The translations under genes were made by a program, and so were the position numbers. DNA of 44,835 bases, from the IMG/VR virus record IMGVR_UViG_3300025949_000040, positions 1 through 44,835 of that record; one strand, 5' to 3'. Shown in pieces: positions 1 through 44,835 of this stretch. The DNA comes from a virus. The notes under the pieces are model-generated. The model had not been told where the DNA came from, did no database searches, and was given only the letters and a program-made list of their open reading frames with translations. Within the stretch, counting starts at the first letter, position 1; the number at the start of each line of letters is the position of its first letter.

Positions 1-84
1 GGAAAGGGTGGATTCGAACCACCGGTGACCTTACAGGTCGCGAGGTGCACAGCTCGCCGGTCTAGCCAACGACCGATCTCTCCC
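1..84 (-). tRNA. tRNA-like gene at the window edge, isotype unresolved
   Basis: The complement reads as a tRNA-like cloverleaf. It has a 5' acceptor strand GGGAGAG, a D-arm CGGT/ACCG with GG in its loop, an anticodon-arm stem GCGAG/CTCGC, a 13-16 nt variable arm with its own GACC/GGTC stem, a T-arm GGTGG/CCACC with loop TTCGAAT, and a 3' strand CTTTCC. The last acceptor base falls just outside the window, and joining to the right end would supply it. Two things are odd. The anticodon loop is 8 nt (CTGTGCAC) rather than 7, and the long variable arm normally means Leu, Ser or Tyr, yet no such anticodon is present. GTG, TGT or TGC could be read, none convincingly. It may be a degenerate tRNA or an expanded-loop tRNA. 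Confidence 0.6.
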
Positions 85-89
85 GAATG

Positions 90-111
90 GGGCCCGGCTC
101 GCGCCGGGCCC
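90..111 (+). terminator. GC-rich hairpin followed by TTTCT
   Basis: A perfect 9-bp stem GGGCCCGGC/GCCGGGCCC with a TCGC loop is followed on the plus strand by TTTCTC. On the minus strand it separates the last gene of the leftward operon from the tRNA-like gene. If the window ends are joined, it is also a plausible terminator for the rightward sigma-factor operon that ends at 44824. Confidence 0.5.
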
Positions 112-115
112 TTTC

Positions 116-370
116 TCATGATGCTTCGAGGTGGACGATGATGTCGTTCGTCTGGAAGTGCAGGTACTCTGCGCCTACGCAGAGATCTTCCAGCTCCTCC
201 AGTAGGGCCGCCGTCGTGCGGCCCCGATAGGACTGGAACCGGGCCAACGAGACGTCGACCCAGTCCAGCTTCTTGCCCGGCCCACCGAGGTAGATGATCC
301 CCTCAGTCTTGCCGTTCTCCCGGACGTCCTCGATGAACGTCTTCAGGATGGTGAGCTGCTCGCTGGTCAT
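116..370 (-). CDS. hypothetical protein, 84 aa, last gene of leftward operon
   Basis: I do not recognise this protein. The chosen start (MTSEQLTILKTF) shares an ATGA overlap with the stop of the small membrane-protein gene at 367-522, so translation is probably coupled. A longer frame from a GTG at 421 exists but has no ribosome binding site and would run deep into that neighbour. The protein is acidic and soluble-looking, with an N-terminal amphipathic helix and a C-terminal acidic stretch (LLEELEDLC) followed by a hydrophobic strand. A GC-rich hairpin and the tRNA-like gene lie downstream. Confidence 0.6.
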   Translation of the reverse strand: MTSEQLTILKTFIEDVRENGKTEGIIYLGGPGKKLDWVDVSLARFQSYRGRTTAALLEELEDLCVGAEYLHFQTNDIIVHLEAS

Positions 371-522
371 CCGAAGATCAGCCACGTAGCGACGGACCCC
401 CAGATGAACACGCCGAGCCACGTCAGATACACGCTGACGTGCGTGCCTCGCTTGGTGGTGAACTCAAACCCGATCGCTCGGGTCTGACTCTTCTTCCACC
501 ACTTCTTCAGCCACTGCTTCAT
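367..522 (-). CDS. small membrane protein, 51 aa
   Basis: The ATG follows GAGGAGCAGGCAG, a good ribosome binding site. The N-terminus is strongly basic and Trp-rich (MKQWLKKWWKKS). A C-terminal hydrophobic stretch (VYLTWLGVFIWGSVATWLIF) is long enough for one transmembrane helix, and positive-inside rules put the N-terminus in the cytoplasm. The start lies inside the preceding gene (464-652), and the stop overlaps the next start as ATGA. This nested, overlapping layout with Shine-Dalgarno support argues for a real gene. Function is unknown. Confidence 0.65.
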   Translation of the reverse strand: MKQWLKKWWKKSQTRAIGFEFTTKRGTHVSVYLTWLGVFIWGSVATWLIFG

Positions 523-652
523 CTGCCTGCTCCTCGATGAGGTACTGAATTGCGTCGGCCAGGCGTTCAGCCTTGGCCTTCCACTTCTGGCCCCAGAGAG
601 TGACGCCCAGGGACGTCACCCACAGGATCAGAAACACCCAGTCGTGGATCAC
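464..652 (-). CDS. small membrane protein with acidic tail, 62 aa
   Basis: GTG start, with the GTGA overlapping the stop of the gene at 649-1230 and AGGTGG just upstream. The N-terminus (MIHDWVFLILWVTSLGVTLWG) is a single transmembrane segment. A basic patch (QKWKAKAERLADAIQYL) follows, then a very acidic C-terminus rich in Glu and Val. The layout is an N-out or N-in single-pass protein with a cytoplasmic coiled or acidic tail. No family is recognised, and a small antiholin or a membrane anchor are both possible. Confidence 0.65.
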   Translation of the reverse strand: MIHDWVFLILWVTSLGVTLWGQKWKAKAERLADAIQYLIEEQADEAVAEEVVEEESDPSDRV

Positions 653-1230
653 CAGACCACCTTTCCGACCTGGCGTTCCTTCTGGTAGTGCTTGGCCAGG
701 CTACTGTTGCTGTCGACGTTGAGTGCGCCGGTCTTGACGTTGCGCATGAGCACGCACGACGGTCCGGTAGCGATGATCTCGAAGATGTGCTGCCTCTGTC
801 GCTGTGAAACGACGTCGCCGATCACCCAGTCCGGATTGCTCCAGGCTTCTTCGATCTGCTCGTCGTTCATCTCGACCAGCTTGCGCTTCCCGTCGATCAT
901 CATGTAGGTCTTCGGCTGGAACTCCTCGCACTGCTGCCACACAGAGTTGGACTCCGCGCTTAGCCAGCCATACGAGTCGGTCTCGCCAACGATCCACACC
1001 TGACCCTCGTCCAACCATGCCACACGCCTCACCTTGTTGTCAATGGGCATCTTGAAGAGCATGCCTTGACGGAGAGGTGTGGCAGGCTTCTTCAAGCCTG
1101 CCGTTAGGGCCTCATGGTAGCCGTCGACAATCGACTTAGCCACCTCGTCCAGGCTCTTACCTTCGGTGAAGTCAGAGTCCAGGAACTTGGCCACCGCAGC
1201 TATCTGCTGCGGCTTACTTGGGAGGGACAA
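649..1230 (-). CDS. hypothetical protein, 193 aa, TTG start
   Basis: The start is TTG, preceded by AAGGAGGTGAACGCC, a near-perfect anti-16S match at good spacing; no ATG or GTG upstream is better placed. The start overlaps the end of the preceding gene by 17 nt, so translation is probably coupled. The N-terminal third is helical and acidic, and the middle and C-terminus look like mixed alpha/beta with repeated short beta strands (VRRVAWLDEGQVWIVGE, IFEIIATGPSCVLMRNV). I do not recognise a family or catalytic motif. Confidence 0.7.
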   Translation of the reverse strand: MSLPSKPQQIAAVAKFLDSDFTEGKSLDEVAKSIVDGYHEALTAGLKKPATPLRQGMLFKMPIDNKVRRVAWLDEGQVWIVGETDSYGWLSAESNSVWQQCEEFQPKTYMMIDGKRKLVEMNDEQIEEAWSNPDWVIGDVVSQRQRQHIFEIIATGPSCVLMRNVKTGALNVDSNSSLAKHYQKERQVGKVVW

Positions 1231-1462
1231 AGGCGTTCACCTCCTTGTAGATCCGGTACCCCTTGATCTGGGCCAGCTCCACCTCGTAGATGTACGTCTC
1301 GCGCCCCGTGTCCATGGTCTCGTCGCGGGCATACGATTCCGCATCTTCACGCGGGTTCGGTCCGGTGACGCAGATCTCGATGACGTTGTCGTTCACAAGC
1401 GCCAGCTCGGGCTTGGATGAACGACTCGCCACCCATACGGTAGCTGCGTTAGCCACGGTCAT
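1214..1462 (-). CDS. hypothetical protein, 82 aa
   Basis: The start is MTVANAATVW, preceded by GGAGGTTAGGAGC. The frame stays open upstream to 1519, but that part has no ribosome binding site and overlaps the structured leader at 1492-1573. The protein alternates short beta strands (ATVWVASRSS, NVIEICVTG, ETYIYEVELAQIKGYRIYKEV), typical of a small beta-sandwich or OB-like fold. Function is unknown. It is the first gene after a structured intercistronic region and overlaps the TTG-start gene downstream. Confidence 0.65.
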   Translation of the reverse strand: MTVANAATVWVASRSSKPELALVNDNVIEICVTGPNPREDAESYARDETMDTGRETYIYEVELAQIKGYRIYKEVNAFVPPK

Positions 1463-1491
1463 GCTCCTAACCTCCGCTTCTGCGGACAGGC

Positions 1492-1573
1492 CAGCACGTG
1501 AGCGAACAAACGGCATCATCGGGGGACCAGCCCTAGCCGGGGCCTACTTCATATTTCGGCCACCCACGTGCTG
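1492..1573 (-). ncRNA. candidate structured leader RNA closed by a 9-bp stem
   Basis: CAGCACGTG and CACGTGCTG pair perfectly across about 64 nt and enclose smaller helices, including GGCC/GGCC and an AGGCCC/GGGCT hairpin. The element fills the gap between a terminator-like hairpin and the gene starting at 1462. It has no T-loop, so it does not belong to the minihelix family upstream. A leader regulator, an RNase III substrate or a protein-binding site are all possible. This rests only on pairing seen in a single sequence. Confidence 0.35.
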
Positions 1574-1582
1574 ACTTGACCG

Positions 1583-1602
1583 CCGCCCCCTCTCGGGGGC
1601 GG
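1583..1602 (-). terminator. intercistronic hairpin after the gene at 1608-1799
   Basis: A perfect 8-bp stem CCGCCCCC/GGGGGCGG with a 4-nt loop lies 5 nt past the stop codon of the upstream leftward gene. There is no clear U-run on the minus strand, so it may be a weak terminator, an attenuator or a 3'-end stabiliser. Confidence 0.45.
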
Positions 1603-1607
1603 ACGGG

Positions 1608-1799
1608 TTAGACCTTCTGTACTGTGATGGTGACCTTGAAGCTGTCACCGTACTCACGGAACCCAGCAGAGTCCGTGACGTTCCACTCCTCTTCGAACTT
1701 GCGAGTGAGATCCTGGACGATCTCACGGGCGTTGAACGCTCCCGTGGTCACGTACCCTTCCGCACTCGCAGAGTCCTCTTCAGGGATACGGAATCCCAT
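1608..1799 (-). CDS. hypothetical protein, 63 aa
   Basis: The start MGFRIPEEDS follows AAGGAGGACTG, and the start codon overlaps the preceding stop as TGATG. Upstream in-frame sequence is low-complexity Arg/Gln and is rejected. The product is small and soluble, with an acidic N-terminus, a central helix (AREIVQDLTRKFEEEW) and a terminal beta strand (DSFKVTITVQKV). No family is recognised. It is the distal member of a tightly overlapping three-gene set (2289-2705, 1799-2296, this gene). Confidence 0.7.
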   Translation of the reverse strand: MGFRIPEEDSASAEGYVTTGAFNAREIVQDLTRKFEEEWNVTDSAGFREYGDSFKVTITVQKV

Positions 1800-2296
1800 C
1801 AGTCCTCCTTGGGGAACGCGGGCTTGCTGACGTCGATCAGCTCCTCCTTGACCCCGTTGACGACCACGTTGTGAGCGTCCTTGAAGTTCTCCCACGCGTT
1901 GTGCTTCTGGACGAAGCGGATCGTCTTGCGACGGTCGTCCTTGTCCAGCGTGCGCAGGTCGGCCAGCGCTCCGTCACCCACGTGGATCACGCAGGTCTCG
2001 TAGAGATCCGGCAGCTTGTCCTTGCTGACCTGGCCGAGGATCATCTTGAGCAGGAAGATCGGGTTCTCCAGCTCAGGATTGTCCGTCGTGATGACGGCGT
2101 ACTCACCCACGTAGGTGATGATCCGGCCGAACTCGATGTCCTCGTCGATGATCTCCTCGTCGTTCCGGTGGTGGATCGCGCAGGCATCACCCTGCGGGCA
2201 GTCCTCACCGTTCAGGTCGAGGTTGGTGAACGCTTCCTTGAGGATCTCCTCCGCCTCTTGCTCGGCGGAGTTGATCTCAGGGGTCTCGTCACTCAT
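1799..2296 (-). CDS. hypothetical acidic protein, 165 aa
   Basis: ATG start with GAGGAGAAGGTAC upstream; it overlaps the end of the gene at 2289-2705. The N-terminal 25 residues are highly acidic and helical. A possible metal-binding cluster CPQGDACAIHH (Cys, Cys, His, His) follows, then a mixed alpha/beta region. The Cys/His spacing could hold a single zinc, but no named motif fits. Function is unknown. Its position within the overlapping set suggests coexpression and possibly a shared complex. Confidence 0.7.
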   Translation of the reverse strand: MSDETPEINSAEQEAEEILKEAFTNLDLNGEDCPQGDACAIHHRNDEEIIDEDIEFGRIITYVGEYAVITTDNPELENPIFLLKMILGQVSKDKLPDLYETCVIHVGDGALADLRTLDKDDRRKTIRFVQKHNAWENFKDAHNVVVNGVKEELIDVSKPAFPKED

Positions 2297-2705
2297 GTAC
2301 CTTCTCCTCGTTGTCTACCAGCTCGGCGAAACGGTACTTGAACAGCACCTGGCCCGACTCGCCTACTCGACATGCCCACTTGGGCACATCGTACTTGCGG
2401 ACAGTGAAGCCAGCCCTTTCCAGGGCGGGCATCGCGTCCTCGAACCAGAACTTCAGGCTCTCCATGGAGTCAACCCCACAGATCTCGTCGGGGTTGATGC
2501 CCATGAGATACCTGTCCCAGAAGGGAGTGGGCTTGTCGTCGTGGCCGTTCATCGCCCGGCACACTGCCTGCTGGGCCTCGCACGCCAGGTCATACCCGTC
2601 ACGCTTCCGGGTGTCCGCGAATCTACTCACGTCCCCCATCGGGCCACAGGCATGGTGCGTACGATCATCCACAGCAGTCGTGTGCTCGACTCGGTAAACG
2701 ATCAT
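2289..2705 (-). CDS. hypothetical protein, 138 aa
   Basis: ATG start after AAAGGGAGAGGACA. The N-terminus (MIVYRVEHTTAVDDRTHHACGP) looks like an enzyme-type beta strand followed by a His/Cys loop. Further on are a Trp/Phe-rich segment (FWDRYLMGINPDEICGVDSMESLKFWFEDAMPAL) and a basic strand. The pattern, beginning with a short strand such as IVYRVEH and containing SLKFWF, resembles small phage-encoded ADP-ribose or DarT-like accessory proteins only superficially; I do not assign a function. A strong 60-nt hairpin precedes it. Confidence 0.65.
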   Translation of the reverse strand: MIVYRVEHTTAVDDRTHHACGPMGDVSRFADTRKRDGYDLACEAQQAVCRAMNGHDDKPTPFWDRYLMGINPDEICGVDSMESLKFWFEDAMPALERAGFTVRKYDVPKWACRVGESGQVLFKYRFAELVDNEEKVHE

Positions 2706-2731
2706 TGTCCTCTCCCTTTAGAGATCAGCAC

Positions 2732-2791
2732 CACTGTGATGCTGGGAGGCTGCACGGCCACCAGGCCGTGCCTCCCCCTTGAGTCACAGTG
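2732..2791 (-). terminator. long two-part hairpin in a leftward leader
   Basis: The outer arms CACTGTGA/TCACAGTG and the inner arms GCACGGCC/GGCCGTGC (loop ACCA) and GGGAG/CTCCC form a long, nearly continuous stem. It overlaps the stop codon of the gene at 2784-2966 and lies upstream of the gene that starts at 2705. There is no U-run. It could be a terminator, an RNase III site or a 5'-end stabiliser, in the same place as the hairpins that follow the minihelices. Confidence 0.45.
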
Positions 2792-2966
2792 AAGACTTGT
2801 CGACCAGCTCGATGTCTCCCCGACCCCTCACCTTGTAGACGGCGGGGACCAGGCGACGCTTCTCCGGAGAGAAGATCTGCGGGTGCTTCTTGAGGGACTT
2901 CCCGCTCGGGCGGGAGTCCTCGCGGACCTTCTTGTGGACGGTCGTCTTCTTCTTGCCCTTAGCCAT
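2784..2966 (-). CDS. small basic protein, 60 aa
   Basis: ATG start with GAGGAGCTGCTGT upstream, overlapping the stop of the previous gene. The first 30 residues are Lys/Arg-rich (MAKGKKKTTVHKKVREDS), typical of a nucleic-acid-binding or ribosome-associated peptide. A short beta-rich tail (LVPAVYKVRGRGDIELVD) follows. A DNA- or RNA-binding role is an inference from charge only; no family is recognised. Confidence 0.65.
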   Translation of the reverse strand: MAKGKKKTTVHKKVREDSRPSGKSLKKHPQIFSPEKRRLVPAVYKVRGRGDIELVDKSSL

Positions 2967-3147
2967 ACAGCAGCTCCTCGGGGTCTTGGTCGTACTGAGA
3001 GTCTACCTCAATCTGCCTACCTGTCAAGTCCCAGATGTCCTGGCACGTGGCGGAGCAGATCAGCGAGATCGAGTCCCACTGCATCACGTCGGAGCACACC
3101 AGGCACTTCGGTGGTTCCTCGATGATAGGATTCTTGTAAAATGCCAT
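2959..3147 (-). CDS. small zinc-ribbon-like protein, 62 aa
   Basis: The start MAFYKNPIIE follows GAGGAGTAACG. Cysteines are arranged C-x2-C (CLVC) and C-x3-C (CSATC) about 16 residues apart, consistent with one structural zinc. The C-terminus is acidic. It is the first gene behind the minihelix at 3184-3225 and overlaps the basic protein gene downstream, so the two are probably cotranslated. A treble-clef or zinc-ribbon adaptor is plausible; the function is unknown. Confidence 0.7.
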   Translation of the reverse strand: MAFYKNPIIEEPPKCLVCSDVMQWDSISLICSATCQDIWDLTGRQIEVDSQYDQDPEELLYG

Positions 3148-3183
3148 CGTTACTCCTCTTGCACGCTGCCAGGTGGCAGCAGT

Positions 3184-3225
3184 GCCCCGCATGGGACTCG
3201 CACCCATGTGTGTGCTACTCGGGGC
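3184..3225 (-). ncRNA. tRNA-like minihelix, copy 1
   Basis: Read on the minus strand, the acceptor-like stem GCCCCG/CGGGGC (6 bp) stacks on a T-arm CATGGG/CCCATG with the 7-nt loop TGCGAGT. The linker AGTAGCACACA (11 nt) replaces the D and anticodon arms. After the stem comes ACT and then a 7-bp hairpin (GCTGCCA/TGGCAGC) before the ribosome binding site of the gene starting at 3147. This copy alone has G at the T-loop position corresponding to U55, and alone has AG rather than GG in the linker. Confidence 0.8.
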
Positions 3226-3233
3226 TGACCGAA

Positions 3234-3749
3234 CTAGTAGTCGCTGCTTGCGCAGCCCAAGTCGGTCGGAACCAGCAGGTTGTTCTTGGTGTCGATCATG
3301 AGGTTGTCACCGTAGAGGTCACCGACCCCAGTCGCTTCACCGATGGCACTGCACACAGCGCTCCAGTACTGCGGCTCACCGTTCTCATCTTTGTACGTGC
3401 CGTAGTAGCTGTAGACGCCATCCAGCTTCTCGATGGCGATCACGCCCAGATGGTTCTCGCCGCCAGGCACGGGGTAGAACCCGAGCTGGGGCAGGCGAGA
3501 GCGCTTCGGCATCTTGCAGGAGAGGTACAGACGCTTCCACGTCTGCCACTCCCCATAGTTGGTCTGCCAGGACTCACCGCTCAGGTCCTTCTGGACCTTG
3601 TACACCACCCCAGAGGGAGCGAGGTACGCCGAACGGTAGCATCCGCCACCGAGGTACGTCCAGCCCGCAGGGGGCTGAGAGTAGCTTCCACGGGCAGGGC
3701 TGTGCCACCAGTTGTGGATGAACACAGCTTCTTCCGCATTGCCAATCAT
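3234..3749 (-). CDS. protein-kinase-like fold protein, 171 aa
   Basis: Several hallmarks of the kinase/aminoglycoside-phosphotransferase fold appear in order. They are a glycine-rich loop (LGGGCYRSAYL, about 33-43), VVYKVQ with a candidate ATP lysine (K51), a following Glu (E67), a hinge-like IEKLDG, a catalytic-loop-like GDLYGDNLMID (D144, N149) and a DFG-like TDLG (D163). At 171 aa it is much shorter than a full kinase, so it may be a minimal kinase, an inactive relative, or a regulator of host kinases. The start at 3749 is chosen because GGGAG sits 5 nt upstream; an ATG at 3761 is also possible. Substrate unknown. Confidence 0.6.
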   Translation of the reverse strand: MIGNAEEAVFIHNWWHSPARGSYSQPPAGWTYLGGGCYRSAYLAPSGVVYKVQKDLSGESWQTNYGEWQTWKRLYLSCKMPKRSRLPQLGFYPVPGGENHLGVIAIEKLDGVYSYYGTYKDENGEPQYWSAVCSAIGEATGVGDLYGDNLMIDTKNNLLVPTDLGCASSDY

Positions 3750-3792
3750 GTCCACTCCCATGGATCAGTGCATGCACTTTGCCTGCACTAGC

Positions 3793-3832
3793 GGGTGCCG
3801 GGGACTCGAACCCCGGTGTGTGCCTCTCACCC
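3793..3832 (-). ncRNA. tRNA-like minihelix, copy 2
   Basis: Minus strand: stem GGGTG/CACCC, linker AGAGGCACACA (11 nt), T-arm CCGGGG/CCCCGG with T-loop TTCGAGT. It is followed by GCT and a hairpin with arms AGTGCA/TGCACT. It lies upstream of the kinase-like gene and just downstream of the lipoprotein gene's stop. Geometry is identical to the other copies although the stems differ in sequence. Confidence 0.85.
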
Positions 3833-3838
3833 TAGGTG

Positions 3839-4261
3839 TTACTGGTCCTGCGGTCCGTCATCCGAGCTGCCTCGGAAGTCGACGTCCGGCAGGATCTGCT
3901 GCGGCTTGAACGTCACGCGGTAGTGGTAGGCAGAAGCCTTGATCGGCTCACCCTGCTCCACGGTGTACGTGACGTTGTCCGACAGGCCAGCGAAGAACTT
4001 CTTGTACTGGCCGGGACCGGTCTTGCAGATCGCGACCAGCTTGCCGGGGTCACCAGTGTCGATGGAGCACGCACCAGTGATCACCATGAGGTACTTGTCG
4101 GTGATGCCGTTGATCACAACGATCCGACGATTGACCTCGAAGTTGTCCGCAGCCTTGCTCACGTTCTTGGACGCCACATCGGCGTCCGACGAACAGGCCG
4201 TCGCACCTATGCCCAGAGCAACCGCCGCAGCAGTCGCAGCGACGATCTTACCCTTACGCAT
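3839..4261 (-). CDS. secreted lipoprotein, 140 aa
   Basis: A basic N-terminus (MRKGK), a hydrophobic Ala-rich core and a lipobox-like ATAC with Cys23 form a lipoprotein signal peptide. The mature part is about 118 residues with beta strands and two further cysteines that could form a disulphide outside the membrane. The product should be displayed on the outer face of the host membrane. Known phage lipoproteins often exclude superinfecting phage, so that role is inferred but not shown. GGGAGGACAC provides the ribosome binding site. It is a single gene behind its own minihelix (4299-4338). Confidence 0.75.
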   Translation of the reverse strand: MRKGKIVAATAAAVALGIGATACSSDADVASKNVSKAADNFEVNRRIVVINGITDKYLMVITGACSIDTGDPGKLVAICKTGPGQYKKFFAGLSDNVTYTVEQGEPIKASAYHYRVTFKPQQILPDVDFRGSSDDGPQDQ

Positions 4262-4298
4262 GTGTCCTCCCTTGTAGGGGCCCCGAATGGGCCCCAGT

Positions 4299-4338
4299 GC
4301 CAGCTCAGGACTCGAACCTGAGTGTCTGCCGGTCTGGC
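4299..4338 (-). ncRNA. tRNA-like minihelix, copy 3
   Basis: Minus strand: stem GCCAG/CTGGC, linker ACCGGCAGACA (11 nt), T-arm CTCAGG/CCTGAG with T-loop TTCGAGT. It is followed by ACT and a 7-bp hairpin GGGGCCC/GGGCCCC, then the ribosome binding site of the lipoprotein gene. Confidence 0.85.
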
Positions 4339-4348
4339 TACCACGCTC

Positions 4349-4783
4349 TTACCAACGGGGCTCAGCAGCCCACTCAGGGCTGTAAGGCTCGAAGTGCGGA
4401 CCCTCGTCGGAGTAGTTCACGTACATGTACTCACCGACACACTCGGTCTCGATGCCCATGTCGGCGACGGCGTCGTCGATCTTGTCGATCACCCTCCTGC
4501 GGGTCTTGCCGGACGACACGAAGTCGTCCACGAAGATCCACTTCTCGCCGATCTCGCCGAGCAGCCGACCCTTACCGTGGTGGCTGTCATCCGTCTCCTT
4601 GCGGATCAGGACGAACTTCTTGCCCAGCGCGAGAGCGAGAGCGGGGATCACGACACCACCAGAGAAGCCGGTGCCGACCAGAGTGTCGAACTCCACATCG
4701 GCCAGCTTCTTCTTCCCCTCCTCGATCACCTCGGCGAGGTTGAAGAGGGCGGTGTCCATGTACCACGTCTTGAACTTGCTCAT
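4349..4783 (-). CDS. phosphoribosyltransferase-like protein, 144 aa
   Basis: Residues 85-94 read VDDFVSSGKT, the PRPP-binding loop of type I phosphoribosyltransferases. They are preceded by a Rossmann-type strand/loop (DTLVGTGFSGGVVIPALALAL, about 33-53) and KKFVLIRKE, where these enzymes bind pyrophosphate. Family members transfer ribose phosphate from PRPP to a purine, pyrimidine or other base. The base specificity is not readable here. The length is near a minimal domain. Start ATG with AGGAGGAACAACC upstream. It lies alone between two minihelices (copies 3 and 4). A role in nucleotide salvage, or in regulating nucleotides for phage DNA, is inferred. Confidence 0.8.
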   Translation of the reverse strand: MSKFKTWYMDTALFNLAEVIEEGKKKLADVEFDTLVGTGFSGGVVIPALALALGKKFVLIRKETDDSHHGKGRLLGEIGEKWIFVDDFVSSGKTRRRVIDKIDDAVADMGIETECVGEYMYVNYSDEGPHFEPYSPEWAAEPRW

Positions 4784-4822
4784 GGTTGTTCCTCCTGTGA
4801 GCCAGACGCACGGTGCGTCAGT

Positions 4823-4862
4823 GCCTGCCTACGGCTCGAACGTAGGTGCCTGCCAGTCAGGC
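4823..4862 (-). ncRNA. tRNA-like minihelix, copy 4
   Basis: Minus strand: stem GCCTG/CAGGC, linker ACTGGCAGGCA (11 nt), T-arm CCTACG/CGTAGG with T-loop TTCGAGC. It is followed by ACT and hairpin GACGC/GCGTC, then the ribosome binding site of the phosphoribosyltransferase gene. Confidence 0.85.
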
Positions 4863-4868
4863 TGCCAC

Positions 4869-4964
4869 TTAGCGGCTACGGGTGATGTACAGGGCCCACA
4901 GGAGCCCTGTCACCCAACCAACGATGATGCCTGTGAGTACTCCTGTCAGGAATGCCTCAGTCAT
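4869..4964 (-). CDS. tiny membrane protein, 31 aa
   Basis: ATG start with GGAGGACTTCG upstream, overlapping the previous gene by 8 nt. Nearly the whole protein is one hydrophobic helix (FLTGVLTGIIVGWVTGLLWALY) with a basic end (RSR). The glycines are spaced like a GxxxG helix-packing motif, so it may oligomerise or pair with the 43-aa membrane protein encoded just before it. Function is unknown. It ends just before minihelix copy 4. Confidence 0.65.
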   Translation of the reverse strand: MTEAFLTGVLTGIIVGWVTGLLWALYITRSR

Positions 4965-5088
4965 CGAAGTCCTCCGGATGGTTGCGGTGCTGGAAGTAGA
5001 CCATGGTCCATGCTGCGATCATGGAGATCGCCAGAACGATGCCAGGGCCCACATACGGCGTCTGCATGATCCGTACGAAGGTGTCCAT
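4957..5088 (-). CDS. small membrane protein, 43 aa
   Basis: ATG start with AAGGAGGAATC, a strong ribosome binding site. There is one transmembrane segment (VGPGIVLAISMIAAWTMVYF) with a short N-terminus and a charged C-terminal tail (QHRNHPEDFDD). It is the first gene behind the minihelix at 5122-5161 and overlaps the 31-aa membrane gene. Two tiny coupled membrane proteins could form a pore, an exclusion system or a holin-like pair; no homologue is recognised. Confidence 0.7.
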   Translation of the reverse strand: MDTFVRIMQTPYVGPGIVLAISMIAAWTMVYFQHRNHPEDFDD

Positions 5089-5121
5089 GATTCCTCCTTG
5101 CAGCGCTCAGATGAGCGCAGT

Positions 5122-5161
5122 GGGTGCCCTGGACTCGAACCAGGGAGTATGCCGTTCACCC
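5122..5161 (-). ncRNA. tRNA-like minihelix, copy 5
   Basis: Minus strand: stem GGGTG/CACCC, linker AACGGCATACT (11 nt), T-arm CCCTGG/CCAGGG with T-loop TTCGAGT. ACT and a perfect hairpin GCGCTCA/TGAGCGC start directly after the stem and lead into the ribosome binding site of the 43-aa membrane gene. Confidence 0.85.
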
Positions 5162-5170
5162 CACCAAACC

Positions 5171-5539
5171 TCAGTGCCCGAAGATCTCAGGCAGGCGCTC
5201 GGCGATGTGGTAGTGCTCGAAGATCGCCAGTGGGAACAGTGCGACGACACCCGCAAGCAGGTAGTCATCGAACTTGCACCGCACGTGATGCACCTTGTTC
5301 ACCACGTGCTTACGCCACGTGATGTCGATCACAACGTGCAGCCCGAAGACCACGGGGTGGAACTCCCGGTGCACGTGACCCAATCGCGGGTGGCGACGGG
5401 TCACATGGACCCGGTGCCCATCGATGGGGTGCTCAACGACGTGGGAGAAGATCCATCGTTCACCGATCTCCTTCCCCTGGACGGCAACCAGCTTTGCGCC
5501 GGACTCGACCTCGCGTCCCTGAGCATTGATCAGTCGCAT
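5171..5539 (-). CDS. conserved-looking hypothetical protein, 122 aa, His-rich
   Basis: ATG start with AAAGGTACTGTC upstream. The N-terminus (MRLINAQGREVESGAKLVAV) is a beta-hairpin type fold that I recall from other actinophage hypothetical proteins, without a known function. Beyond it, many histidines occur (HVVEHPIDGHRVHVTRRHPRLGH and later), then a hydrophobic stretch (LLAGVVALFPLAIFEHY) that could be a membrane segment. Metal binding is possible. A 14-bp perfect palindrome (CCGCTGATCAGCGG) lies in its leader between the gene and minihelix copy 6. Confidence 0.65.
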   Translation of the reverse strand: MRLINAQGREVESGAKLVAVQGKEIGERWIFSHVVEHPIDGHRVHVTRRHPRLGHVHREFHPVVFGLHVVIDITWRKHVVNKVHHVRCKFDDYLLAGVVALFPLAIFEHYHIAERLPEIFGH

Positions 5540-5623
5540 GACAGTACCTTTCGGTTGGATTTACTGTTGCCCGCTGATCAGCGGATCCCTGTGTGCCGTT
5601 GCCACTTTAAGCGGCGCAAGCGT

Positions 5624-5663
5624 GGGTGTCAAGGGCTCGAACCTTGAAGCCTGCCAGTCACCC
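5624..5663 (-). ncRNA. tRNA-like minihelix, copy 6
   Basis: Minus strand: stem GGGTG/CACCC, linker ACTGGCAGGCT (11 nt), T-arm TCAAGG/CCTTGA with T-loop TTCGAGC. The 3' flank is ACG, not ACT, and the next hairpin (GCCGCT/AGTGGC) begins several bases later than in the other copies. It heads the leader of the gene at 5171-5539. Confidence 0.8.
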
Positions 5664-5671
5664 TGTGATGC

Positions 5672-5740
5672 TCACCACTGCGCCAGGTAGCGCAGGAAGC
5701 CGAGCACCATCACAAGCACGAAGATCGCACCCATGATCAC
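5672..5740 (-). CDS. tiny membrane peptide, 22 aa
   Basis: A GTG start overlaps the preceding stop as GTGA; an ATG two codons later (5734) is the alternative. The peptide is one hydrophobic helix (IMGAIFVLVMVLGFLRYLAQW). The ribosome binding site is weak, so translation would depend on coupling to the 32-aa gene upstream. It ends 9 bases before minihelix copy 6. It may be chance, but the tight overlap and purely hydrophobic content favour a real gene. Confidence 0.45.
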   Translation of the reverse strand: MIMGAIFVLVMVLGFLRYLAQW

Positions 5741-5835
5741 CACGACCCATCTGTAAGTCGCTTGCCGAAGATCGCAAGAAGGATCACCGGCCCGAACATC
5801 ATGATCACCCACAGGGTGATAGCCACCCAGTGCAT
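5737..5835 (-). CDS. tiny membrane protein, 32 aa
   Basis: ATG start after GAGGTGTGATC, overlapping the end of the gene at 5838-6056 region by coupling distance (2 nt gap to its stop). The sequence is one transmembrane helix (WVAITLWVIMMFGPVILLAIFG) with a basic end (KRLTDG). Together with the 22-aa peptide downstream it repeats the pattern at 4869-5088: two coupled miniature membrane proteins behind one minihelix. Function is unknown. Confidence 0.6.
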   Translation of the reverse strand: MHWVAITLWVIMMFGPVILLAIFGKRLTDGSW

Positions 5836-5837
5836 GA

Positions 5838-6056
5838 TCACACCTCATCGGCGTCGTCGGCGAAGTCCTCCGCAAGATCAGCGACCTCGTGGAAGTACTT
5901 GGGAGTGCCAGTGCTGATGATGTCATCGAGCACAACAGTGCCCGAATCGCTCACCGTGACCTCCCAGTCACCCTCGTACTTGCGTCCGAGAGTGCCGCCG
6001 CCCACCTTGCTGACACGGATCACTCGTGATCCACGCACAGTGGTGTACTCAGCCAT
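5838..6056 (-). CDS. hypothetical protein, 72 aa
   Basis: The start MAEYTTVRGS follows GGAGTACATC. The first 50 residues are predicted to be beta-rich (VIRVSKVGGGTLGRKYEGDWEVTVSDSGTVVL), and the C-terminus is acidic (DLAEDFADDADEV). No family is recognised. It is the first gene behind minihelix copy 7, followed by the two tiny membrane proteins. Confidence 0.65.
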   Translation of the reverse strand: MAEYTTVRGSRVIRVSKVGGGTLGRKYEGDWEVTVSDSGTVVLDDIISTGTPKYFHEVADLAEDFADDADEV

Positions 6057-6082
6057 GATGTACTCCAATCCATTGAGCCAGT

Positions 6083-6124
6083 GCCCCGCCACGGACTCGA
6101 ACCGTGGTGTATGCCATTCGGGGC
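6083..6124 (-). ncRNA. tRNA-like minihelix, copy 7
   Basis: Minus strand: stem GCCCCG/CGGGGC (6 bp, as in copy 1), linker AATGGCATACA (11 nt), T-arm CCACGG/CCGTGG with T-loop TTCGAGT. ACT follows, then a weaker hairpin (CTCAAT/ATTGGAG with a bulge) that contains part of the ribosome binding site of the gene starting at 6056. Confidence 0.85.
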
Positions 6125-6155
6125 TGGCCCCCACCCTAGGGGGCCCTACCACTCA

Positions 6156-6183
6156 CCTAGTAGGGCAAGGGCCTGCCACTAGG
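6156..6183 (-). terminator. intercistronic hairpin
   Basis: CCTAGT/ACTAGG with an inner GGCA/TGCC stem lies between the gene ending at 6218 and minihelix copy 7. A second GC-only hairpin (GGCCCCC/GGGGGCC) sits closer to the minihelix. There is no U-run, so a stabilising or processing structure is as likely as a terminator. Confidence 0.4.
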
Positions 6184-6217
6184 CGTGCGGGTGTCTATGT
6201 CGGGCTGAGGCCGAGGC

Positions 6218-6616
6218 TTACTCGGCTTCTGTACCCTGATCTGCCTTGACACGGATCTCCTCGCTGTTCTCGATGTCCCAGATGGCGATCTCGCCACGCT
6301 CGGCACCCAGCACGAAGGCGTCGTGGTAGTTGTCAACGTGGGTCACGGCGTCGAAGTAGATCATGCCGGTCTCCTTGTCAACCCACACTCCGAAGTAGCG
6401 GGACTCGGTGCCACCGATGAACCAGGCCAGGTCTCCCCGGTCCAGCTCGGACACGTTGCTCACCACCAGCGACGGACGGACGCCGCCCACGTAGAAACCG
6501 GTCTTGGGCAGGGCATCCTGCTCGAAACCGTCCAGGTGGGCCCACGAGTCGATCGTCCCGTCCTCACCAGCACGGGCCATGACGGTCAGTGCAAGGGCGG
6601 TCTCGTATGCGTTCAT
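6218..6616 (-). CDS. hypothetical acidic protein, 132 aa
   Basis: The start MNAYETALAL follows AGGAGGACATC. The protein is acidic and rich in beta strands (WFIGGTESRYFGVWVDKETGMIYFDAVTH), suggesting a compact beta fold, with an acidic C-terminus. I see no catalytic motif. It is a single gene behind minihelix copy 8 and is followed by a structured intercistronic region. Function is unknown. Confidence 0.7.
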   Translation of the reverse strand: MNAYETALALTVMARAGEDGTIDSWAHLDGFEQDALPKTGFYVGGVRPSLVVSNVSELDRGDLAWFIGGTESRYFGVWVDKETGMIYFDAVTHVDNYHDAFVLGAERGEIAIWDIENSEEIRVKADQGTEAE

Positions 6617-6653
6617 GATGTCCTCCTGTAAGGAACGGCCGGACGGCCGTAGC

Positions 6654-6693
6654 GGGTGGCCAGGACTCGAACCTAGCTGTATGCCGTTCACCC
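6654..6693 (-). ncRNA. tRNA-like minihelix, copy 8
   Basis: Minus strand: stem GGGTG/CACCC, linker AACGGCATACA (11 nt), T-arm GCTAGG/CCTGGC (one G-U pair) with T-loop TTCGAGT. GCT follows, then hairpin ACGGCCG/CGGCCGT and the ribosome binding site of the gene starting at 6616. It is the promoter-proximal copy. Confidence 0.85.
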
Positions 6694-6727
6694 TGTCAAG
6701 GTAGCTGCCTTGACTCAGAGATGTGGA

Positions 6728-7000
6728 TCACCGCCCAGGTTGTGAACCATCCTCGTAGGACAGTTCGTGCGGATAGAAACAGGCACGCTTGGGCTGGATC
6801 TTGTGCATCGTGGTGATGTCCACCACGTGAACCAGCGCCTTACCGAGCAAGTTGTAACCCTTGGCCACGACCTTGAAGGTCTGGCCATGGAAGTCGTCAA
6901 ACTCGGCATGATCGGCGATCACATAGTCGCCGACCTCGTACCCACCATGAGTCTTGTCGGCGATCAGGTTCTGCATGATCGCCTGCTGTACGATGCTCAT
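6728..7000 (-). CDS. hypothetical protein, 90 aa
   Basis: The start MSIVQQAIMQ follows GGAAGGGAACTGATC and overlaps the leader of the upstream gene's stop. The middle section (YEVGDYVIADHAEFDDFHGQTFKVVAKGYNLLGKALVHVVD) looks like an SH3-like or beta-barrel domain with repeated strands. No family is recognised. It is the second gene of the leftward transcript. Confidence 0.65.
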   Translation of the reverse strand: MSIVQQAIMQNLIADKTHGGYEVGDYVIADHAEFDDFHGQTFKVVAKGYNLLGKALVHVVDITTMHKIQPKRACFYPHELSYEDGSQPGR

Positions 7001-7002
7001 GA

Positions 7003-7212
7003 TCAGTTCCCTTCCGGGTGGTCGATGTAGTTCGGCCAGATACGGGGGTGGCGGACGATCTTGGGCTCACTGCCCACGATCTTGCCACACCAGCACGCTC
7101 GGGCGGGGTCCACAGAGTAGATCTCATCCCGGTAGCTGCACACGGTGGAGGCATGCTCCAGGCAGTGCGTCTGGCCGTTGAAGTCCACGATACCGACGAG
7201 TTGCATTGTCAT
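7003..7212 (-). CDS. small Cys-containing protein, 69 aa, first leftward gene
   Basis: The start MTMQLVGIVD follows AGAGAGGAACGATC. The protein has four cysteines and a histidine (THCLEH, CSYRDE, CWCG), a set that could bind zinc. It is the first coding region of the leftward operon, directly after the long processing-type stem and boxA-like leader, so it should be among the first phage proteins made. No family is recognised. Confidence 0.65.
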   Translation of the reverse strand: MTMQLVGIVDFNGQTHCLEHASTVCSYRDEIYSVDPARACWCGKIVGSEPKIVRHPRIWPNYIDHPEGN

Positions 7213-7229
7213 GATCGTTCCTCTCTGCG

Positions 7230-7311
7230 GAGCCAAGAGGGCAGACAGAAGACAGCAGGATCAGGCGGCCCAAAGGGCCTGCCGTCACCACTCCTGTCTG
7301 CCCGATGGCTC
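7230..7311 (-). promoter_or_regulatory. long leader stem (rRNA-like processing stalk)
   Basis: The arms GAGCCA...GGGCAGACAG and CTGTCTGCCC...TGGCTC pair over about 17 bp and enclose an inner hairpin GGCGGCCC/GGGCCTGCC with an AAA loop. It lies between the boxA-like motif and the first leftward gene. rRNA leaders have a comparable boxA-then-stalk arrangement cut by RNase III, so this may be a processing site. Confidence 0.5.
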
Positions 7312-7458
7312 TTACAGGGAATTGGACTGTGCACGAACTAGCTCCAGCCGAGCGGCTACCGTCTGACCACGATTTGACTACGTGTGGCCCGTCCGGATCC
7401 CGGCTTCGCTGGCACTGGAGCGCTTGAGGGCAAGGATCGCCCCGCTCGTGCACTGCAC

Positions 7459-7481
7459 ACTGTTGAGTTCTCAAAGAACAG
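7459..7481 (-). promoter_or_regulatory. rrn-type boxA antitermination motif
   Basis: The minus strand reads GTTCTTTGAGAACTCAACAG followed by TGTGC. This matches the boxA region that precedes rRNA genes in actinobacteria, where NusB/S10 load antitermination factors. It sits about 250 nt upstream of the first leftward gene, in the right orientation. In rRNA operons boxA lets polymerase pass terminators and hairpins. Here it could carry transcription through the many hairpins and minihelices of the 7-kb leftward operon. The match is from memory and not from an alignment. Confidence 0.6.
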
Positions 7482-8065
7482 CCCTGGTGTTCTCGACTCC
7501 TCTGGATGCTGTCCCGTCCCACCGTTATGACCGGCAGTAACGTTCACCAGAGGCCCTCGAAGCCCATTACAGGCCCTTGGAAGGTCCCACCCAGCCCATG
7601 TGCCCCGGACCCCCGGAAGGGGGCCGTACCTAGCGCCTGAGCCTCGTACGTTGGTGTTGCTGTGTTGCTGAGACGACTGTCTCGCACTTCCGGAGACTTG
7701 TCAAGCCCCTTGTTCGGACGTCCCGTGTGACTTGGGTCCGGCCTCGTTTTAGCCCCTAGGGGGTGTCTGGCCTTTCTGGCAGTCGATGGGACTCGCGTCC
7801 TAGCGCGGGCCCTGCGTTGTCTCCCTCCGTTGAGTCGGTCTGTCTCGGCTGCCGCCCCGTTGTGGCGGCGACAAGCTCCAGAGACACCTTTGCAGCGGGT
7901 TACGTCAAGCATCGCAGGTCAGGGGCATAGCGGCTGAGTGACGATAAGGCTCGATTTGCGGGAGCTAACAGTGAACGCACTTGCATCGTCCCAGCTCACC
8001 CCGCGTCGGGCGGGCCGACCTTCGGAGGCCCTCACCGCCTCTGACCTGGTGAGATACGAGTTTTC

Positions 8066-8173
8066 AAGATCTTTCTGGTAGCTCAGATGAGCAAAGATCT
8101 TACAGAACGTACAGAACAGCTAGGTTCGATGGTGTCCAGCACGCCTGACCTATCAATGTGGCCTAAAGATCTT
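8066..8173. repeat. three AAGATCTT palindromes and a tandem TACAGAAC repeat
   Basis: AAGATCTT occurs at 8066-8073, 8094-8101 and 8166-8173, and TACAGAACG/TACAGAACA is tandem at 8101-8118. Three copies of a rare-in-window 8-bp palindrome in 108 bp suggests a repressor or activator binding array upstream of the late genes. Confidence 0.45.
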
Positions 8174-8330
8174 CAGACTCCAGGGATTCCATGATCATCC
8201 ATGGATGTTCCCTGCGTTTGCTGTGCGCACCTACGACGCGCGTTGAGGGGAACCATGCGCACGCGTAGACCTTCGGATCGTAGGGGGAGGGGACAGTCCC
8301 CCACCACAATCCAAGGCAAACACGCATCAT

Positions 8331-8380
8331 GGCCTGCATTTGCCAGGCTAGGAGCAGCTTTGGCCTGCATATGCAAGGCT
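8331..8380. repeat. paired operator-like imperfect palindromes
   Basis: GGCCTGCATTTGCCAGGCT (8331-8349) and GGCCTGCATATGCAAGGCT (8362-8380) are 19-bp direct repeats differing at three positions, and each is an imperfect palindrome (GCC..GCA..TGC..GGC). Centre spacing is 31 bp, close to three helical turns, so two dimers could bind the same face. Confidence 0.5.
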
Positions 8381-8397
8381 TGGGCCCACTATGTGTA

Positions 8398-8428
8398 CAC
8401 ATGAGCAGAGCTGCGCTCACATGAGCAG
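8398..8428. repeat. direct repeat CACATGAGCAG
   Basis: CACATGAGCAG occurs at 8398-8408 and 8418-8428, 20 bp apart (about two helical turns), immediately after the two operator-like palindromes. Confidence 0.4.
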
Positions 8429-8475
8429 CGCTGGCCACCACATCTCGGGGCGTAGCACCACACACCACACCAGAT

Positions 8476-8517
8476 CGGACATAGATGGGCAGGCCGGTCG
8501 ATGTCAGCCCATGTCCG
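8476..8517. repeat. inverted repeat upstream of candidate promoter
   Basis: CGGACAT and ATGTCCG, with inner GGGC/GCCC, pair across about 16 nt. It ends 36 bp before the candidate -35 box, so it may be an operator or a hairpin in a longer leader. Confidence 0.4.
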
Positions 8518-8553
8518 ACCCCAGGGTGTTAAATCGGGCACGACACTGTGTGT

Positions 8554-8583
8554 GTGAGACCCCTCAGAAATGTACCATAAAAT
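8554..8583 (+). promoter_or_regulatory. candidate rightward promoter
   Basis: GTGAGA, an 18-bp spacer and TAAAAT approximate -35 and -10 boxes (four and five of six consensus bases). Transcription would start about 320 nt before the terminase gene and produce a structured leader. The boxes are a by-eye match only. Confidence 0.35.
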
Positions 8584-8755
8584 GTAGACGCAAAGTGACG
8601 AACCAGGGCTCCATCGTGACTCTCAGTAGAACATTGGTAAAGAGTTGGTAACGCTGCTTGCGCGCAAGGGCGTGAAAGGGTCCTCTATGACTATGAGCCC
8701 CCCAGAGTTGATAGGTCGGACGTGAGCCACCATGGACAGAGGGACTCACCCGAGA

Positions 8756-8778
8756 CACCGCCCCCTGACGGGGCGGTG
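8756..8778 (+). promoter_or_regulatory. leader hairpin 1
   Basis: CACCGCCCC/GGGGCGGTG, 9 bp with a 5-nt loop, in the presumed leader of the late operon. There is no U-run, so it could be an attenuator or stabiliser. Confidence 0.45.
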
Positions 8779-8846
8779 GTGAACCATAGACTGCCATATA
8801 CATCCTCCGGATGCCGCTTCGCGGAATACCTCCCCGCTACTCTCTA

Positions 8847-8866
8847 CCACGGCCCTTCGGCCGTGG
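8847..8866 (+). promoter_or_regulatory. leader hairpin 2
   Basis: CCACGGCC/GGCCGTGG, 8 bp with a CTTC loop, about 50 nt before the terminase start codon. It leaves the ribosome binding site free and could stabilise the 5' end of late mRNA. Confidence 0.45.
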
Positions 8867-8914
8867 AGAATCATGGTAGTCCATATCAAAGCAGGACTAT
8901 CAAGGAGGACCACA

Positions 8915-10858
8915 GTGGCCAAGGTGTACGTGGACGATCAGGGCAACCTGGTCGAGCAGGTCAAGAGGAAGCCTGGCCGCAAGGCGAACCGGACCGTCCA
9001 GGAGAAGAAGGATACGATCCTCTCCTACATGCGGCAGGGCATCACGGTCGCTGAGGCGTGCCGGGACCTGGGCATCACGAACCAGACGGTTCAGTACTAC
9101 AAGAACAGCGACAAGAGCTTCCGGGCTGAGTACGAGAGACTCCGCCTGATGAAGACGGCGGGAGCCGAGGCTGGCAAGGTTCCAGTCCCTGACTTCCCGA
9201 CGTTCTGCGAGGAGTACCTCGACACCAAGTTGTTCAACCACCAGCTCCAGTGGTATGACGTCCTTGAGGGACGTCCTCCGAGGAACATGCATGAGAACCA
9301 GATCTACAAGCCTGGTGACCCCGGCATGATCATCGTGAACACTCCACCGGAGCATGCCAAGTCAACCACGATCACCGTGAACTACACGACGTGGCGGATC
9401 TGCCAGGACCCGAACATCCGAATCATCATCGTGTCGCAGACGCAGGAGATGGCCAAGCGGTTCCTCCGGGCGATCAAGGACAGGTTGGCGGGAGCCAACC
9501 ATGCCTATAAGAAGCTCCAGGTCGACTTCGCTCCTGAAGGCGGCTTCGACGCGAACAGCGCGTCGTGGACCGCCGACTCGATCTACGTGAACGCTGAAGC
9601 TCGTGACTCCGGTGAGGCTACGCCTACCGTGCAGGCTCTGGGCATGAACGGCCAGATCTACGGTAACCGAGCTGACCTCATCATCCTCGACGACACAGTG
9701 ACGGGTAAGAACGCTCATGAGTTCGAGAAGCAGATCGACTGGATTCAGCGAGAGGTCATCAACCGACTCACCTATCCTGGCGGAGTACTGCTCCTGGTGG
9801 GAACGCGCCTGGCACCTGTTGAACTTTACTCCGAGATCCAGAAGCCAGAGTGGTACGGCCAGGACGAAGAGTCGCCCTGGACCTACCTCACTCAGCCAGC
9901 AGTCCTTGAGTTCGCCGAGCATCCCGACGACTGGGTTGTTCTCGCACCCTGGACCAACCGACCCCCTGTGTCGCTCGGAGCAAGAAAGCTGGTGGAGGCG
10001 AACGCAGACGGACTCTACCCGTGGCACTCGGGGAAGTCGCTAGCCAGACGGCGAGCCACAAGCTCGCCTCAGAACTGGAAGATGGTCTACCAGCAGGAGC
10101 AGGTGGTCGAGGATGCGATCTTCCCGGCTGACAAGGTTGCAGCCTCTATCGACGGAATGCGCGCGGCTGGTCTCATGTCACCTGGTGCTCCCGGTCACAG
10201 GCCACACGGAATGGATGGTCTGTATATCGTCGGCGGTTTCGATCCAGCTATCACTGGATACGCTGCTGCGGTGGTGCTCGGGGTTGACCGCATGTCCGGC
10301 ATGCGGTATGTACTCGACGTCTGGACTGCTGGCAACCAGAAACCAGATGATCTCTTCAACAAGCTGAAGGACTGGACGGTCAAGTACCACATGCACGAGT
10401 GGGTCATCGAGAAGAACGCGATGAACCTGATGGTCACGCAGAACCGTGACCTTCGGAACTTCCTCGGCTCACGCGGTACGATCCTGAAGGAACACTTCAC
10501 CGGCAACAACAAGAACGACGCCGACTTCGGCGTTGCCTCCATGTCGATGCTCTTCGACGGAGCCAAGGAGGACAGGGGCCTGATCAGGCTTCCGAGCAGA
10601 TCTCAGAACGAGGGCGTCAAGGCCCTCGTCGAGCAGCTCGTCACCTGGTTCCCCCAGTCGAAGGCTAAGCAGGACACGGTCATGGCTCTCTGGTTCGCAG
10701 AGACCCGAGCCCGTGAACTGGTCAACGACATCGAGACAGTCTTCCACCTCCACAACGAGTATCAGTCCCCGCGAGACCGAGACAAGCAGCACACGATCGA
10801 TCTAGACTACCTGGGCCAGCAGAGCATGTATGGCGGCACAGGGGAGTTCTGGAACTAA
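8915..10858 (+). CDS. terL: terminase large subunit with N-terminal HTH domain, 647 aa
   Basis: This is the ATPase/nuclease motor that packages DNA into procapsids. The ATPase has a Walker A-type loop (NTPPEHAKSTT, about 141-151) and a Walker B (LIILDD, about 254-259). The C-terminal nuclease begins with GGFDPAITG (about 439), giving the RNase H-like first aspartate. Residues 33-63 form a helix-turn-helix (VAEACRDLGITNQTVQYYK) of the kind found in small terminase subunits, and no separate small subunit gene precedes it. The start is GTG, chosen because AAGGAGGACCACA lies just upstream; an ATG at 8873 lacks a site. It opens the late operon. Confidence 0.9.
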   Translation: MAKVYVDDQGNLVEQVKRKPGRKANRTVQEKKDTILSYMRQGITVAEACRDLGITNQTVQYYKNSDKSFRAEYERLRLMKTAGAEAGKVPVPDFPTFCEEYLDTKLFNHQLQWYDVLEGRPPRNMHENQIYKPGDPGMIIVNTPPEHAKSTTITVNYTTWRICQDPNIRIIIVSQTQEMAKRFLRAIKDRLAGANHAYKKLQVDFAPEGGFDANSASWTADSIYVNAEARDSGEATPTVQALGMNGQIYGNRADLIILDDTVTGKNAHEFEKQIDWIQREVINRLTYPGGVLLLVGTRLAPVELYSEIQKPEWYGQDEESPWTYLTQPAVLEFAEHPDDWVVLAPWTNRPPVSLGARKLVEANADGLYPWHSGKSLARRRATSSPQNWKMVYQQEQVVEDAIFPADKVAASIDGMRAAGLMSPGAPGHRPHGMDGLYIVGGFDPAITGYAAAVVLGVDRMSGMRYVLDVWTAGNQKPDDLFNKLKDWTVKYHMHEWVIEKNAMNLMVTQNRDLRNFLGSRGTILKEHFTGNNKNDADFGVASMSMLFDGAKEDRGLIRLPSRSQNEGVKALVEQLVTWFPQSKAKQDTVMALWFAETRARELVNDIETVFHLHNEYQSPRDRDKQHTIDLDYLGQQSMYGGTGEFWN

Positions 10859-10873
10859 GGAGGGATCCAAGTC

Positions 10874-11707
10874 ATGGTAGACCTTTGGCTGCCGGGAGCA
10901 TCCCGGCATGACCTGGGGAACCACGGAGCTATGGAGGGCGGGCCTGCCCGCGCCACGTGGCACATCACCTCGAACGCGAAGGATCACACCTTCGCCAACG
11001 AGTATGGATGGTTCACTGGCGGCGGCGCTGGCGTAGCGCCTCACCTGCTCTGGGATCCCTTCACAGGGCAGATCGCTCAGTTCTTCCCCGCCGACTCCCG
11101 CTCCCTCTCGCTGGAGAATGACGGCAGTGTCCGCACCAATCGGACCGGGAAGTACAACATCCAGATCGAGATCGTCTTCACTGCTGGTGAGACCGTCAAC
11201 GGCAAGGTGTACCACACCGTCGCCGAGACCCCTCGCAAGAACCTCGGTGTCATCGTGACATGGCTGCGATCGCTGGGCATTGTGGATGCCTGGCCTGGAG
11301 GTGAACCCAAGTCCTTTGCTCGGGATGATGTGACCCTGGACACCTGGCTCCACAAGGGTGGCCACTACGGGCACAACCAGGTTCCCGGCAACCACCACGT
11401 CGATCCGGGTCCGCTCGGCGACATCTTCGGCGCTGCGGCCCCCAAGCCCGCTCCGGTGTATGCACCGTTCCCCGGCGACAAGTACTTCTTCTACGGTCGC
11501 ACCAGCAAGCTGGTCACCGAGGTGGGTCGCGCGCTCGTGCGCGCGGGCTACAAGGGCTACAAGATCGGACCCTCTCCGGTCTTCGGTCCTGCTGACCGGC
11601 GTGGCGTCAAGTGGTTCCAGGAGCAGCACGCCGAACTTCGTGGTGATGCCGATGGTCACTTCGGTCCGCTGACCTGGAAGATGCTCAAGGTCAACAAGCC
11701 CAAGTGA
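10874..11707 (+). CDS. endolysin: N-acetylmuramoyl-L-alanine amidase with peptidoglycan-binding domain
   Basis: The 277-aa protein has an amidase_2-type zinc hydrolase domain (residues about 1-190). Its ligands are likely H30 in TWHIT and a histidine of the HKGGHYGHNQVPGNHHVDPG segment. A short Pro-rich linker (PKPAPVYAPFPG) leads to a C-terminal peptidoglycan-binding domain (GVKWFQEQHAELRGDADGHFGPLTWKML). It would cut the amide bond between muramic acid and L-Ala during lysis. No signal peptide is visible, so a holin should be needed. AAGGAGGGATCCAAGTC precedes the ATG. A lysis gene between terminase and portal is unusual but known in phages. Confidence 0.88.
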   Translation: MVDLWLPGASRHDLGNHGAMEGGPARATWHITSNAKDHTFANEYGWFTGGGAGVAPHLLWDPFTGQIAQFFPADSRSLSLENDGSVRTNRTGKYNIQIEIVFTAGETVNGKVYHTVAETPRKNLGVIVTWLRSLGIVDAWPGGEPKSFARDDVTLDTWLHKGGHYGHNQVPGNHHVDPGPLGDIFGAAAPKPAPVYAPFPGDKYFFYGRTSKLVTEVGRALVRAGYKGYKIGPSPVFGPADRRGVKWFQEQHAELRGDADGHFGPLTWKMLKVNKPK

Positions 11708-11721
11708 TCTAAGGAGGTGAC

Positions 11722-13539
11722 ATGGCCAGTCTCGAAAACATCTTCAACCGAGTCGAGGCTCTGCGCCGTGCTGCCGCCGACCGTGACCAGCGTCACCGTG
11801 ACGTGCACGACGTGCGGTCTGGCGACATCGACACAGTCATTCCTGGGTCCATGCCTGAAGCATGGCCCAAGCCGATCGTGGCCAACCTGATCGACACGTC
11901 TGCCCGAGATCTCTCCGAGGTGATGGGTACCATGCCGAGCGTCAACTGCTCGACTGGTATCCTCACCACCGACAAGGCGAAGAGGTTCTCGTCCAAGAAG
12001 ACGAAGGTTGCCAACTACTACATTCAGTCCTCTCGGCTCAACGCTGGCAAGCAGGTCGAGCTGGCTGACTACTACACGACGTACGGTCTCGCGATCTACG
12101 TCGTCGAGCCCGACTTCGAGGAGAAGCGTCCGCACATCCGGGTGGAGAATCCGATGGGCGTCTATCCCGATACCGACATGTTCGGTCGGCTCAAGAGCTA
12201 CAGCAAGGTCTGGCGGGAAGAGGCCATTCACCTGGTCTCCAAGTTCCCTGCTATCGCTCGCATGCTTCAGACCAACTCGGTCGGTCAGACCGACCTCGGC
12301 TGGGCTGAGCGTGAGATCGAGGTAGTGAAGTACGTGGACGCAGAGCGCATCGTGCTCTACATGCCCGCACACGGGAACATGGTCCTCGACGACATGCCGA
12401 ACCCGATGGGCAAGATCTTCGTCTCCATCGGTCAGCGACCTGGCTACGACAACGAGGTGCGAGGGGCATTCGACGACGCGATCTGGGTTCAGCTCGCTAA
12501 GGCTCGAATGGCACTCCTCGGGCTGGAAGCCACAGAGAAGACTGTGCGCGCTCCGCTTGCCGTCCCTCGTGACGTGCAGAAGATGACCTTCGGGGATGAC
12601 GCAGTCATCCGCACCGACAACCCGGACAAGATCCGGCGAGTCGGCATCGACGTACCGCAGGCGGCCTTCCAAGAGGGCCAGGTGCTCGAACAGGAGCTGC
12701 GCGTAGGAACGCGCACTCCCGAGGCTCGTAGCGGGAACGTGGACGCTTCGATCATCACCGGCAAGGGAGTCCAGGCCCTGATGGGCGGATTCAACACGGT
12801 GGTCACCACTGGCCAGACGGTCATCGGTGAGGCGCTTCGCTGCGCCGTGGAACTCGCCTTCGAGATGGATCAGCTCCTCTGGCCGAGCGAGAAGAAGACG
12901 ATCAGGGGTACCTCACAGGGTACACCGTTCGAGGAGACCTACACTCCTGCGAAGGACATCAACGGAGACTTTACTGTCGACGTTACCTACGGCTTCGCTG
13001 CTGGACAGGATCCGGCGCGTGCGATCGTGGGACTCCTTCAGCTCCGGGGTGACCAGCTCATCTCCCGCGACTTCTTCCAGCGCCAGCTCCCGATGGGGAT
13101 CGACGTGGTCGAGATGCAGACCCAGATCGACAACGAGCAGTTCACCGACGCCCTCAAGCAGGGCATGATGGGCTACATGCAGGCCATCCCTCAGATGGCC
13201 CTACAGGGACAGGATCCCTTGGACGCACTCCAGAAGGTCGCCCAGCTCATCGCCCTTCGAGAGAAGGGAGAGCCGGTACATGACGCCGTTCTCAAGGTCT
13301 TCACCCCGAAGCCCGCACCTGCGGGCGCTGCGCCACCCAATCCGTTGGCTGCGGCTATGGGTGGAGGTGGCCAGGGACCTGCGGCACCTGGACCGGGCGG
13401 AGCACCCGGAGCACCTCCTGGAGCTGGTGGCCCCCAAGGACCGCAGGGGATCGACATGATGACCCTGCTTAGTGGACTGACGGGAGGCGGGGAAGCCAAC
13501 ATGACAGCCCGAACCCAACGCCAGTCTCCACTGCAATAA
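11722..13539 (+). CDS. portal protein, 605 aa
   Basis: The position directly after terminase, the size and the internal pattern fit a portal. There is a long alpha/beta body with a conserved-looking Pro-rich N-terminus (MPEAWPKPIVANLIDTSARDL), a central stem-like helix pair, and a low-complexity Gly/Pro/Ala C-terminus (residues about 535-580) that could be flexible or cleaved. Twelve copies should form the vertex ring through which DNA is packaged and ejected. The start follows AAGGAGGTGAC. Confidence 0.85.
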   Translation: MASLENIFNRVEALRRAAADRDQRHRDVHDVRSGDIDTVIPGSMPEAWPKPIVANLIDTSARDLSEVMGTMPSVNCSTGILTTDKAKRFSSKKTKVANYYIQSSRLNAGKQVELADYYTTYGLAIYVVEPDFEEKRPHIRVENPMGVYPDTDMFGRLKSYSKVWREEAIHLVSKFPAIARMLQTNSVGQTDLGWAEREIEVVKYVDAERIVLYMPAHGNMVLDDMPNPMGKIFVSIGQRPGYDNEVRGAFDDAIWVQLAKARMALLGLEATEKTVRAPLAVPRDVQKMTFGDDAVIRTDNPDKIRRVGIDVPQAAFQEGQVLEQELRVGTRTPEARSGNVDASIITGKGVQALMGGFNTVVTTGQTVIGEALRCAVELAFEMDQLLWPSEKKTIRGTSQGTPFEETYTPAKDINGDFTVDVTYGFAAGQDPARAIVGLLQLRGDQLISRDFFQRQLPMGIDVVEMQTQIDNEQFTDALKQGMMGYMQAIPQMALQGQDPLDALQKVAQLIALREKGEPVHDAVLKVFTPKPAPAGAAPPNPLAAAMGGGGQGPAAPGPGGAPGAPPGAGGPQGPQGIDMMTLLSGLTGGGEANMTARTQRQSPLQ

Positions 13540-13547
13540 GGAGAACC

Positions 13548-13754
13548 GTGGACCCTAACATCGTGTGGGGTACGCTCTTCGCCGCAGGCGGAGCGTATGA
13601 GATCTACACCATCTTCAACAAGAAGAACGGTGACACTCTATCCGAACGGACACGGTCGCTGTTCCACACAAAGACAAAGATCGGCAAGACGGTCTTCACT
13701 GTGGGATGGTTGGCTTTCTCCGCCTGGTTCCTCGTTCACATCATCGGAGGTTGA
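13548..13754 (+). CDS. small two-helix membrane protein, holin candidate, 68 aa
   Basis: GTG start with AAGGAGAACC upstream. Hydrophobic segments at residues about 5-22 (VWGTLFAAGGAYEIYTIF) and 48-66 (VFTVGWLAFSAWFLVHII) flank a basic, polar loop (KKNGDTLSERTRSLFHTKTKIGK). The two-helix topology, small size and position three genes after the endolysin fit a class II holin. The second candidate is at 34224-34451, so the roles could be swapped. Confidence 0.65.
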   Translation: MDPNIVWGTLFAAGGAYEIYTIFNKKNGDTLSERTRSLFHTKTKIGKTVFTVGWLAFSAWFLVHIIGG

Positions 13755-13755
13755 T

Positions 13756-14022
13756 ATGACCTACACTCAGGTCAACTCGGCTGCATCGCATGAGGGTGAG
13801 CTGAAGGGCGAACTCTTCGCCGGTAACCACGGCCCGGAGGGCGTCTTCGCTTCCGGCAAGGGCCCGGCTCTGACTCCCCCGGAGCTTTCCTACAGCGAGC
13901 AGGACACGAACTACAACGACGGTCGCGTCGACAGCAATGGTGGCTCCCCGGTCCCCACTGCCTGGACGCACAGCATCGTCACCACGGGCCAGACTGGTCC
14001 GGGCGGCACGCTCGCCAAGTGA
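13756..14022 (+). CDS. hypothetical virion-associated protein, 88 aa
   Basis: ATG after GGAGGTTGAT. The sequence is polar, Gly/Ser/Pro-rich and probably disordered. It lies between the holin-like gene and a scaffold-like acidic protein, in a tight run of structural genes. It may be a minor head protein. No motif is recognised. Confidence 0.65.
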   Translation: MTYTQVNSAASHEGELKGELFAGNHGPEGVFASGKGPALTPPELSYSEQDTNYNDGRVDSNGGSPVPTAWTHSIVTTGQTGPGGTLAK

Positions 14023-14036
14023 GTTGAGGAGGCTCC

Positions 14037-14456
14037 ATGAGCACACCCGTTAGCGGTCCTGGACAGTTCTCCAAGAGGACCGACAAGGCTGTTAGCCAAG
14101 CGAACCGGAGCCTCCCCAACGCCGACTATGGCGAGCAGGCTCAGTATCAGGACCAGCTCTCTGGAGCGCCGATGGCGCAGGACCAGGGTGGTGGTCAAGA
14201 CTTCGCTTCCATGTTCGGTAACCCGTCAGCGAACGTCGTCGGTCTCGGTGAGGACACCACGATGCCTGACGTCCCGGTTACTGACGGAGCGGATTCCGGC
14301 CCTGGAGCCGGATCCGAAGTACTGTCTGGCGGTCAGCCGAATCCTGGCCTGGACAAGCTCAAGGCGTATCTCCCCGCCCTTGAGTACATGGCCGACAACG
14401 GCAACAGTGATGCTGCTCGCAACCTAGTGAGGCAGATCCAAGCGCAGACGATGTGA
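14037..14456 (+). CDS. hypothetical virion-associated protein, 139 aa
   Basis: ATG after GAGGAGGCTCC. The first 90 residues are polar, Gln/Gly/Asp-rich and likely disordered. The C-terminal 40 residues form a short helical domain (LDKLKAYLPALEYMADNGNSDAARNLVRQIQAQ). Such a disordered-plus-helix arrangement suits a small head or ejection cofactor. It immediately precedes the giant virion protein. Confidence 0.65.
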   Translation: MSTPVSGPGQFSKRTDKAVSQANRSLPNADYGEQAQYQDQLSGAPMAQDQGGGQDFASMFGNPSANVVGLGEDTTMPDVPVTDGADSGPGAGSEVLSGGQPNPGLDKLKAYLPALEYMADNGNSDAARNLVRQIQAQTM

Positions 14457-14464
14457 GGTGAGCG

Positions 14465-17400
14465 ATGAGTAAGTGGTGGGACACCGACATGGCCGACGCG
14501 AGTCAGGCCCTGTACTCAGACCCCAACTTCGCGATCTCTGTCGGCACCACGCCTCAGAGCCTCCAGCAGCAGCAGTCGCAGTTCAAGTTCGACGAGGACC
14601 AGGCCCAGCAGGGTGGCGGTCTTCTCGGCGGCATCATGGGTGCTCTCGGCACCGCTGACTCATGGCTCTCGAACATTCCGGGCTGGGGCATCGCCAAGCA
14701 GGCGGTGTCCTACCCGATCGACAAGGCTGCAACTGGTCTGCGGTGGGTCTACTCCAACGCGATCTCTCAGCCGATCTCAACGCTGCTCCTCCACTCCGCC
14801 CACAACATGAACCAGGGCCCGTCCGGCGAATGGTCCGGACTGTTCTCCTGGGGCTGGGGCGACGACTGGAAGCAGGCCGAGCACATCTCGCCCGGCCAGG
14901 CGTTCACGAACATTCAGAACACCGCAGCCGCCACCTATGGCGGCGACCCCATCTTCAATTCTCTCTGGGGTGACGCTGGCGCTCACATGACCCAGCACGA
15001 GAAGGACATGGTCAAGCAGAACACTGACCGGTTCATCTACGACACCGACTTCTGGAAGAAGAAGTCCGACTGGCACTACAACGTCGGCTCCGGTTCGCTG
15101 GACTTCATGTTCAACGTGATCGACCCGGCGACTGGTGCCATCGTGGGCGGTACGGCCAAGACGGTCAAGGCTGCCCGTGGTGTCAAGATGGTCGCTCAGA
15201 ACGCTGAGCATGCCGCTGTCGTTCCTGGTGCCGCAGGCATAGCCCGCACACGCGGGCCCCTGGTGGACCTCTTCGTGAAGCAGCAGACTCCCGAGCAGGT
15301 GGCCGCTTCTCCGTCGATGCAGAAGGCGTTCGACTGGATGAAGCAGGATGGTCGTACCGTCGAGGAGATCGCGAACCACCCCATGTGGGGCAAGGGTCGG
15401 CGAGCCAACCCGGCTCGCTACGACATCGCGAAGCTGGCTCACGACACGCCGCGTGACAATATGGAGCAGCTCTGGAGGTTCTCCCTCGGAGACTCCAGCG
15501 CTGCTGCCGATCTCGCCAAGTCCGCTCCGGAAGTCCTGAAGAAGGTCGGGCAGACGATGGACAACCGAGTGCTCCTCCAGGGCACCCGGATGAACCTTCC
15601 GATGCTCCAGCACTTCAAGGCGAACTACGACGGTGACGCTGCTGCCGGTGAGTGGGCGGGCAAGATGCCCGGCTCTGGCGCACTGGCCGATCAGGAGTCC
15701 AAGTTCCCTCAGCTCCTTGAGCCTCCCTTCCCGCGACCCACGACTCCGGGGCCGCGTCAGGCGGGCTGGGATCAGACGTGGGGCAGGCTTGGACAGCAGT
15801 CGGTCATCAACCGTGCTGCGGCCAACGACATCGCCAAGGCGACTCCGCTGAAGATGACGAACCCTGCCGAGCAGACAACTCTGGCTGACGGCCTCAAGGC
15901 CGAGCAGTGGAAGGCTGCCCAGCTCGACACTCTGGCTGACGACTACAACGAGCTTCTCAACAACGAGAAGTACCTCGGTGGCGTCCTGGGCCAGATGGAT
16001 AGCTGGACGCCTGCTGCGTCCCCCTTGTTCGGCGCGATCAACACCATGTACCGCATGGGTGGACTCGCGATGCGGAACACGGAGAAGTCGGCAGAGAAGC
16101 GAGCCATCATGTCGGCGGGCAAGAGGCCCAAGCCGATCGGTGGCAACTTCGTCATGACTGCGGTCAAGCGTGGCATGGGTGCTCCTATGACCATCATCCA
16201 CAACTTCGGAGACCGAACCCCCCAGGGGTTCGTCGACCACAACGCGGATGACGCACGAGACCGCGTGTTCGACATGCTCAAGCAGGTGCCGGGCATGCAG
16301 CCCTCGCAGCGGCTGGACCTCATCGAGATCTACAACTCTGCGAGCAACAAGGTCGAGCGGTCCCAGGCTCTGGACAAGATCCATGACTCTGTCATGAACC
16401 ACATCCTCCAGACCAACGGACTGCACCCGGACATCGCTGATGTACTGAAGGGTGCGATCAAGGATGGCATCGCCTCCAAGATCCAGGAACTGACGGGCAA
16501 GGCTCCGAGCAACATCTCGCAGCGCTTCGGCCCGGAAGCCACTAGCCCTGACGACATCGCCAAGCTGACTGGACAGTCGGTGGACGACTTGGTAGACAAC
16601 GCCAAGCCTGTCCGGTCTGACCGCGTTGTGAGCGTTGAGGACGGACACGGACTGGTGATCAGTCCGCTGGCTCAGACTCAGCTCAGTAGCAACGACATCC
16701 TGTTCCCCGTCCAGGAGATCAACCGCCTGGTGAAGCGCTCCTCGGGTTCCTTCCAGGGATTCCGTGGCAGCACTGGGGAAGCCAAGGACTGGGTCGTGAA
16801 GCGGCTCGACGGATTCGACAACCTGTGGAAGGCGGCGACGCTCCTGCGTCCCGGCTTCATCCCTCGCATGGTGTCTGATGAAGTCCTCGCCCGCATGTTC
16901 AAGTTCGGTGGCATGGCCACCCTCCTGGACACCGGTAAGGGCATGGGGCACTTCCTGTCCAACCGTTCCCGGCAGGTCGGCGCGATTGTGGGTAAGGGAT
17001 CTTACGTCCCCACTACCGGCAAGGGCATCGCGTCCAACCGGGCGATCGTGGCGCTCGATGACGAAAGCATCATCGCCAAGGCCGAGGCGCGAGGTCTCAA
17101 GACCTCTCGCATCAAGGTGCCTCCGACTCTCCGCATGGCCTACGGCCGGATCTCGGACGAGAACGATGCACTGGCCGAGACGCAGCGAGAGCTAGCCAAG
17201 GCTCAGCGTGCGACGGACCCCGACCAGGGCTACATCGACGCACTGAAGACCAGGCTCAGCGATCACCAGAACGTCATCGACGAGTATCACGACTATGTGG
17301 GCGAGATCCTCCGGAAGGCTGAGGTCAGCAAGGGTCGCCGTCTTGGCGACGGCGACTTCATCTACAAGATCGGCAAGACCTCGTACCGAGTGCCGCAGGC

Positions 17401-19765
17401 ATTCAGCGACGAGTGGGACAACCCCATCCCTCGGGATCAGATCAGCTCCGAGAATGCCTGGAAGAACCTCTTCACCCGTGGAGAGATGATCGACCGGCAG
17501 CGGTTCTGGTCTCACGCCGAGAAGACGGGTGCGTACAAGCTGATCACTCCGGACGACCCTGGCCACATGCAGTCTTGGCTCGACGCCGTCAACAAGCAGA
17601 TCCGGCAGGACCCGTTCCATCGGATGATAGCTAGCGGAGTGGATGACAAGCAGGCGCTCAACTGGCTGACGCGAGATGGTAACGGCCGGAAGTACATGCA
17701 GAACATGGGCTACTGGAACCAGAACAAGCCGCAGTTCGTACGCAACGTTCGCTTCATGATCGACAAGTATCTCGGTGACGACTTCCTCAAGGGGAAGCTC
17801 GCCAACAACGAGATCATCACCGAAGCTGACCTGCGAGCGGCCTTCCCTCGGGAAGAGTTCCCGATCGTCCATGGCGAAGAGATCAAGCAGCACAGCTCTC
17901 TGAAGATCCACCAGACGGCTAACGCCTGGCTGGACAACCAGACTGAGAAGGCGTGGAAGCAGCTAGCGGACGTCCCTGCGGACGTCCTCTCTCGGCATCC
18001 GCTGTTCCTCCAGATGCACCAGCATGAGATGGAGAACCTGGTCCGTCAGCAGTACCACTACAAGATGCAGAACTTCGGTGATGACACGATCACGCCGAAG
18101 GAGTGGGAGCAGATGAACCAGAAGGCTGCTGCCCGAGCGAAGAAGCAGATGAGTCAGGTCGTGTACGACCCGCACAACACTGTCGGTTCGCAGGGCCTTC
18201 GCTTCGTGTACCCGTTCTTCAAGCCGTGGATCGACGGCATTGACCGGTGGGCCGGTCTTGTCGCCGAGCGGCCTGAGCAGCTCAGCAAGCTGAGCAAGAT
18301 CTACAACACACCAATCGCTGCGAACCTGGTTACCGACAACGAGGGACACCACGTTGGATCCGATGGCTACGCCACTGTGATCACGGTCGACCCGGCTACC
18401 GGCAAGAAGATCACAGAGAAGCGCTTCGTTCCTCTGACTGATCGAGTTCTGCACCTGAAGGCACCGTGGGCGACAGGGCCCGGCAAGGAGCTGGCATCCA
18501 TCAGGATGAACAGCCTCAACACCATCCTCCCTGGCGATCCGTGGTTCGATCCGGGCTCTGGCCCGATCGTCCAGGTGGCAGGTAATCAGCTCGCCAAGTC
18601 GTCGCCCCAAATGGGCGACTTCCTCCAGTGGGCCAAGATCCTGCCGTATGGGCCGCAGGACAGTACGATCGACCTGTTCACTCCGAAGTACATGGCGGAC
18701 GCGTACAACGCGTTCGTCGGCAAGGACGTGAACAACGAGAAGTACCAGCAGGCTGTGCTTGACATCTACAACATGAAGGTCGCTCACTACTACGAGGATC
18801 TTCGTGCAGGCAAGAAGGCTGAGCCGCCCAAGATGTCTGATATCCAGAAGGACGCCAAGAACTTCCTCTGGCTTCAGACGCTGACGGACTGGCTGTCTCC
18901 TGTGAGCGTCAAGAACACGCCGATGTCTGGGACCAAGTACCAGTTCTTCGTGGACCAGTACAAGGCTCTCCAGGCTGCTGATCCGCTCAATGCTCGCGAT
19001 CAGTTCCTCTCCATGTTCGGTGAGGACTACGCAGGCTTCACCACCTCACTCACTAAGAGCATGGGTATCGCCTCCTCGATCCCCGCCGACAAGCAAATGG
19101 AGAAGTACCGGGACCTCATCGCTGAGGATCCGGACATGGCTCCGCTCGTCGTCGGTGACGTCTACAACGGAGGACCGTTCTCCAGCTCGGTCTACCTCAA
19201 GCAGTTGCATGACGAGGTGGGCGGACAGCGTGTGAGGCGAAGGCTGACGGCCGAAGAGGCGATCGCAGACACCCGCGTTCAGGAAGGGTGGCGTCAGTAC
19301 ATGCAGACGACCACTGCTCTCGACGCAGAGCTGATCAGGGCTGGCTTCACCTCGTACACGCAGAACGGTGCACAGGTCTTCCAGCAGGCCAAGCAGAACC
19401 TCGTGAACAACCTCGCAGCGCAGAACCCAGGGTGGGCTAAGGCGTTCGGAGAGACCGACCGGAACGCGGTTCCTAACAGGATCCGCTTCATGGAGAAGAT
19501 GGTCACCGACCCGCGCATCATGAATGACCCGCTGCGCAAGGATGCACAGGTGCTGCGTGAGTACCTAGTGGTTCGCAACTCGTTCAAGCAGATGCTCGCT
19601 CAGCGTGGGCTCCAGCAGCTCAGCTTCAATGAAGCCGGGATGCCTGCTGGGCAGGCTCCCGATATCGGATACGCCTGGAGGCAGTACCAGATGTACTTCA
19701 AGAACAGCTCGGTGCAGTTCGCCAAGGTGTTCAACAGGTACCTGAGCAACGACGACCTTCAGTAA
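14465..19765 (+). CDS. giant virion/ejection protein, 1766 aa
   Basis: This is the largest gene in the window, with GAGGTGAGCG before the ATG. The N-terminus is Gln-rich. A Gly-rich hydrophobic stretch (GGLLGGIMGALGTADSW) resembles a membrane-active segment. A coiled-coil-like region lies at about residues 901-950 (ETQRELAKAQRA and following). No lytic motif is seen. It sits between the portal and two proteins with lytic domains, as ejection proteins do in podoviruses such as T7 and N4. That suggests a DNA-ejection or internal core protein rather than a tape measure, since tape-measure chaperones are absent. Assignment is by context and size. Confidence 0.75.
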   Translation: MSKWWDTDMADASQALYSDPNFAISVGTTPQSLQQQQSQFKFDEDQAQQGGGLLGGIMGALGTADSWLSNIPGWGIAKQAVSYPIDKAATGLRWVYSNAISQPISTLLLHSAHNMNQGPSGEWSGLFSWGWGDDWKQAEHISPGQAFTNIQNTAAATYGGDPIFNSLWGDAGAHMTQHEKDMVKQNTDRFIYDTDFWKKKSDWHYNVGSGSLDFMFNVIDPATGAIVGGTAKTVKAARGVKMVAQNAEHAAVVPGAAGIARTRGPLVDLFVKQQTPEQVAASPSMQKAFDWMKQDGRTVEEIANHPMWGKGRRANPARYDIAKLAHDTPRDNMEQLWRFSLGDSSAAADLAKSAPEVLKKVGQTMDNRVLLQGTRMNLPMLQHFKANYDGDAAAGEWAGKMPGSGALADQESKFPQLLEPPFPRPTTPGPRQAGWDQTWGRLGQQSVINRAAANDIAKATPLKMTNPAEQTTLADGLKAEQWKAAQLDTLADDYNELLNNEKYLGGVLGQMDSWTPAASPLFGAINTMYRMGGLAMRNTEKSAEKRAIMSAGKRPKPIGGNFVMTAVKRGMGAPMTIIHNFGDRTPQGFVDHNADDARDRVFDMLKQVPGMQPSQRLDLIEIYNSASNKVERSQALDKIHDSVMNHILQTNGLHPDIADVLKGAIKDGIASKIQELTGKAPSNISQRFGPEATSPDDIAKLTGQSVDDLVDNAKPVRSDRVVSVEDGHGLVISPLAQTQLSSNDILFPVQEINRLVKRSSGSFQGFRGSTGEAKDWVVKRLDGFDNLWKAATLLRPGFIPRMVSDEVLARMFKFGGMATLLDTGKGMGHFLSNRSRQVGAIVGKGSYVPTTGKGIASNRAIVALDDESIIAKAEARGLKTSRIKVPPTLRMAYGRISDENDALAETQRELAKAQRATDPDQGYIDALKTRLSDHQNVIDEYHDYVGEILRKAEVSKGRRLGDGDFIYKIGKTSYRVPQAFSDEWDNPIPRDQISSENAWKNLFTRGEMIDRQRFWSHAEKTGAYKLITPDDPGHMQSWLDAVNKQIRQDPFHRMIASGVDDKQALNWLTRDGNGRKYMQNMGYWNQNKPQFVRNVRFMIDKYLGDDFLKGKLANNEIITEADLRAAFPREEFPIVHGEEIKQHSSLKIHQTANAWLDNQTEKAWKQLADVPADVLSRHPLFLQMHQHEMENLVRQQYHYKMQNFGDDTITPKEWEQMNQKAAARAKKQMSQVVYDPHNTVGSQGLRFVYPFFKPWIDGIDRWAGLVAERPEQLSKLSKIYNTPIAANLVTDNEGHHVGSDGYATVITVDPATGKKITEKRFVPLTDRVLHLKAPWATGPGKELASIRMNSLNTILPGDPWFDPGSGPIVQVAGNQLAKSSPQMGDFLQWAKILPYGPQDSTIDLFTPKYMADAYNAFVGKDVNNEKYQQAVLDIYNMKVAHYYEDLRAGKKAEPPKMSDIQKDAKNFLWLQTLTDWLSPVSVKNTPMSGTKYQFFVDQYKALQAADPLNARDQFLSMFGEDYAGFTTSLTKSMGIASSIPADKQMEKYRDLIAEDPDMAPLVVGDVYNGGPFSSSVYLKQLHDEVGGQRVRRRLTAEEAIADTRVQEGWRQYMQTTTALDAELIRAGFTSYTQNGAQVFQQAKQNLVNNLAAQNPGWAKAFGETDRNAVPNRIRFMEKMVTDPRIMNDPLRKDAQVLREYLVVRNSFKQMLAQRGLQQLSFNEAGMPAGQAPDIGYAWRQYQMYFKNSSVQFAKVFNRYLSNDDLQ

Positions 19766-19774
19766 GGAGGGATC

Positions 19775-20725
19775 ATGGGAACTGGCGGCGGTGGCGGCGG
19801 TGGGGGAACCTACGGCTCGCCCACAAGTGGTGACCTTCCGGGCACCAGCAACACCAGCAAGGATCCCCTTGCCCTCACTGGAATGACTCAACAGCAGCTC
19901 TCAAGTGGGACGCTCGGGGTCGGTGCTTTCAACAACACCGCCCCGATGCCCACTGACAGCATCTTCATTGGGGCGGCGGCTCTCGGCCGCCCCGTGGGGA
20001 CTCGCGGTCACGACCCGCATCGGGCCAGCGGCTTCACCACCTACCAGGACGCACAGAGCCTTCCCGGCACGTGGTACTCCAATGACCCGAACCGGTACAA
20101 GCAGCTCGTGAGTAAGCTGATCATGTACAAGTACCCTGGCGCTTCGGCGGACATGGGTATCCCTGAAGTCATGTCGGCGTGGGACGATCTCCTCAAGATG
20201 GCGATCACGCTGAACAAGTCACAGGGCAAGAACCTCAAGACCAACTGGACTCCATGGGACATCCTTGAGTCCTACAACCGCAAGCCCGGCTCGCTCGGCA
20301 CCACTCGACAGGGTGACTGGCTGATCGACAACGCGACTGGCGAGAAGGTCAAGTACGTCGGCCCGAAGACGAAGACCACCAAGCAGTCGGTCCTCGACCT
20401 CTCGGACGCCGAGCAGGTGCAGGCCATCGCTTCACAGGCTCTCACTCAGATGATCGGCCGTGCGCCGACAGCCAAGGAGCTGGCCCAGTTCAAGGCCACG
20501 CTCAACGGCTACGAGCGAGAGCACCCTGAGATCACCACCTCGACCGATCACTACGACGACATGGGTAACGTGACAGCTACCGATGTGGTCCGCAGTGGCG
20601 GCGTCGAGGACGCCGCTCGTGCTTCACTGATCGGGAAGAAGGTCCAGGGCACCAAGGAGTACGGCAAGTACCAGAGCGGCACGACCTACTTCAACGCACT
20701 GATGCAGATGGTTGGCGGTGGCTGA
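19775..20725 (+). CDS. virion/ejection-complex protein, 316 aa
   Basis: ATG after AAGGAGGGATC. The protein begins with a run of glycines (MGTGGGGGGGG), followed by a disordered Ser/Thr/Gly segment. A folded middle domain follows (FTTYQDAQSLPGTWYSNDPNRYKQLVSKL and after) that I do not recognise. The C-terminal helical region (AEQVQAIASQALTQMIGRAPTAKELAQFKATL) resembles domains seen in phage internal proteins. Its stop overlaps the NlpC/P60 gene's start, which suggests a stoichiometric partner in the same particle. Confidence 0.7.
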   Translation: MGTGGGGGGGGTYGSPTSGDLPGTSNTSKDPLALTGMTQQQLSSGTLGVGAFNNTAPMPTDSIFIGAAALGRPVGTRGHDPHRASGFTTYQDAQSLPGTWYSNDPNRYKQLVSKLIMYKYPGASADMGIPEVMSAWDDLLKMAITLNKSQGKNLKTNWTPWDILESYNRKPGSLGTTRQGDWLIDNATGEKVKYVGPKTKTTKQSVLDLSDAEQVQAIASQALTQMIGRAPTAKELAQFKATLNGYEREHPEITTSTDHYDDMGNVTATDVVRSGGVEDAARASLIGKKVQGTKEYGKYQSGTTYFNALMQMVGGG

Positions 20726-22020
20726 TGACCATAATGGGAAACGAGATCGTCGACTACCTGAAGCAGTTCGTCGGTAAGACGAACTACGTCTGGGGTGGTA
20801 ACGACCTCAAGACTGGAGTGGACTGCTCGGGTCTCATTCAGCAGGGCTTCGCCAAGTACGGCATCAACCTTCCCCGCACCTCGTACTCGATGTGGTCACA
20901 GGGCAAGGGCGTCAGCATGAACGGTCTGCGTGTTGGGGATCTCGTGTTCTTCGACACCGACCACTCAAAGCCCGGCCCCGACCACGTGGGGATCTATGCG
21001 GGTGGCGGTAAGATGATCGAAGCTCCTCGCCCCGGCAAGAAGGTTCAGATCACCGACATCACACAGGGCTACTACGCCGATCGCTTCATGGGTGGTCGGC
21101 GAATCGATGGCGTCTGGGCTGAGAACCAGAACCCTGGCGACTACTCGGACCCCCAGAAGACAATGAGCCCCGAGGAGCTGGCAAGCTCCTACGGGTTCAC
21201 GTACGCCTTCCTTGAGGGCAACAAGGACCTGAAGAAGATCTTCTCTCAGGCAGTCAAGGAGACCTGGTCGACCGACAAGTTCCAGGCTGCCATCCGAGAC
21301 AGCCACTGGTGGAAGACCAACTCGGAGAGCATGCGTCAGGCGGAGATCACTCGCAAGACTGACCCTGCAACCTGGGACGCCATGGTGGATGCTGAGACCG
21401 TCAAGGTCCAGCAGCTCGCGGCAGAGATCGGTGCAGCGATCCCGAGCAAGAAGATGAAGCACATCGTCGAGACAGCACTCAAGACGAACATGGACGAGGA
21501 CCTTCTGAGGAATGTCCTCGGTCAGTACGTGAACTTCACTAAGGACGGCACTCTGCATGGAGAGGCCGGAATGCATGAGTTCACCATGAAGGAGTATGCA
21601 GCCAACATGGGGATTCAGCTCGACGATCAGACGATCAAGAACCAGGCTCAGCGGGTGGTCAGGAAGGTGGCCACGACTCAGGACTACGAGTCGCTGGTGC
21701 GAGACCACGCCAAGTCGATGTACCCGGCGTACACCAAGCAGATCGACGCAGGGCAGACGGTGAAGGACATCGCCTCACCGTACATTCAGATGATGGGCCA
21801 GACGCTTGAGATACCGGACACGGACATCACGGTCTTCGATCCGACTATCAAGGGCGCTCTCAACGGCCTGTCTCCTGATGGCAAGCCTACCGGGCTCAGT
21901 CTCACCGACTTCCAGCAGCGCCTCCGCAGCGATCCCCGCTGGACCAAGACCGACGCTGCACAGAACAACGCATTCAACGTTGGCCTCTCCGTTCTCAAGA
22001 ACATGGGCCTGGCGAGCTAA
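20725..22020 (+). CDS. virion-associated NlpC/P60 peptidoglycan hydrolase, 431 aa
   Basis: The N-terminal ~115 residues are an NlpC/P60 cysteine peptidase. DCSGL holds the catalytic Cys34, and DHVGIY holds His87, in the usual order. These enzymes cut peptide cross-links of peptidoglycan. A ~280-aa C-terminal domain follows that is clearly similar to that of the next protein (shared features include FQAAIRD-HWWKT and KQIDAGQTV near the same positions). It should locally open the cell wall during DNA entry. The start overlaps the previous stop (TGATG); MGNEIVDY at 20734 is an alternative. Confidence 0.85.
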   Translation: MTIMGNEIVDYLKQFVGKTNYVWGGNDLKTGVDCSGLIQQGFAKYGINLPRTSYSMWSQGKGVSMNGLRVGDLVFFDTDHSKPGPDHVGIYAGGGKMIEAPRPGKKVQITDITQGYYADRFMGGRRIDGVWAENQNPGDYSDPQKTMSPEELASSYGFTYAFLEGNKDLKKIFSQAVKETWSTDKFQAAIRDSHWWKTNSESMRQAEITRKTDPATWDAMVDAETVKVQQLAAEIGAAIPSKKMKHIVETALKTNMDEDLLRNVLGQYVNFTKDGTLHGEAGMHEFTMKEYAANMGIQLDDQTIKNQAQRVVRKVATTQDYESLVRDHAKSMYPAYTKQIDAGQTVKDIASPYIQMMGQTLEIPDTDITVFDPTIKGALNGLSPDGKPTGLSLTDFQQRLRSDPRWTKTDAAQNNAFNVGLSVLKNMGLAS

Positions 22021-22030
22021 GGAGAAGCCC

Positions 22031-23344
22031 ATGGCAATCAGCTTCGACCAGCTCATGCACGGCATCGCCATTCAGGAGACTGGCGGTCACGGCACTGTCG
22101 ACTACGGCAAGGTGAACGCCTACGGCGCAGTCGGCAAGTACCAGGTGCTGAAGTCGAATGTGCCAGGCTGGTCCAGGCAGGTGCTTGGCTACTCGATCTC
22201 GTGGCAGACATTCAGGGACCGCCCCGATCTTCAAGAGAAGATCGTGCGCGGCATCCTGTACGGCTACTACAAGAAGTGGGGAGCACGAGGTGCTGCTGCT
22301 GCCTGGTACGCCGGGCCTGGCAACCATGACCTCGACATGTCTACCCACTCACAACCTGGTGGACCTAGCATCAAGGGCTACGTCGACAGCGTCCTGAACC
22401 ACGCCTCCACCTACAAGGGTGGAGGCTCAAGTGGTGGCGGTGGAGGCGGTGGATCCACTGGAGGTGATCGAGTACCCATGTCTAAGGGCGAGACCGCAGA
22501 GAGCTATGGCTATGTGGAGGGCCTCTTCGAGGCCATCCCTGAGCTGAAGAAGATCTTCAACAAGGCGGTCAAGGGTCAGTGGTCACCGGAGAAGTTCCAG
22601 GCCGCGATCAGGGACACGCACTGGTGGAAGACGCACTCCCAGCAGGAGCGCGACTACCTCACCAAGACCTACGGCGACCCCGCTACAGCGAAGCAGGAGT
22701 ACAACTCGGCATACGTCCACGTCCGCCAGTTGGCGGCCTCTCTGGGCATCGTCGAGACTGACGCCAACATGAAGCGCATGAAGGCGTGGGCCTACAACGC
22801 TGCGGCCAAGGGATGGAACGACGACCAGCTTCGAGCTGAGATCGGCAAGTACGTCTACTTCAGCGGGGATAACTGGCAGGGCCAGGGTGGCGAGGTACAG
22901 CAGAAGCTGCACGAGTACGCATACTCGATGGGCGTGACGATGTCAGGCTCCTGGTACGCCGACAAGACTCGCAACGTGATCCGTGGCCTGGCTACCGAGC
23001 AGGACTACATGTCCGAGATCCGCAAGCAGGCCAAGGCTCAGTTCCCGCAGTGGCAGAAGCAGATCGATGCTGGGCAGACGGTAGCCGACCTGGCCAACCC
23101 TTACCTCACCAGCATGTCCCAGATCCTGGAGCTGCCGGGAGGCAGCATCAACCTCTTCGATCCGACGATCAAGAAGGCGCTGAACTACAAGGACCCGAAC
23201 ACTGGTGAGGGTACAGCCAAGCCGCTCTGGCAGTTCGAGAACGAACTGCGTAACGATCCTCGATGGAAGAAGACGCAGAACGCACAGGACAGCCTGATGC
23301 AGGTTGCACACCAGGTGCTATCCGACTTCGGCCTGAAGTACTAA
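22031..23344 (+). CDS. virion-associated lytic transglycosylase-like protein, 437 aa
   Basis: The N-terminal ~130 residues resemble a goose-type/SLT lysozyme domain. There is an early glutamate in IAIQETGGHG (E16), then AYGAVGKYQV and WYAGPGNHDLD. A Gly/Ser-rich linker (GGGSSGGGGGGGSTGG) separates it from a C-terminal domain related to that of the preceding gene. It would cleave the glycan strands while the neighbour cuts peptides. ATG after AAGGAGAAGCCC. The frame is open further upstream, but that part has no ribosome binding site. Confidence 0.8.
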   Translation: MAISFDQLMHGIAIQETGGHGTVDYGKVNAYGAVGKYQVLKSNVPGWSRQVLGYSISWQTFRDRPDLQEKIVRGILYGYYKKWGARGAAAAWYAGPGNHDLDMSTHSQPGGPSIKGYVDSVLNHASTYKGGGSSGGGGGGGSTGGDRVPMSKGETAESYGYVEGLFEAIPELKKIFNKAVKGQWSPEKFQAAIRDTHWWKTHSQQERDYLTKTYGDPATAKQEYNSAYVHVRQLAASLGIVETDANMKRMKAWAYNAAAKGWNDDQLRAEIGKYVYFSGDNWQGQGGEVQQKLHEYAYSMGVTMSGSWYADKTRNVIRGLATEQDYMSEIRKQAKAQFPQWQKQIDAGQTVADLANPYLTSMSQILELPGGSINLFDPTIKKALNYKDPNTGEGTAKPLWQFENELRNDPRWKKTQNAQDSLMQVAHQVLSDFGLKY

Positions 23345-23353
23345 GGAGGCGAG

Positions 23354-24559
23354 ATGGCGATTCCAAGGCAGAACCTGCCGGACTGGGCCAGGCAGATTCC
23401 TCAGCCTGCCGCCAATCCTCCGTGGGCTCACGGTGTTGGTGGTGACCCGAACTACGGCAAGGCACCACTGACAGTCGAGCAGCAGCTCAATGCGGCCAAG
23501 GCTCAGCTCAAGGGTGAGACCGCCAAGCTGAAGATCTTCCAGATGGAGAAGGCTCACCTCAAGAAGCCGGACCCGAAGGACAAGAAGGCGGTAGCGAAGT
23601 ACAAGGCCCAGCAGGCTAAGTACGACGCGATCATCAAGGCCAGCTCGGCGAAGATCAAGGATCTGAAGACTAAGATCCCTCAGCTTCAGAACAAGTACTA
23701 CGAGTCGACGGGGCAATATGACAAGCTGCTTACTGGTGCGAACAGGGATGCGTATCTCGCACTCAAGTCTCTGTTCGACTCCTATGGTCTTGGTTCTCTG
23801 GCAGACAAGATTTACGGTTATGTGAAGAACGGTGAGTCGGCCGACACGATCTCCATTCAGCTCCAGGATACACCAGAGTACAAGCAGCGGTTCGCTGGCA
23901 ACGAGGCACGGAAGGCTAATGGCCTTCCTGTCCTGAGCCCCGCTGACTACCTGGCGACCGAGACGAGCTACAAGCAGATCATGGCGAACGCTGGCATGCC
24001 GTCCGGGTTCTACGACCAGAACTCCGACTTCAACAACTGGATCGGGAAGAACATCTCCCCGTCAGAGATTCAGCAGCGAGTAGACATGGCGACGCAGGCG
24101 ACGATTCTGTCGAACCCTGACTACCGCAAGGCTCTCAATCAGATGGGCATTGACGATGCCCATATCACCGCGTACTTCCTCGACACGAGCAAGGCGATGC
24201 CCTACCTCCAGAAGGCTGCGGCAACCGCTCAGATCGGCGCTGAGGCCCTTCGCAACAACCTCCAGTTCGACCAGGCGTACGCCGATCAGCTCGCAACGAT
24301 GGGCATCTCGGCGGACCAGGCTCGCCAGGGCTTCCAGCAGGTGGCCGGTGAGCTTGACACCATGAACGCCCTGGGTGCCGTCTATGGCGAGGACTGGAAC
24401 CTCAAGCAGTCTGAGGCCGCCGCCTTCGGTACAGAGGGCGGAGCAGCCGCTCAGGCCAAGCAGAGACGCCTTCTCTCCGCAGAGCGCGGAGCGTTCGGTG
24501 GTCGCGAGGGCGCAGGCTCTCAGGGAAGTGGGCTGTCCTCCGGTGGAGGCGCTCGATAA
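23354..24559 (+). CDS. virion/ejection-complex protein with coiled coil, 401 aa
   Basis: ATG after AAGGAGGCGAG. After a Pro-rich N-terminus, residues about 40-120 form a basic coiled coil (LNAAKAQLKGETAKLKIF and KIKDLKTKIPQLQNKY). A helical domain follows with faint similarity to the shared C-terminal domain of the two lytic proteins upstream (LKSLFDSYGLGSL, ASYLATETSYKQ type helices). The C-terminus is disordered (Ala/Gly/Ser). It is the last gene before a terminator. A role in the ejection complex is inferred from context. Confidence 0.7.
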   Translation: MAIPRQNLPDWARQIPQPAANPPWAHGVGGDPNYGKAPLTVEQQLNAAKAQLKGETAKLKIFQMEKAHLKKPDPKDKKAVAKYKAQQAKYDAIIKASSAKIKDLKTKIPQLQNKYYESTGQYDKLLTGANRDAYLALKSLFDSYGLGSLADKIYGYVKNGESADTISIQLQDTPEYKQRFAGNEARKANGLPVLSPADYLATETSYKQIMANAGMPSGFYDQNSDFNNWIGKNISPSEIQQRVDMATQATILSNPDYRKALNQMGIDDAHITAYFLDTSKAMPYLQKAAATAQIGAEALRNNLQFDQAYADQLATMGISADQARQGFQQVAGELDTMNALGAVYGEDWNLKQSEAAAFGTEGGAAAQAKQRRLLSAERGAFGGREGAGSQGSGLSSGGGAR

Positions 24560-24563
24560 CACA

Positions 24564-24590
24564 CCCAGCCCCTCGTGGGCTGGGTTTCTT
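24564..24590 (+). terminator. Rho-independent-type terminator
   Basis: CCCAGCCC/GGGCTGGG with a 5-nt loop is followed by TTTCTT. It ends the ejection-protein transcript 4 nt after the last stop codon and lies directly upstream of the two tRNA genes. Confidence 0.7.
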
Positions 24591-24665
24591 AGCGGGGTAG
24601 TTCAGTTCGGTTAGAACGCTGGGCTCATATCCCAGAGGTCGCGGGTTCAAATCCCGCCCCCGCCA
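24591..24665 (+). tRNA. tRNA with CAT anticodon, initiator-like
   Basis: The acceptor strands AGCGGGG and CCCCGCC pair except at position 1:72 (A and C). T8, A9, D-stem GTTC/GAAC, anticodon stem CTGGG/CCCAG with loop CTCATAT, a 5-nt variable region, T-arm GCGGG/CCCGC and discriminator A73 all fit a canonical tRNA. The mismatch at 1:72 and three consecutive G-C pairs next to the anticodon loop are the classic identity features of bacterial initiator tRNA. The D-stem pair 11:24 is T-A, as in elongators. So it is tRNA-Met, possibly an initiator. Modified Ile-CAT is a further alternative. Confidence 0.85.
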
Positions 24666-24666
24666 T

Positions 24667-24739
24667 TGACTAGTAGCTCAGTCGGCAGAGCAACGGATTG
24701 TTAATCCGTGGGTCGCAGGTTCGAATCCTGCCTAGTCAG
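24667..24739 (+). tRNA. tRNA-Asn (GTT)
   Basis: This is a fully canonical cloverleaf. It has acceptor TGACTAG/CTAGTCA, D-arm GCTC/GAGC, anticodon stem ACGGA/TCCGT with loop TTGTTAA, variable region GGGTC, and T-arm GCAGG/CCTGC with TTCGAAT, discriminator G73. The anticodon GTT reads AAC/AAT. It begins one base after the CAT tRNA, so the two are probably cut from one transcript. Confidence 0.93.
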
Positions 24740-24865
24740 CTCGTACTCAGGATCGACCGGCCCCTGACGTACGTAGTAAGTCCGGATCTTGCAACACAAC
24801 CGACGAGCGTGCTTACATCACCCCATGGTGTAGGTATTGGCGTCACTACCTTATGGGAGGGTCTC

Positions 24866-25363
24866 ATGACCAACTGGGGTTTCGACGAGAACGACAACGA
24901 CGGCCTGGGCAACGACAACGAACTGAATGGCCCCAAGGCACTGCGTGACGCTTACGCGTCCCTCAAGAAGCAGAACGACGAGCTGAACTCGAAGCTGACG
25001 AGCTTCCTGGAGCGCGAAGAGAAGCAGAGGGTCGCAACCGTTTTCGAGAACCTGGGGATCCCGCAGGCCGCTTCGGTCTACAACGGTCCCGCTGACCCGA
25101 AGGCTGCTGAGGAATGGGCCAAGTCCATGCAGCAGGTCTTCGGTGGCAACCAGGGGGGAACCCCGCCTGTTGCCGATCAGGAGCAGAGCGCGCCCGCGCC
25201 GGGCGCAATCCCGCCGAGCATGCAGGCTCAGTTCGAGCGCATCTCTCAGGCTGGCCAGGAAGGTACCCCGCAGGGGAACTTCGAAGCCGCCTCTTCCGAA
25301 CTCGGCAACGCTTCCAACGTCTCTGACATCATCGCTGCTATGCAACGTGCACAGCGTATGTAA
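24866..25363 (+). CDS. capsid scaffolding-like protein, 165 aa
   Basis: The start MTNWGFDEND follows GGGAGGGTCTC. The protein is acidic, with an N-terminal coiled coil (LRDAYASLKKQNDELNSKLTSFLEREEKQR) and a Pro/Gln/Gly-rich disordered middle. It lies immediately before the major capsid gene, where scaffolding proteins usually lie. An upstream frame exists but covers the tRNA gene and is rejected. The 126-bp gap after the tRNAs shows no convincing promoter. Confidence 0.75.
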   Translation: MTNWGFDENDNDGLGNDNELNGPKALRDAYASLKKQNDELNSKLTSFLEREEKQRVATVFENLGIPQAASVYNGPADPKAAEEWAKSMQQVFGGNQGGTPPVADQEQSAPAPGAIPPSMQAQFERISQAGQEGTPQGNFEAASSELGNASNVSDIIAAMQRAQRM

Positions 25364-25383
25364 TCACACAAAGGTGGTGAATC

Positions 25384-26370
25384 ATGGCTAACGCCTTCAC
25401 TGGCACTTCGGCTATGGCGAACCTTGTCCAGACCGCGTATGACCGCGCGCTGGAGTTCGCCCTCCGTGCCCAGCCCATGTTCCGCATGGTCGCCGACAAG
25501 CGACCGGTCGCTCAGGCCATGCCCGGTAGCTCGGTTGTCTTCGAGATCTACCAGGACCTGACTCAGGCGATCACTCCGCTCAACGAGCTGGTGGACCCGG
25601 ACGCTGTCGCGGCCGGTAACCCGAGCACCGTGAGCGTCACCCTGAACGAGTACGGCAACGCGATCCTCGTTTCCAACAAGCTCGACCTGTTCAGCTTCAC
25701 CGACGTGACCGCTGGTCTCGTCAACCAGGTCGCGTGGAACCTGATCGACTCCGTCGACCTGCTCGTCCAGAACGTCCTGGCCACGGGTACGCAGACCCTG
25801 CGTACGGACGGTACGACCAAGGTCTCCTATGGCTTCGGTTCTACCCCGACCAACCCGATCGCGCTGACGTCGATCGACTCCGACTCCGTGTTCAACTCGG
25901 ACATGGCTCGGTTCGCGACCACGCAGCTCCGCACGAACAAGGTGCACCCGAACAAGGGCTCCTACTACACCGCGTACATTCACCCGCAGGTCTCCTACGA
26001 CCTGAAGCGTGAGACCGGTGCGGGTTCGTGGCGTCAGCCGCACGAGTACTCGGCTCCCGGCAACATCTGGGCGTCCGAGATCGGCGAGTACGAGGGTGCC
26101 TGCTACATCGAGTCCCCGCGTGCTCAGAACGTCCAGTCTGGTGCCGGTTCCGGCTCCACCCAGACCCGTGTGTTCAACACCTACTACACCGGACAGCAGG
26201 CCCTGGCCGAGGCTGTCGCGGAGGAGTTCCACACGGTTCGCGGTCCGGTCGTCGACAAGCTGACCCGCTTCCAGCCCCTCGGCTGGTACGGTGTCGCGGG
26301 CTGGTCTCTGTACCGTCCCGAGGCGCTCATCGTGGCGCAGTCGACCTCCTCGGCTCGCAACGCTGCCTGA
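25384..26370 (+). CDS. major capsid protein, 328 aa
   Basis: Length, position after a scaffold-like gene, a strong ribosome binding site (AAAGGTGGTGAATC) and an HK97-fold-like pattern support the call. There is an N-terminal helix, then a spine-type region (NEYGNAILVSNKLDLFSFTDVTAGLVNQVAWN), which I associate with the N4-gp56-type capsid family. The codon choice is very uniform, as expected of the most abundant virion protein. A strong hairpin follows the stop codon. Confidence 0.85.
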   Translation: MANAFTGTSAMANLVQTAYDRALEFALRAQPMFRMVADKRPVAQAMPGSSVVFEIYQDLTQAITPLNELVDPDAVAAGNPSTVSVTLNEYGNAILVSNKLDLFSFTDVTAGLVNQVAWNLIDSVDLLVQNVLATGTQTLRTDGTTKVSYGFGSTPTNPIALTSIDSDSVFNSDMARFATTQLRTNKVHPNKGSYYTAYIHPQVSYDLKRETGAGSWRQPHEYSAPGNIWASEIGEYEGACYIESPRAQNVQSGAGSGSTQTRVFNTYYTGQQALAEAVAEEFHTVRGPVVDKLTRFQPLGWYGVAGWSLYRPEALIVAQSTSSARNAA

Positions 26371-26377
26371 TCTGATT

Positions 26378-26397
26378 GGGGGCCCTTCGGGGCCCCC
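26378..26397 (+). terminator. hairpin after the capsid gene
   Basis: GGGGGCCC/GGGCCCCC with a TTCG tetraloop starts 7 nt after the capsid stop. The U-run is minimal (TTC), so it is likely a partial terminator or an mRNA stabiliser that sets the high capsid level relative to downstream genes. Confidence 0.6.
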
Positions 26398-26419
26398 TTC
26401 CCCCTGAAGGAGGGAATGC

Positions 26420-26734
26420 ATGTCTGGACTCGACAATACGTCGTACACCGTGCGTGCGGTCACCGCTACGACCACGCTCACGAACAACGACTTCATCCTG
26501 CTCGCCGACCCGTCCGGTGGTGCCATCACGGTGAACCTCCCGGCCGTTGCCAGCGTCCAGCCTGGTCGCGCGTTCAAGGTTCGTACCACGGGTACGACCA
26601 ACGCGGTCACGCTCGACGGTTCTGGTGCCGAGACGATCGATGGTTCCGCCACGAAGGCCCTGGCCTCCGGTGCGATCCACGGCGTCGAGGTTGTCACTGA
26701 CGGTACCGCCTGGTTCACCGTCGCTTCGTTCTGA
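26420..26734 (+). CDS. small beta-rich virion protein, decoration or spike candidate, 104 aa
   Basis: ATG after GAAGGAGGGAATGC. The protein is almost entirely short beta strands with Thr/Ser/Gly turns (TVNLPAVASVQPGRAFKVRTTGTTNAVTL), as in beta-helix tail modules and capsid decoration proteins. The place right behind the capsid gene favours decoration. It may instead be a tail-spike module. Confidence 0.65.
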   Translation: MSGLDNTSYTVRAVTATTTLTNNDFILLADPSGGAITVNLPAVASVQPGRAFKVRTTGTTNAVTLDGSGAETIDGSATKALASGAIHGVEVVTDGTAWFTVASF

Positions 26735-26751
26735 TCTGAGAGGGGGCCTCT

Positions 26752-27087
26752 GTGGCTAACTGGTACTTCAACACGCCTACGGTTGCGGAGGCTCCCTTCG
26801 CATGGAACCCGCTCATGGAGCGGTTCCGCATGGATCGAGCCGTCTCTGTCGTGGAGACCGCGCCCGGCGTTTACGAGCAGGTACGATATGACGCATACAC
26901 CAATGAGATCGGCGCTGTCAACCTGCCCGCCAACCCCAACGCCAACGACACTGACTTCTACCCGGCACCAGCTACCGGGCTCCACTACTTCCGTGGTGGG
27001 TACGTCCACACGGTGGATGACACCGTGAAGGCGAACATCATCGCGTCGGGCGCAGCCGACGCTTCCAACTTCACCCCTGCTCCGTAG
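26752..27087 (+). CDS. hypothetical virion protein, 111 aa
   Basis: GTG start (VANWYFNTP) with GAGAGGGGGCCTCT upstream. It is aromatic-rich and compact (MANWYFNTPTVAEAPFAWNP), with a repeated beta/turn pattern. It lies in the head/connector gene run and may be a head-completion or decoration protein. No family is recognised. Confidence 0.65.
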   Translation: MANWYFNTPTVAEAPFAWNPLMERFRMDRAVSVVETAPGVYEQVRYDAYTNEIGAVNLPANPNANDTDFYPAPATGLHYFRGGYVHTVDDTVKANIIASGAADASNFTPAP

Positions 27088-27095
27088 GAGGAGAC

Positions 27096-27272
27096 ATGGC
27101 TAAGCCGAACAAGAAGGCTCCCCTTGGCCAGGGCGGGCGTTTCGCCGCTGTCGCGAAGGCGGCTGGTGGCGGCAAGAAGGGCGCAGCGATAGCCGCTGCG
27201 GCTGGCCGCAAGAAGTACGGTGCCGCGAAGATGGCCAAGATGGCTGCGGCTGGCAGGAAGAAGGGCAAGTGA
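27096..27272 (+). CDS. short Lys/Ala/Gly-rich basic protein, 58 aa
   Basis: ATG after GGAGGAGAC, with the stop overlapping the next start as GTGATGA. About one quarter of residues are lysine or arginine (clusters KKAPLG, GGKKGAA, GRKKYGAA, GRKKGK), in Ala/Gly repeats like bacterial histone-H1-type tails. It could condense DNA in the head or bind the host nucleoid. The size is below common gene cut-offs, but the strong ribosome site and overlap support it. Confidence 0.7.
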   Translation: MAKPNKKAPLGQGGRFAAVAKAAGGGKKGAAIAAAAGRKKYGAAKMAKMAAAGRKKGK

Positions 27273-27538
27273 TGAGCGATCTCTACCGCAACCCCGAAGA
27301 GGGTCCGGCTCGCCCTGAACTCAACGAGGCTCCTCAGTTCGACGCTGGGGACTACCCGACCGAGATCGCGGGCCCTGGTGGTAAGGCCACCCTCACCGAG
27401 AACAACGAGCGCGGCATCCTGGACAGCATCGTGTTCCGGGCTATGGCCCGTCACCGCGAAGCGAGCCTGCCGTCGAGCAAGCATGACCCGCACGCTCAGG
27501 GTGTGTACGCCGAGGGTCGTGAGAAGTATGGCGACTGA
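27272..27538 (+). CDS. hypothetical protein, 88 aa
   Basis: The ATG overlaps the preceding stop (GTGATG). The protein is acidic and polar, with no hydrophobic segment. It includes a short helical region (NNERGILDSIVFRAMARHREASL). It is part of a run of very short head/connector genes. No function is assigned. Confidence 0.65.
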   Translation: MSDLYRNPEEGPARPELNEAPQFDAGDYPTEIAGPGGKATLTENNERGILDSIVFRAMARHREASLPSSKHDPHAQGVYAEGREKYGD

Positions 27539-27743
27539 CATGCCCGCATGGCTCCAGAGTGCCCGTAAGGACATGCAGAGCCGCATGCACAGCCCGAAGT
27601 ATCAGCCTCGGGCCTCCCGGTCCACCTTGCCCGCGCAAGCCTCTCAGGAGCAGGCTCAGGCTGTTCGCTCCGAGACGAGTCAGCGTGGACACAACGTGTT
27701 TCGACCCGACATCTATCGGGTGAGTGAAGGGTACATGAACTGA
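27528..27743 (+). CDS. hypothetical basic protein, 71 aa
   Basis: The start MATDMPAWLQ follows GTGAGAAGT, overlapping the end of the previous gene; a shorter start at MPAWLQ is possible. The product is polar, Arg/Gln/Ser-rich and probably disordered. Position in the connector run suggests a head-assembly cofactor. Confidence 0.55.
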   Translation: MATDMPAWLQSARKDMQSRMHSPKYQPRASRSTLPAQASQEQAQAVRSETSQRGHNVFRPDIYRVSEGYMN

Positions 27744-27967
27744 TGGCTACCGCGAAGACTGTCAGCAACACCGTCGCGCCCCTTCTCAAGAAGGGCGCGC
27801 TCGTCAACCTCGAACGAGGTGGCCGCACTCTCCAGAACCTGGAGGTGCTGGACTGGGATGAGCACTTCATCAAGCTCCGCTGGGACATCCACGTCTCTCC
27901 GCAGACTGAGATAGTCCTGGTCCCCTGGGGCAAGATCGAGTCGCTCGGACTGGTGGGTGAGCGATGA
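27743..27967 (+). CDS. hypothetical protein, 74 aa
   Basis: ATG overlapping the previous stop (TGATGG). A regular alternation of basic and hydrophobic strands (GALVNLERGGRTLQNLEVLDWDEHFIKLRWDIHVSPQTEIVLVPW) suggests an SH3-like barrel, as in small head-tail connector proteins. The function is inferred from fold impression only. Confidence 0.6.
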   Translation: MATAKTVSNTVAPLLKKGALVNLERGGRTLQNLEVLDWDEHFIKLRWDIHVSPQTEIVLVPWGKIESLGLVGER

Positions 27968-28194
27968 GCTGCTCGTCTTCGTGTGCCACCCGAGATCACT
28001 CCACCTACGGAGAGTGCCTGCGAGCCAAGAGCTTGCAGGTCTCTCCTCACGTGAATGACACATACAGCACGAAGCAGCGCACGTGGGACAAGGATCTGGA
28101 CCACTACGCACGTGCAGTCAATGACGGCCTGAGCCCTTCGGGAACGCAGAGGCACCAGGTCGACAAGGCCATCAAGGAGGCGGAGAATGGCTGA
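27964..28194 (+). CDS. hypothetical Cys-containing protein, 76 aa
   Basis: ATGA overlap with the preceding stop. There are cysteines near the N-terminus (MSCSSSCATRD, GECLRAK) and a polar C-terminal helix. It could bind a metal, though the spacing C-x3-C plus a third Cys is not a named motif. Part of the connector run. Confidence 0.6.
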   Translation: MSCSSSCATRDHSTYGECLRAKSLQVSPHVNDTYSTKQRTWDKDLDHYARAVNDGLSPSGTQRHQVDKAIKEAENG

Positions 28195-28627
28195 GATGCA
28201 GGTACGTATCGACGGTGCAGCCTCCACGGCTGCCCCCATCAGTGTGACACAGGGCGGAAACACCGCCAACGTGGCTGTTCCTGACCCGAACCTTGGAGCC
28301 ATGCTCCTTGTGAGTACGGGACAGCTCGTAGCCAGCACAACCCTGAGCGCTGTGACCACCAATGCTACCGGATCTGCGGTGGACTGTGGTTCAGCTCACG
28401 CCAACTGCACAGTTGTCGGGGTAGGCACTGCCACCCTGACGGGCACGATCACAATCGAGGGTTCGGTCGACAATACCACGTGGGTGTCCACTGGAACTAC
28501 GGTCGCCCTCACTGCCGCCGCGACCGTGACTGCGTCCAGCAGCGGCAAGGCGTTCCGATACTACCGAGCGTCCCTCTCGGGAGCTGGTGGCTCTGGTTCA
28601 CTGACCGTCAAACTCATGGCAAGCTGA
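28187..28627 (+). CDS. hypothetical beta-rich virion protein, 146 aa
   Basis: ATG after AAGGAGGCGGAGA, overlapping the previous gene. Repeated beta strands with Thr/Ala/Gly (TATLTGTITIEGSVDNTTWVSTGTTVALTAAATVTASSSG) resemble Ig-like or beta-sandwich domains used on phage heads and tails. A head fibre or decoration role is an inference. Confidence 0.65.
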   Translation: MAEMQVRIDGAASTAAPISVTQGGNTANVAVPDPNLGAMLLVSTGQLVASTTLSAVTTNATGSAVDCGSAHANCTVVGVGTATLTGTITIEGSVDNTTWVSTGTTVALTAAATVTASSSGKAFRYYRASLSGAGGSGSLTVKLMAS

Positions 28628-28636
28628 GGCTAGCCC

Positions 28637-28999
28637 ATGGGACAGATGGCGGTGCACGAGTTCGAGCCGACGTCGGATATCTTAAAGGATGCTGGGTTCC
28701 AGCTTCCCGTGACCGCTGGCAACGTGTTTGCCACACTCACCCCGCCCGTTGGTAGATGGCGCATCAACATCAACCGAATCGCCTACGGCACTGGCGCACC
28801 TACGATCGCCAACAACTCCAGCTTCTGGGTTGGTGGCAGTCAGCACATTCTGTCCAGTGGTGCAATCCTTGGCGTACCGTACCGGTACGAGTTCTTCTTG
28901 GCTCTGGATGGGGCCACCGTCATCAAGATTCAGGCGAACGGAAACGGCTCGGCGAACATCGGAGTGTCGGTGGGCATGACCGCCACTCGACTCGCGTAA
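28637..28999 (+). CDS. hypothetical beta-rich virion protein, 120 aa
   Basis: ATG about 10 nt after the previous stop with a weak leader. Beta-rich, including repeated strands such as WRININRIAYGTGAPTIANNSSFWVGG and an Asn-rich C-terminal strand (VIKIQANGNGSANIGVSV). Similar fold impression to the neighbour at 28187-28627, so a paired decoration/fibre module is possible. Confidence 0.6.
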   Translation: MGQMAVHEFEPTSDILKDAGFQLPVTAGNVFATLTPPVGRWRININRIAYGTGAPTIANNSSFWVGGSQHILSSGAILGVPYRYEFFLALDGATVIKIQANGNGSANIGVSVGMTATRLA

Positions 29000-29008
29000 G
29001 GAGTAGTC

Positions 29009-29935
29009 ATGGCTACGAGTTTCGATCAGCTTGTCTCACGAGTCAAGCAGCAGCTTCTCGGGTACACGAGGGATCAGGCTTCGATCTCGTACCTGACGGC
29101 AGACCTGAATGCAACCGACACGACTTTCTCTGTCGACGTGGACACCGTGACCAACATCTCTCGTGGCCTGATCGAGATCGGGGACGAACTGATGTTGGTC
29201 AAGAAGTTCGACAGGGCCTCTGGCGTTGTCACACTTCTACCACGGGGACGTGGTGCTGAAGGCACCACTGCCACGACGCACAGCACCAACGACCTCATCA
29301 CGGACGACCCGATGTATCCGAGGGCGAGGATCAAGGAAGCCATCAACGACACGATCCAAGCCACCTTCCCGGACCTCTGGGTATTCGGAGAGTACGAGTT
29401 CCCGAAGATCGCGGCTCGCTACTCCTACCCGCTCCCGACTGACGTCGAGGACGTGTACAAGGTGTACGTCAACACCATCGGCCCTTCGGCCGTATGGTTC
29501 CCGCTCTCCTCGTGGCGGTTCAACCCGCAGGCTTCTACCACGGCTGGCCAGGTCAAGCCGACCCCCACGCCGACCGGCAAGACGCTCGACATCATGAGGG
29601 ACTTCATCGTTCCCGGACGGAACGTCCGTGTCACGTACAAGAAGAAGCCGACCACCCTCACCAACAGCTCTGATGACTTCGAGACCGTCTCCGGATACCC
29701 GGAGCGGTACGTCGACATGATCATCTATGGTGCGTGCTGGCGTCTGCTCCCCGCCTACGAGGCAGCTCGACTTCAGCAGCAGCAGATCGAGGCGACCGAG
29801 CGCGCTCCGCTGGTCCCCACTGGCGCTGGCTCTCAGGCTGCACAGTACTACCTGTCGCTGTACACGCGACGTCTGCAAGAAGAACGTGACCGCCTGTTCA
29901 GCCTGTTCGAGTCTGGACAATACTTCAACGGGTAA
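29009..29935 (+). CDS. head-tail connector or tail-tube-like protein, 308 aa
   Basis: ATG after AAGGAGTAGTC. The N-terminal half has a beta-sandwich (NATDTTFSVDVDTVTNISRGLIEIGDELMLVKK). The C-terminal part is helical, with an Arg/Gln-rich coil (AARLQQQQIEATERAPL ... RRLQEERDRLFSLFES). This beta/alpha layout and position behind the head genes resemble tubular or adaptor proteins of short tails. The connector call is by context and fold impression. Confidence 0.7.
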   Translation: MATSFDQLVSRVKQQLLGYTRDQASISYLTADLNATDTTFSVDVDTVTNISRGLIEIGDELMLVKKFDRASGVVTLLPRGRGAEGTTATTHSTNDLITDDPMYPRARIKEAINDTIQATFPDLWVFGEYEFPKIAARYSYPLPTDVEDVYKVYVNTIGPSAVWFPLSSWRFNPQASTTAGQVKPTPTPTGKTLDIMRDFIVPGRNVRVTYKKKPTTLTNSSDDFETVSGYPERYVDMIIYGACWRLLPAYEAARLQQQQIEATERAPLVPTGAGSQAAQYYLSLYTRRLQEERDRLFSLFESGQYFNG

Positions 29936-29943
29936 GGAGTGAC

Positions 29944-30165
29944 ATGGCTAACTCTCGCTACTACTCGTCCATTGCACAGCAGACGACTCTGACCAGCGGC
30001 ATCACTGCATCTGGCACCACGATGATCGTAGCGGCGACCACCGGTTTTCCGGGGTCGCTGCCCTACACGCTGGCTGTGGACTACGGTGCTTCCAACGAGG
30101 AGCTGGTCGAGGTCACTGGCGTAGCCGGTACAACCCTCACAGTCACTCGTGCGGAAGCACCGTAG
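29944..30165 (+). CDS. N-terminal part of tail fibre, ends at amber codon, 73 aa
   Basis: ATG after AAGGAGTGAC. The frame ends in TAG at 30163-30165, but the same frame continues openly to 31470 with natural-looking sequence (STASHNPGAVVRHVSSARDF). This fits an N-terminal fibre domain (SRYYSSIAQQTTLTSGITASG, GASNEELVEVTGVAGTTLTVTR) attached to a long C-terminal shaft. The residue lost may be a glutamine (CAG to TAG). As it stands, a short product alone, amber readthrough to full length, or a mutation or sequencing artefact are all possible. Confidence 0.75.
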   Translation: MANSRYYSSIAQQTTLTSGITASGTTMIVAATTGFPGSLPYTLAVDYGASNEELVEVTGVAGTTLTVTRAEAP

Positions 30166-31470
30166 TCCACAGCCAGCCATAACCCTGGGGCCGTGGTTCG
30201 CCACGTAAGCTCCGCTCGCGACTTCACTGACAGCAGGACCCACGAGGCGGCCAGTACGAACGTACACGGCCTCTCAGGCGGTGCTGCGGTGGTCGGCACG
30301 AGCAGCACGCAGACGCTGACCAACAAGACTGTGACGCACGTCCTCGGCTCGGCCGACAACTTCAAGCTGTACAACAAGGGTGCGACTGGTGTCACGCAGA
30401 TCATCGGTGACTCCACGAACCCGAACCCGAACCGCATCGAGATCCTGGACGACGAGACGTCGCTGAACGTCATGGCGTACATCAACTCTGGCGGTGCGAT
30501 CAAGTCGATCAGCCGGTCTGGCGACGGTACGAACACGTACCGTCTGCGCCTGACTGACAACGACGGCACGACTGACCGGTTCGCAGTGCTGGCTGGTGGC
30601 ACCATCTCGGTGGCTCCGAACTCCAGCACCACGTTTGTGGGTATCGATCTCGTCGCTCCCGACACCAGCACCTCGAAGAGGGCCATCCGAGTCGCCGCCT
30701 CGGGCGGCGGTACTGAGCGCTTCACGGTGTGGAACGACGGTCGTGTCGACATCGTGGGTTCGGCTGCGGCCTTCTCCACGTTCGACGTAACTGCGCCTGC
30801 GTCGGTGACTGCCGACATCATGCGAGTGATGGACAGCGGCAGCAACACCCAGTTCGCTGTGCAGTCCAGTGGTCGTGCCCTGTCGAACCACGGTATGACC
30901 ATCGCTCAGCCTGGCGTCACCTCTGGTAACGTCCTTCAGGTCGGCGGGTCGAACGCTGGCTACACCGGCAACCTGACTCAGTGGGTCAGCCCTGCCAACG
31001 TGATCGTAGCCAACATCAACGAGTCTGGCCAGCTCACCACGGCTGACCATACAGTCAATGGCACGCTCACGGTCAACGGTACAGTCAACGCCACCGACTA
31101 CACGCAGACCACTTCGACTGGTGCGAGTGTCGTCACGGCGGCGACGGGCTGGTCGGTCTCGACCGCCCGAGCCATGAAGAAGTCTGGATGGGTGATCGTT
31201 GAACTGATCATCGCCCGCACTGGTGCGACCCTGACGGCCGACTCGGCCGGTAACCTGACGGACACCGACCTCTGCACGCTGGACTCCAGCGTCCTGCCGG
31301 ACACGTTCTTCAGTACGGACCGAATCGTGTGGGCCTACTCGACCGGCACGACCGCTGGCACCATCGGACTCAACCCGAGCACGGGTCTGATCCAGGTACT
31401 GGACGCGCACCCCACTAGCACGATCACCAACACGAGCACGCTTCGCGCCACGCTCGTCTATCCGCTCTGA
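30166..31470 (+). CDS. tail fibre shaft and tip, 434 aa, reached only by reading through TAG
   Basis: This segment is in frame with 29944-30165. A separate start could only be a GTG at 30193, with a weak site (CTGGGGCC), so independent translation looks poor. The sequence is a long beta-rich fibre (GTISVAPNSSTTFVGIDLV, repeated Thr/Ser/Gly strands). A short repeat (HTVNGTLTVNGTVNATDYTQ) is followed by a C-terminal ~130-aa domain, presumably receptor-binding or trimerising. Fibres of this type attach the phage to host-surface carbohydrate or wall polymers. Confidence 0.7.
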   Translation, partial: STASHNPGAVVRHVSSARDFTDSRTHEAASTNVHGLSGGAAVVGTSSTQTLTNKTVTHVLGSADNFKLYNKGATGVTQIIGDSTNPNPNRIEILDDETSLNVMAYINSGGAIKSISRSGDGTNTYRLRLTDNDGTTDRFAVLAGGTISVAPNSSTTFVGIDLVAPDTSTSKRAIRVAASGGGTERFTVWNDGRVDIVGSAAAFSTFDVTAPASVTADIMRVMDSGSNTQFAVQSSGRALSNHGMTIAQPGVTSGNVLQVGGSNAGYTGNLTQWVSPANVIVANINESGQLTTADHTVNGTLTVNGTVNATDYTQTTSTGASVVTAATGWSVSTARAMKKSGWVIVELIIARTGATLTADSAGNLTDTDLCTLDSSVLPDTFFSTDRIVWAYSTGTTAGTIGLNPSTGLIQVLDAHPTSTITNTSTLRATLVYPL

Positions 31471-31480
31471 TCGGGGGATC

Positions 31481-31690
31481 ATGGCAAAGGAATTCAACAG
31501 CACCAACTTCGAGATCAGTACTGTGACCTCCGACGACACGACTCTTCAGATGCGTTTCGACTTCGGTGCAGACAGCGATCCCACGCTAGTTGCTGGTCTC
31601 ATGCAGGCCATCAAGGACTACTTCGACGCGGTGCCGAATCACCTGACGGTGAACACCAACCGGTACGAGTCGACGCAGACCACCTTCTAA
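31481..31690 (+). CDS. hypothetical protein, 69 aa
   Basis: ATG about 10 nt after the previous stop with a GGGGGATC leader. A small acidic protein with beta strands and one helix (PTLVAGLMQAIKDYFDAV). It lies between the tail fibre and the large tail protein, so it may be a fibre chaperone or attachment factor. That is context only. Confidence 0.6.
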   Translation: MAKEFNSTNFEISTVTSDDTTLQMRFDFGADSDPTLVAGLMQAIKDYFDAVPNHLTVNTNRYESTQTTF

Positions 31691-31699
31691 GGAGGTTCA

Positions 31700-33640
31700 A
31701 TGGCTGACATTGTCAATCGGATACCGTTCGAGCTTTCCAACTTCGGCACCAGTGGCGGTGGCAGCTACAACCTTCAGGACTACCGCTTCGACTACGCCCT
31801 CGGGGGGATCCCCTTCATGTCGGCCACTCGTGATCAGTGGCCGTACACCGAGGGCATGGCCGAGATCCGCAAGCAGCAGTTCGACTCCTTCCAGGAGCCT
31901 GGAGAGCAGTCGCTGTACGGCTGGTGGCTGCGGTCTCAGTCCACGTTCAACGCTGGTGCCGGGCTCCTGTACCAGGACCCGGACAACGACAACCAGTTCA
32001 ACTACCGCTTCCAGGACTCGCTGGGTGTGGATCCTTGGACGTCCGGTCAGCTCTCGCTGCTCCGCCAGATGGACGTCGCATCGCCCAACCCGCTCATCGG
32101 CTCCGTTCAGAGGGTGAGGGGCTATGTACGTTCTAATGGCGTGGACGCCGCATACCTTGTGGACGGCGGCAATCTCTGGAACTGCGACGGCAGTGGAGCT
32201 GCTGGAGTCACTTTCGCTTCGGTCGGCTCTCTGCTCGACCTGGCTGCTGCGGGTAACCGAAGCCTGATCAACATGAGCGACGGCATCTGGACGAACGTCG
32301 AGGGTGCCGCAGCCTCTCAGATGTACAGCTTCCCGATCACCCCGACCTCGGGGTGCATCGAGTACGTCAAGGGTCGCATCGCGGTAGGCATCAACAACGT
32401 GCTGTACCTGGCCGTGATCAACACTGGTGGATCGCTCGCGATCGACACCAACAACCAGTTCAAGTTCACGCACCCTGACCCCACCTTCAAGTGGTCTTCG
32501 ATCACCGAGGGGCCCAGCGGCATCTACGCCGCTGGCTACAACACCACACAGTCGGTGATCTATAAGATCACCATCGACTTCAGCGGTACGACCGAGGTGT
32601 TCCTGCCTACCGTGACGGCCACCATGCCGACCGGCGAGCTGATCAACAACATCTACGTCTACGTCGGTAGCTTCATGGGTATTGCCACGAACAAGGGCTT
32701 CCGAGTCGGTGAGTTCAACACCTACACGGGTGACGTGAACTACGGACCACTGCTGTTCCAGCCGACAGGCGGATGCCGTGGCATCGTGGGCTTCGACCGG
32801 TTCATGTACGTGGGGTCCACAAACGCCCACGATGGCCAGTCAGGCGTCTTCAGGGTCGACCTGGGTACAACCGTCCAGGAGCAGACCACGAAGGCCGTAC
32901 GGTACGCCTACGCCCGTGACGCGTACGCTTCCGGGAAGTCTGGAGCTATCAACAGTGTGAGTATGCTCGGTGCGAGTAACCGGCTGGTCTTCACGGTCAC
33001 GCAGGACTCACTCATGCGGCAGTCAGCCAGCACTCTCGTGCCGTCTGGCTACCTCACCACGGGGCGCATTCGGTTCAACACCGAGGAGCCCAAGCTCTAC
33101 AAGTTCGTGTCACTCCGCATGCCGAACACTCTCGGCGGTAACGTCCAGTTCTCTCTGATCGACGAGACTGGCGGCGAGACTCCGTACATCACGTACGGTC
33201 CCGGCTTCTCCACGAGTACCGGTGACGTCTCGACTCCTTCCCCCGCTGGAAGGCACAACTGGATACAGCTCAAGTTCACACTGTCTCGCGGTACGGACAC
33301 CACTCAGGGTGGTGTCCTTAACGGCTGGCAGGTGAAGGCACTGCCCGGTTCCACTCGACAGCGGCTGATCAGTCACACCTTCCTTCTCTTCGACGAGGAG
33401 ATGGACAAGGGTGGCCAGCGTCTGGGTGGTGACGGGTACGCTCGTGACAGGTTCGAGGACTTCAAGAACCTGGCCAAGACGGGCGACGTCGTTGCGTTCC
33501 AGGAACTAGTCGAGAACATCTCCACCCTGGTAATCATCGACGACTGGAAGTACGTACAGACGGGGCCTCCGGGCCCCAATGCAAGTACTCTCGGGGGTTA
33601 CCTGACGGTCGTCCTCCGGACGGTCGCTGAAGCTACGTAA
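31700..33640 (+). CDS. large tail protein, beta-propeller-like, 646 aa
   Basis: ATG after AAGGAGGTTCA. It is long, with no signal peptide or transmembrane segment, and is built of many repeated beta-strand units (GYVRSNGVDAAYLVDGGNLW, KGRIAVGINNVLYLAVINTGG, DRFMYVGSTNAHDGQSGVFRVD), as in propeller or nozzle proteins of short phage tails. The C-terminal third looks like a separate beta domain. It probably forms the tail hub or nozzle to which the fibre attaches; no sequence family is confirmed. Confidence 0.7.
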   Translation: MADIVNRIPFELSNFGTSGGGSYNLQDYRFDYALGGIPFMSATRDQWPYTEGMAEIRKQQFDSFQEPGEQSLYGWWLRSQSTFNAGAGLLYQDPDNDNQFNYRFQDSLGVDPWTSGQLSLLRQMDVASPNPLIGSVQRVRGYVRSNGVDAAYLVDGGNLWNCDGSGAAGVTFASVGSLLDLAAAGNRSLINMSDGIWTNVEGAAASQMYSFPITPTSGCIEYVKGRIAVGINNVLYLAVINTGGSLAIDTNNQFKFTHPDPTFKWSSITEGPSGIYAAGYNTTQSVIYKITIDFSGTTEVFLPTVTATMPTGELINNIYVYVGSFMGIATNKGFRVGEFNTYTGDVNYGPLLFQPTGGCRGIVGFDRFMYVGSTNAHDGQSGVFRVDLGTTVQEQTTKAVRYAYARDAYASGKSGAINSVSMLGASNRLVFTVTQDSLMRQSASTLVPSGYLTTGRIRFNTEEPKLYKFVSLRMPNTLGGNVQFSLIDETGGETPYITYGPGFSTSTGDVSTPSPAGRHNWIQLKFTLSRGTDTTQGGVLNGWQVKALPGSTRQRLISHTFLLFDEEMDKGGQRLGGDGYARDRFEDFKNLAKTGDVVAFQELVENISTLVIIDDWKYVQTGPPGPNASTLGGYLTVVLRTVAEAT

Positions 33641-33649
33641 GGGGCGGGG

Positions 33650-33961
33650 ATGGACATAGGGACACTTAGCAGTGTCGCCACCGTCGTAGGGGTCGCAGTA
33701 GGCGGCTACGCTGGTGGTAGACTACAGGGCAGAAGCTCGGCCAGCCAGATCGCGGCCGACACGGTCGAGATGCTACAGACTCAGGTGGAACTCCTGAAGG
33801 AGGACAAGGAGTCTCGGGATGGTGAACTCACCGAACTCCGCCACCGAGTAGAGATCCTCGAAAGCCTCGTGACACAGCGGGCCGAAGTCGAGGAGCTGGG
33901 CACCAAGATCAGCCTCGTGAAGGACACGGTCGATCGCATCGCGATCAGAGTAGGTGCTTGA
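33650..33961 (+). CDS. membrane-anchored coiled-coil protein, 103 aa
   Basis: ATG after AAGGGGCGGGG. An N-terminal hydrophobic segment (SVATVVGVAVGGYAGGRLQG) is followed by a long coiled coil (EMLQTQVELLKEDKESRDGELTELRHRVEILESLVTQ). This is the layout of inner-membrane spanin-like or lysis-accessory proteins, and it lies next to a peptidoglycan-binding protein and a holin-like gene. So it may form a lysis cassette with those two genes. Confidence 0.65.
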   Translation: MDIGTLSSVATVVGVAVGGYAGGRLQGRSSASQIAADTVEMLQTQVELLKEDKESRDGELTELRHRVEILESLVTQRAEVEELGTKISLVKDTVDRIAIRVGA

Positions 33962-33963
33962 AG

Positions 33964-34227
33964 ATGGAGCATGATCCACAGGACGTAACGCCTAGCTGGT
34001 ACAAACCACAGCCGCGCAGTCCGCATCAGGTGTACAAGCCGGACGTCATCAAGGATCTCCAGCGTACCCTGCAAGTTCCGGAGACCGGCGAGATGGACTC
34101 GGCCACGGTCAACCACATCAAGGGTCTGCAACATGTCTTAGACCTCCGGCCTACGGGGATCATCGACGAGCAGACTGCAATCCAGATCGAGAGACTGAGG
34201 AACCGATATGTCGGAGGTAACGAATGA
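33964..34227 (+). CDS. peptidoglycan-binding-domain protein, 87 aa
   Basis: ATG two nt after the previous stop. The middle (VIKDLQRTLQVPETGEMDSATVNHIKGLQHVLDLRPTGIIDEQTAIQIERL) matches the helical repeat of peptidoglycan-binding domains, with the typical LQ-x-G-x-D-x-T pattern. It has no catalytic domain or signal peptide. It could direct lysis proteins to the wall or be a tail-tip module. It overlaps the next gene by 4 nt (ATGA). Confidence 0.7.
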   Translation: MEHDPQDVTPSWYKPQPRSPHQVYKPDVIKDLQRTLQVPETGEMDSATVNHIKGLQHVLDLRPTGIIDEQTAIQIERLRNRYVGGNE

Positions 34228-34451
34228 ACAAGTGGGTCAAGCCAGCCCGAACGGCGATCCAAGTGCTGATCGCCCTTACGTCTGCGGCACCGATCCTCGT
34301 ACCTGCTCTTGGCCTGTCTGCGACAGTGGGAGCGGGTGCGGTCGTGCTGACGGTTTCGGCAGCGGTGTCGAGACTGATGCAGACGCCCTCCGTGGAGACG
34401 CTCCTGAAGTCGTTGAACCTCCACTCCCCGGAGTCTGATCAGATCAAGTGA
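34224..34451 (+). CDS. holin-like protein, 75 aa
   Basis: ATG after GGAGGTAACGA, overlapping the previous gene. Residues about 13-50 are hydrophobic (AIQVLIALTSAAPILVPALGLSATVGAGAVVLTVSAAV) and would make two transmembrane helices. A basic N-terminus and a polar C-terminus (SVETLLKSLNLHSPESDQIK) follow. Last gene of the late operon beside a coiled-coil membrane protein and a wall-binding protein; a good holin candidate. Confidence 0.7.
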   Translation: MNKWVKPARTAIQVLIALTSAAPILVPALGLSATVGAGAVVLTVSAAVSRLMQTPSVETLLKSLNLHSPESDQIK

Positions 34452-34461
34452 GTAACAAAGC

Positions 34462-34491
34462 GGCCCCCTCCTTCTGGAGGGGGCCTTCTTT
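34462..34491. terminator. bidirectional terminator between converging operons
   Basis: GGCCCCCTCC/GGAGGGGGCC with a TTCT loop is followed by TTCTTT on the plus strand. On the minus strand the stem is followed by GCTTTG. It lies between the late rightward operon (stop 34451) and the leftward operon (stop 34503), so it should stop both. Confidence 0.75.
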
Positions 34492-34502
34492 GCGTTGTAG
34501 GG

Positions 34503-34688
34503 TCAGCCGGTGGGGTCGTCCATCAGCCGGTCCCACGCCTCGTCCTCGATGCGCTGGGCCTGGACTCGGTTGGTCAGCGCCTCATGCCGGGCCTGCTGAG
34601 TGCTGCCCCCACGAGTGTCCACCTCCCGAGACTTGGCCGCGTTGTTCGCCTGGACGGCCTTCTCGTACGCCTCGTACTTCTTGCCCAT
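34503..34688 (-). CDS. hypothetical protein, 61 aa, last gene of right leftward operon
   Basis: ATG after GAGGAGCTGAAGTTCTG, overlapping the previous gene by 1 nt (TGATG). A helical, charged, Gln/Ala/Glu-rich protein (YEAYEKAVQANNAAKSREVDTRGGS...QARHEALTNRVQAQRIEDEAW). It may form a coiled coil. Function unknown. Confidence 0.65.
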   Translation of the reverse strand: MGKKYEAYEKAVQANNAAKSREVDTRGGSTQQARHEALTNRVQAQRIEDEAWDRLMDDPTG

Positions 34689-34963
34689 CAGAACTTCAGC
34701 TCCTCTTCCAGCTCACGCTCGGTCTTGAGCGTGCCGTCGTCGGCGACCCGCCAGATCGGGACGCTCACGTGAACGTCGGCGACCTTGATGTAGCTGCGGA
34801 CCAGGTTGATGAACACGTCGGCGTCGAGGCGGATCAGATCCTCGATGGTGTCAGCCACCTCGATGGCGATCGTGGTGTCACTGATGTTCGTCCCGCGCCG
34901 CTTGATCAGGTCCCGAGCGATCTGCTCGGAGACCACCTTCACGATCTCGGTCTGCTCTGCCAT
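34688..34963 (-). CDS. hypothetical protein, 91 aa
   Basis: The second of two consecutive ATGs (34963) is preferred, because GAGGAG lies 4 nt upstream of it and only 1 nt from the first. A soluble alpha/beta protein (EIVKVVSEQIARDLIKRRGTNISDTTIAIEVADTIEDLIRLDADVFINLVRSYIKV) with an acidic C-terminus. No motif recognised. It overlaps genes on both sides. Confidence 0.65.
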   Translation of the reverse strand: MAEQTEIVKVVSEQIARDLIKRRGTNISDTTIAIEVADTIEDLIRLDADVFINLVRSYIKVADVHVSVPIWRVADDGTLKTERELEEELKF

Positions 34964-35220
34964 CATGCTCCTCGATTCTCAGTATCAGACGGCCGTTCCG
35001 TCTGATTACCTTCACGCGCCTCACTGCGTCGCGCCTCCAGTGCGGCCTGAACCTCCTGCACGAACCAGGCTCGGGCCTCTTCTTCGGTCTCGGGGCCGTC
35101 GTCGTACATGTTGCCCCAGTCCCCGCCGAACACGAAGTACAGCGTGACAGTGGCAGGGATTCCGTTACGCTCGGCGGCTATCTCGATGGAGCCATGAGGC
35201 TCCAGCACCGTGTCAGCCAT
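34963..35220 (-). CDS. hypothetical protein, 85 aa
   Basis: The start MADTVLEPHG follows GAGGAGAACG. It has an N-terminal beta-rich half (GSIEIAAERNGIPATVTLYFVFGGDWG) and an acidic helix (ETEEEARAWFVQEVQAALEARRSEAREG). A stretch of the frame upstream overlaps ThyX and lacks a site. Function unknown. Confidence 0.65.
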   Translation of the reverse strand: MADTVLEPHGSIEIAAERNGIPATVTLYFVFGGDWGNMYDDGPETEEEARAWFVQEVQAALEARRSEAREGNQTERPSDTENRGA

Positions 35221-35947
35221 CGTTCTCCTCATAGGTCAGGCCAGCGAAGACATCCGGATACTCCTTCTTCAGGATGTCCGTCACCTTGCGGGCGAACTCC
35301 TGGATCTCCGCGTCGGCGTGAGGGCTGAGCCTCTTCGGCAGCAGCTCCAGCCAGGTGCGCAGGTTGCCGGACACGACCAGCTTGGTCTCCATGCCGGACG
35401 GCAGACCAGCACGGCTCGCCTCGCGAGCCTGCTTGCGGTTGAGTCCGAGAGCACGGAGAGTCTCGACGTTCATCCTGTACTTGTCGCGGTGCTTCTCGGT
35501 GAGCGGCTGGCTCACAGGGAGGCCGAGGCGACGGAAGGCGGGAGGATTGATGGTGTTCGCATCCTCCATGTTCACGAACCGCTGCGACAGCTCGGAGAAG
35601 CTGAGGTGCCGGTGACGGATCAGCTCGTGAGTCAGGTTGCGGCTCACGCCCTCGATGTAGAACGTGACGCTCACGTGCTCCAGGATGGAGAAGTGCTCGT
35701 GGTCCAGGATGTTCTTGATGTAGCCCGCCTGGGTGGCGGTCTCCGGGTTGGGCAGGTCCCACGACTCGTAGCACAGGCGACCAGCGAACTCGATCAGATC
35801 CTGGCCGAACTGCTTGAGGTAGCCCGCACCCTTGCGCACGCGCTTCTCGAAGGCGCTGCCGCCAGCCTTGCCAGGCATGACGTGACGGCTGTCGCCGGTC
35901 GGAGGGAAGAGGTCGACCTTGGTCTGGCCGATCAGAAAGACCTTCAT
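35213..35947 (-). CDS. thyX: flavin-dependent thymidylate synthase ThyX, 244 aa
   Basis: ThyX makes dTMP from dUMP using FAD and methylene-tetrahydrofolate. The signature RHRxxxxxxxS is present (RHRHLSFSELS, R111-S121), with a flavin-site pattern ESWDLPNPETA before it. The start MKVFLIGQTK follows GGAGTTCTG. The length fits ThyX. It is embedded between a nucleotide-modification-type gene and a run of small genes, with dCMP deaminase nearby. Both enzymes feed thymidine to phage DNA synthesis. Confidence 0.95.
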   Translation of the reverse strand: MKVFLIGQTKVDLFPPTGDSRHVMPGKAGGSAFEKRVRKGAGYLKQFGQDLIEFAGRLCYESWDLPNPETATQAGYIKNILDHEHFSILEHVSVTFYIEGVSRNLTHELIRHRHLSFSELSQRFVNMEDANTINPPAFRRLGLPVSQPLTEKHRDKYRMNVETLRALGLNRKQAREASRAGLPSGMETKLVVSGNLRTWLELLPKRLSPHADAEIQEFARKVTDILKKEYPDVFAGLTYEENDG

Positions 35948-36261
35948 CAGAACTCCGGGAGTTCGGGTGTGTACTGGCTCATGACATAAGCGTACAGGAT
36001 GACGGCGTAACCCGCAAGGTCCTTGTACGTGTCGATCTTCGGCTCGTTGTACACCTCTTCGGGCAGGCCCTTCAGCCTGCCCAGCTTGATGCCGATCTGG
36101 GTCATCATGACACCCAGGACGTCGGAGCCGGACAGCTCGGCGGCGTACTCGAAGTTCGAGAACTCGCCGTCGATCTTGTAGTCGTGGTTCTTCTCGGAGA
36201 GAGTCTGCCGCAGGTCTTCGATCGCGGCGTCGATCCAAGAGTTCGGGTCACGAGAGGTCAT
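35947..36261 (-). CDS. nucleotide-modification-associated-type protein, 104 aa
   Basis: The pattern NHDYKIDGEFSNFEYAAELSG followed by KLGRLKGL resembles phage proteins placed in the DUF1599 or nucleotide-modification-associated group. Members accompany ThyX and deoxynucleotide-modifying enzymes. Its start lies in the dCMP deaminase-side overlap; its stop abuts ThyX. The role is inferred from family resemblance and neighbour; the exact reaction is unknown. Confidence 0.6.
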   Translation of the reverse strand: MTSRDPNSWIDAAIEDLRQTLSEKNHDYKIDGEFSNFEYAAELSGSDVLGVMMTQIGIKLGRLKGLPEEVYNEPKIDTYKDLAGYAVILYAYVMSQYTPELPEF

Positions 36262-36571
36262 CTTCGGTGATCACCACCTTGGTCGTCTTCACGATGCGGA
36301 CCTTCGCGTACACTTCCTTGGCGTCCACGTAGGACGCCATCACTCCGTCCAGCGTCTTGGAGCCGAGACCCCAGGGACGCCAGGCCCGCTCGTTGTTGAA
36401 CATGAACGAGTAGGCAGAGTCATCCTTGCGCCACGCCTGCACCTGGTACCAGTCGCCCTCAGAGGGCTCCTGCTCCACCGTGTGAAGCGTCACGAGTTTC
36501 GACGACGACTCGTCCGATGCGAGCGTGATCGATGAGGTTGAGGCATTGTCGGCACGGTTCTTCCGTGACAT
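36248..36571 (-). CDS. hypothetical protein, 107 aa, start uncertain
   Basis: The C-terminal two thirds look like a natural protein (GDWYQVQAWRKDDSAYSFMFNNERAWRPWGLGSKTLDGVMASYVDAKEVYAKVRIVKTTKVVI). An ATG at 36571 has GGGAG 9 nt upstream but would overlap 113 nt of the deaminase. A GTG within the overlap (for example in VTLHTVEQEPSEG) is the alternative. Function unknown. Confidence 0.55.
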   Translation of the reverse strand: MSRKNRADNASTSSITLASDESSSKLVTLHTVEQEPSEGDWYQVQAWRKDDSAYSFMFNNERAWRPWGLGSKTLDGVMASYVDAKEVYAKVRIVKTTKVVITEDDLS

Positions 36572-36887
36572 AGAGAGTTGCTCCCTCGCACGATCCCAGA
36601 CCGGCATCAAGGATCGCGTTGTGTTCGGCGTGGATGGCGTAGCAGGGGAACTGGTTGTAGTCGGCACCTGCCGGTACATCGTCGTAGCTGAGCCGTCCTC
36701 GTGGACAACCACCGTCCACGCAGTGAACCTTCCCTGCTGCGACTCCATTGTACCCCTGTCCGATTACCTTCTTGTCCTTGACGACAACGGCCCCCACCTT
36801 GCGGCGGGAGCACGTTGATCGCTGTGCCCAGATGTGGGCTATGTCAAGGAAGGTTCCGTCCCAGGAAGGACGGCTCACTTGCGTCAT
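36459..36887 (-). CDS. dCMP deaminase-like protein, 142 aa
   Basis: HAEHNAI (H86, E88) and PCRQC (C112, C115) are the zinc and catalytic motifs of cytidine/deoxycytidylate deaminases. The layout is close to ComEB and T4 Cd dCMP deaminases, which turn dCMP into dUMP for thymidylate synthase, fitting with ThyX two genes downstream. Additional cysteines (C26, C56, C61, C82) could bind a second zinc, as in those enzymes. Start is an ATG, with overlapping neighbours on both sides. Confidence 0.85.
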   Translation of the reverse strand: MTQVSRPSWDGTFLDIAHIWAQRSTCSRRKVGAVVVKDKKVIGQGYNGVAAGKVHCVDGGCPRGRLSYDDVPAGADYNQFPCYAIHAEHNAILDAGLGSCEGATLYVTEEPCRQCLNLIDHARIGRVVVETRDASHGGAGAL

Positions 36888-37149
36888 AGTCCAGCTCGAT
36901 CCGGTCGTTCACGGCGGGCGTGAGCCACGCCGCATTCTTCTTGTGGAGGACGATGTAGCTGCTACCCGCAGACGTCTTGCGCCACACGTAGGTGAGGCTG
37001 CGGGTGTCCTTCTCGGCTACCTTGATCCACGGGTGGTCATTCGCGTCCAGCCTGTAGACCTTACCGATGCGGTGTCGGCCGGTCGAGGACGCCGCCGAAA
37101 CGACGACGTCCCCAATCTCGACCTTAACGCCATAGGCGTCGTATGCCAC
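36844..37149 (-). CDS. hypothetical protein, 101 aa
   Basis: A GTG start (MAYDAYGVKVEIG) with no strong ribosome binding site; translation may depend on coupling. The protein is beta-rich (VEIGDVVVSAASSTGRHRIGKVYRL, WIKVAEKD) and may form an SH3-like fold. It overlaps the deaminase gene by about 40 nt. Function unknown. Confidence 0.55.
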   Translation of the reverse strand: MAYDAYGVKVEIGDVVVSAASSTGRHRIGKVYRLDANDHPWIKVAEKDTRSLTYVWRKTSAGSSYIVLHKKNAAWLTPAVNDRIELDYDASEPSFLGRNLP

Positions 37150-37209
37150 GTCAGCCAGCCGGACAGCCGCAGTGCGGCGGGAAGTGCGGAGGGTTGGTGC
37201 AGTTGTGGT

Positions 37210-37389
37210 TCACTTCCGGTGACGTCCCTTCGGCTTCTCCACGCCCGCAGCGTCCGCATTGGGAGTGGTGGTGAACTTGCGGTTCTGCTGGTACTGCTGG
37301 TCGAACTCCTTCGCCTTCGTCTCAGGCGAAGCACTCTCGTCGAACGGCTTGTCGTTGAGGTTGTCGGTCCTGCGTCGTCCGCCCGCCAT
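37210..37389 (-). CDS. hypothetical basic protein, 59 aa
   Basis: The start MAGGRRRTDN follows GAAGGGGAATG. A polar, Arg/Lys/Gln-rich small protein with no hydrophobic segment. The start shares bases with the stop of the 21-aa peptide gene upstream. Function unknown. Confidence 0.6.
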   Translation of the reverse strand: MAGGRRRTDNLNDKPFDESASPETKAKEFDQQYQQNRKFTTTPNADAAGVEKPKGRHRK

Positions 37390-37454
37390 CATTCCCCTTC
37401 GGGTTTGGGAGGGAACGGCGGCTTGAGGATCGGGAGATCCCTGTCGTCAGCCAC
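37389..37454 (-). CDS. tiny Pro-rich peptide, 21 aa
   Basis: GTG start with GAGGAGCTGACGC upstream (good spacing); the stop overlaps the next gene's start (TGATG). The sequence is VADDRDLPILKPPFPPKPEG plus E. Such a tiny peptide may act as a translational coupler or bind a host protein. Coupling at both ends supports it; otherwise it could be chance. Confidence 0.45.
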   Translation of the reverse strand: MADDRDLPILKPPFPPKPEGE

Positions 37455-37692
37455 GCGTCAGCTCCTCGATTCGGTACTCCTCGTTCTGGAGGCCACTCTT
37501 GTGGTCCTCCAGTTGCAGGCTGGTCTCATCCTGGTCCAGCTCCACGCCGTGGGCCTCGGCGATCAGGTCGAGGGCATCCCACGCCTCGTCCTCGGAGGCG
37601 AACCACTTGCCTCCGGTCACCTCGGACGACGTGTCGTTCGCGATGTCGGTCCACTCGTTGATGATGACGAAGACCTTGACGGTGTCGGACAC
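37447..37692 (-). CDS. hypothetical protein, 81 aa
   Basis: A GTG start (MSDTVKVFVIINEWTDIAND) is chosen because AAGGAAGAGGAA lies just upstream. A longer frame from GTG 37797 reaches back to the primase stop but would span an inverted repeat (CCGGAACT/AGTTCCGG, 37748-37769) and has a weak site. The protein is acidic, with a strand (TVKVFVIINEW) followed by helices (EDEAWDALDLIAEAHGVEL). Function unknown. Confidence 0.55.
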   Translation of the reverse strand: MSDTVKVFVIINEWTDIANDTSSEVTGGKWFASEDEAWDALDLIAEAHGVELDQDETSLQLEDHKSGLQNEEYRIEELTRG

Positions 37693-37793
37693 TTCTTCCT
37701 CTTCCTTGTTGATGTTGCGCTTCCAGTCGTGCCTTGTGCCACGGGATTCCCGGAACTTGAGTTCCGGGCCCCATGAGTTGCGCCAGCTTCGGC

Positions 37794-38432
37794 TCACTTC
37801 TTGATCCTGTCCAGAAGGTACCCGCTGCCCTCCTTGAGAAACATGCTGTTGCTGTCTTCTCCGTCAGGCATCTTCATGCGGATGACGTTGGTCAGGTTCT
37901 CGGACATCGCTATCCAGAGATCCTTGCCCGCGTCGTCTCCGTCTTCAGCCAAGTATACACGACTGAAGTCCTCGAAGACATTGTTCCAGTGGTCCTTCCA
38001 GCTCTCAGCGCCAGGGACGCCGATCGCAGGGACGCCGATCTGCTGCCAGATCAGGGCGTCGATCTCCCCTTCCGTCACGACGATCCATTCGTCCGCCCAG
38101 GAGGCGGACTGAACGCCGTACAGGTTGGTCGGGGAACCCTTGCGCTTCTTGTACTTGGAGTGGTGCGGGATCTCCTTGCAGTTGTGGTTCTGCATGCACC
38201 TGAAGCTCATGTTGACAGGGCCGACGTCCGTGAGGTACGGAATCGCCAGCATGCCAGCCACGTTCTCATGACCCGGAATCGGGTCGACCACTACGCCAAG
38301 TCCTCTTGAACGAGCGTGCTCCAGATCGATTCCTCGACCCGCCAGCCATTCGGCCGCGACGTCCAGACTCTCGGCGTACTCCAGAGTTGCTCGCTCCAGA
38401 TATCTCCGCTGCTCTTTCGACAGCGCTGGCAT
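37794..38432 (-). CDS. primase TOPRIM (catalytic) subunit, 212 aa
   Basis: EGEIDALI (about 121-128) and AEDGDDAGKD (about 167-176) are the two conserved acidic motifs of the TOPRIM domain that DnaG-type primases use to bind metal and make RNA primers. The protein lacks the zinc domain, which lies in a separate overlapping gene upstream. Its start (MPALSKEQRR) has GAGAGG seven bases upstream, so separate translation is plausible. The two proteins would make a split primase. Confidence 0.85.
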   Translation of the reverse strand: MPALSKEQRRYLERATLEYAESLDVAAEWLAGRGIDLEHARSRGLGVVVDPIPGHENVAGMLAIPYLTDVGPVNMSFRCMQNHNCKEIPHHSKYKKRKGSPTNLYGVQSASWADEWIVVTEGEIDALIWQQIGVPAIGVPGAESWKDHWNNVFEDFSRVYLAEDGDDAGKDLWIAMSENLTNVIRMKMPDGEDSNSMFLKEGSGYLLDRIKK

Positions 38433-38685
38433 AGTCCATCCTCTCGTACTGCATGATTACTTGGACTGCGTTCCCTTTCGGGCACTCCGCTGCGTGGCAG
38501 TTGTAGACCTGCTTCTGGGTGTTGACGCTCCCTGAAGCATCTCGGTCATCATGAAACGGACATCGGTATGGCTTCCATCCGAGGTTCTCAACAGCGGGTA
38601 CACCGCCGTAACTCTCCAGGATCGGCGAGATCGGAAAGACAGGGAACTCGAACTCCGACTCACCGGTCCTCCGAGTTCCCCGCAT
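38266..38685 (-). CDS. primase zinc-binding (CHC2-like) subunit, 139 aa
   Basis: C42-x2-H45 (YRCPFHDD) and C63-x4-C68 (YNCHAAECPK) reproduce the CHC2 zinc-ribbon used by DnaG to recognise template. The helical part after it (VERAAEISGAS) looks genuine to about residue 95. The remainder is Arg/Ser-rich and probably translated from sequence that encodes the TOPRIM protein in another frame. The two genes overlap by 167 nt. The +1 frame of the toprim gene relative to this one makes a frameshifted fusion possible, but independent translation is simpler. ATG after GGAGGGAGGCGTGGG. Confidence 0.75.
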   Translation of the reverse strand: MRGTRRTGESEFEFPVFPISPILESYGGVPAVENLGWKPYRCPFHDDRDASGSVNTQKQVYNCHAAECPKGNAVQVIMQYERMDYASAVERAAEISGASNSGVRRESGRRGRMAGGSRNRSGARSFKRTWRSGRPDSGS

Positions 38686-38845
38686 CCCACGCCTCCCTCC
38701 AGATGCCTGACAGGATCTCGATGACTGCCGCTCTCGGCAGTCCCAGATTCAGCAGGGTCAGGGTCGACTTGTCGAAGCCGGGAGTGTTGGACCAGTAGAT
38801 TCCGAAGTGCCTCTTGATAGCATCGAGATCGCTATCACCCACCAT
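38660..38845 (-). CDS. hypothetical protein, 61 aa
   Basis: ATG after AGGTGAAGCCCG, overlapping endonuclease VII by 11 nt and the primase zinc gene by 26 nt. A helical protein (LDAIKRHFGIYWSNTPGF, STLTLLNLGLPRAAVIEILSGIWREAW). Position between two replication/recombination genes suggests a replication accessory factor. No family recognised. Confidence 0.65.
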   Translation of the reverse strand: MVGDSDLDAIKRHFGIYWSNTPGFDKSTLTLLNLGLPRAAVIEILSGIWREAWDAGNSEDR

Positions 38846-39254
38846 CGGGCTTCACCTTCCCTACTACCTCGTGTGCCGGTGGGGCTGCCAGGTAGGCAGC
38901 CGCTCGCTCGAAGACCTCGATGTTGTCTCTCGCATGAGCGAGCATACCGTTGCACGGAGAGCAAAGCAAGCCTCGCACGAACCCACTTGCGTGGTCGTGG
39001 TCGACGGCCAGCTTCTTACGGCGTCCAGTAGCTCTCCTGCATATGTAGCAGACGCCTCCCTGTGCCTTGTACAGGGCCTCGTACTGTTCCTTGGTCAGTC
39101 CGTACCGCTCGTAGATTGCTCGGCCGTGAGCGGCCTCTCTGCGCTGCTTCTGGACTGCTCTGTGGTGCGTTGCGCACCGTGGCCCCGGATGGGGAGCCGG
39201 TCGACGACTCCCCTCGGGACAATCCTTGCAGAACTTCTTGAGTCCTCGGGTCAT
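38835..39254 (-). CDS. endonuclease VII-family (HNH-type) nuclease, 139 aa
   Basis: Two C-x2-C pairs (CYIC, C69 and C72; CSPC, C98 and C101) flank AVDHDHASGFVRGLLC. This is the recombination-endonuclease-VII arrangement that resolves branched DNA by a histidine-metal nuclease. In phages it trims replicative branches before packaging. The N-terminus has additional cysteines (CKDC, CATHH) possibly another zinc. ATG overlapping the TGA of the small membrane protein upstream (ATGA). Confidence 0.85.
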   Translation of the reverse strand: MTRGLKKFCKDCPEGSRRPAPHPGPRCATHHRAVQKQRREAAHGRAIYERYGLTKEQYEALYKAQGGVCYICRRATGRRKKLAVDHDHASGFVRGLLCSPCNGMLAHARDNIEVFERAAAYLAAPPAHEVVGKVKPDGG

Positions 39255-39376
39255 CGACCGCGTCCTCCGGACGAGCCAGCGAAGATCAGGATGATCGCCA
39301 CGAGGATGATGATCCCAGCCCCACCGGCACCAGTACTAGTGCTCGTCTCGCTCGCCAAACTGGCCAGCCCAGACAT
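39251..39376 (-). CDS. tiny membrane protein, 41 aa
   Basis: ATG with AAGG upstream in GGAGAGGACAAGGTAG. A Ser/Thr/Gly-rich start (SGLASLASETSTSTGAGG) is followed by a hydrophobic segment (AGIIILVAIILIFAG) and a basic end (RGR). The stop overlaps the endonuclease start as ATGA, and its start lies inside the end of the ATPase gene. Small size and overlap hide it from length-filtered gene finding. Function unknown. Confidence 0.6.
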   Translation of the reverse strand: MSGLASLASETSTSTGAGGAGIIILVAIILIFAGSSGGRGR

Positions 39377-40214
39377 CTACCTTGTCCTCTCCGTCAGTCC
39401 ATGGACCGTCCTTGAAGAGGACGGCCAGCGGTTCAGGTTGCTCGGACTCCTCGATCAGACAGATCGCAGGAGACGCGTTCATCTTGAAGTACTTCTTGGC
39501 CATAGCGTCCTGCGGACCAAAACGATTCTTGACTGTGGCCACGTCCAAGGTACCAGCGTGAGCATCACCCCAAAGGGTGATGATGAGCGTCGGGAGCTGG
39601 TTCGCCTTACCCATGATGGCGCTACGCGGCGGGGGACTACCAGCCTTGGCACTCTCACTTGTATGGTGAACAACCAGGATTGCTGTCTCTTGCTCACGAG
39701 CCATGTCCTTCAGCTCTGCCATGAGGGCCCAGTAGTTCTGCTCACCCGCACCCTCGTAGTCGATGTCCATCATGATGTCGATCACCGTCAGGTGAGGGTA
39801 CTCACCCTTCAGCTCACGGAACGCCTCGGCCTCACGCCACATGTGCTCCAGCGTGGGACTCGACTTGAAGGACCAGCGGACGAAGTCCATGTCCTTCAGC
39901 GTCTCGTAGGCGAGACTCTTCTGTGCCATCACCCACAGCTCGGTCTCATCGGTAGGCGTGCCGGTCAGCATGGAGAGAGACCGGCTTGCCATGGTGAAGT
40001 CGTCCGAGTCGGAGGAGTGGTACAGCGTGGGTACCTGCATGTTCTTGACGGCGTTCAGGGTCATGACCGTCTTCATGGAGCCGGGCGGTCCGGCCACCAT
40101 CGTGATGCTACCCCTTCGGATAGTCATCTTCTTCTCGTCGAAGATGGGCCACGGCGCGGGGAGAGGCTCCCCGGCCGAGACGCCACGCTTGACTGTACGG
40201 GCCAGAGTCTTCAA
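39336..40214 (-). CDS. RecA/DnaB-like replicative ATPase, 292 aa
   Basis: AGPPGSMKT (about 41-49) is a Walker A, followed by a Walker B-type strand (HLTVIDIMMDID). ETAILVVHHTSES resembles the RecA/DnaB sensor strand. It lacks the N-terminal domain of full DnaB and is close to the short KaiC/RecA-like 'DnaB-type' helicases of phages. It should unwind DNA at the fork with the split primase encoded nearby. Start TTG is inferred from GGAAGGTCAAGCG upstream and a TTGA overlap with the preceding stop. An ATG at 40262 would lie inside the other gene. Confidence 0.8.
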   Translation of the reverse strand: MKTLARTVKRGVSAGEPLPAPWPIFDEKKMTIRRGSITMVAGPPGSMKTVMTLNAVKNMQVPTLYHSSDSDDFTMASRSLSMLTGTPTDETELWVMAQKSLAYETLKDMDFVRWSFKSSPTLEHMWREAEAFRELKGEYPHLTVIDIMMDIDYEGAGEQNYWALMAELKDMAREQETAILVVHHTSESAKAGSPPPRSAIMGKANQLPTLIITLWGDAHAGTLDVATVKNRFGPQDAMAKKYFKMNASPAICLIEESEQPEPLAVLFKDGPWTDGEDKVDVWAGQFGERDEH

Positions 40215-40345
40215 CGCTTGACCTTCCAGACGACCTTGCGGCCATGCTTGCTGACAGGGCAACTCATCTTGTGGGCCGCGTCAGGCGTGCCTTCTGGCAC
40301 GCCACACACGTTGCAGACCCGAGGCCATCCGTCATACTTGCCCAT
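40211..40345 (-). CDS. small zinc-finger-like protein, 44 aa
   Basis: ATG after GGAGGTGATCC, which begins 6 nt after the tRNA-like element. It has CNVC and a third cysteine in SCPVSKHGRK, with histidines (AHKM, KHGR), so one zinc site is likely, and a basic C-terminus suits nucleic-acid binding. It overlaps the ATPase gene by 4 nt (TTGA). Confidence 0.65.
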   Translation of the reverse strand: MGKYDGWPRVCNVCGVPEGTPDAAHKMSCPVSKHGRKVVWKVKR

Positions 40346-40358
40346 TGGATCACCTCCG

Positions 40359-40438
40359 TGGAGCTGAGGGGATTCGAACCCCTGTCCTACCACCGTCCGC
40401 GTGCGGTTTTCAGTGGCAGTCGAAACCAATCCAGCCCC
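40359..40438 (-). ncRNA. tmRNA-like tRNA-like domain without a tag frame
   Basis: On the minus strand the 5' end GGGGCTGGATTGGTTTCGAC has the tmRNA start pattern (acceptor strand, D-loop-like GGTTTCGACT). The 3' end has a T-arm AGGGG/CCCCT with TTCGAAT and acceptor CAGCTCC plus A. G3 pairs with U70, the alanine determinant used by tmRNA. A 7-bp P2-like helix CTGCCAC/GTGGTAG encloses only 19 nt, so there is no mRNA-like tag region. Total 80 nt. It ends a few bases before the ribosome site of the next leftward gene. Either a truncated tmRNA-derived alanyl acceptor, or a larger relative of the minihelices, is possible. Confidence 0.65.
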
Positions 40439-40443
40439 TGGCA

Positions 40444-40465
40444 GGGCACCCCCGAGAGGGTGCCC
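40444..40465 (-). terminator. hairpin after the gene at 40472-40906
   Basis: GGGCACCC/GGGTGCCC with a 6-nt loop lies 6 nt after the stop codon and a few bases before the tmRNA-like element. No U-run on the minus strand; a terminator or 3' processing structure are both possible. Confidence 0.5.
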
Positions 40466-40471
40466 CTTGGT

Positions 40472-40906
40472 TCAGCTAGCCGCGACGAGCTTGACCGCGA
40501 CCGTCTTGTTGTTGCCGACTCGGTCGAGGACGCGCTTGCCGATGGTGACGCCGGGCTCCAGGTTGAGGCCCGTCGCCTGCATCTCCTGCTTCAGCGCCTC
40601 GCGCTCCTGCTTGGTGTTGAAGTCGATACGGTAGGTCTTACCGTCCGCCGTCTGGAGAGTCACCACGATCTTGTGGACCGGCCGGTGGTTCTGGGAGTCC
40701 TTGTCGAACTGCCCCTCCGGGAGCACCTTCCAGGTGCCGGGCGTGACCTCCACGAAGTACTTCGGCTTCTTGGTGTTGAAGTCGTAGACCGGAACATCGG
40801 TCTTCGGCTCCTCGGTGATGACGCCGACGACGGCGTCACCCTTCTGCTGGAGCGGGTAGAACGACGGGCCGCCGTTGCCGCCGAAGAGATCATTCAGAGT
40901 TGCCAC
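40472..40906 (-). CDS. conserved phage DNA-metabolism protein, ssDNA-binding candidate, 144 aa
   Basis: ATG after AGGAGGAAACAAGTG. An N-terminal Gly-rich stretch and a beta-barrel-like body (AVVGVITEEPKTDVPVYDF, KPKYFVEVTPGTWKVL, HKIVVTLQTADGKTYRIDF) recall phage single-stranded-DNA-binding proteins. Located among replication genes next to the helicase-like ATPase. No signature motif is decisive. Confidence 0.55.
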   Translation of the reverse strand: MATLNDLFGGNGGPSFYPLQQKGDAVVGVITEEPKTDVPVYDFNTKKPKYFVEVTPGTWKVLPEGQFDKDSQNHRPVHKIVVTLQTADGKTYRIDFNTKQEREALKQEMQATGLNLEPGVTIGKRVLDRVGNNKTVAVKLVAAS

Positions 40907-40920
40907 TTGTTTCCTCCTGC

Positions 40921-41379
40921 TTACCAGTCGATCTCTGCAACCTTGACAGCGTTAGTGGGCGCTGCCTTCCCAGTCTCCCACGGCTTCGGCTTGGCGTCAA
41001 CCGTGGTCGTACTCCAGGGCGCGTCGGGGTCTCCGTCCACGTCCTCGGGATCCTCGTCCTCCCCCTCAGAAAGGGGGGTGGTAGGACCCAGCTCATTCTC
41101 GATGACCTGTCGGGCCATCTCGTTCGCCTCGTCCACAGTGCGAGGCTTCTGGTTGGTGGCGAGCCGCTCAGCGGCTGCCTCCGGGCTTCCGGGAGCGTAC
41201 TCCAGGTCGAGCTGTCCGCCGACCTTGAAGCCCTGCTGGAAGAGGTTCAGGTAGGCCGCAGCAGCCACGCCGAGCGCGCCTGCATCCTGGACTCCATCGA
41301 TCCCCAGCTCCTCGGGCGTAGCCCTCACCTTCACGTTACCGTACTGAACGGTCGGGAGCAGGAACTCGATCTCAGCCAT
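40921..41379 (-). CDS. hypothetical protein with acidic C-terminus, 152 aa
   Basis: ATG start (MAEIEFLLPTVQYGNVKVRAT). A beta/alpha N-terminal ~95 residues are followed by an acidic, Pro-rich disordered tail (GEDEDPEDVDGDPDAPW). The tail may bind a partner as the acidic tip of SSB does. It overlaps the small gene at 41372-41629 by 8 nt. Function unknown. Confidence 0.65.
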   Translation of the reverse strand: MAEIEFLLPTVQYGNVKVRATPEELGIDGVQDAGALGVAAAAYLNLFQQGFKVGGQLDLEYAPGSPEAAAERLATNQKPRTVDEANEMARQVIENELGPTTPLSEGEDEDPEDVDGDPDAPWSTTTVDAKPKPWETGKAAPTNAVKVAEIDW

Positions 41380-41629
41380 CCGTCTCCACCTTTCCCCATG
41401 AGTCTACCCAGTTGGCGATGTGGTCCTTGACCGCATCGTCGAGAACAGCCTGTCGCTGCTTCTCATCCATCTCGTCCCACTCTTCGTCCGAGATGCCGAA
41501 CTCTTCAAGCGGGTAGTCGTCCTCCTGGGTCGAGCGACCAACGGTCACGCCCAGGATGATCCGGTACTTGTTCTCCTTCGGCTCCGCGTACTTGTCGTTC
41601 CAGTACGCGTCGTCAGAACGGGAGCCCAT
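41372..41629 (-). CDS. hypothetical acidic protein, 85 aa
   Basis: The start MGSRSDDAYW follows AGTGAGGAAG. An acidic helical protein with a hydrophobic strand (KYRIILGVTVG) and an acidic helix (SDEEWDEMDEKQRQAVLDDAVKDHIANW). The start lies inside the nuclease gene upstream. Function unknown. Confidence 0.6.
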   Translation of the reverse strand: MGSRSDDAYWNDKYAEPKENKYRIILGVTVGRSTQEDDYPLEEFGISDEEWDEMDEKQRQAVLDDAVKDHIANWVDSWGKVETDG

Positions 41630-42410
41630 CTTCCTCACTCTTGTCGTAGTAGACGGCACGCTTGGTCATGCCTGCATTGACCAGGCAGTTGTCCTGGTTG
41701 AAGCACCACGCACATCCGAAGCCAGCCTTGGCCTCGTACCGCTTGGCCTTCATTCGATCGTACACCTCTTGGTACTTCTTGCCAACCTCTGCGGGGTCGA
41801 CCTTCGAGAGGTCGACGAACCGAGTGGTCGGCCTGCCGGGAGCGAGCATGATGTACCTGCCGTGCAGGCTGCTCACGTCGTTCATCGGGGGAAGCTGAGT
41901 GACTAGGGCGGCATAGGTCTCAAGCTGGAAGTTGTCGGGCTTGGTGCTCCCAGTCTTCCAGTCGTAGACTACCGGCCCCTTCTTCTTGTGCTCTCCGAGG
42001 ATGTCGACGTAAGCCACGACGGGAACTTCCAGGGATGGAAGTCGTCCTGTCGCCTCGTACTCAACCTCCCATACGTCCACCTGAGCAAGCTCCTCCAGAG
42101 CCTTCTCATAGCAGTCCTTGGCAAGCTGTAGCGCCTTTCCTTCGATGACAGGGGCGTCCTTCGGGCCGCCTGCCAGCCAGCGGGAGAGATCAGGTTCGAT
42201 CTGCATCTGCTTGGCAACTAGGTCGTAGAACTTCTGGGTGAGATCGAAGTGCTCACCCTTGAGGTGAGCCTCTATCCCATCGTGGACCACCGTACCAACT
42301 GGGATGTACCACGTCTGACGTGACTCCGCATTGCGGATCTTGGACAGGTACCAGTTGCGGGGGCACGAGTAGGACTTGTACTGCGAGTAGCTGATGTAGT
42401 CCAGTGCCAT
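41613..42410 (-). CDS. Cas4/RecB-like PD-(D/E)XK nuclease, 265 aa
   Basis: The start MALDYISYSQ follows GGGAGGT. A hydrophobic strand with an Asp (VPVVAYVDILG) followed by YDWKTGS is the PD-(D/E)XK catalytic signature of RecB-family exonucleases. C16 (SCPRNWY) and a C-terminal cluster CAWCFNQDNC could hold a Fe-S cluster as in Cas4/AddB. Phage members process DNA ends in recombination and replication. Overlaps the acidic gene downstream. Confidence 0.8.
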   Translation of the reverse strand: MALDYISYSQYKSYSCPRNWYLSKIRNAESRQTWYIPVGTVVHDGIEAHLKGEHFDLTQKFYDLVAKQMQIEPDLSRWLAGGPKDAPVIEGKALQLAKDCYEKALEELAQVDVWEVEYEATGRLPSLEVPVVAYVDILGEHKKKGPVVYDWKTGSTKPDNFQLETYAALVTQLPPMNDVSSLHGRYIMLAPGRPTTRFVDLSKVDPAEVGKKYQEVYDRMKAKRYEAKAGFGCAWCFNQDNCLVNAGMTKRAVYYDKSEEDGLPF

Positions 42411-42423
42411 ACCTCCCAGTCTA

Positions 42424-42990
42424 TCAGGTGTTCGAGCAGGCACCGCAGTACGGACGACTGCCGTCCTTGTACTTGCGGAACAGCATCGAGTCCCTGCCGT
42501 GCTGCTTGCAGGTCCACTCGATCCAGTCGCCGATCGGGAAGGCGGGTGGCTTGGCACGCTTACCATCAGCGTTCTTGGTCAGCATGGCAGGAGTCTGCCC
42601 ACCTCGGACAGACCAGTAGAGATCTACCGGCTCTGCCTTCTTGAGGCAGGTTGCCCTTACGGGGCAACCCTCACAGATCTTCTTGGCCTGCTCCACCTTC
42701 ATCTCGTTGAACTTGCGCAGTTCATGCGTACCGATGCCTTCGAGCCCAGGATCTCCAGCCTGGCTCATCTGGAACAGCTCCGGATTGGTGCCGTTGCAAG
42801 CAGCGTCGTCAGTCCAGACGTACTCCCTGCTCATCCCCGCCCATCGGTCGTAGACCGGACGAGCCAGCTTGGCTGTGTACTCCCAGTCCTGGTCTCGCAC
42901 TGGAGCGAGACCATCCGTGGTCCGGTCGAACACATCTCGGTTCCACTTGCTCTTGTCCCACTGCTCAGCTCTGACCAATGCTACTCCCAT
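42424..42990 (-). CDS. WhiB-family regulator with extra zinc ribbon, 188 aa
   Basis: The four Fe-S cysteines are in WhiB order (C65 in AACNG; CEGCPVRATC with C106, C109, C115). YWSVRGG resembles the following turn motif. WhiB proteins are Fe-S regulators that bind the host primary sigma factor and redirect transcription. Residues about 158-186 add a zinc-ribbon (WTCKQHGRD...YCGAC; C161, H164, C182, C185) not typical of the family. It is the first gene of the right leftward operon, with an inverted repeat directly upstream. The site before ATG is weak, so start is tentative. Confidence 0.85.
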   Translation of the reverse strand: MGVALVRAEQWDKSKWNRDVFDRTTDGLAPVRDQDWEYTAKLARPVYDRWAGMSREYVWTDDAACNGTNPELFQMSQAGDPGLEGIGTHELRKFNEMKVEQAKKICEGCPVRATCLKKAEPVDLYWSVRGGQTPAMLTKNADGKRAKPPAFPIGDWIEWTCKQHGRDSMLFRKYKDGSRPYCGACSNT

Positions 42991-42996
42991 GTTCCA

Positions 42997-43024
42997 CGAG
43001 TGTCAGTACTCACCTGTACACTCG
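42997..43024. promoter_or_regulatory. operator-like inverted repeat upstream of whiB
   Basis: CGAGTGT and ACACTCG are separated by 14 bp and enclose inner GTAC-type symmetry. The repeat sits 7 bp from the WhiB start codon, so it could bind a repressor covering the promoter or be an autoregulatory site. Confidence 0.5.
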
Positions 43025-43059
43025 TCTTTAAGGTCAGCCGTTCTGTCTACCGATCAACC

Positions 43060-43080
43060 AACGCCCCTTCAGGGGGCGTT
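43060..43080. repeat. hairpin in the divergent intergenic region
   Basis: AACGCCCC/GGGGCGTT with a 5-nt loop in the 240-bp gap between the WhiB gene and the phosphoesterase gene. It could be a bidirectional insulating terminator; the flanking GATC is repeated on both sides. Confidence 0.45.
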
Positions 43081-43177
43081 GATCGTTGGTGTGCAGCCGG
43101 TCTGCCATGGTTACTCATATCAACAGCCCCGAGGGGAGCTGTATTCCGGATCCTCCAGAAAAATTTCAGGTAGTTTC

Positions 43178-43193
43178 TGTGACCTGCGTCACA
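43178..43193 (+). promoter_or_regulatory. perfect CRP-type palindrome
   Basis: TGTGA-CCTGCG-TCACA matches the CRP/FNR-family consensus TGTGA-N6-TCACA exactly. It is centred about 44 bp before the predicted transcription start of the phosphoesterase gene, close to the classic activator position. Confidence 0.6.
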
Positions 43194-43217
43194 CCTCTGG
43201 ATGACCACTTGACATGG

Positions 43218-43223
43218 TACGAT
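43218..43223 (+). promoter_or_regulatory. extended -10 of a leaderless promoter
   Basis: TACGAT is preceded by TGG (extended -10) and lies 6 nt before the ATG, the TANNNT-to-start spacing typical of actinobacterial leaderless mRNAs. There is no good ribosome binding site before the start codon, which agrees. Confidence 0.5.
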
Positions 43224-43229
43224 GGTGTT

Positions 43230-43997
43230 ATGAAGGCAAAGACTACACTGATCATTCCGGATGTGCAATACCCCTACCACGATGAGCTTGCACTCAAGAA
43301 GCTGATCAAGGTAGCTCAGGACGCGCAGCCGGACCGCATCGTCCAGATCGGCGACGGCATCGACTTCCCTACCGTCAGTCGCTGGGCCAAGGATACAGCT
43401 CTGGAGTACGAGCAGACCCTACAGGACCACATAGACGGCTTCAGGGAAGACGTCCTGATACCCCTCCGGGAGGCTGTCCCAGCCGCTGATCTCCTGTGGC
43501 TTGAGGGAAACCACGACGCTCGCGTCCACGACTTCATCAAGAAGTACGCTGCGCCACTCGGACCCCTTCGGGCGCTGGATATGCCAAACCTCTTCCAGCT
43601 CGATGAGGTCGACTGGCGTTACGAGCGAGGGCCCACCCGGATCGCGACCAATGTACTTGCGATACACGGCCACGAGTCTGGCGGGTACTGCGCCTCCGCC
43701 AGTGCTTGGGACGCGAAGTTTGCCAAGCGGTACGGAAGCGACAAGTCCTTCGTCTTCGGACACACGCACCAACCTTTCCTTCTCACCCGCTCGTACGGTT
43801 ACGACGGGAAGGTAACCCCGCGCTTCACGATGAACGCGGGGAGCATCATGGATCCGGTCGCCGCTACCTACGTCAAGGACGGAGCGGTCAACTGGACGAT
43901 GTCGTTCGGATTCCTCACGGACGACGGGAAGCGTGTGTACCCCGAGCTGATCACAATGGTGGACAGGGGGTTCATGTTCCGTGGCGATAAGTATTGA
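43230..43997 (+). CDS. metallophosphoesterase, 255 aa
   Basis: The ordered motifs of calcineurin-like phosphoesterases are present: IPDVQYPYHD (D11), GDGID (D42), GNHDAR (N94, H95, D96), HGHE and GHTH. They bind two metals and split phosphomonoesters or diesters. Substrate unknown (phage members may act on nucleotides or repair ends). The start at 43230 gives a leaderless mRNA behind a CRP-type site; an upstream frame has no support. Followed by coupled genes at 43981 and 44147. Confidence 0.9.
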   Translation: MKAKTTLIIPDVQYPYHDELALKKLIKVAQDAQPDRIVQIGDGIDFPTVSRWAKDTALEYEQTLQDHIDGFREDVLIPLREAVPAADLLWLEGNHDARVHDFIKKYAAPLGPLRALDMPNLFQLDEVDWRYERGPTRIATNVLAIHGHESGGYCASASAWDAKFAKRYGSDKSFVFGHTHQPFLLTRSYGYDGKVTPRFTMNAGSIMDPVAATYVKDGAVNWTMSFGFLTDDGKRVYPELITMVDRGFMFRGDKY

Positions 43998-44154
43998 GCC
44001 GGTCGAGCCAGGCACGGTATGCGTCTGGTGCTGGAAGGAAATAACCGCTGATCAGCCAGCGTTGGAACTGAAGGAAGGGGCGCACGCCCACCTGGCGTGC
44101 GACTCTCGGATGCTGAACTTCATCAGCGGACTGGAGGGCTACCTCGATGCTTGA
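43981..44154 (+). CDS. zinc-finger-like mini-protein, 57 aa
   Basis: GTG start within the end of the phosphoesterase gene (17 nt overlap) with AGGGGG about 12 nt upstream; the stop overlaps the sigma-like gene by 8 nt. CVWCW and a later HAHLAC give a C-x2-C ... H-x2-H/C pattern suited to one zinc. It may bind the sigma-like protein or polymerase, since the three genes are translationally coupled. Function unknown. Confidence 0.65.
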   Translation: MAISIEPVEPGTVCVWCWKEITADQPALELKEGAHAHLACDSRMLNFISGLEGYLDA

Positions 44155-44824
44155 CTTTACGAGACTGACACCGGCAGTCGAGCGTGCTGCCGGTATCGCG
44201 TTGTCCAACTTCCCTGCCCACCACGAGATCTCAGATGTGAAGCAGGAGATCTGGGTGTGGATCATGGAGAACAAGAACACCGTCACCAGAGTCCTCACCG
44301 AACAGAACTACGAGCAGAAGCTCATGGGCTTGCTCGTCCGTGCCGCCAACTCTGCACTCCGGACGGAGGATGCGGCGGTCTACGGGTACGATGAGGAGGA
44401 GGTGTTCCACTTCTCGCTCGACCTGATCAAGAGCATCCTGGAAGTCGTGTTCATCCACGAAGACTGGCAGTCCTTCGCTCAGGCTGCGCAGGATGGCATG
44501 CCCCGAGCTAAGTCGGAACCTGCCACATCTGGCAACAACCTGGCGAGCTATGCCGACGTCAGTCGTGCAATCACCTCGCTCCCAGAAGATCAGTACAACC
44601 TGCTGGTCTGGCGGTACAAGTACAACGAGACGTTCGCACAGATCGGCGAACACCTCGGACTGTCCAGGCAGGCGGCTCAGCAGCGCCACGAGGCGGCTGT
44701 GAGCGCCATCCAGCAGTACCTGGGCAAGAGGGACCTGGCCGGTGTTCGTAACCCGGCAGAGGTGCCCTACAGGCCCGGCAATGCGGCCTCTCGTGCTCGC
44801 TCAGAGCGAGACTACGAAGGCTGA
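44147..44824 (+). CDS. sigma-70-like transcription factor, 225 aa
   Basis: A C-terminal region (about 141-190, SLPEDQYNLLVWRYKYN followed by a helix-turn-helix around 162-183) has the sigma region 4 pattern that reads -35 elements. The N-terminal ~100 residues could hold a region 2-like helix bundle (HHEISDVKQEIWVWIM). The C-terminus is basic and disordered. It may direct host polymerase to phage promoters, or serve as an anti-sigma partner. ATG overlaps the mini-protein gene by 8 nt. Confidence 0.8.
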   Translation: MLDFTRLTPAVERAAGIALSNFPAHHEISDVKQEIWVWIMENKNTVTRVLTEQNYEQKLMGLLVRAANSALRTEDAAVYGYDEEEVFHFSLDLIKSILEVVFIHEDWQSFAQAAQDGMPRAKSEPATSGNNLASYADVSRAITSLPEDQYNLLVWRYKYNETFAQIGEHLGLSRQAAQQRHEAAVSAIQQYLGKRDLAGVRNPAEVPYRPGNAASRARSERDYEG

Positions 44825-44835
44825 GTGGGAAAGGG

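Follow-up and report, generated by a model that had tools for sequence, protein, structure and literature searches.

Predicted anticodon-less mini-tRNAs as putative punctuation marks between early genes of Streptomyces-type phages

RNAs that resemble tRNA without serving as tRNA are known from several biological settings, and among the closest described examples to the elements considered here is vertebrate mascRNA/menRNA (RF01684), a single-copy RNA of about 60 nt that is embedded in a long transcript, has a small D-arm and a GG docked in the T-loop, keeps an anticodon-like arm and is cut by RNase P and RNase Z (PMC11693755). Among phages, the M3 RNA of phi80 and the C4 antisense RNA are non-tRNA RNAs processed by bacterial RNase P (PMC11143913); these are single RNAs of enterobacterial phages and not arrays of intercistronic elements. 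Plant-virus tRNA-like structures, such as that of TYMV, rebuild the D/T elbow with a topology of their own (PMC4810234). They are 3'-terminal, aminoacylatable and end in CCA, and are not known to occur as repeated internal copies. In mitochondrial transcripts, tRNA structures between genes are cut out to release mRNAs, the punctuation marks there being functional tRNAs, whereas the elements described here cannot decode. Repeated processing hairpins also lie between the early genes of T7-like phages, but these are long double-stranded hairpins cut by a different enzyme, RNase III. We have examined a 44,835-nucleotide stretch of viral DNA (IMG/VR record IMGVR_UViG_3300025949_000040, positions 1 to 44,835; hereafter the window), in which eight minus-strand tRNA-like minihelices had been predicted from the sequence alone in the leaders of leftward genes, and have asked whether these elements are real, whether they belong to a wider family and what they might do.

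The observation underlying the original prediction was confirmed, in that all eight elements are present exactly at the predicted minus-strand positions (Table 1). Each has an acceptor stem of 5 bp (six copies) or 6 bp (two copies), an 11-nt linker, a 6-bp T-stem and the loop TTCGAGY or, in one copy, TGCGAGT. A scan of the window with a relaxed descriptor recovered these eight, the genuine tRNA-Asn and two weak chance matches, while a strict descriptor found 8 copies against an average of 0.017 and a maximum of 1 in 60 second-order Markov simulations. Pairing holds in 100 % of cells although 10 of 15 pairs change on both sides among the eight copies, so that the compensatory variation claimed for the stems also holds. 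Plain folding energies are unremarkable (z-scores −0.1 to −1.6) and were not informative, and elements 3 and 5 have competing local folds.

Table 1. Positions of the tRNA-like elements, downstream hairpins and following genes in the window
Feature	Position	Strand	Details
tRNA-like element 1	6654..6693	-	GGGTG acceptor, T-loop TTCGAGT, 3' GCT; covariance model (R1) score 62 bits
Downstream hairpin, leader 1	6635..6650	-	ACGGCC-GTCC-GGCCGT, starts right after R73-C-T
Gene after element 1	6218..6616	-	phrog_17808, unknown
tRNA-like element 2	6083..6124	-	6-bp GCCCCG acceptor, 12-bp stack; no clear downstream hairpin; 6081-6166 miscalled as tRNA-Pro by ARAGORN
First gene after element 2	5838..6056	-	
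tRNA-like element 3	5624..5663	-	GGGTG, loop TTCGAGC, 3' ACG; not favoured by local MFE without tertiary contacts
Hairpin further downstream, leader 3	5571..5584	-	perfect hairpin CCGCTGATCAGCGG; a weaker one at 5601-5615
Gene after element 3	5171..5539	-	no family hit
tRNA-like element 4	5122..5161	-	GGGTG, TTCGAGT, 3' ACT
Downstream hairpin, leader 4	5103..5118	-	GCGCTC-ATCT-GAGCGC
First gene of the pair after element 4	4957..5088	-	
tRNA-like element 5	4823..4862	-	GCCTG, TTCGAGC, 3' ACT; alternative local hairpin GCCTG-ACTGG-CAGGC in MFE
Downstream hairpin, leader 5	4805..4819	-	GACGCA-CCG-TGCGTC
Gene after element 5	4349..4783	-	phosphoribosyltransferase-like (phrog_2068)
tRNA-like element 6	4299..4338	-	GCCAG, TTCGAGT, 3' ACT; upstream of the RDF gene
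Downstream hairpin, leader 6	4277..4295	-	GGGGCCC-ATTCG-GGGCCCC
Gene after element 6	3839..4261	-	recombination directionality factor (phrog_478)
tRNA-like element 7	3793..3832	-	GGGTG, TTCGAGT, 3' GCT; best R1 score in window, 67 bits
Downstream hairpin, leader 7	3766..3790	-	AGTGCA...TGCACT
Gene after element 7	3234..3747	-	phrog_28435
tRNA-like element 8	3184..3225	-	6-bp GCCCCG; linker AG with loop TGCGAGT, the A18-G55 elbow variant
Downstream hairpin, leader 8	3165..3180	-	GCTGCC-ACCT-GGCAGC
Gene after element 8	2959..3147	-	

The claim that no described RNA family has this form was also upheld. None of the elements was reported at the gathering score in a covariance-model search against Rfam, which identified only the two real tRNAs of the window, and ARAGORN made only one call among them, a false tRNA-Pro overlapping element 2. 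When matches with E-values up to 10 were considered, the only ones were a single unrelated chance match and weak matches to mascRNA-menRNA, which scored 20.9 bits (E 0.69) and 19.6 bits against a gathering score of 42.5. Literature searches found no paper describing the family, and the papers on Endor1/2 and on Vanseggelen/Verabelle do not mention the elements. Absence of homologues or of covariation had been named in advance as grounds for rejecting the prediction, but hundreds of homologues were found and these covary. We identified about 390 further copies in IMG/VR contigs and in Camvirus, Likavirus and Hautrevirus phages such as Endor1, Joe and Lika. A second pattern applied to viral contigs was mis-spaced by one base and catches only copies with 6-bp acceptors. 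The copies sit on the coding strand between a stop codon and the Shine-Dalgarno (SD) sequence of the next gene, in most of the gaps between neighbouring early genes, with often 6–15 per genome; in phage Joe, all eight elements lie in gaps between leftward genes. Related variants in the same arrays change the middle (10–19 nt, some with a 3–4 bp D-stem) but keep the elbow rule and the ends. No element of the first class was found in phiC31, R4, phiSASD1, SV1 or the Beephvirinae relatives Manuel, Stella and Treat.

In two respects the original prediction requires correction. It described the D-arm as absent, and this is wrong in substance. The RNA elements, of about 40 nt, copy only the top half of a tRNA (acceptor stem, T-arm and the folded elbow). 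The 11-nt linker leaves no room for an anticodon arm, yet it is not free but forms a one-base-pair mini D-arm that displays GG to the T-loop, while its last bases pair with T-loop positions 59–60 (A-U, G-C, C-G, U-A). Among 220 distinct copies, linker positions 2 and 8 covary (CG 119, GC 52, AT 45, TA 2), as do linker position 9 and loop position 60 (AT 152, GC 46, CG 10, TA 4), and G18-T55 covaries with A18-G55 (210 and 9 copies, respectively). The linker 2-8 and 9-60 pairings were never search criteria. In 50 diverse copies, 14 pairs are 100 % paired, with a covariation score of 0.824 against 0.185 in shuffled controls. With GG and TTCRA conserved and positions 18 and 55 covarying, the elements have the D/T-loop elbow of tRNA (G18-U55, G19-C56, T54-A58), as inferred from sequence, so that ‘minihelix without D-arm’ should be replaced by ‘tRNA without anticodon arm, elbow retained’. 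The second correction concerns a feature absent from the original prediction, a second, sequence-diverse hairpin, which follows the element in seven of the eight leaders (weaker and less immediate in the copy at 5624). In 50 % of 201 independent copies, a hairpin with a stem of at least 6 bp starts within 2–6 nt of the element's end, compared with 3 % in shuffled sequences, and the next start codon is usually 30–50 nt away. Both ends of the element are conserved whereas the sequence beyond is not, with A-1 present in 79 %, R73 in 96 % and C74 in 96 % of copies. No CCA is encoded after the discriminator, the ends being RCT, RCG or RCA, and most of 30 tRNA genes of a Streptomyces genome likewise lack encoded CCA but often have C74.

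Our current working hypothesis, which we consider somewhat more likely than not, is that each element is a minimal tRNA lacking only the anticodon arm, which the host reads as a CCA-less pre-tRNA. RNase P would cut at or next to the conserved A-1 and RNase Z after R73, so that the polycistronic early mRNA falls into separate units. In this view, the upstream unit would receive a defined 3' end a few nucleotides past its stop codon, and the downstream unit would start with C-T/G followed by a hairpin right at its 5' end, protecting it from 5'-end-dependent decay and leaving the SD free. The structure, covariation, position and end motifs are shown by the present sequence analysis, whereas cleavage, the identity of the enzymes and the stabilizing role of the hairpin are inferred from anatomy only. 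The proposal is congruent with the elbow plus the acceptor/T stack being the part that RNase P and RNase Z measure (PMC4919913, PMC4810234), with the correct cutting of acceptor/T-arm model substrates by Escherichia coli RNase P RNA (PMC11143913) and with the processing of mascRNA, the best sub-threshold Rfam match, by both enzymes (PMC11693755). The acceptor/T-arm stack is 11–12 bp in nearly all copies, near the 12 bp of RNase P substrates, but most have 11, so a strict ruler could cut on the other side of A-1. With regard to pairing of a 3' RCC(A) with the GGU of P RNA, R73-C74 is 96 % conserved, position 75 is mostly U or G and rarely C, and the L15 motif of the host P RNA was not located by a simple string search. 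Moreover, phage R4 and sister phages with orthologous genes lack the elements and have other hairpins, so the function is replaceable. The interpretation originally offered is supported in part: the tRNA-like identity and the position between stop codon and next gene hold, and RNase P/Z punctuation remains the best mechanism, but the alternative of a decoy for tRNA-binding proteins is less likely because ends, flanking hairpin and intergenic position are conserved together.

Other explanations must be considered, although we regard each as unlikely. The strongest is that the folded element is a roadblock rather than a cleavage site, stopping 5'-to-3' (RNase J) or 3'-to-5' exonucleases and protecting the neighbouring cistron without being cut. 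Its compact pseudoknotted fold with tertiary pairs, its position just after stop codons and before leaders and the plain hairpins at orthologous gaps of sister phages would fit such a role, but a barrier would not need tRNA-exact ends (A-1, R73-C74) or faithful T-loop identity, and plain hairpins would serve. Less likely still is that excised mini-tRNAs accumulate and act in trans to titrate or modulate tRNA-binding proteins such as EF-Tu, CCA-adding or modifying enzymes or tRNA-directed defence nucleases. The many copies per genome and the preservation of elbow and acceptor, which such proteins bind (PMC4810234), are in keeping with this, yet the strict intercistronic placement with a hairpin and SD at fixed distance points to action in cis, acceptor sequences vary so that no single synthetase identity is kept, and there is no anticodon for anticodon nucleases.

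A role as a translation leader, in which element and hairpin set up or couple ribosome loading on the next gene, is suggested by the SD and start codon that usually follow, but appears very unlikely because the SD is outside both structures in most window copies, nothing links the element to the start codon and selection acts on the tRNA elbow and not on SD pairing. Most doubtful is a transcription terminator or promoter-associated DNA element. Inverted repeats do lie between the genes, and the Streptomyces phage phiC31 has early terminators without poly-U; however, there is no T-run, no conserved promoter motif was found upstream of the elements, G-U pairs and tertiary covariation show selection on RNA, and phiC31 itself has no match.

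In its broadest form, a proposition we judge about as likely as not, the hypothesis is that phages of Streptomyces and relatives have evolved anticodon-less mini-tRNAs as a dedicated RNA family of serial punctuation marks that hand processing of the early polycistronic mRNA to host tRNA-maturation enzymes, with RNase Z creating a hairpin-capped 5' end for each gene. Processing of tRNA-like RNAs by RNase P and RNase Z is already described, whereas this widespread family is apparently undescribed, and is here added to well-used laboratory phages (Endor1, Endor2, Joe, Verse, Lika) in which some copies are misannotated as tRNAs. The finding suggests how a bacterial virus can set individual mRNA ends inside one transcript, and makes this testable by standard RNA-end mapping, including in phages of Streptomyces coelicolor. 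It also provides a natural set of hundreds of minimal tRNA mimics that shows what the tRNA maturation enzymes may need, namely the elbow and acceptor end and not the anticodon half.

We first re-examined the eight elements by direct reading of the sequence and by script, and all of them lie on the minus strand exactly where the original prediction had placed them, so that the observation on which it rested holds. Six have a 5-bp and two a 6-bp acceptor, and all have an 11-nt linker, a 6-bp T-stem and a 7-nt loop, TTCGAGY or TGCGAGT. A strict descriptor of this architecture finds 8 elements in the window, against an average of 0.017 in 60 second-order Markov simulations. Among the eight copies every pair cell is a standard pair and 10 of 15 pairs change on both sides, a combination reached by no shuffle.

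The interpretation offered in the original prediction was only partly supported. It described an 11-nt linker and no D-arm, whereas the linker is in fact structured. Among 220 distinct elements from IMG/VR contigs, linker position 2 pairs with position 8 (CG 119, GC 52, AT 45, TA 2, GT 1; one non-pair) and linker position 9 pairs with the last T-loop base, position 60 (AT 152, GC 46, CG 10, TA 4, GT 3). Linker position 10 (C in 218) faces G59 (216), while linker position 4 and loop position 55 switch together from G-T (210) to A-G (9). On a gap-free alignment of 50 diverse copies the 14 pairs are 100% paired, with a covariation score of 0.824 compared with 0.185 for shuffled alignments and at most 0.178 when slid. 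When considering these figures, it is important to note that the acceptor and T-stem pairings were required by our descriptor, so that their perfection is partly by construction; the linker pairs, the ends and the downstream hairpin were not. Similarly, the seed pattern fixed GGCA, C10 and GGTTCGAGYCC in the seed copies, and the invariance of those letters is therefore partly biased, although the eight window copies are not affected. Our reading is that positions 2-8 form a one-pair D-hairpin with loop N-G18-G19-C-A, that GG docks into the T-loop as in tRNA, and that the next two bases pair with 60 and 59. The molecule is thus a tRNA without anticodon arm, with the elbow intact.

Relatives with linkers of 10 to 19 nt lie in the same arrays. 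As judged by eye, several have a real 3-4 bp D-stem, for example GTC-TGGT-GAC, CCA-CGGT-TGG and GTAG-TGCAAGG-CTAC, and in those that could be read GG goes with T55 and AG with G55. They keep the same R73-C74 end and commonly a following hairpin; the middle varies but elbow and acceptor end do not. Variants with middles of 16-19 nt, some with a 4-bp D-stem, keeping the 18-55 rule, were seen in Lika (our locus L180) and in our loci L014, L018, L037, L113, L087, L122 (Gemmatimonadota MAG bin118) and L040.

A first pattern scan gave 96 stretches of viral contigs. In these and in the window's own loci the descriptor finds 415 elements, 393 of them with an 11-nt linker, against 1 in Markov-resampled sequence. 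A covariance model, R1, finds 8 in the window, 8-10 in the Camvirus phages Endor1, Endor2, Joe, Sitrop and Verse, 8 in Lika, 6 in phiHau3 and 15 in a 57-kb contig. In nearly all genomes inspected the elements lie in one region and on one strand. One contig, of 120 kb, has two clusters in opposite orientation with matching scores, suggesting an inverted duplication or a chimeric assembly. No elements were found in R4, phiC31, phiSASD1, SV1, Manuel, Stella, Treat, Mischief19 or Mycobacterium phage SororFago, and BRock gives one marginal 17-nt partial match (E 0.0097). Of 296 genomes of the genus of a Streptomyces host only two carry arrays, which are prophage-like. A genome scan also hit Amycolatopsis, Jiangella, a Gemmatimonadota MAG and an unclassified bacterium; the five R1 matches in MAG bin118 lie outside Actinobacteria and may reflect either a prophage or a mis-binned phage. 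The window's own terminase is 63% identical to that of Beephvirinae Streptomyces phages, and the window encodes a phrog_478 recombination directionality factor downstream of element 6. Further features of the window and of the other genomes are listed in the table.

Features noted alongside the elements in the window and in other genomes
Sequence	Coordinates	Strand	Feature
Window	40356-40438	-	83-nt tmRNA-like RNA
Window	1-83	-	Class II-like tRNA gene cut by the end of the record (no discriminator); the record is probably not complete at this end
Window	6081-6166	-	Mini-tRNA element miscalled as tRNA-Pro
Endor2	44378-44460		Annotated tRNA-Arg overlapping a mini-tRNA element
Sitrop	41493-41575		Annotated tRNA-Arg overlapping a mini-tRNA element
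Window	2706-2783	-	Leader similar-looking to the other type in Manuel and Stella, just beyond the last mini-tRNA
Lika (locus L180)	1063		Variant mini-tRNA
IMGVR_UViG_3300036801_000212	56-57 kb and 117 kb	opposite	Two clusters of mini-tRNAs
Window	7300-8870		About 1.5 kb with little clear coding and many short inverted repeats between the leftward and rightward gene blocks, probably the control region

The sequence context of the elements was examined in 201 independent copies. The nucleotide before the acceptor is A in 79%, the discriminator is A or G in 96%, position 74 is C in 96% and position 75 is T or G in 87%; beyond that there is no conserved sequence upstream. The nearest stop triplet (any frame) ends 0-14 nt upstream in 168 of 201, and the next SD-preceded start codon is mostly 30-50 nt downstream. 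Immediately after the element comes a hairpin of variable sequence, with a stem of at least 5 bp starting at offset 2-6 in 60% of copies against 9% of shuffled sequences, and of at least 6 bp in 50% against 3%. Seven of the eight window leaders have such a hairpin; element 2 lacks a clear one and that of element 3 is weaker and further away. In phage Joe all eight elements lie between annotated leftward genes. Some elements are miscalled as tRNAs, both by tRNA finders and in GenBank records. The window also holds another tRNA-like leader, the tmRNA-like RNA (RF00023, 71 bits, E 7.5e-26), which has tmRNA 5' and 3' ends but no mRNA/tag domain and is followed by ACG, an SD and a 44-aa leftward ORF; it had no match in the phage collection searched, nor did one pattern match it in viral contigs.

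The preserved part of the molecule is that which RNase P and RNase Z measure, namely the G19-C56 elbow face and the acceptor end (PMC4919913; PMC4810234). Acceptor/T-arm hairpins are established RNase P RNA substrates, and phage M3 and C4 RNAs are cut by RNase P (PMC11143913). The RNA mascRNA, with a similarly reduced D-arm, is released by RNase P and RNase Z and gets CCA (PMC11693755), and the RC(T/G) end without CCA resembles the tRNA genes of a Streptomyces genome, most of which lack encoded CCA and often have C74. If RNase Z cuts after R73, the new mRNA begins C-T/G followed at once by the hairpin, which would explain why that hairpin is fixed to the element's end. The fold, its covariation and its ends are read from the sequences themselves, whereas processing is inferred in the absence of RNA-end data. 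Most copies have 11 stacked pairs, so the RNase P site could be on either side of A-1. Free-energy folding does not single the elements out (z -0.1 to -1.6), and elements 3 and 5 have competing folds without tertiary contacts. Moreover, sister phages use other hairpins at orthologous gaps, so the function is not unique to this structure; in Manuel and Stella (our loci L116 and L138) the leader at such gaps is of another type, a long hairpin followed by a second short hairpin and AAGGGAGAG. No description of the elements was found in the literature searched, although this lacked most subscription papers and the result is not proof of novelty. Our data nevertheless define a real and widespread RNA family, apparently undescribed, which is best named a new variant of viral tRNA-like structures and for which a role in processing early phage mRNA is well motivated, though as yet inferred.
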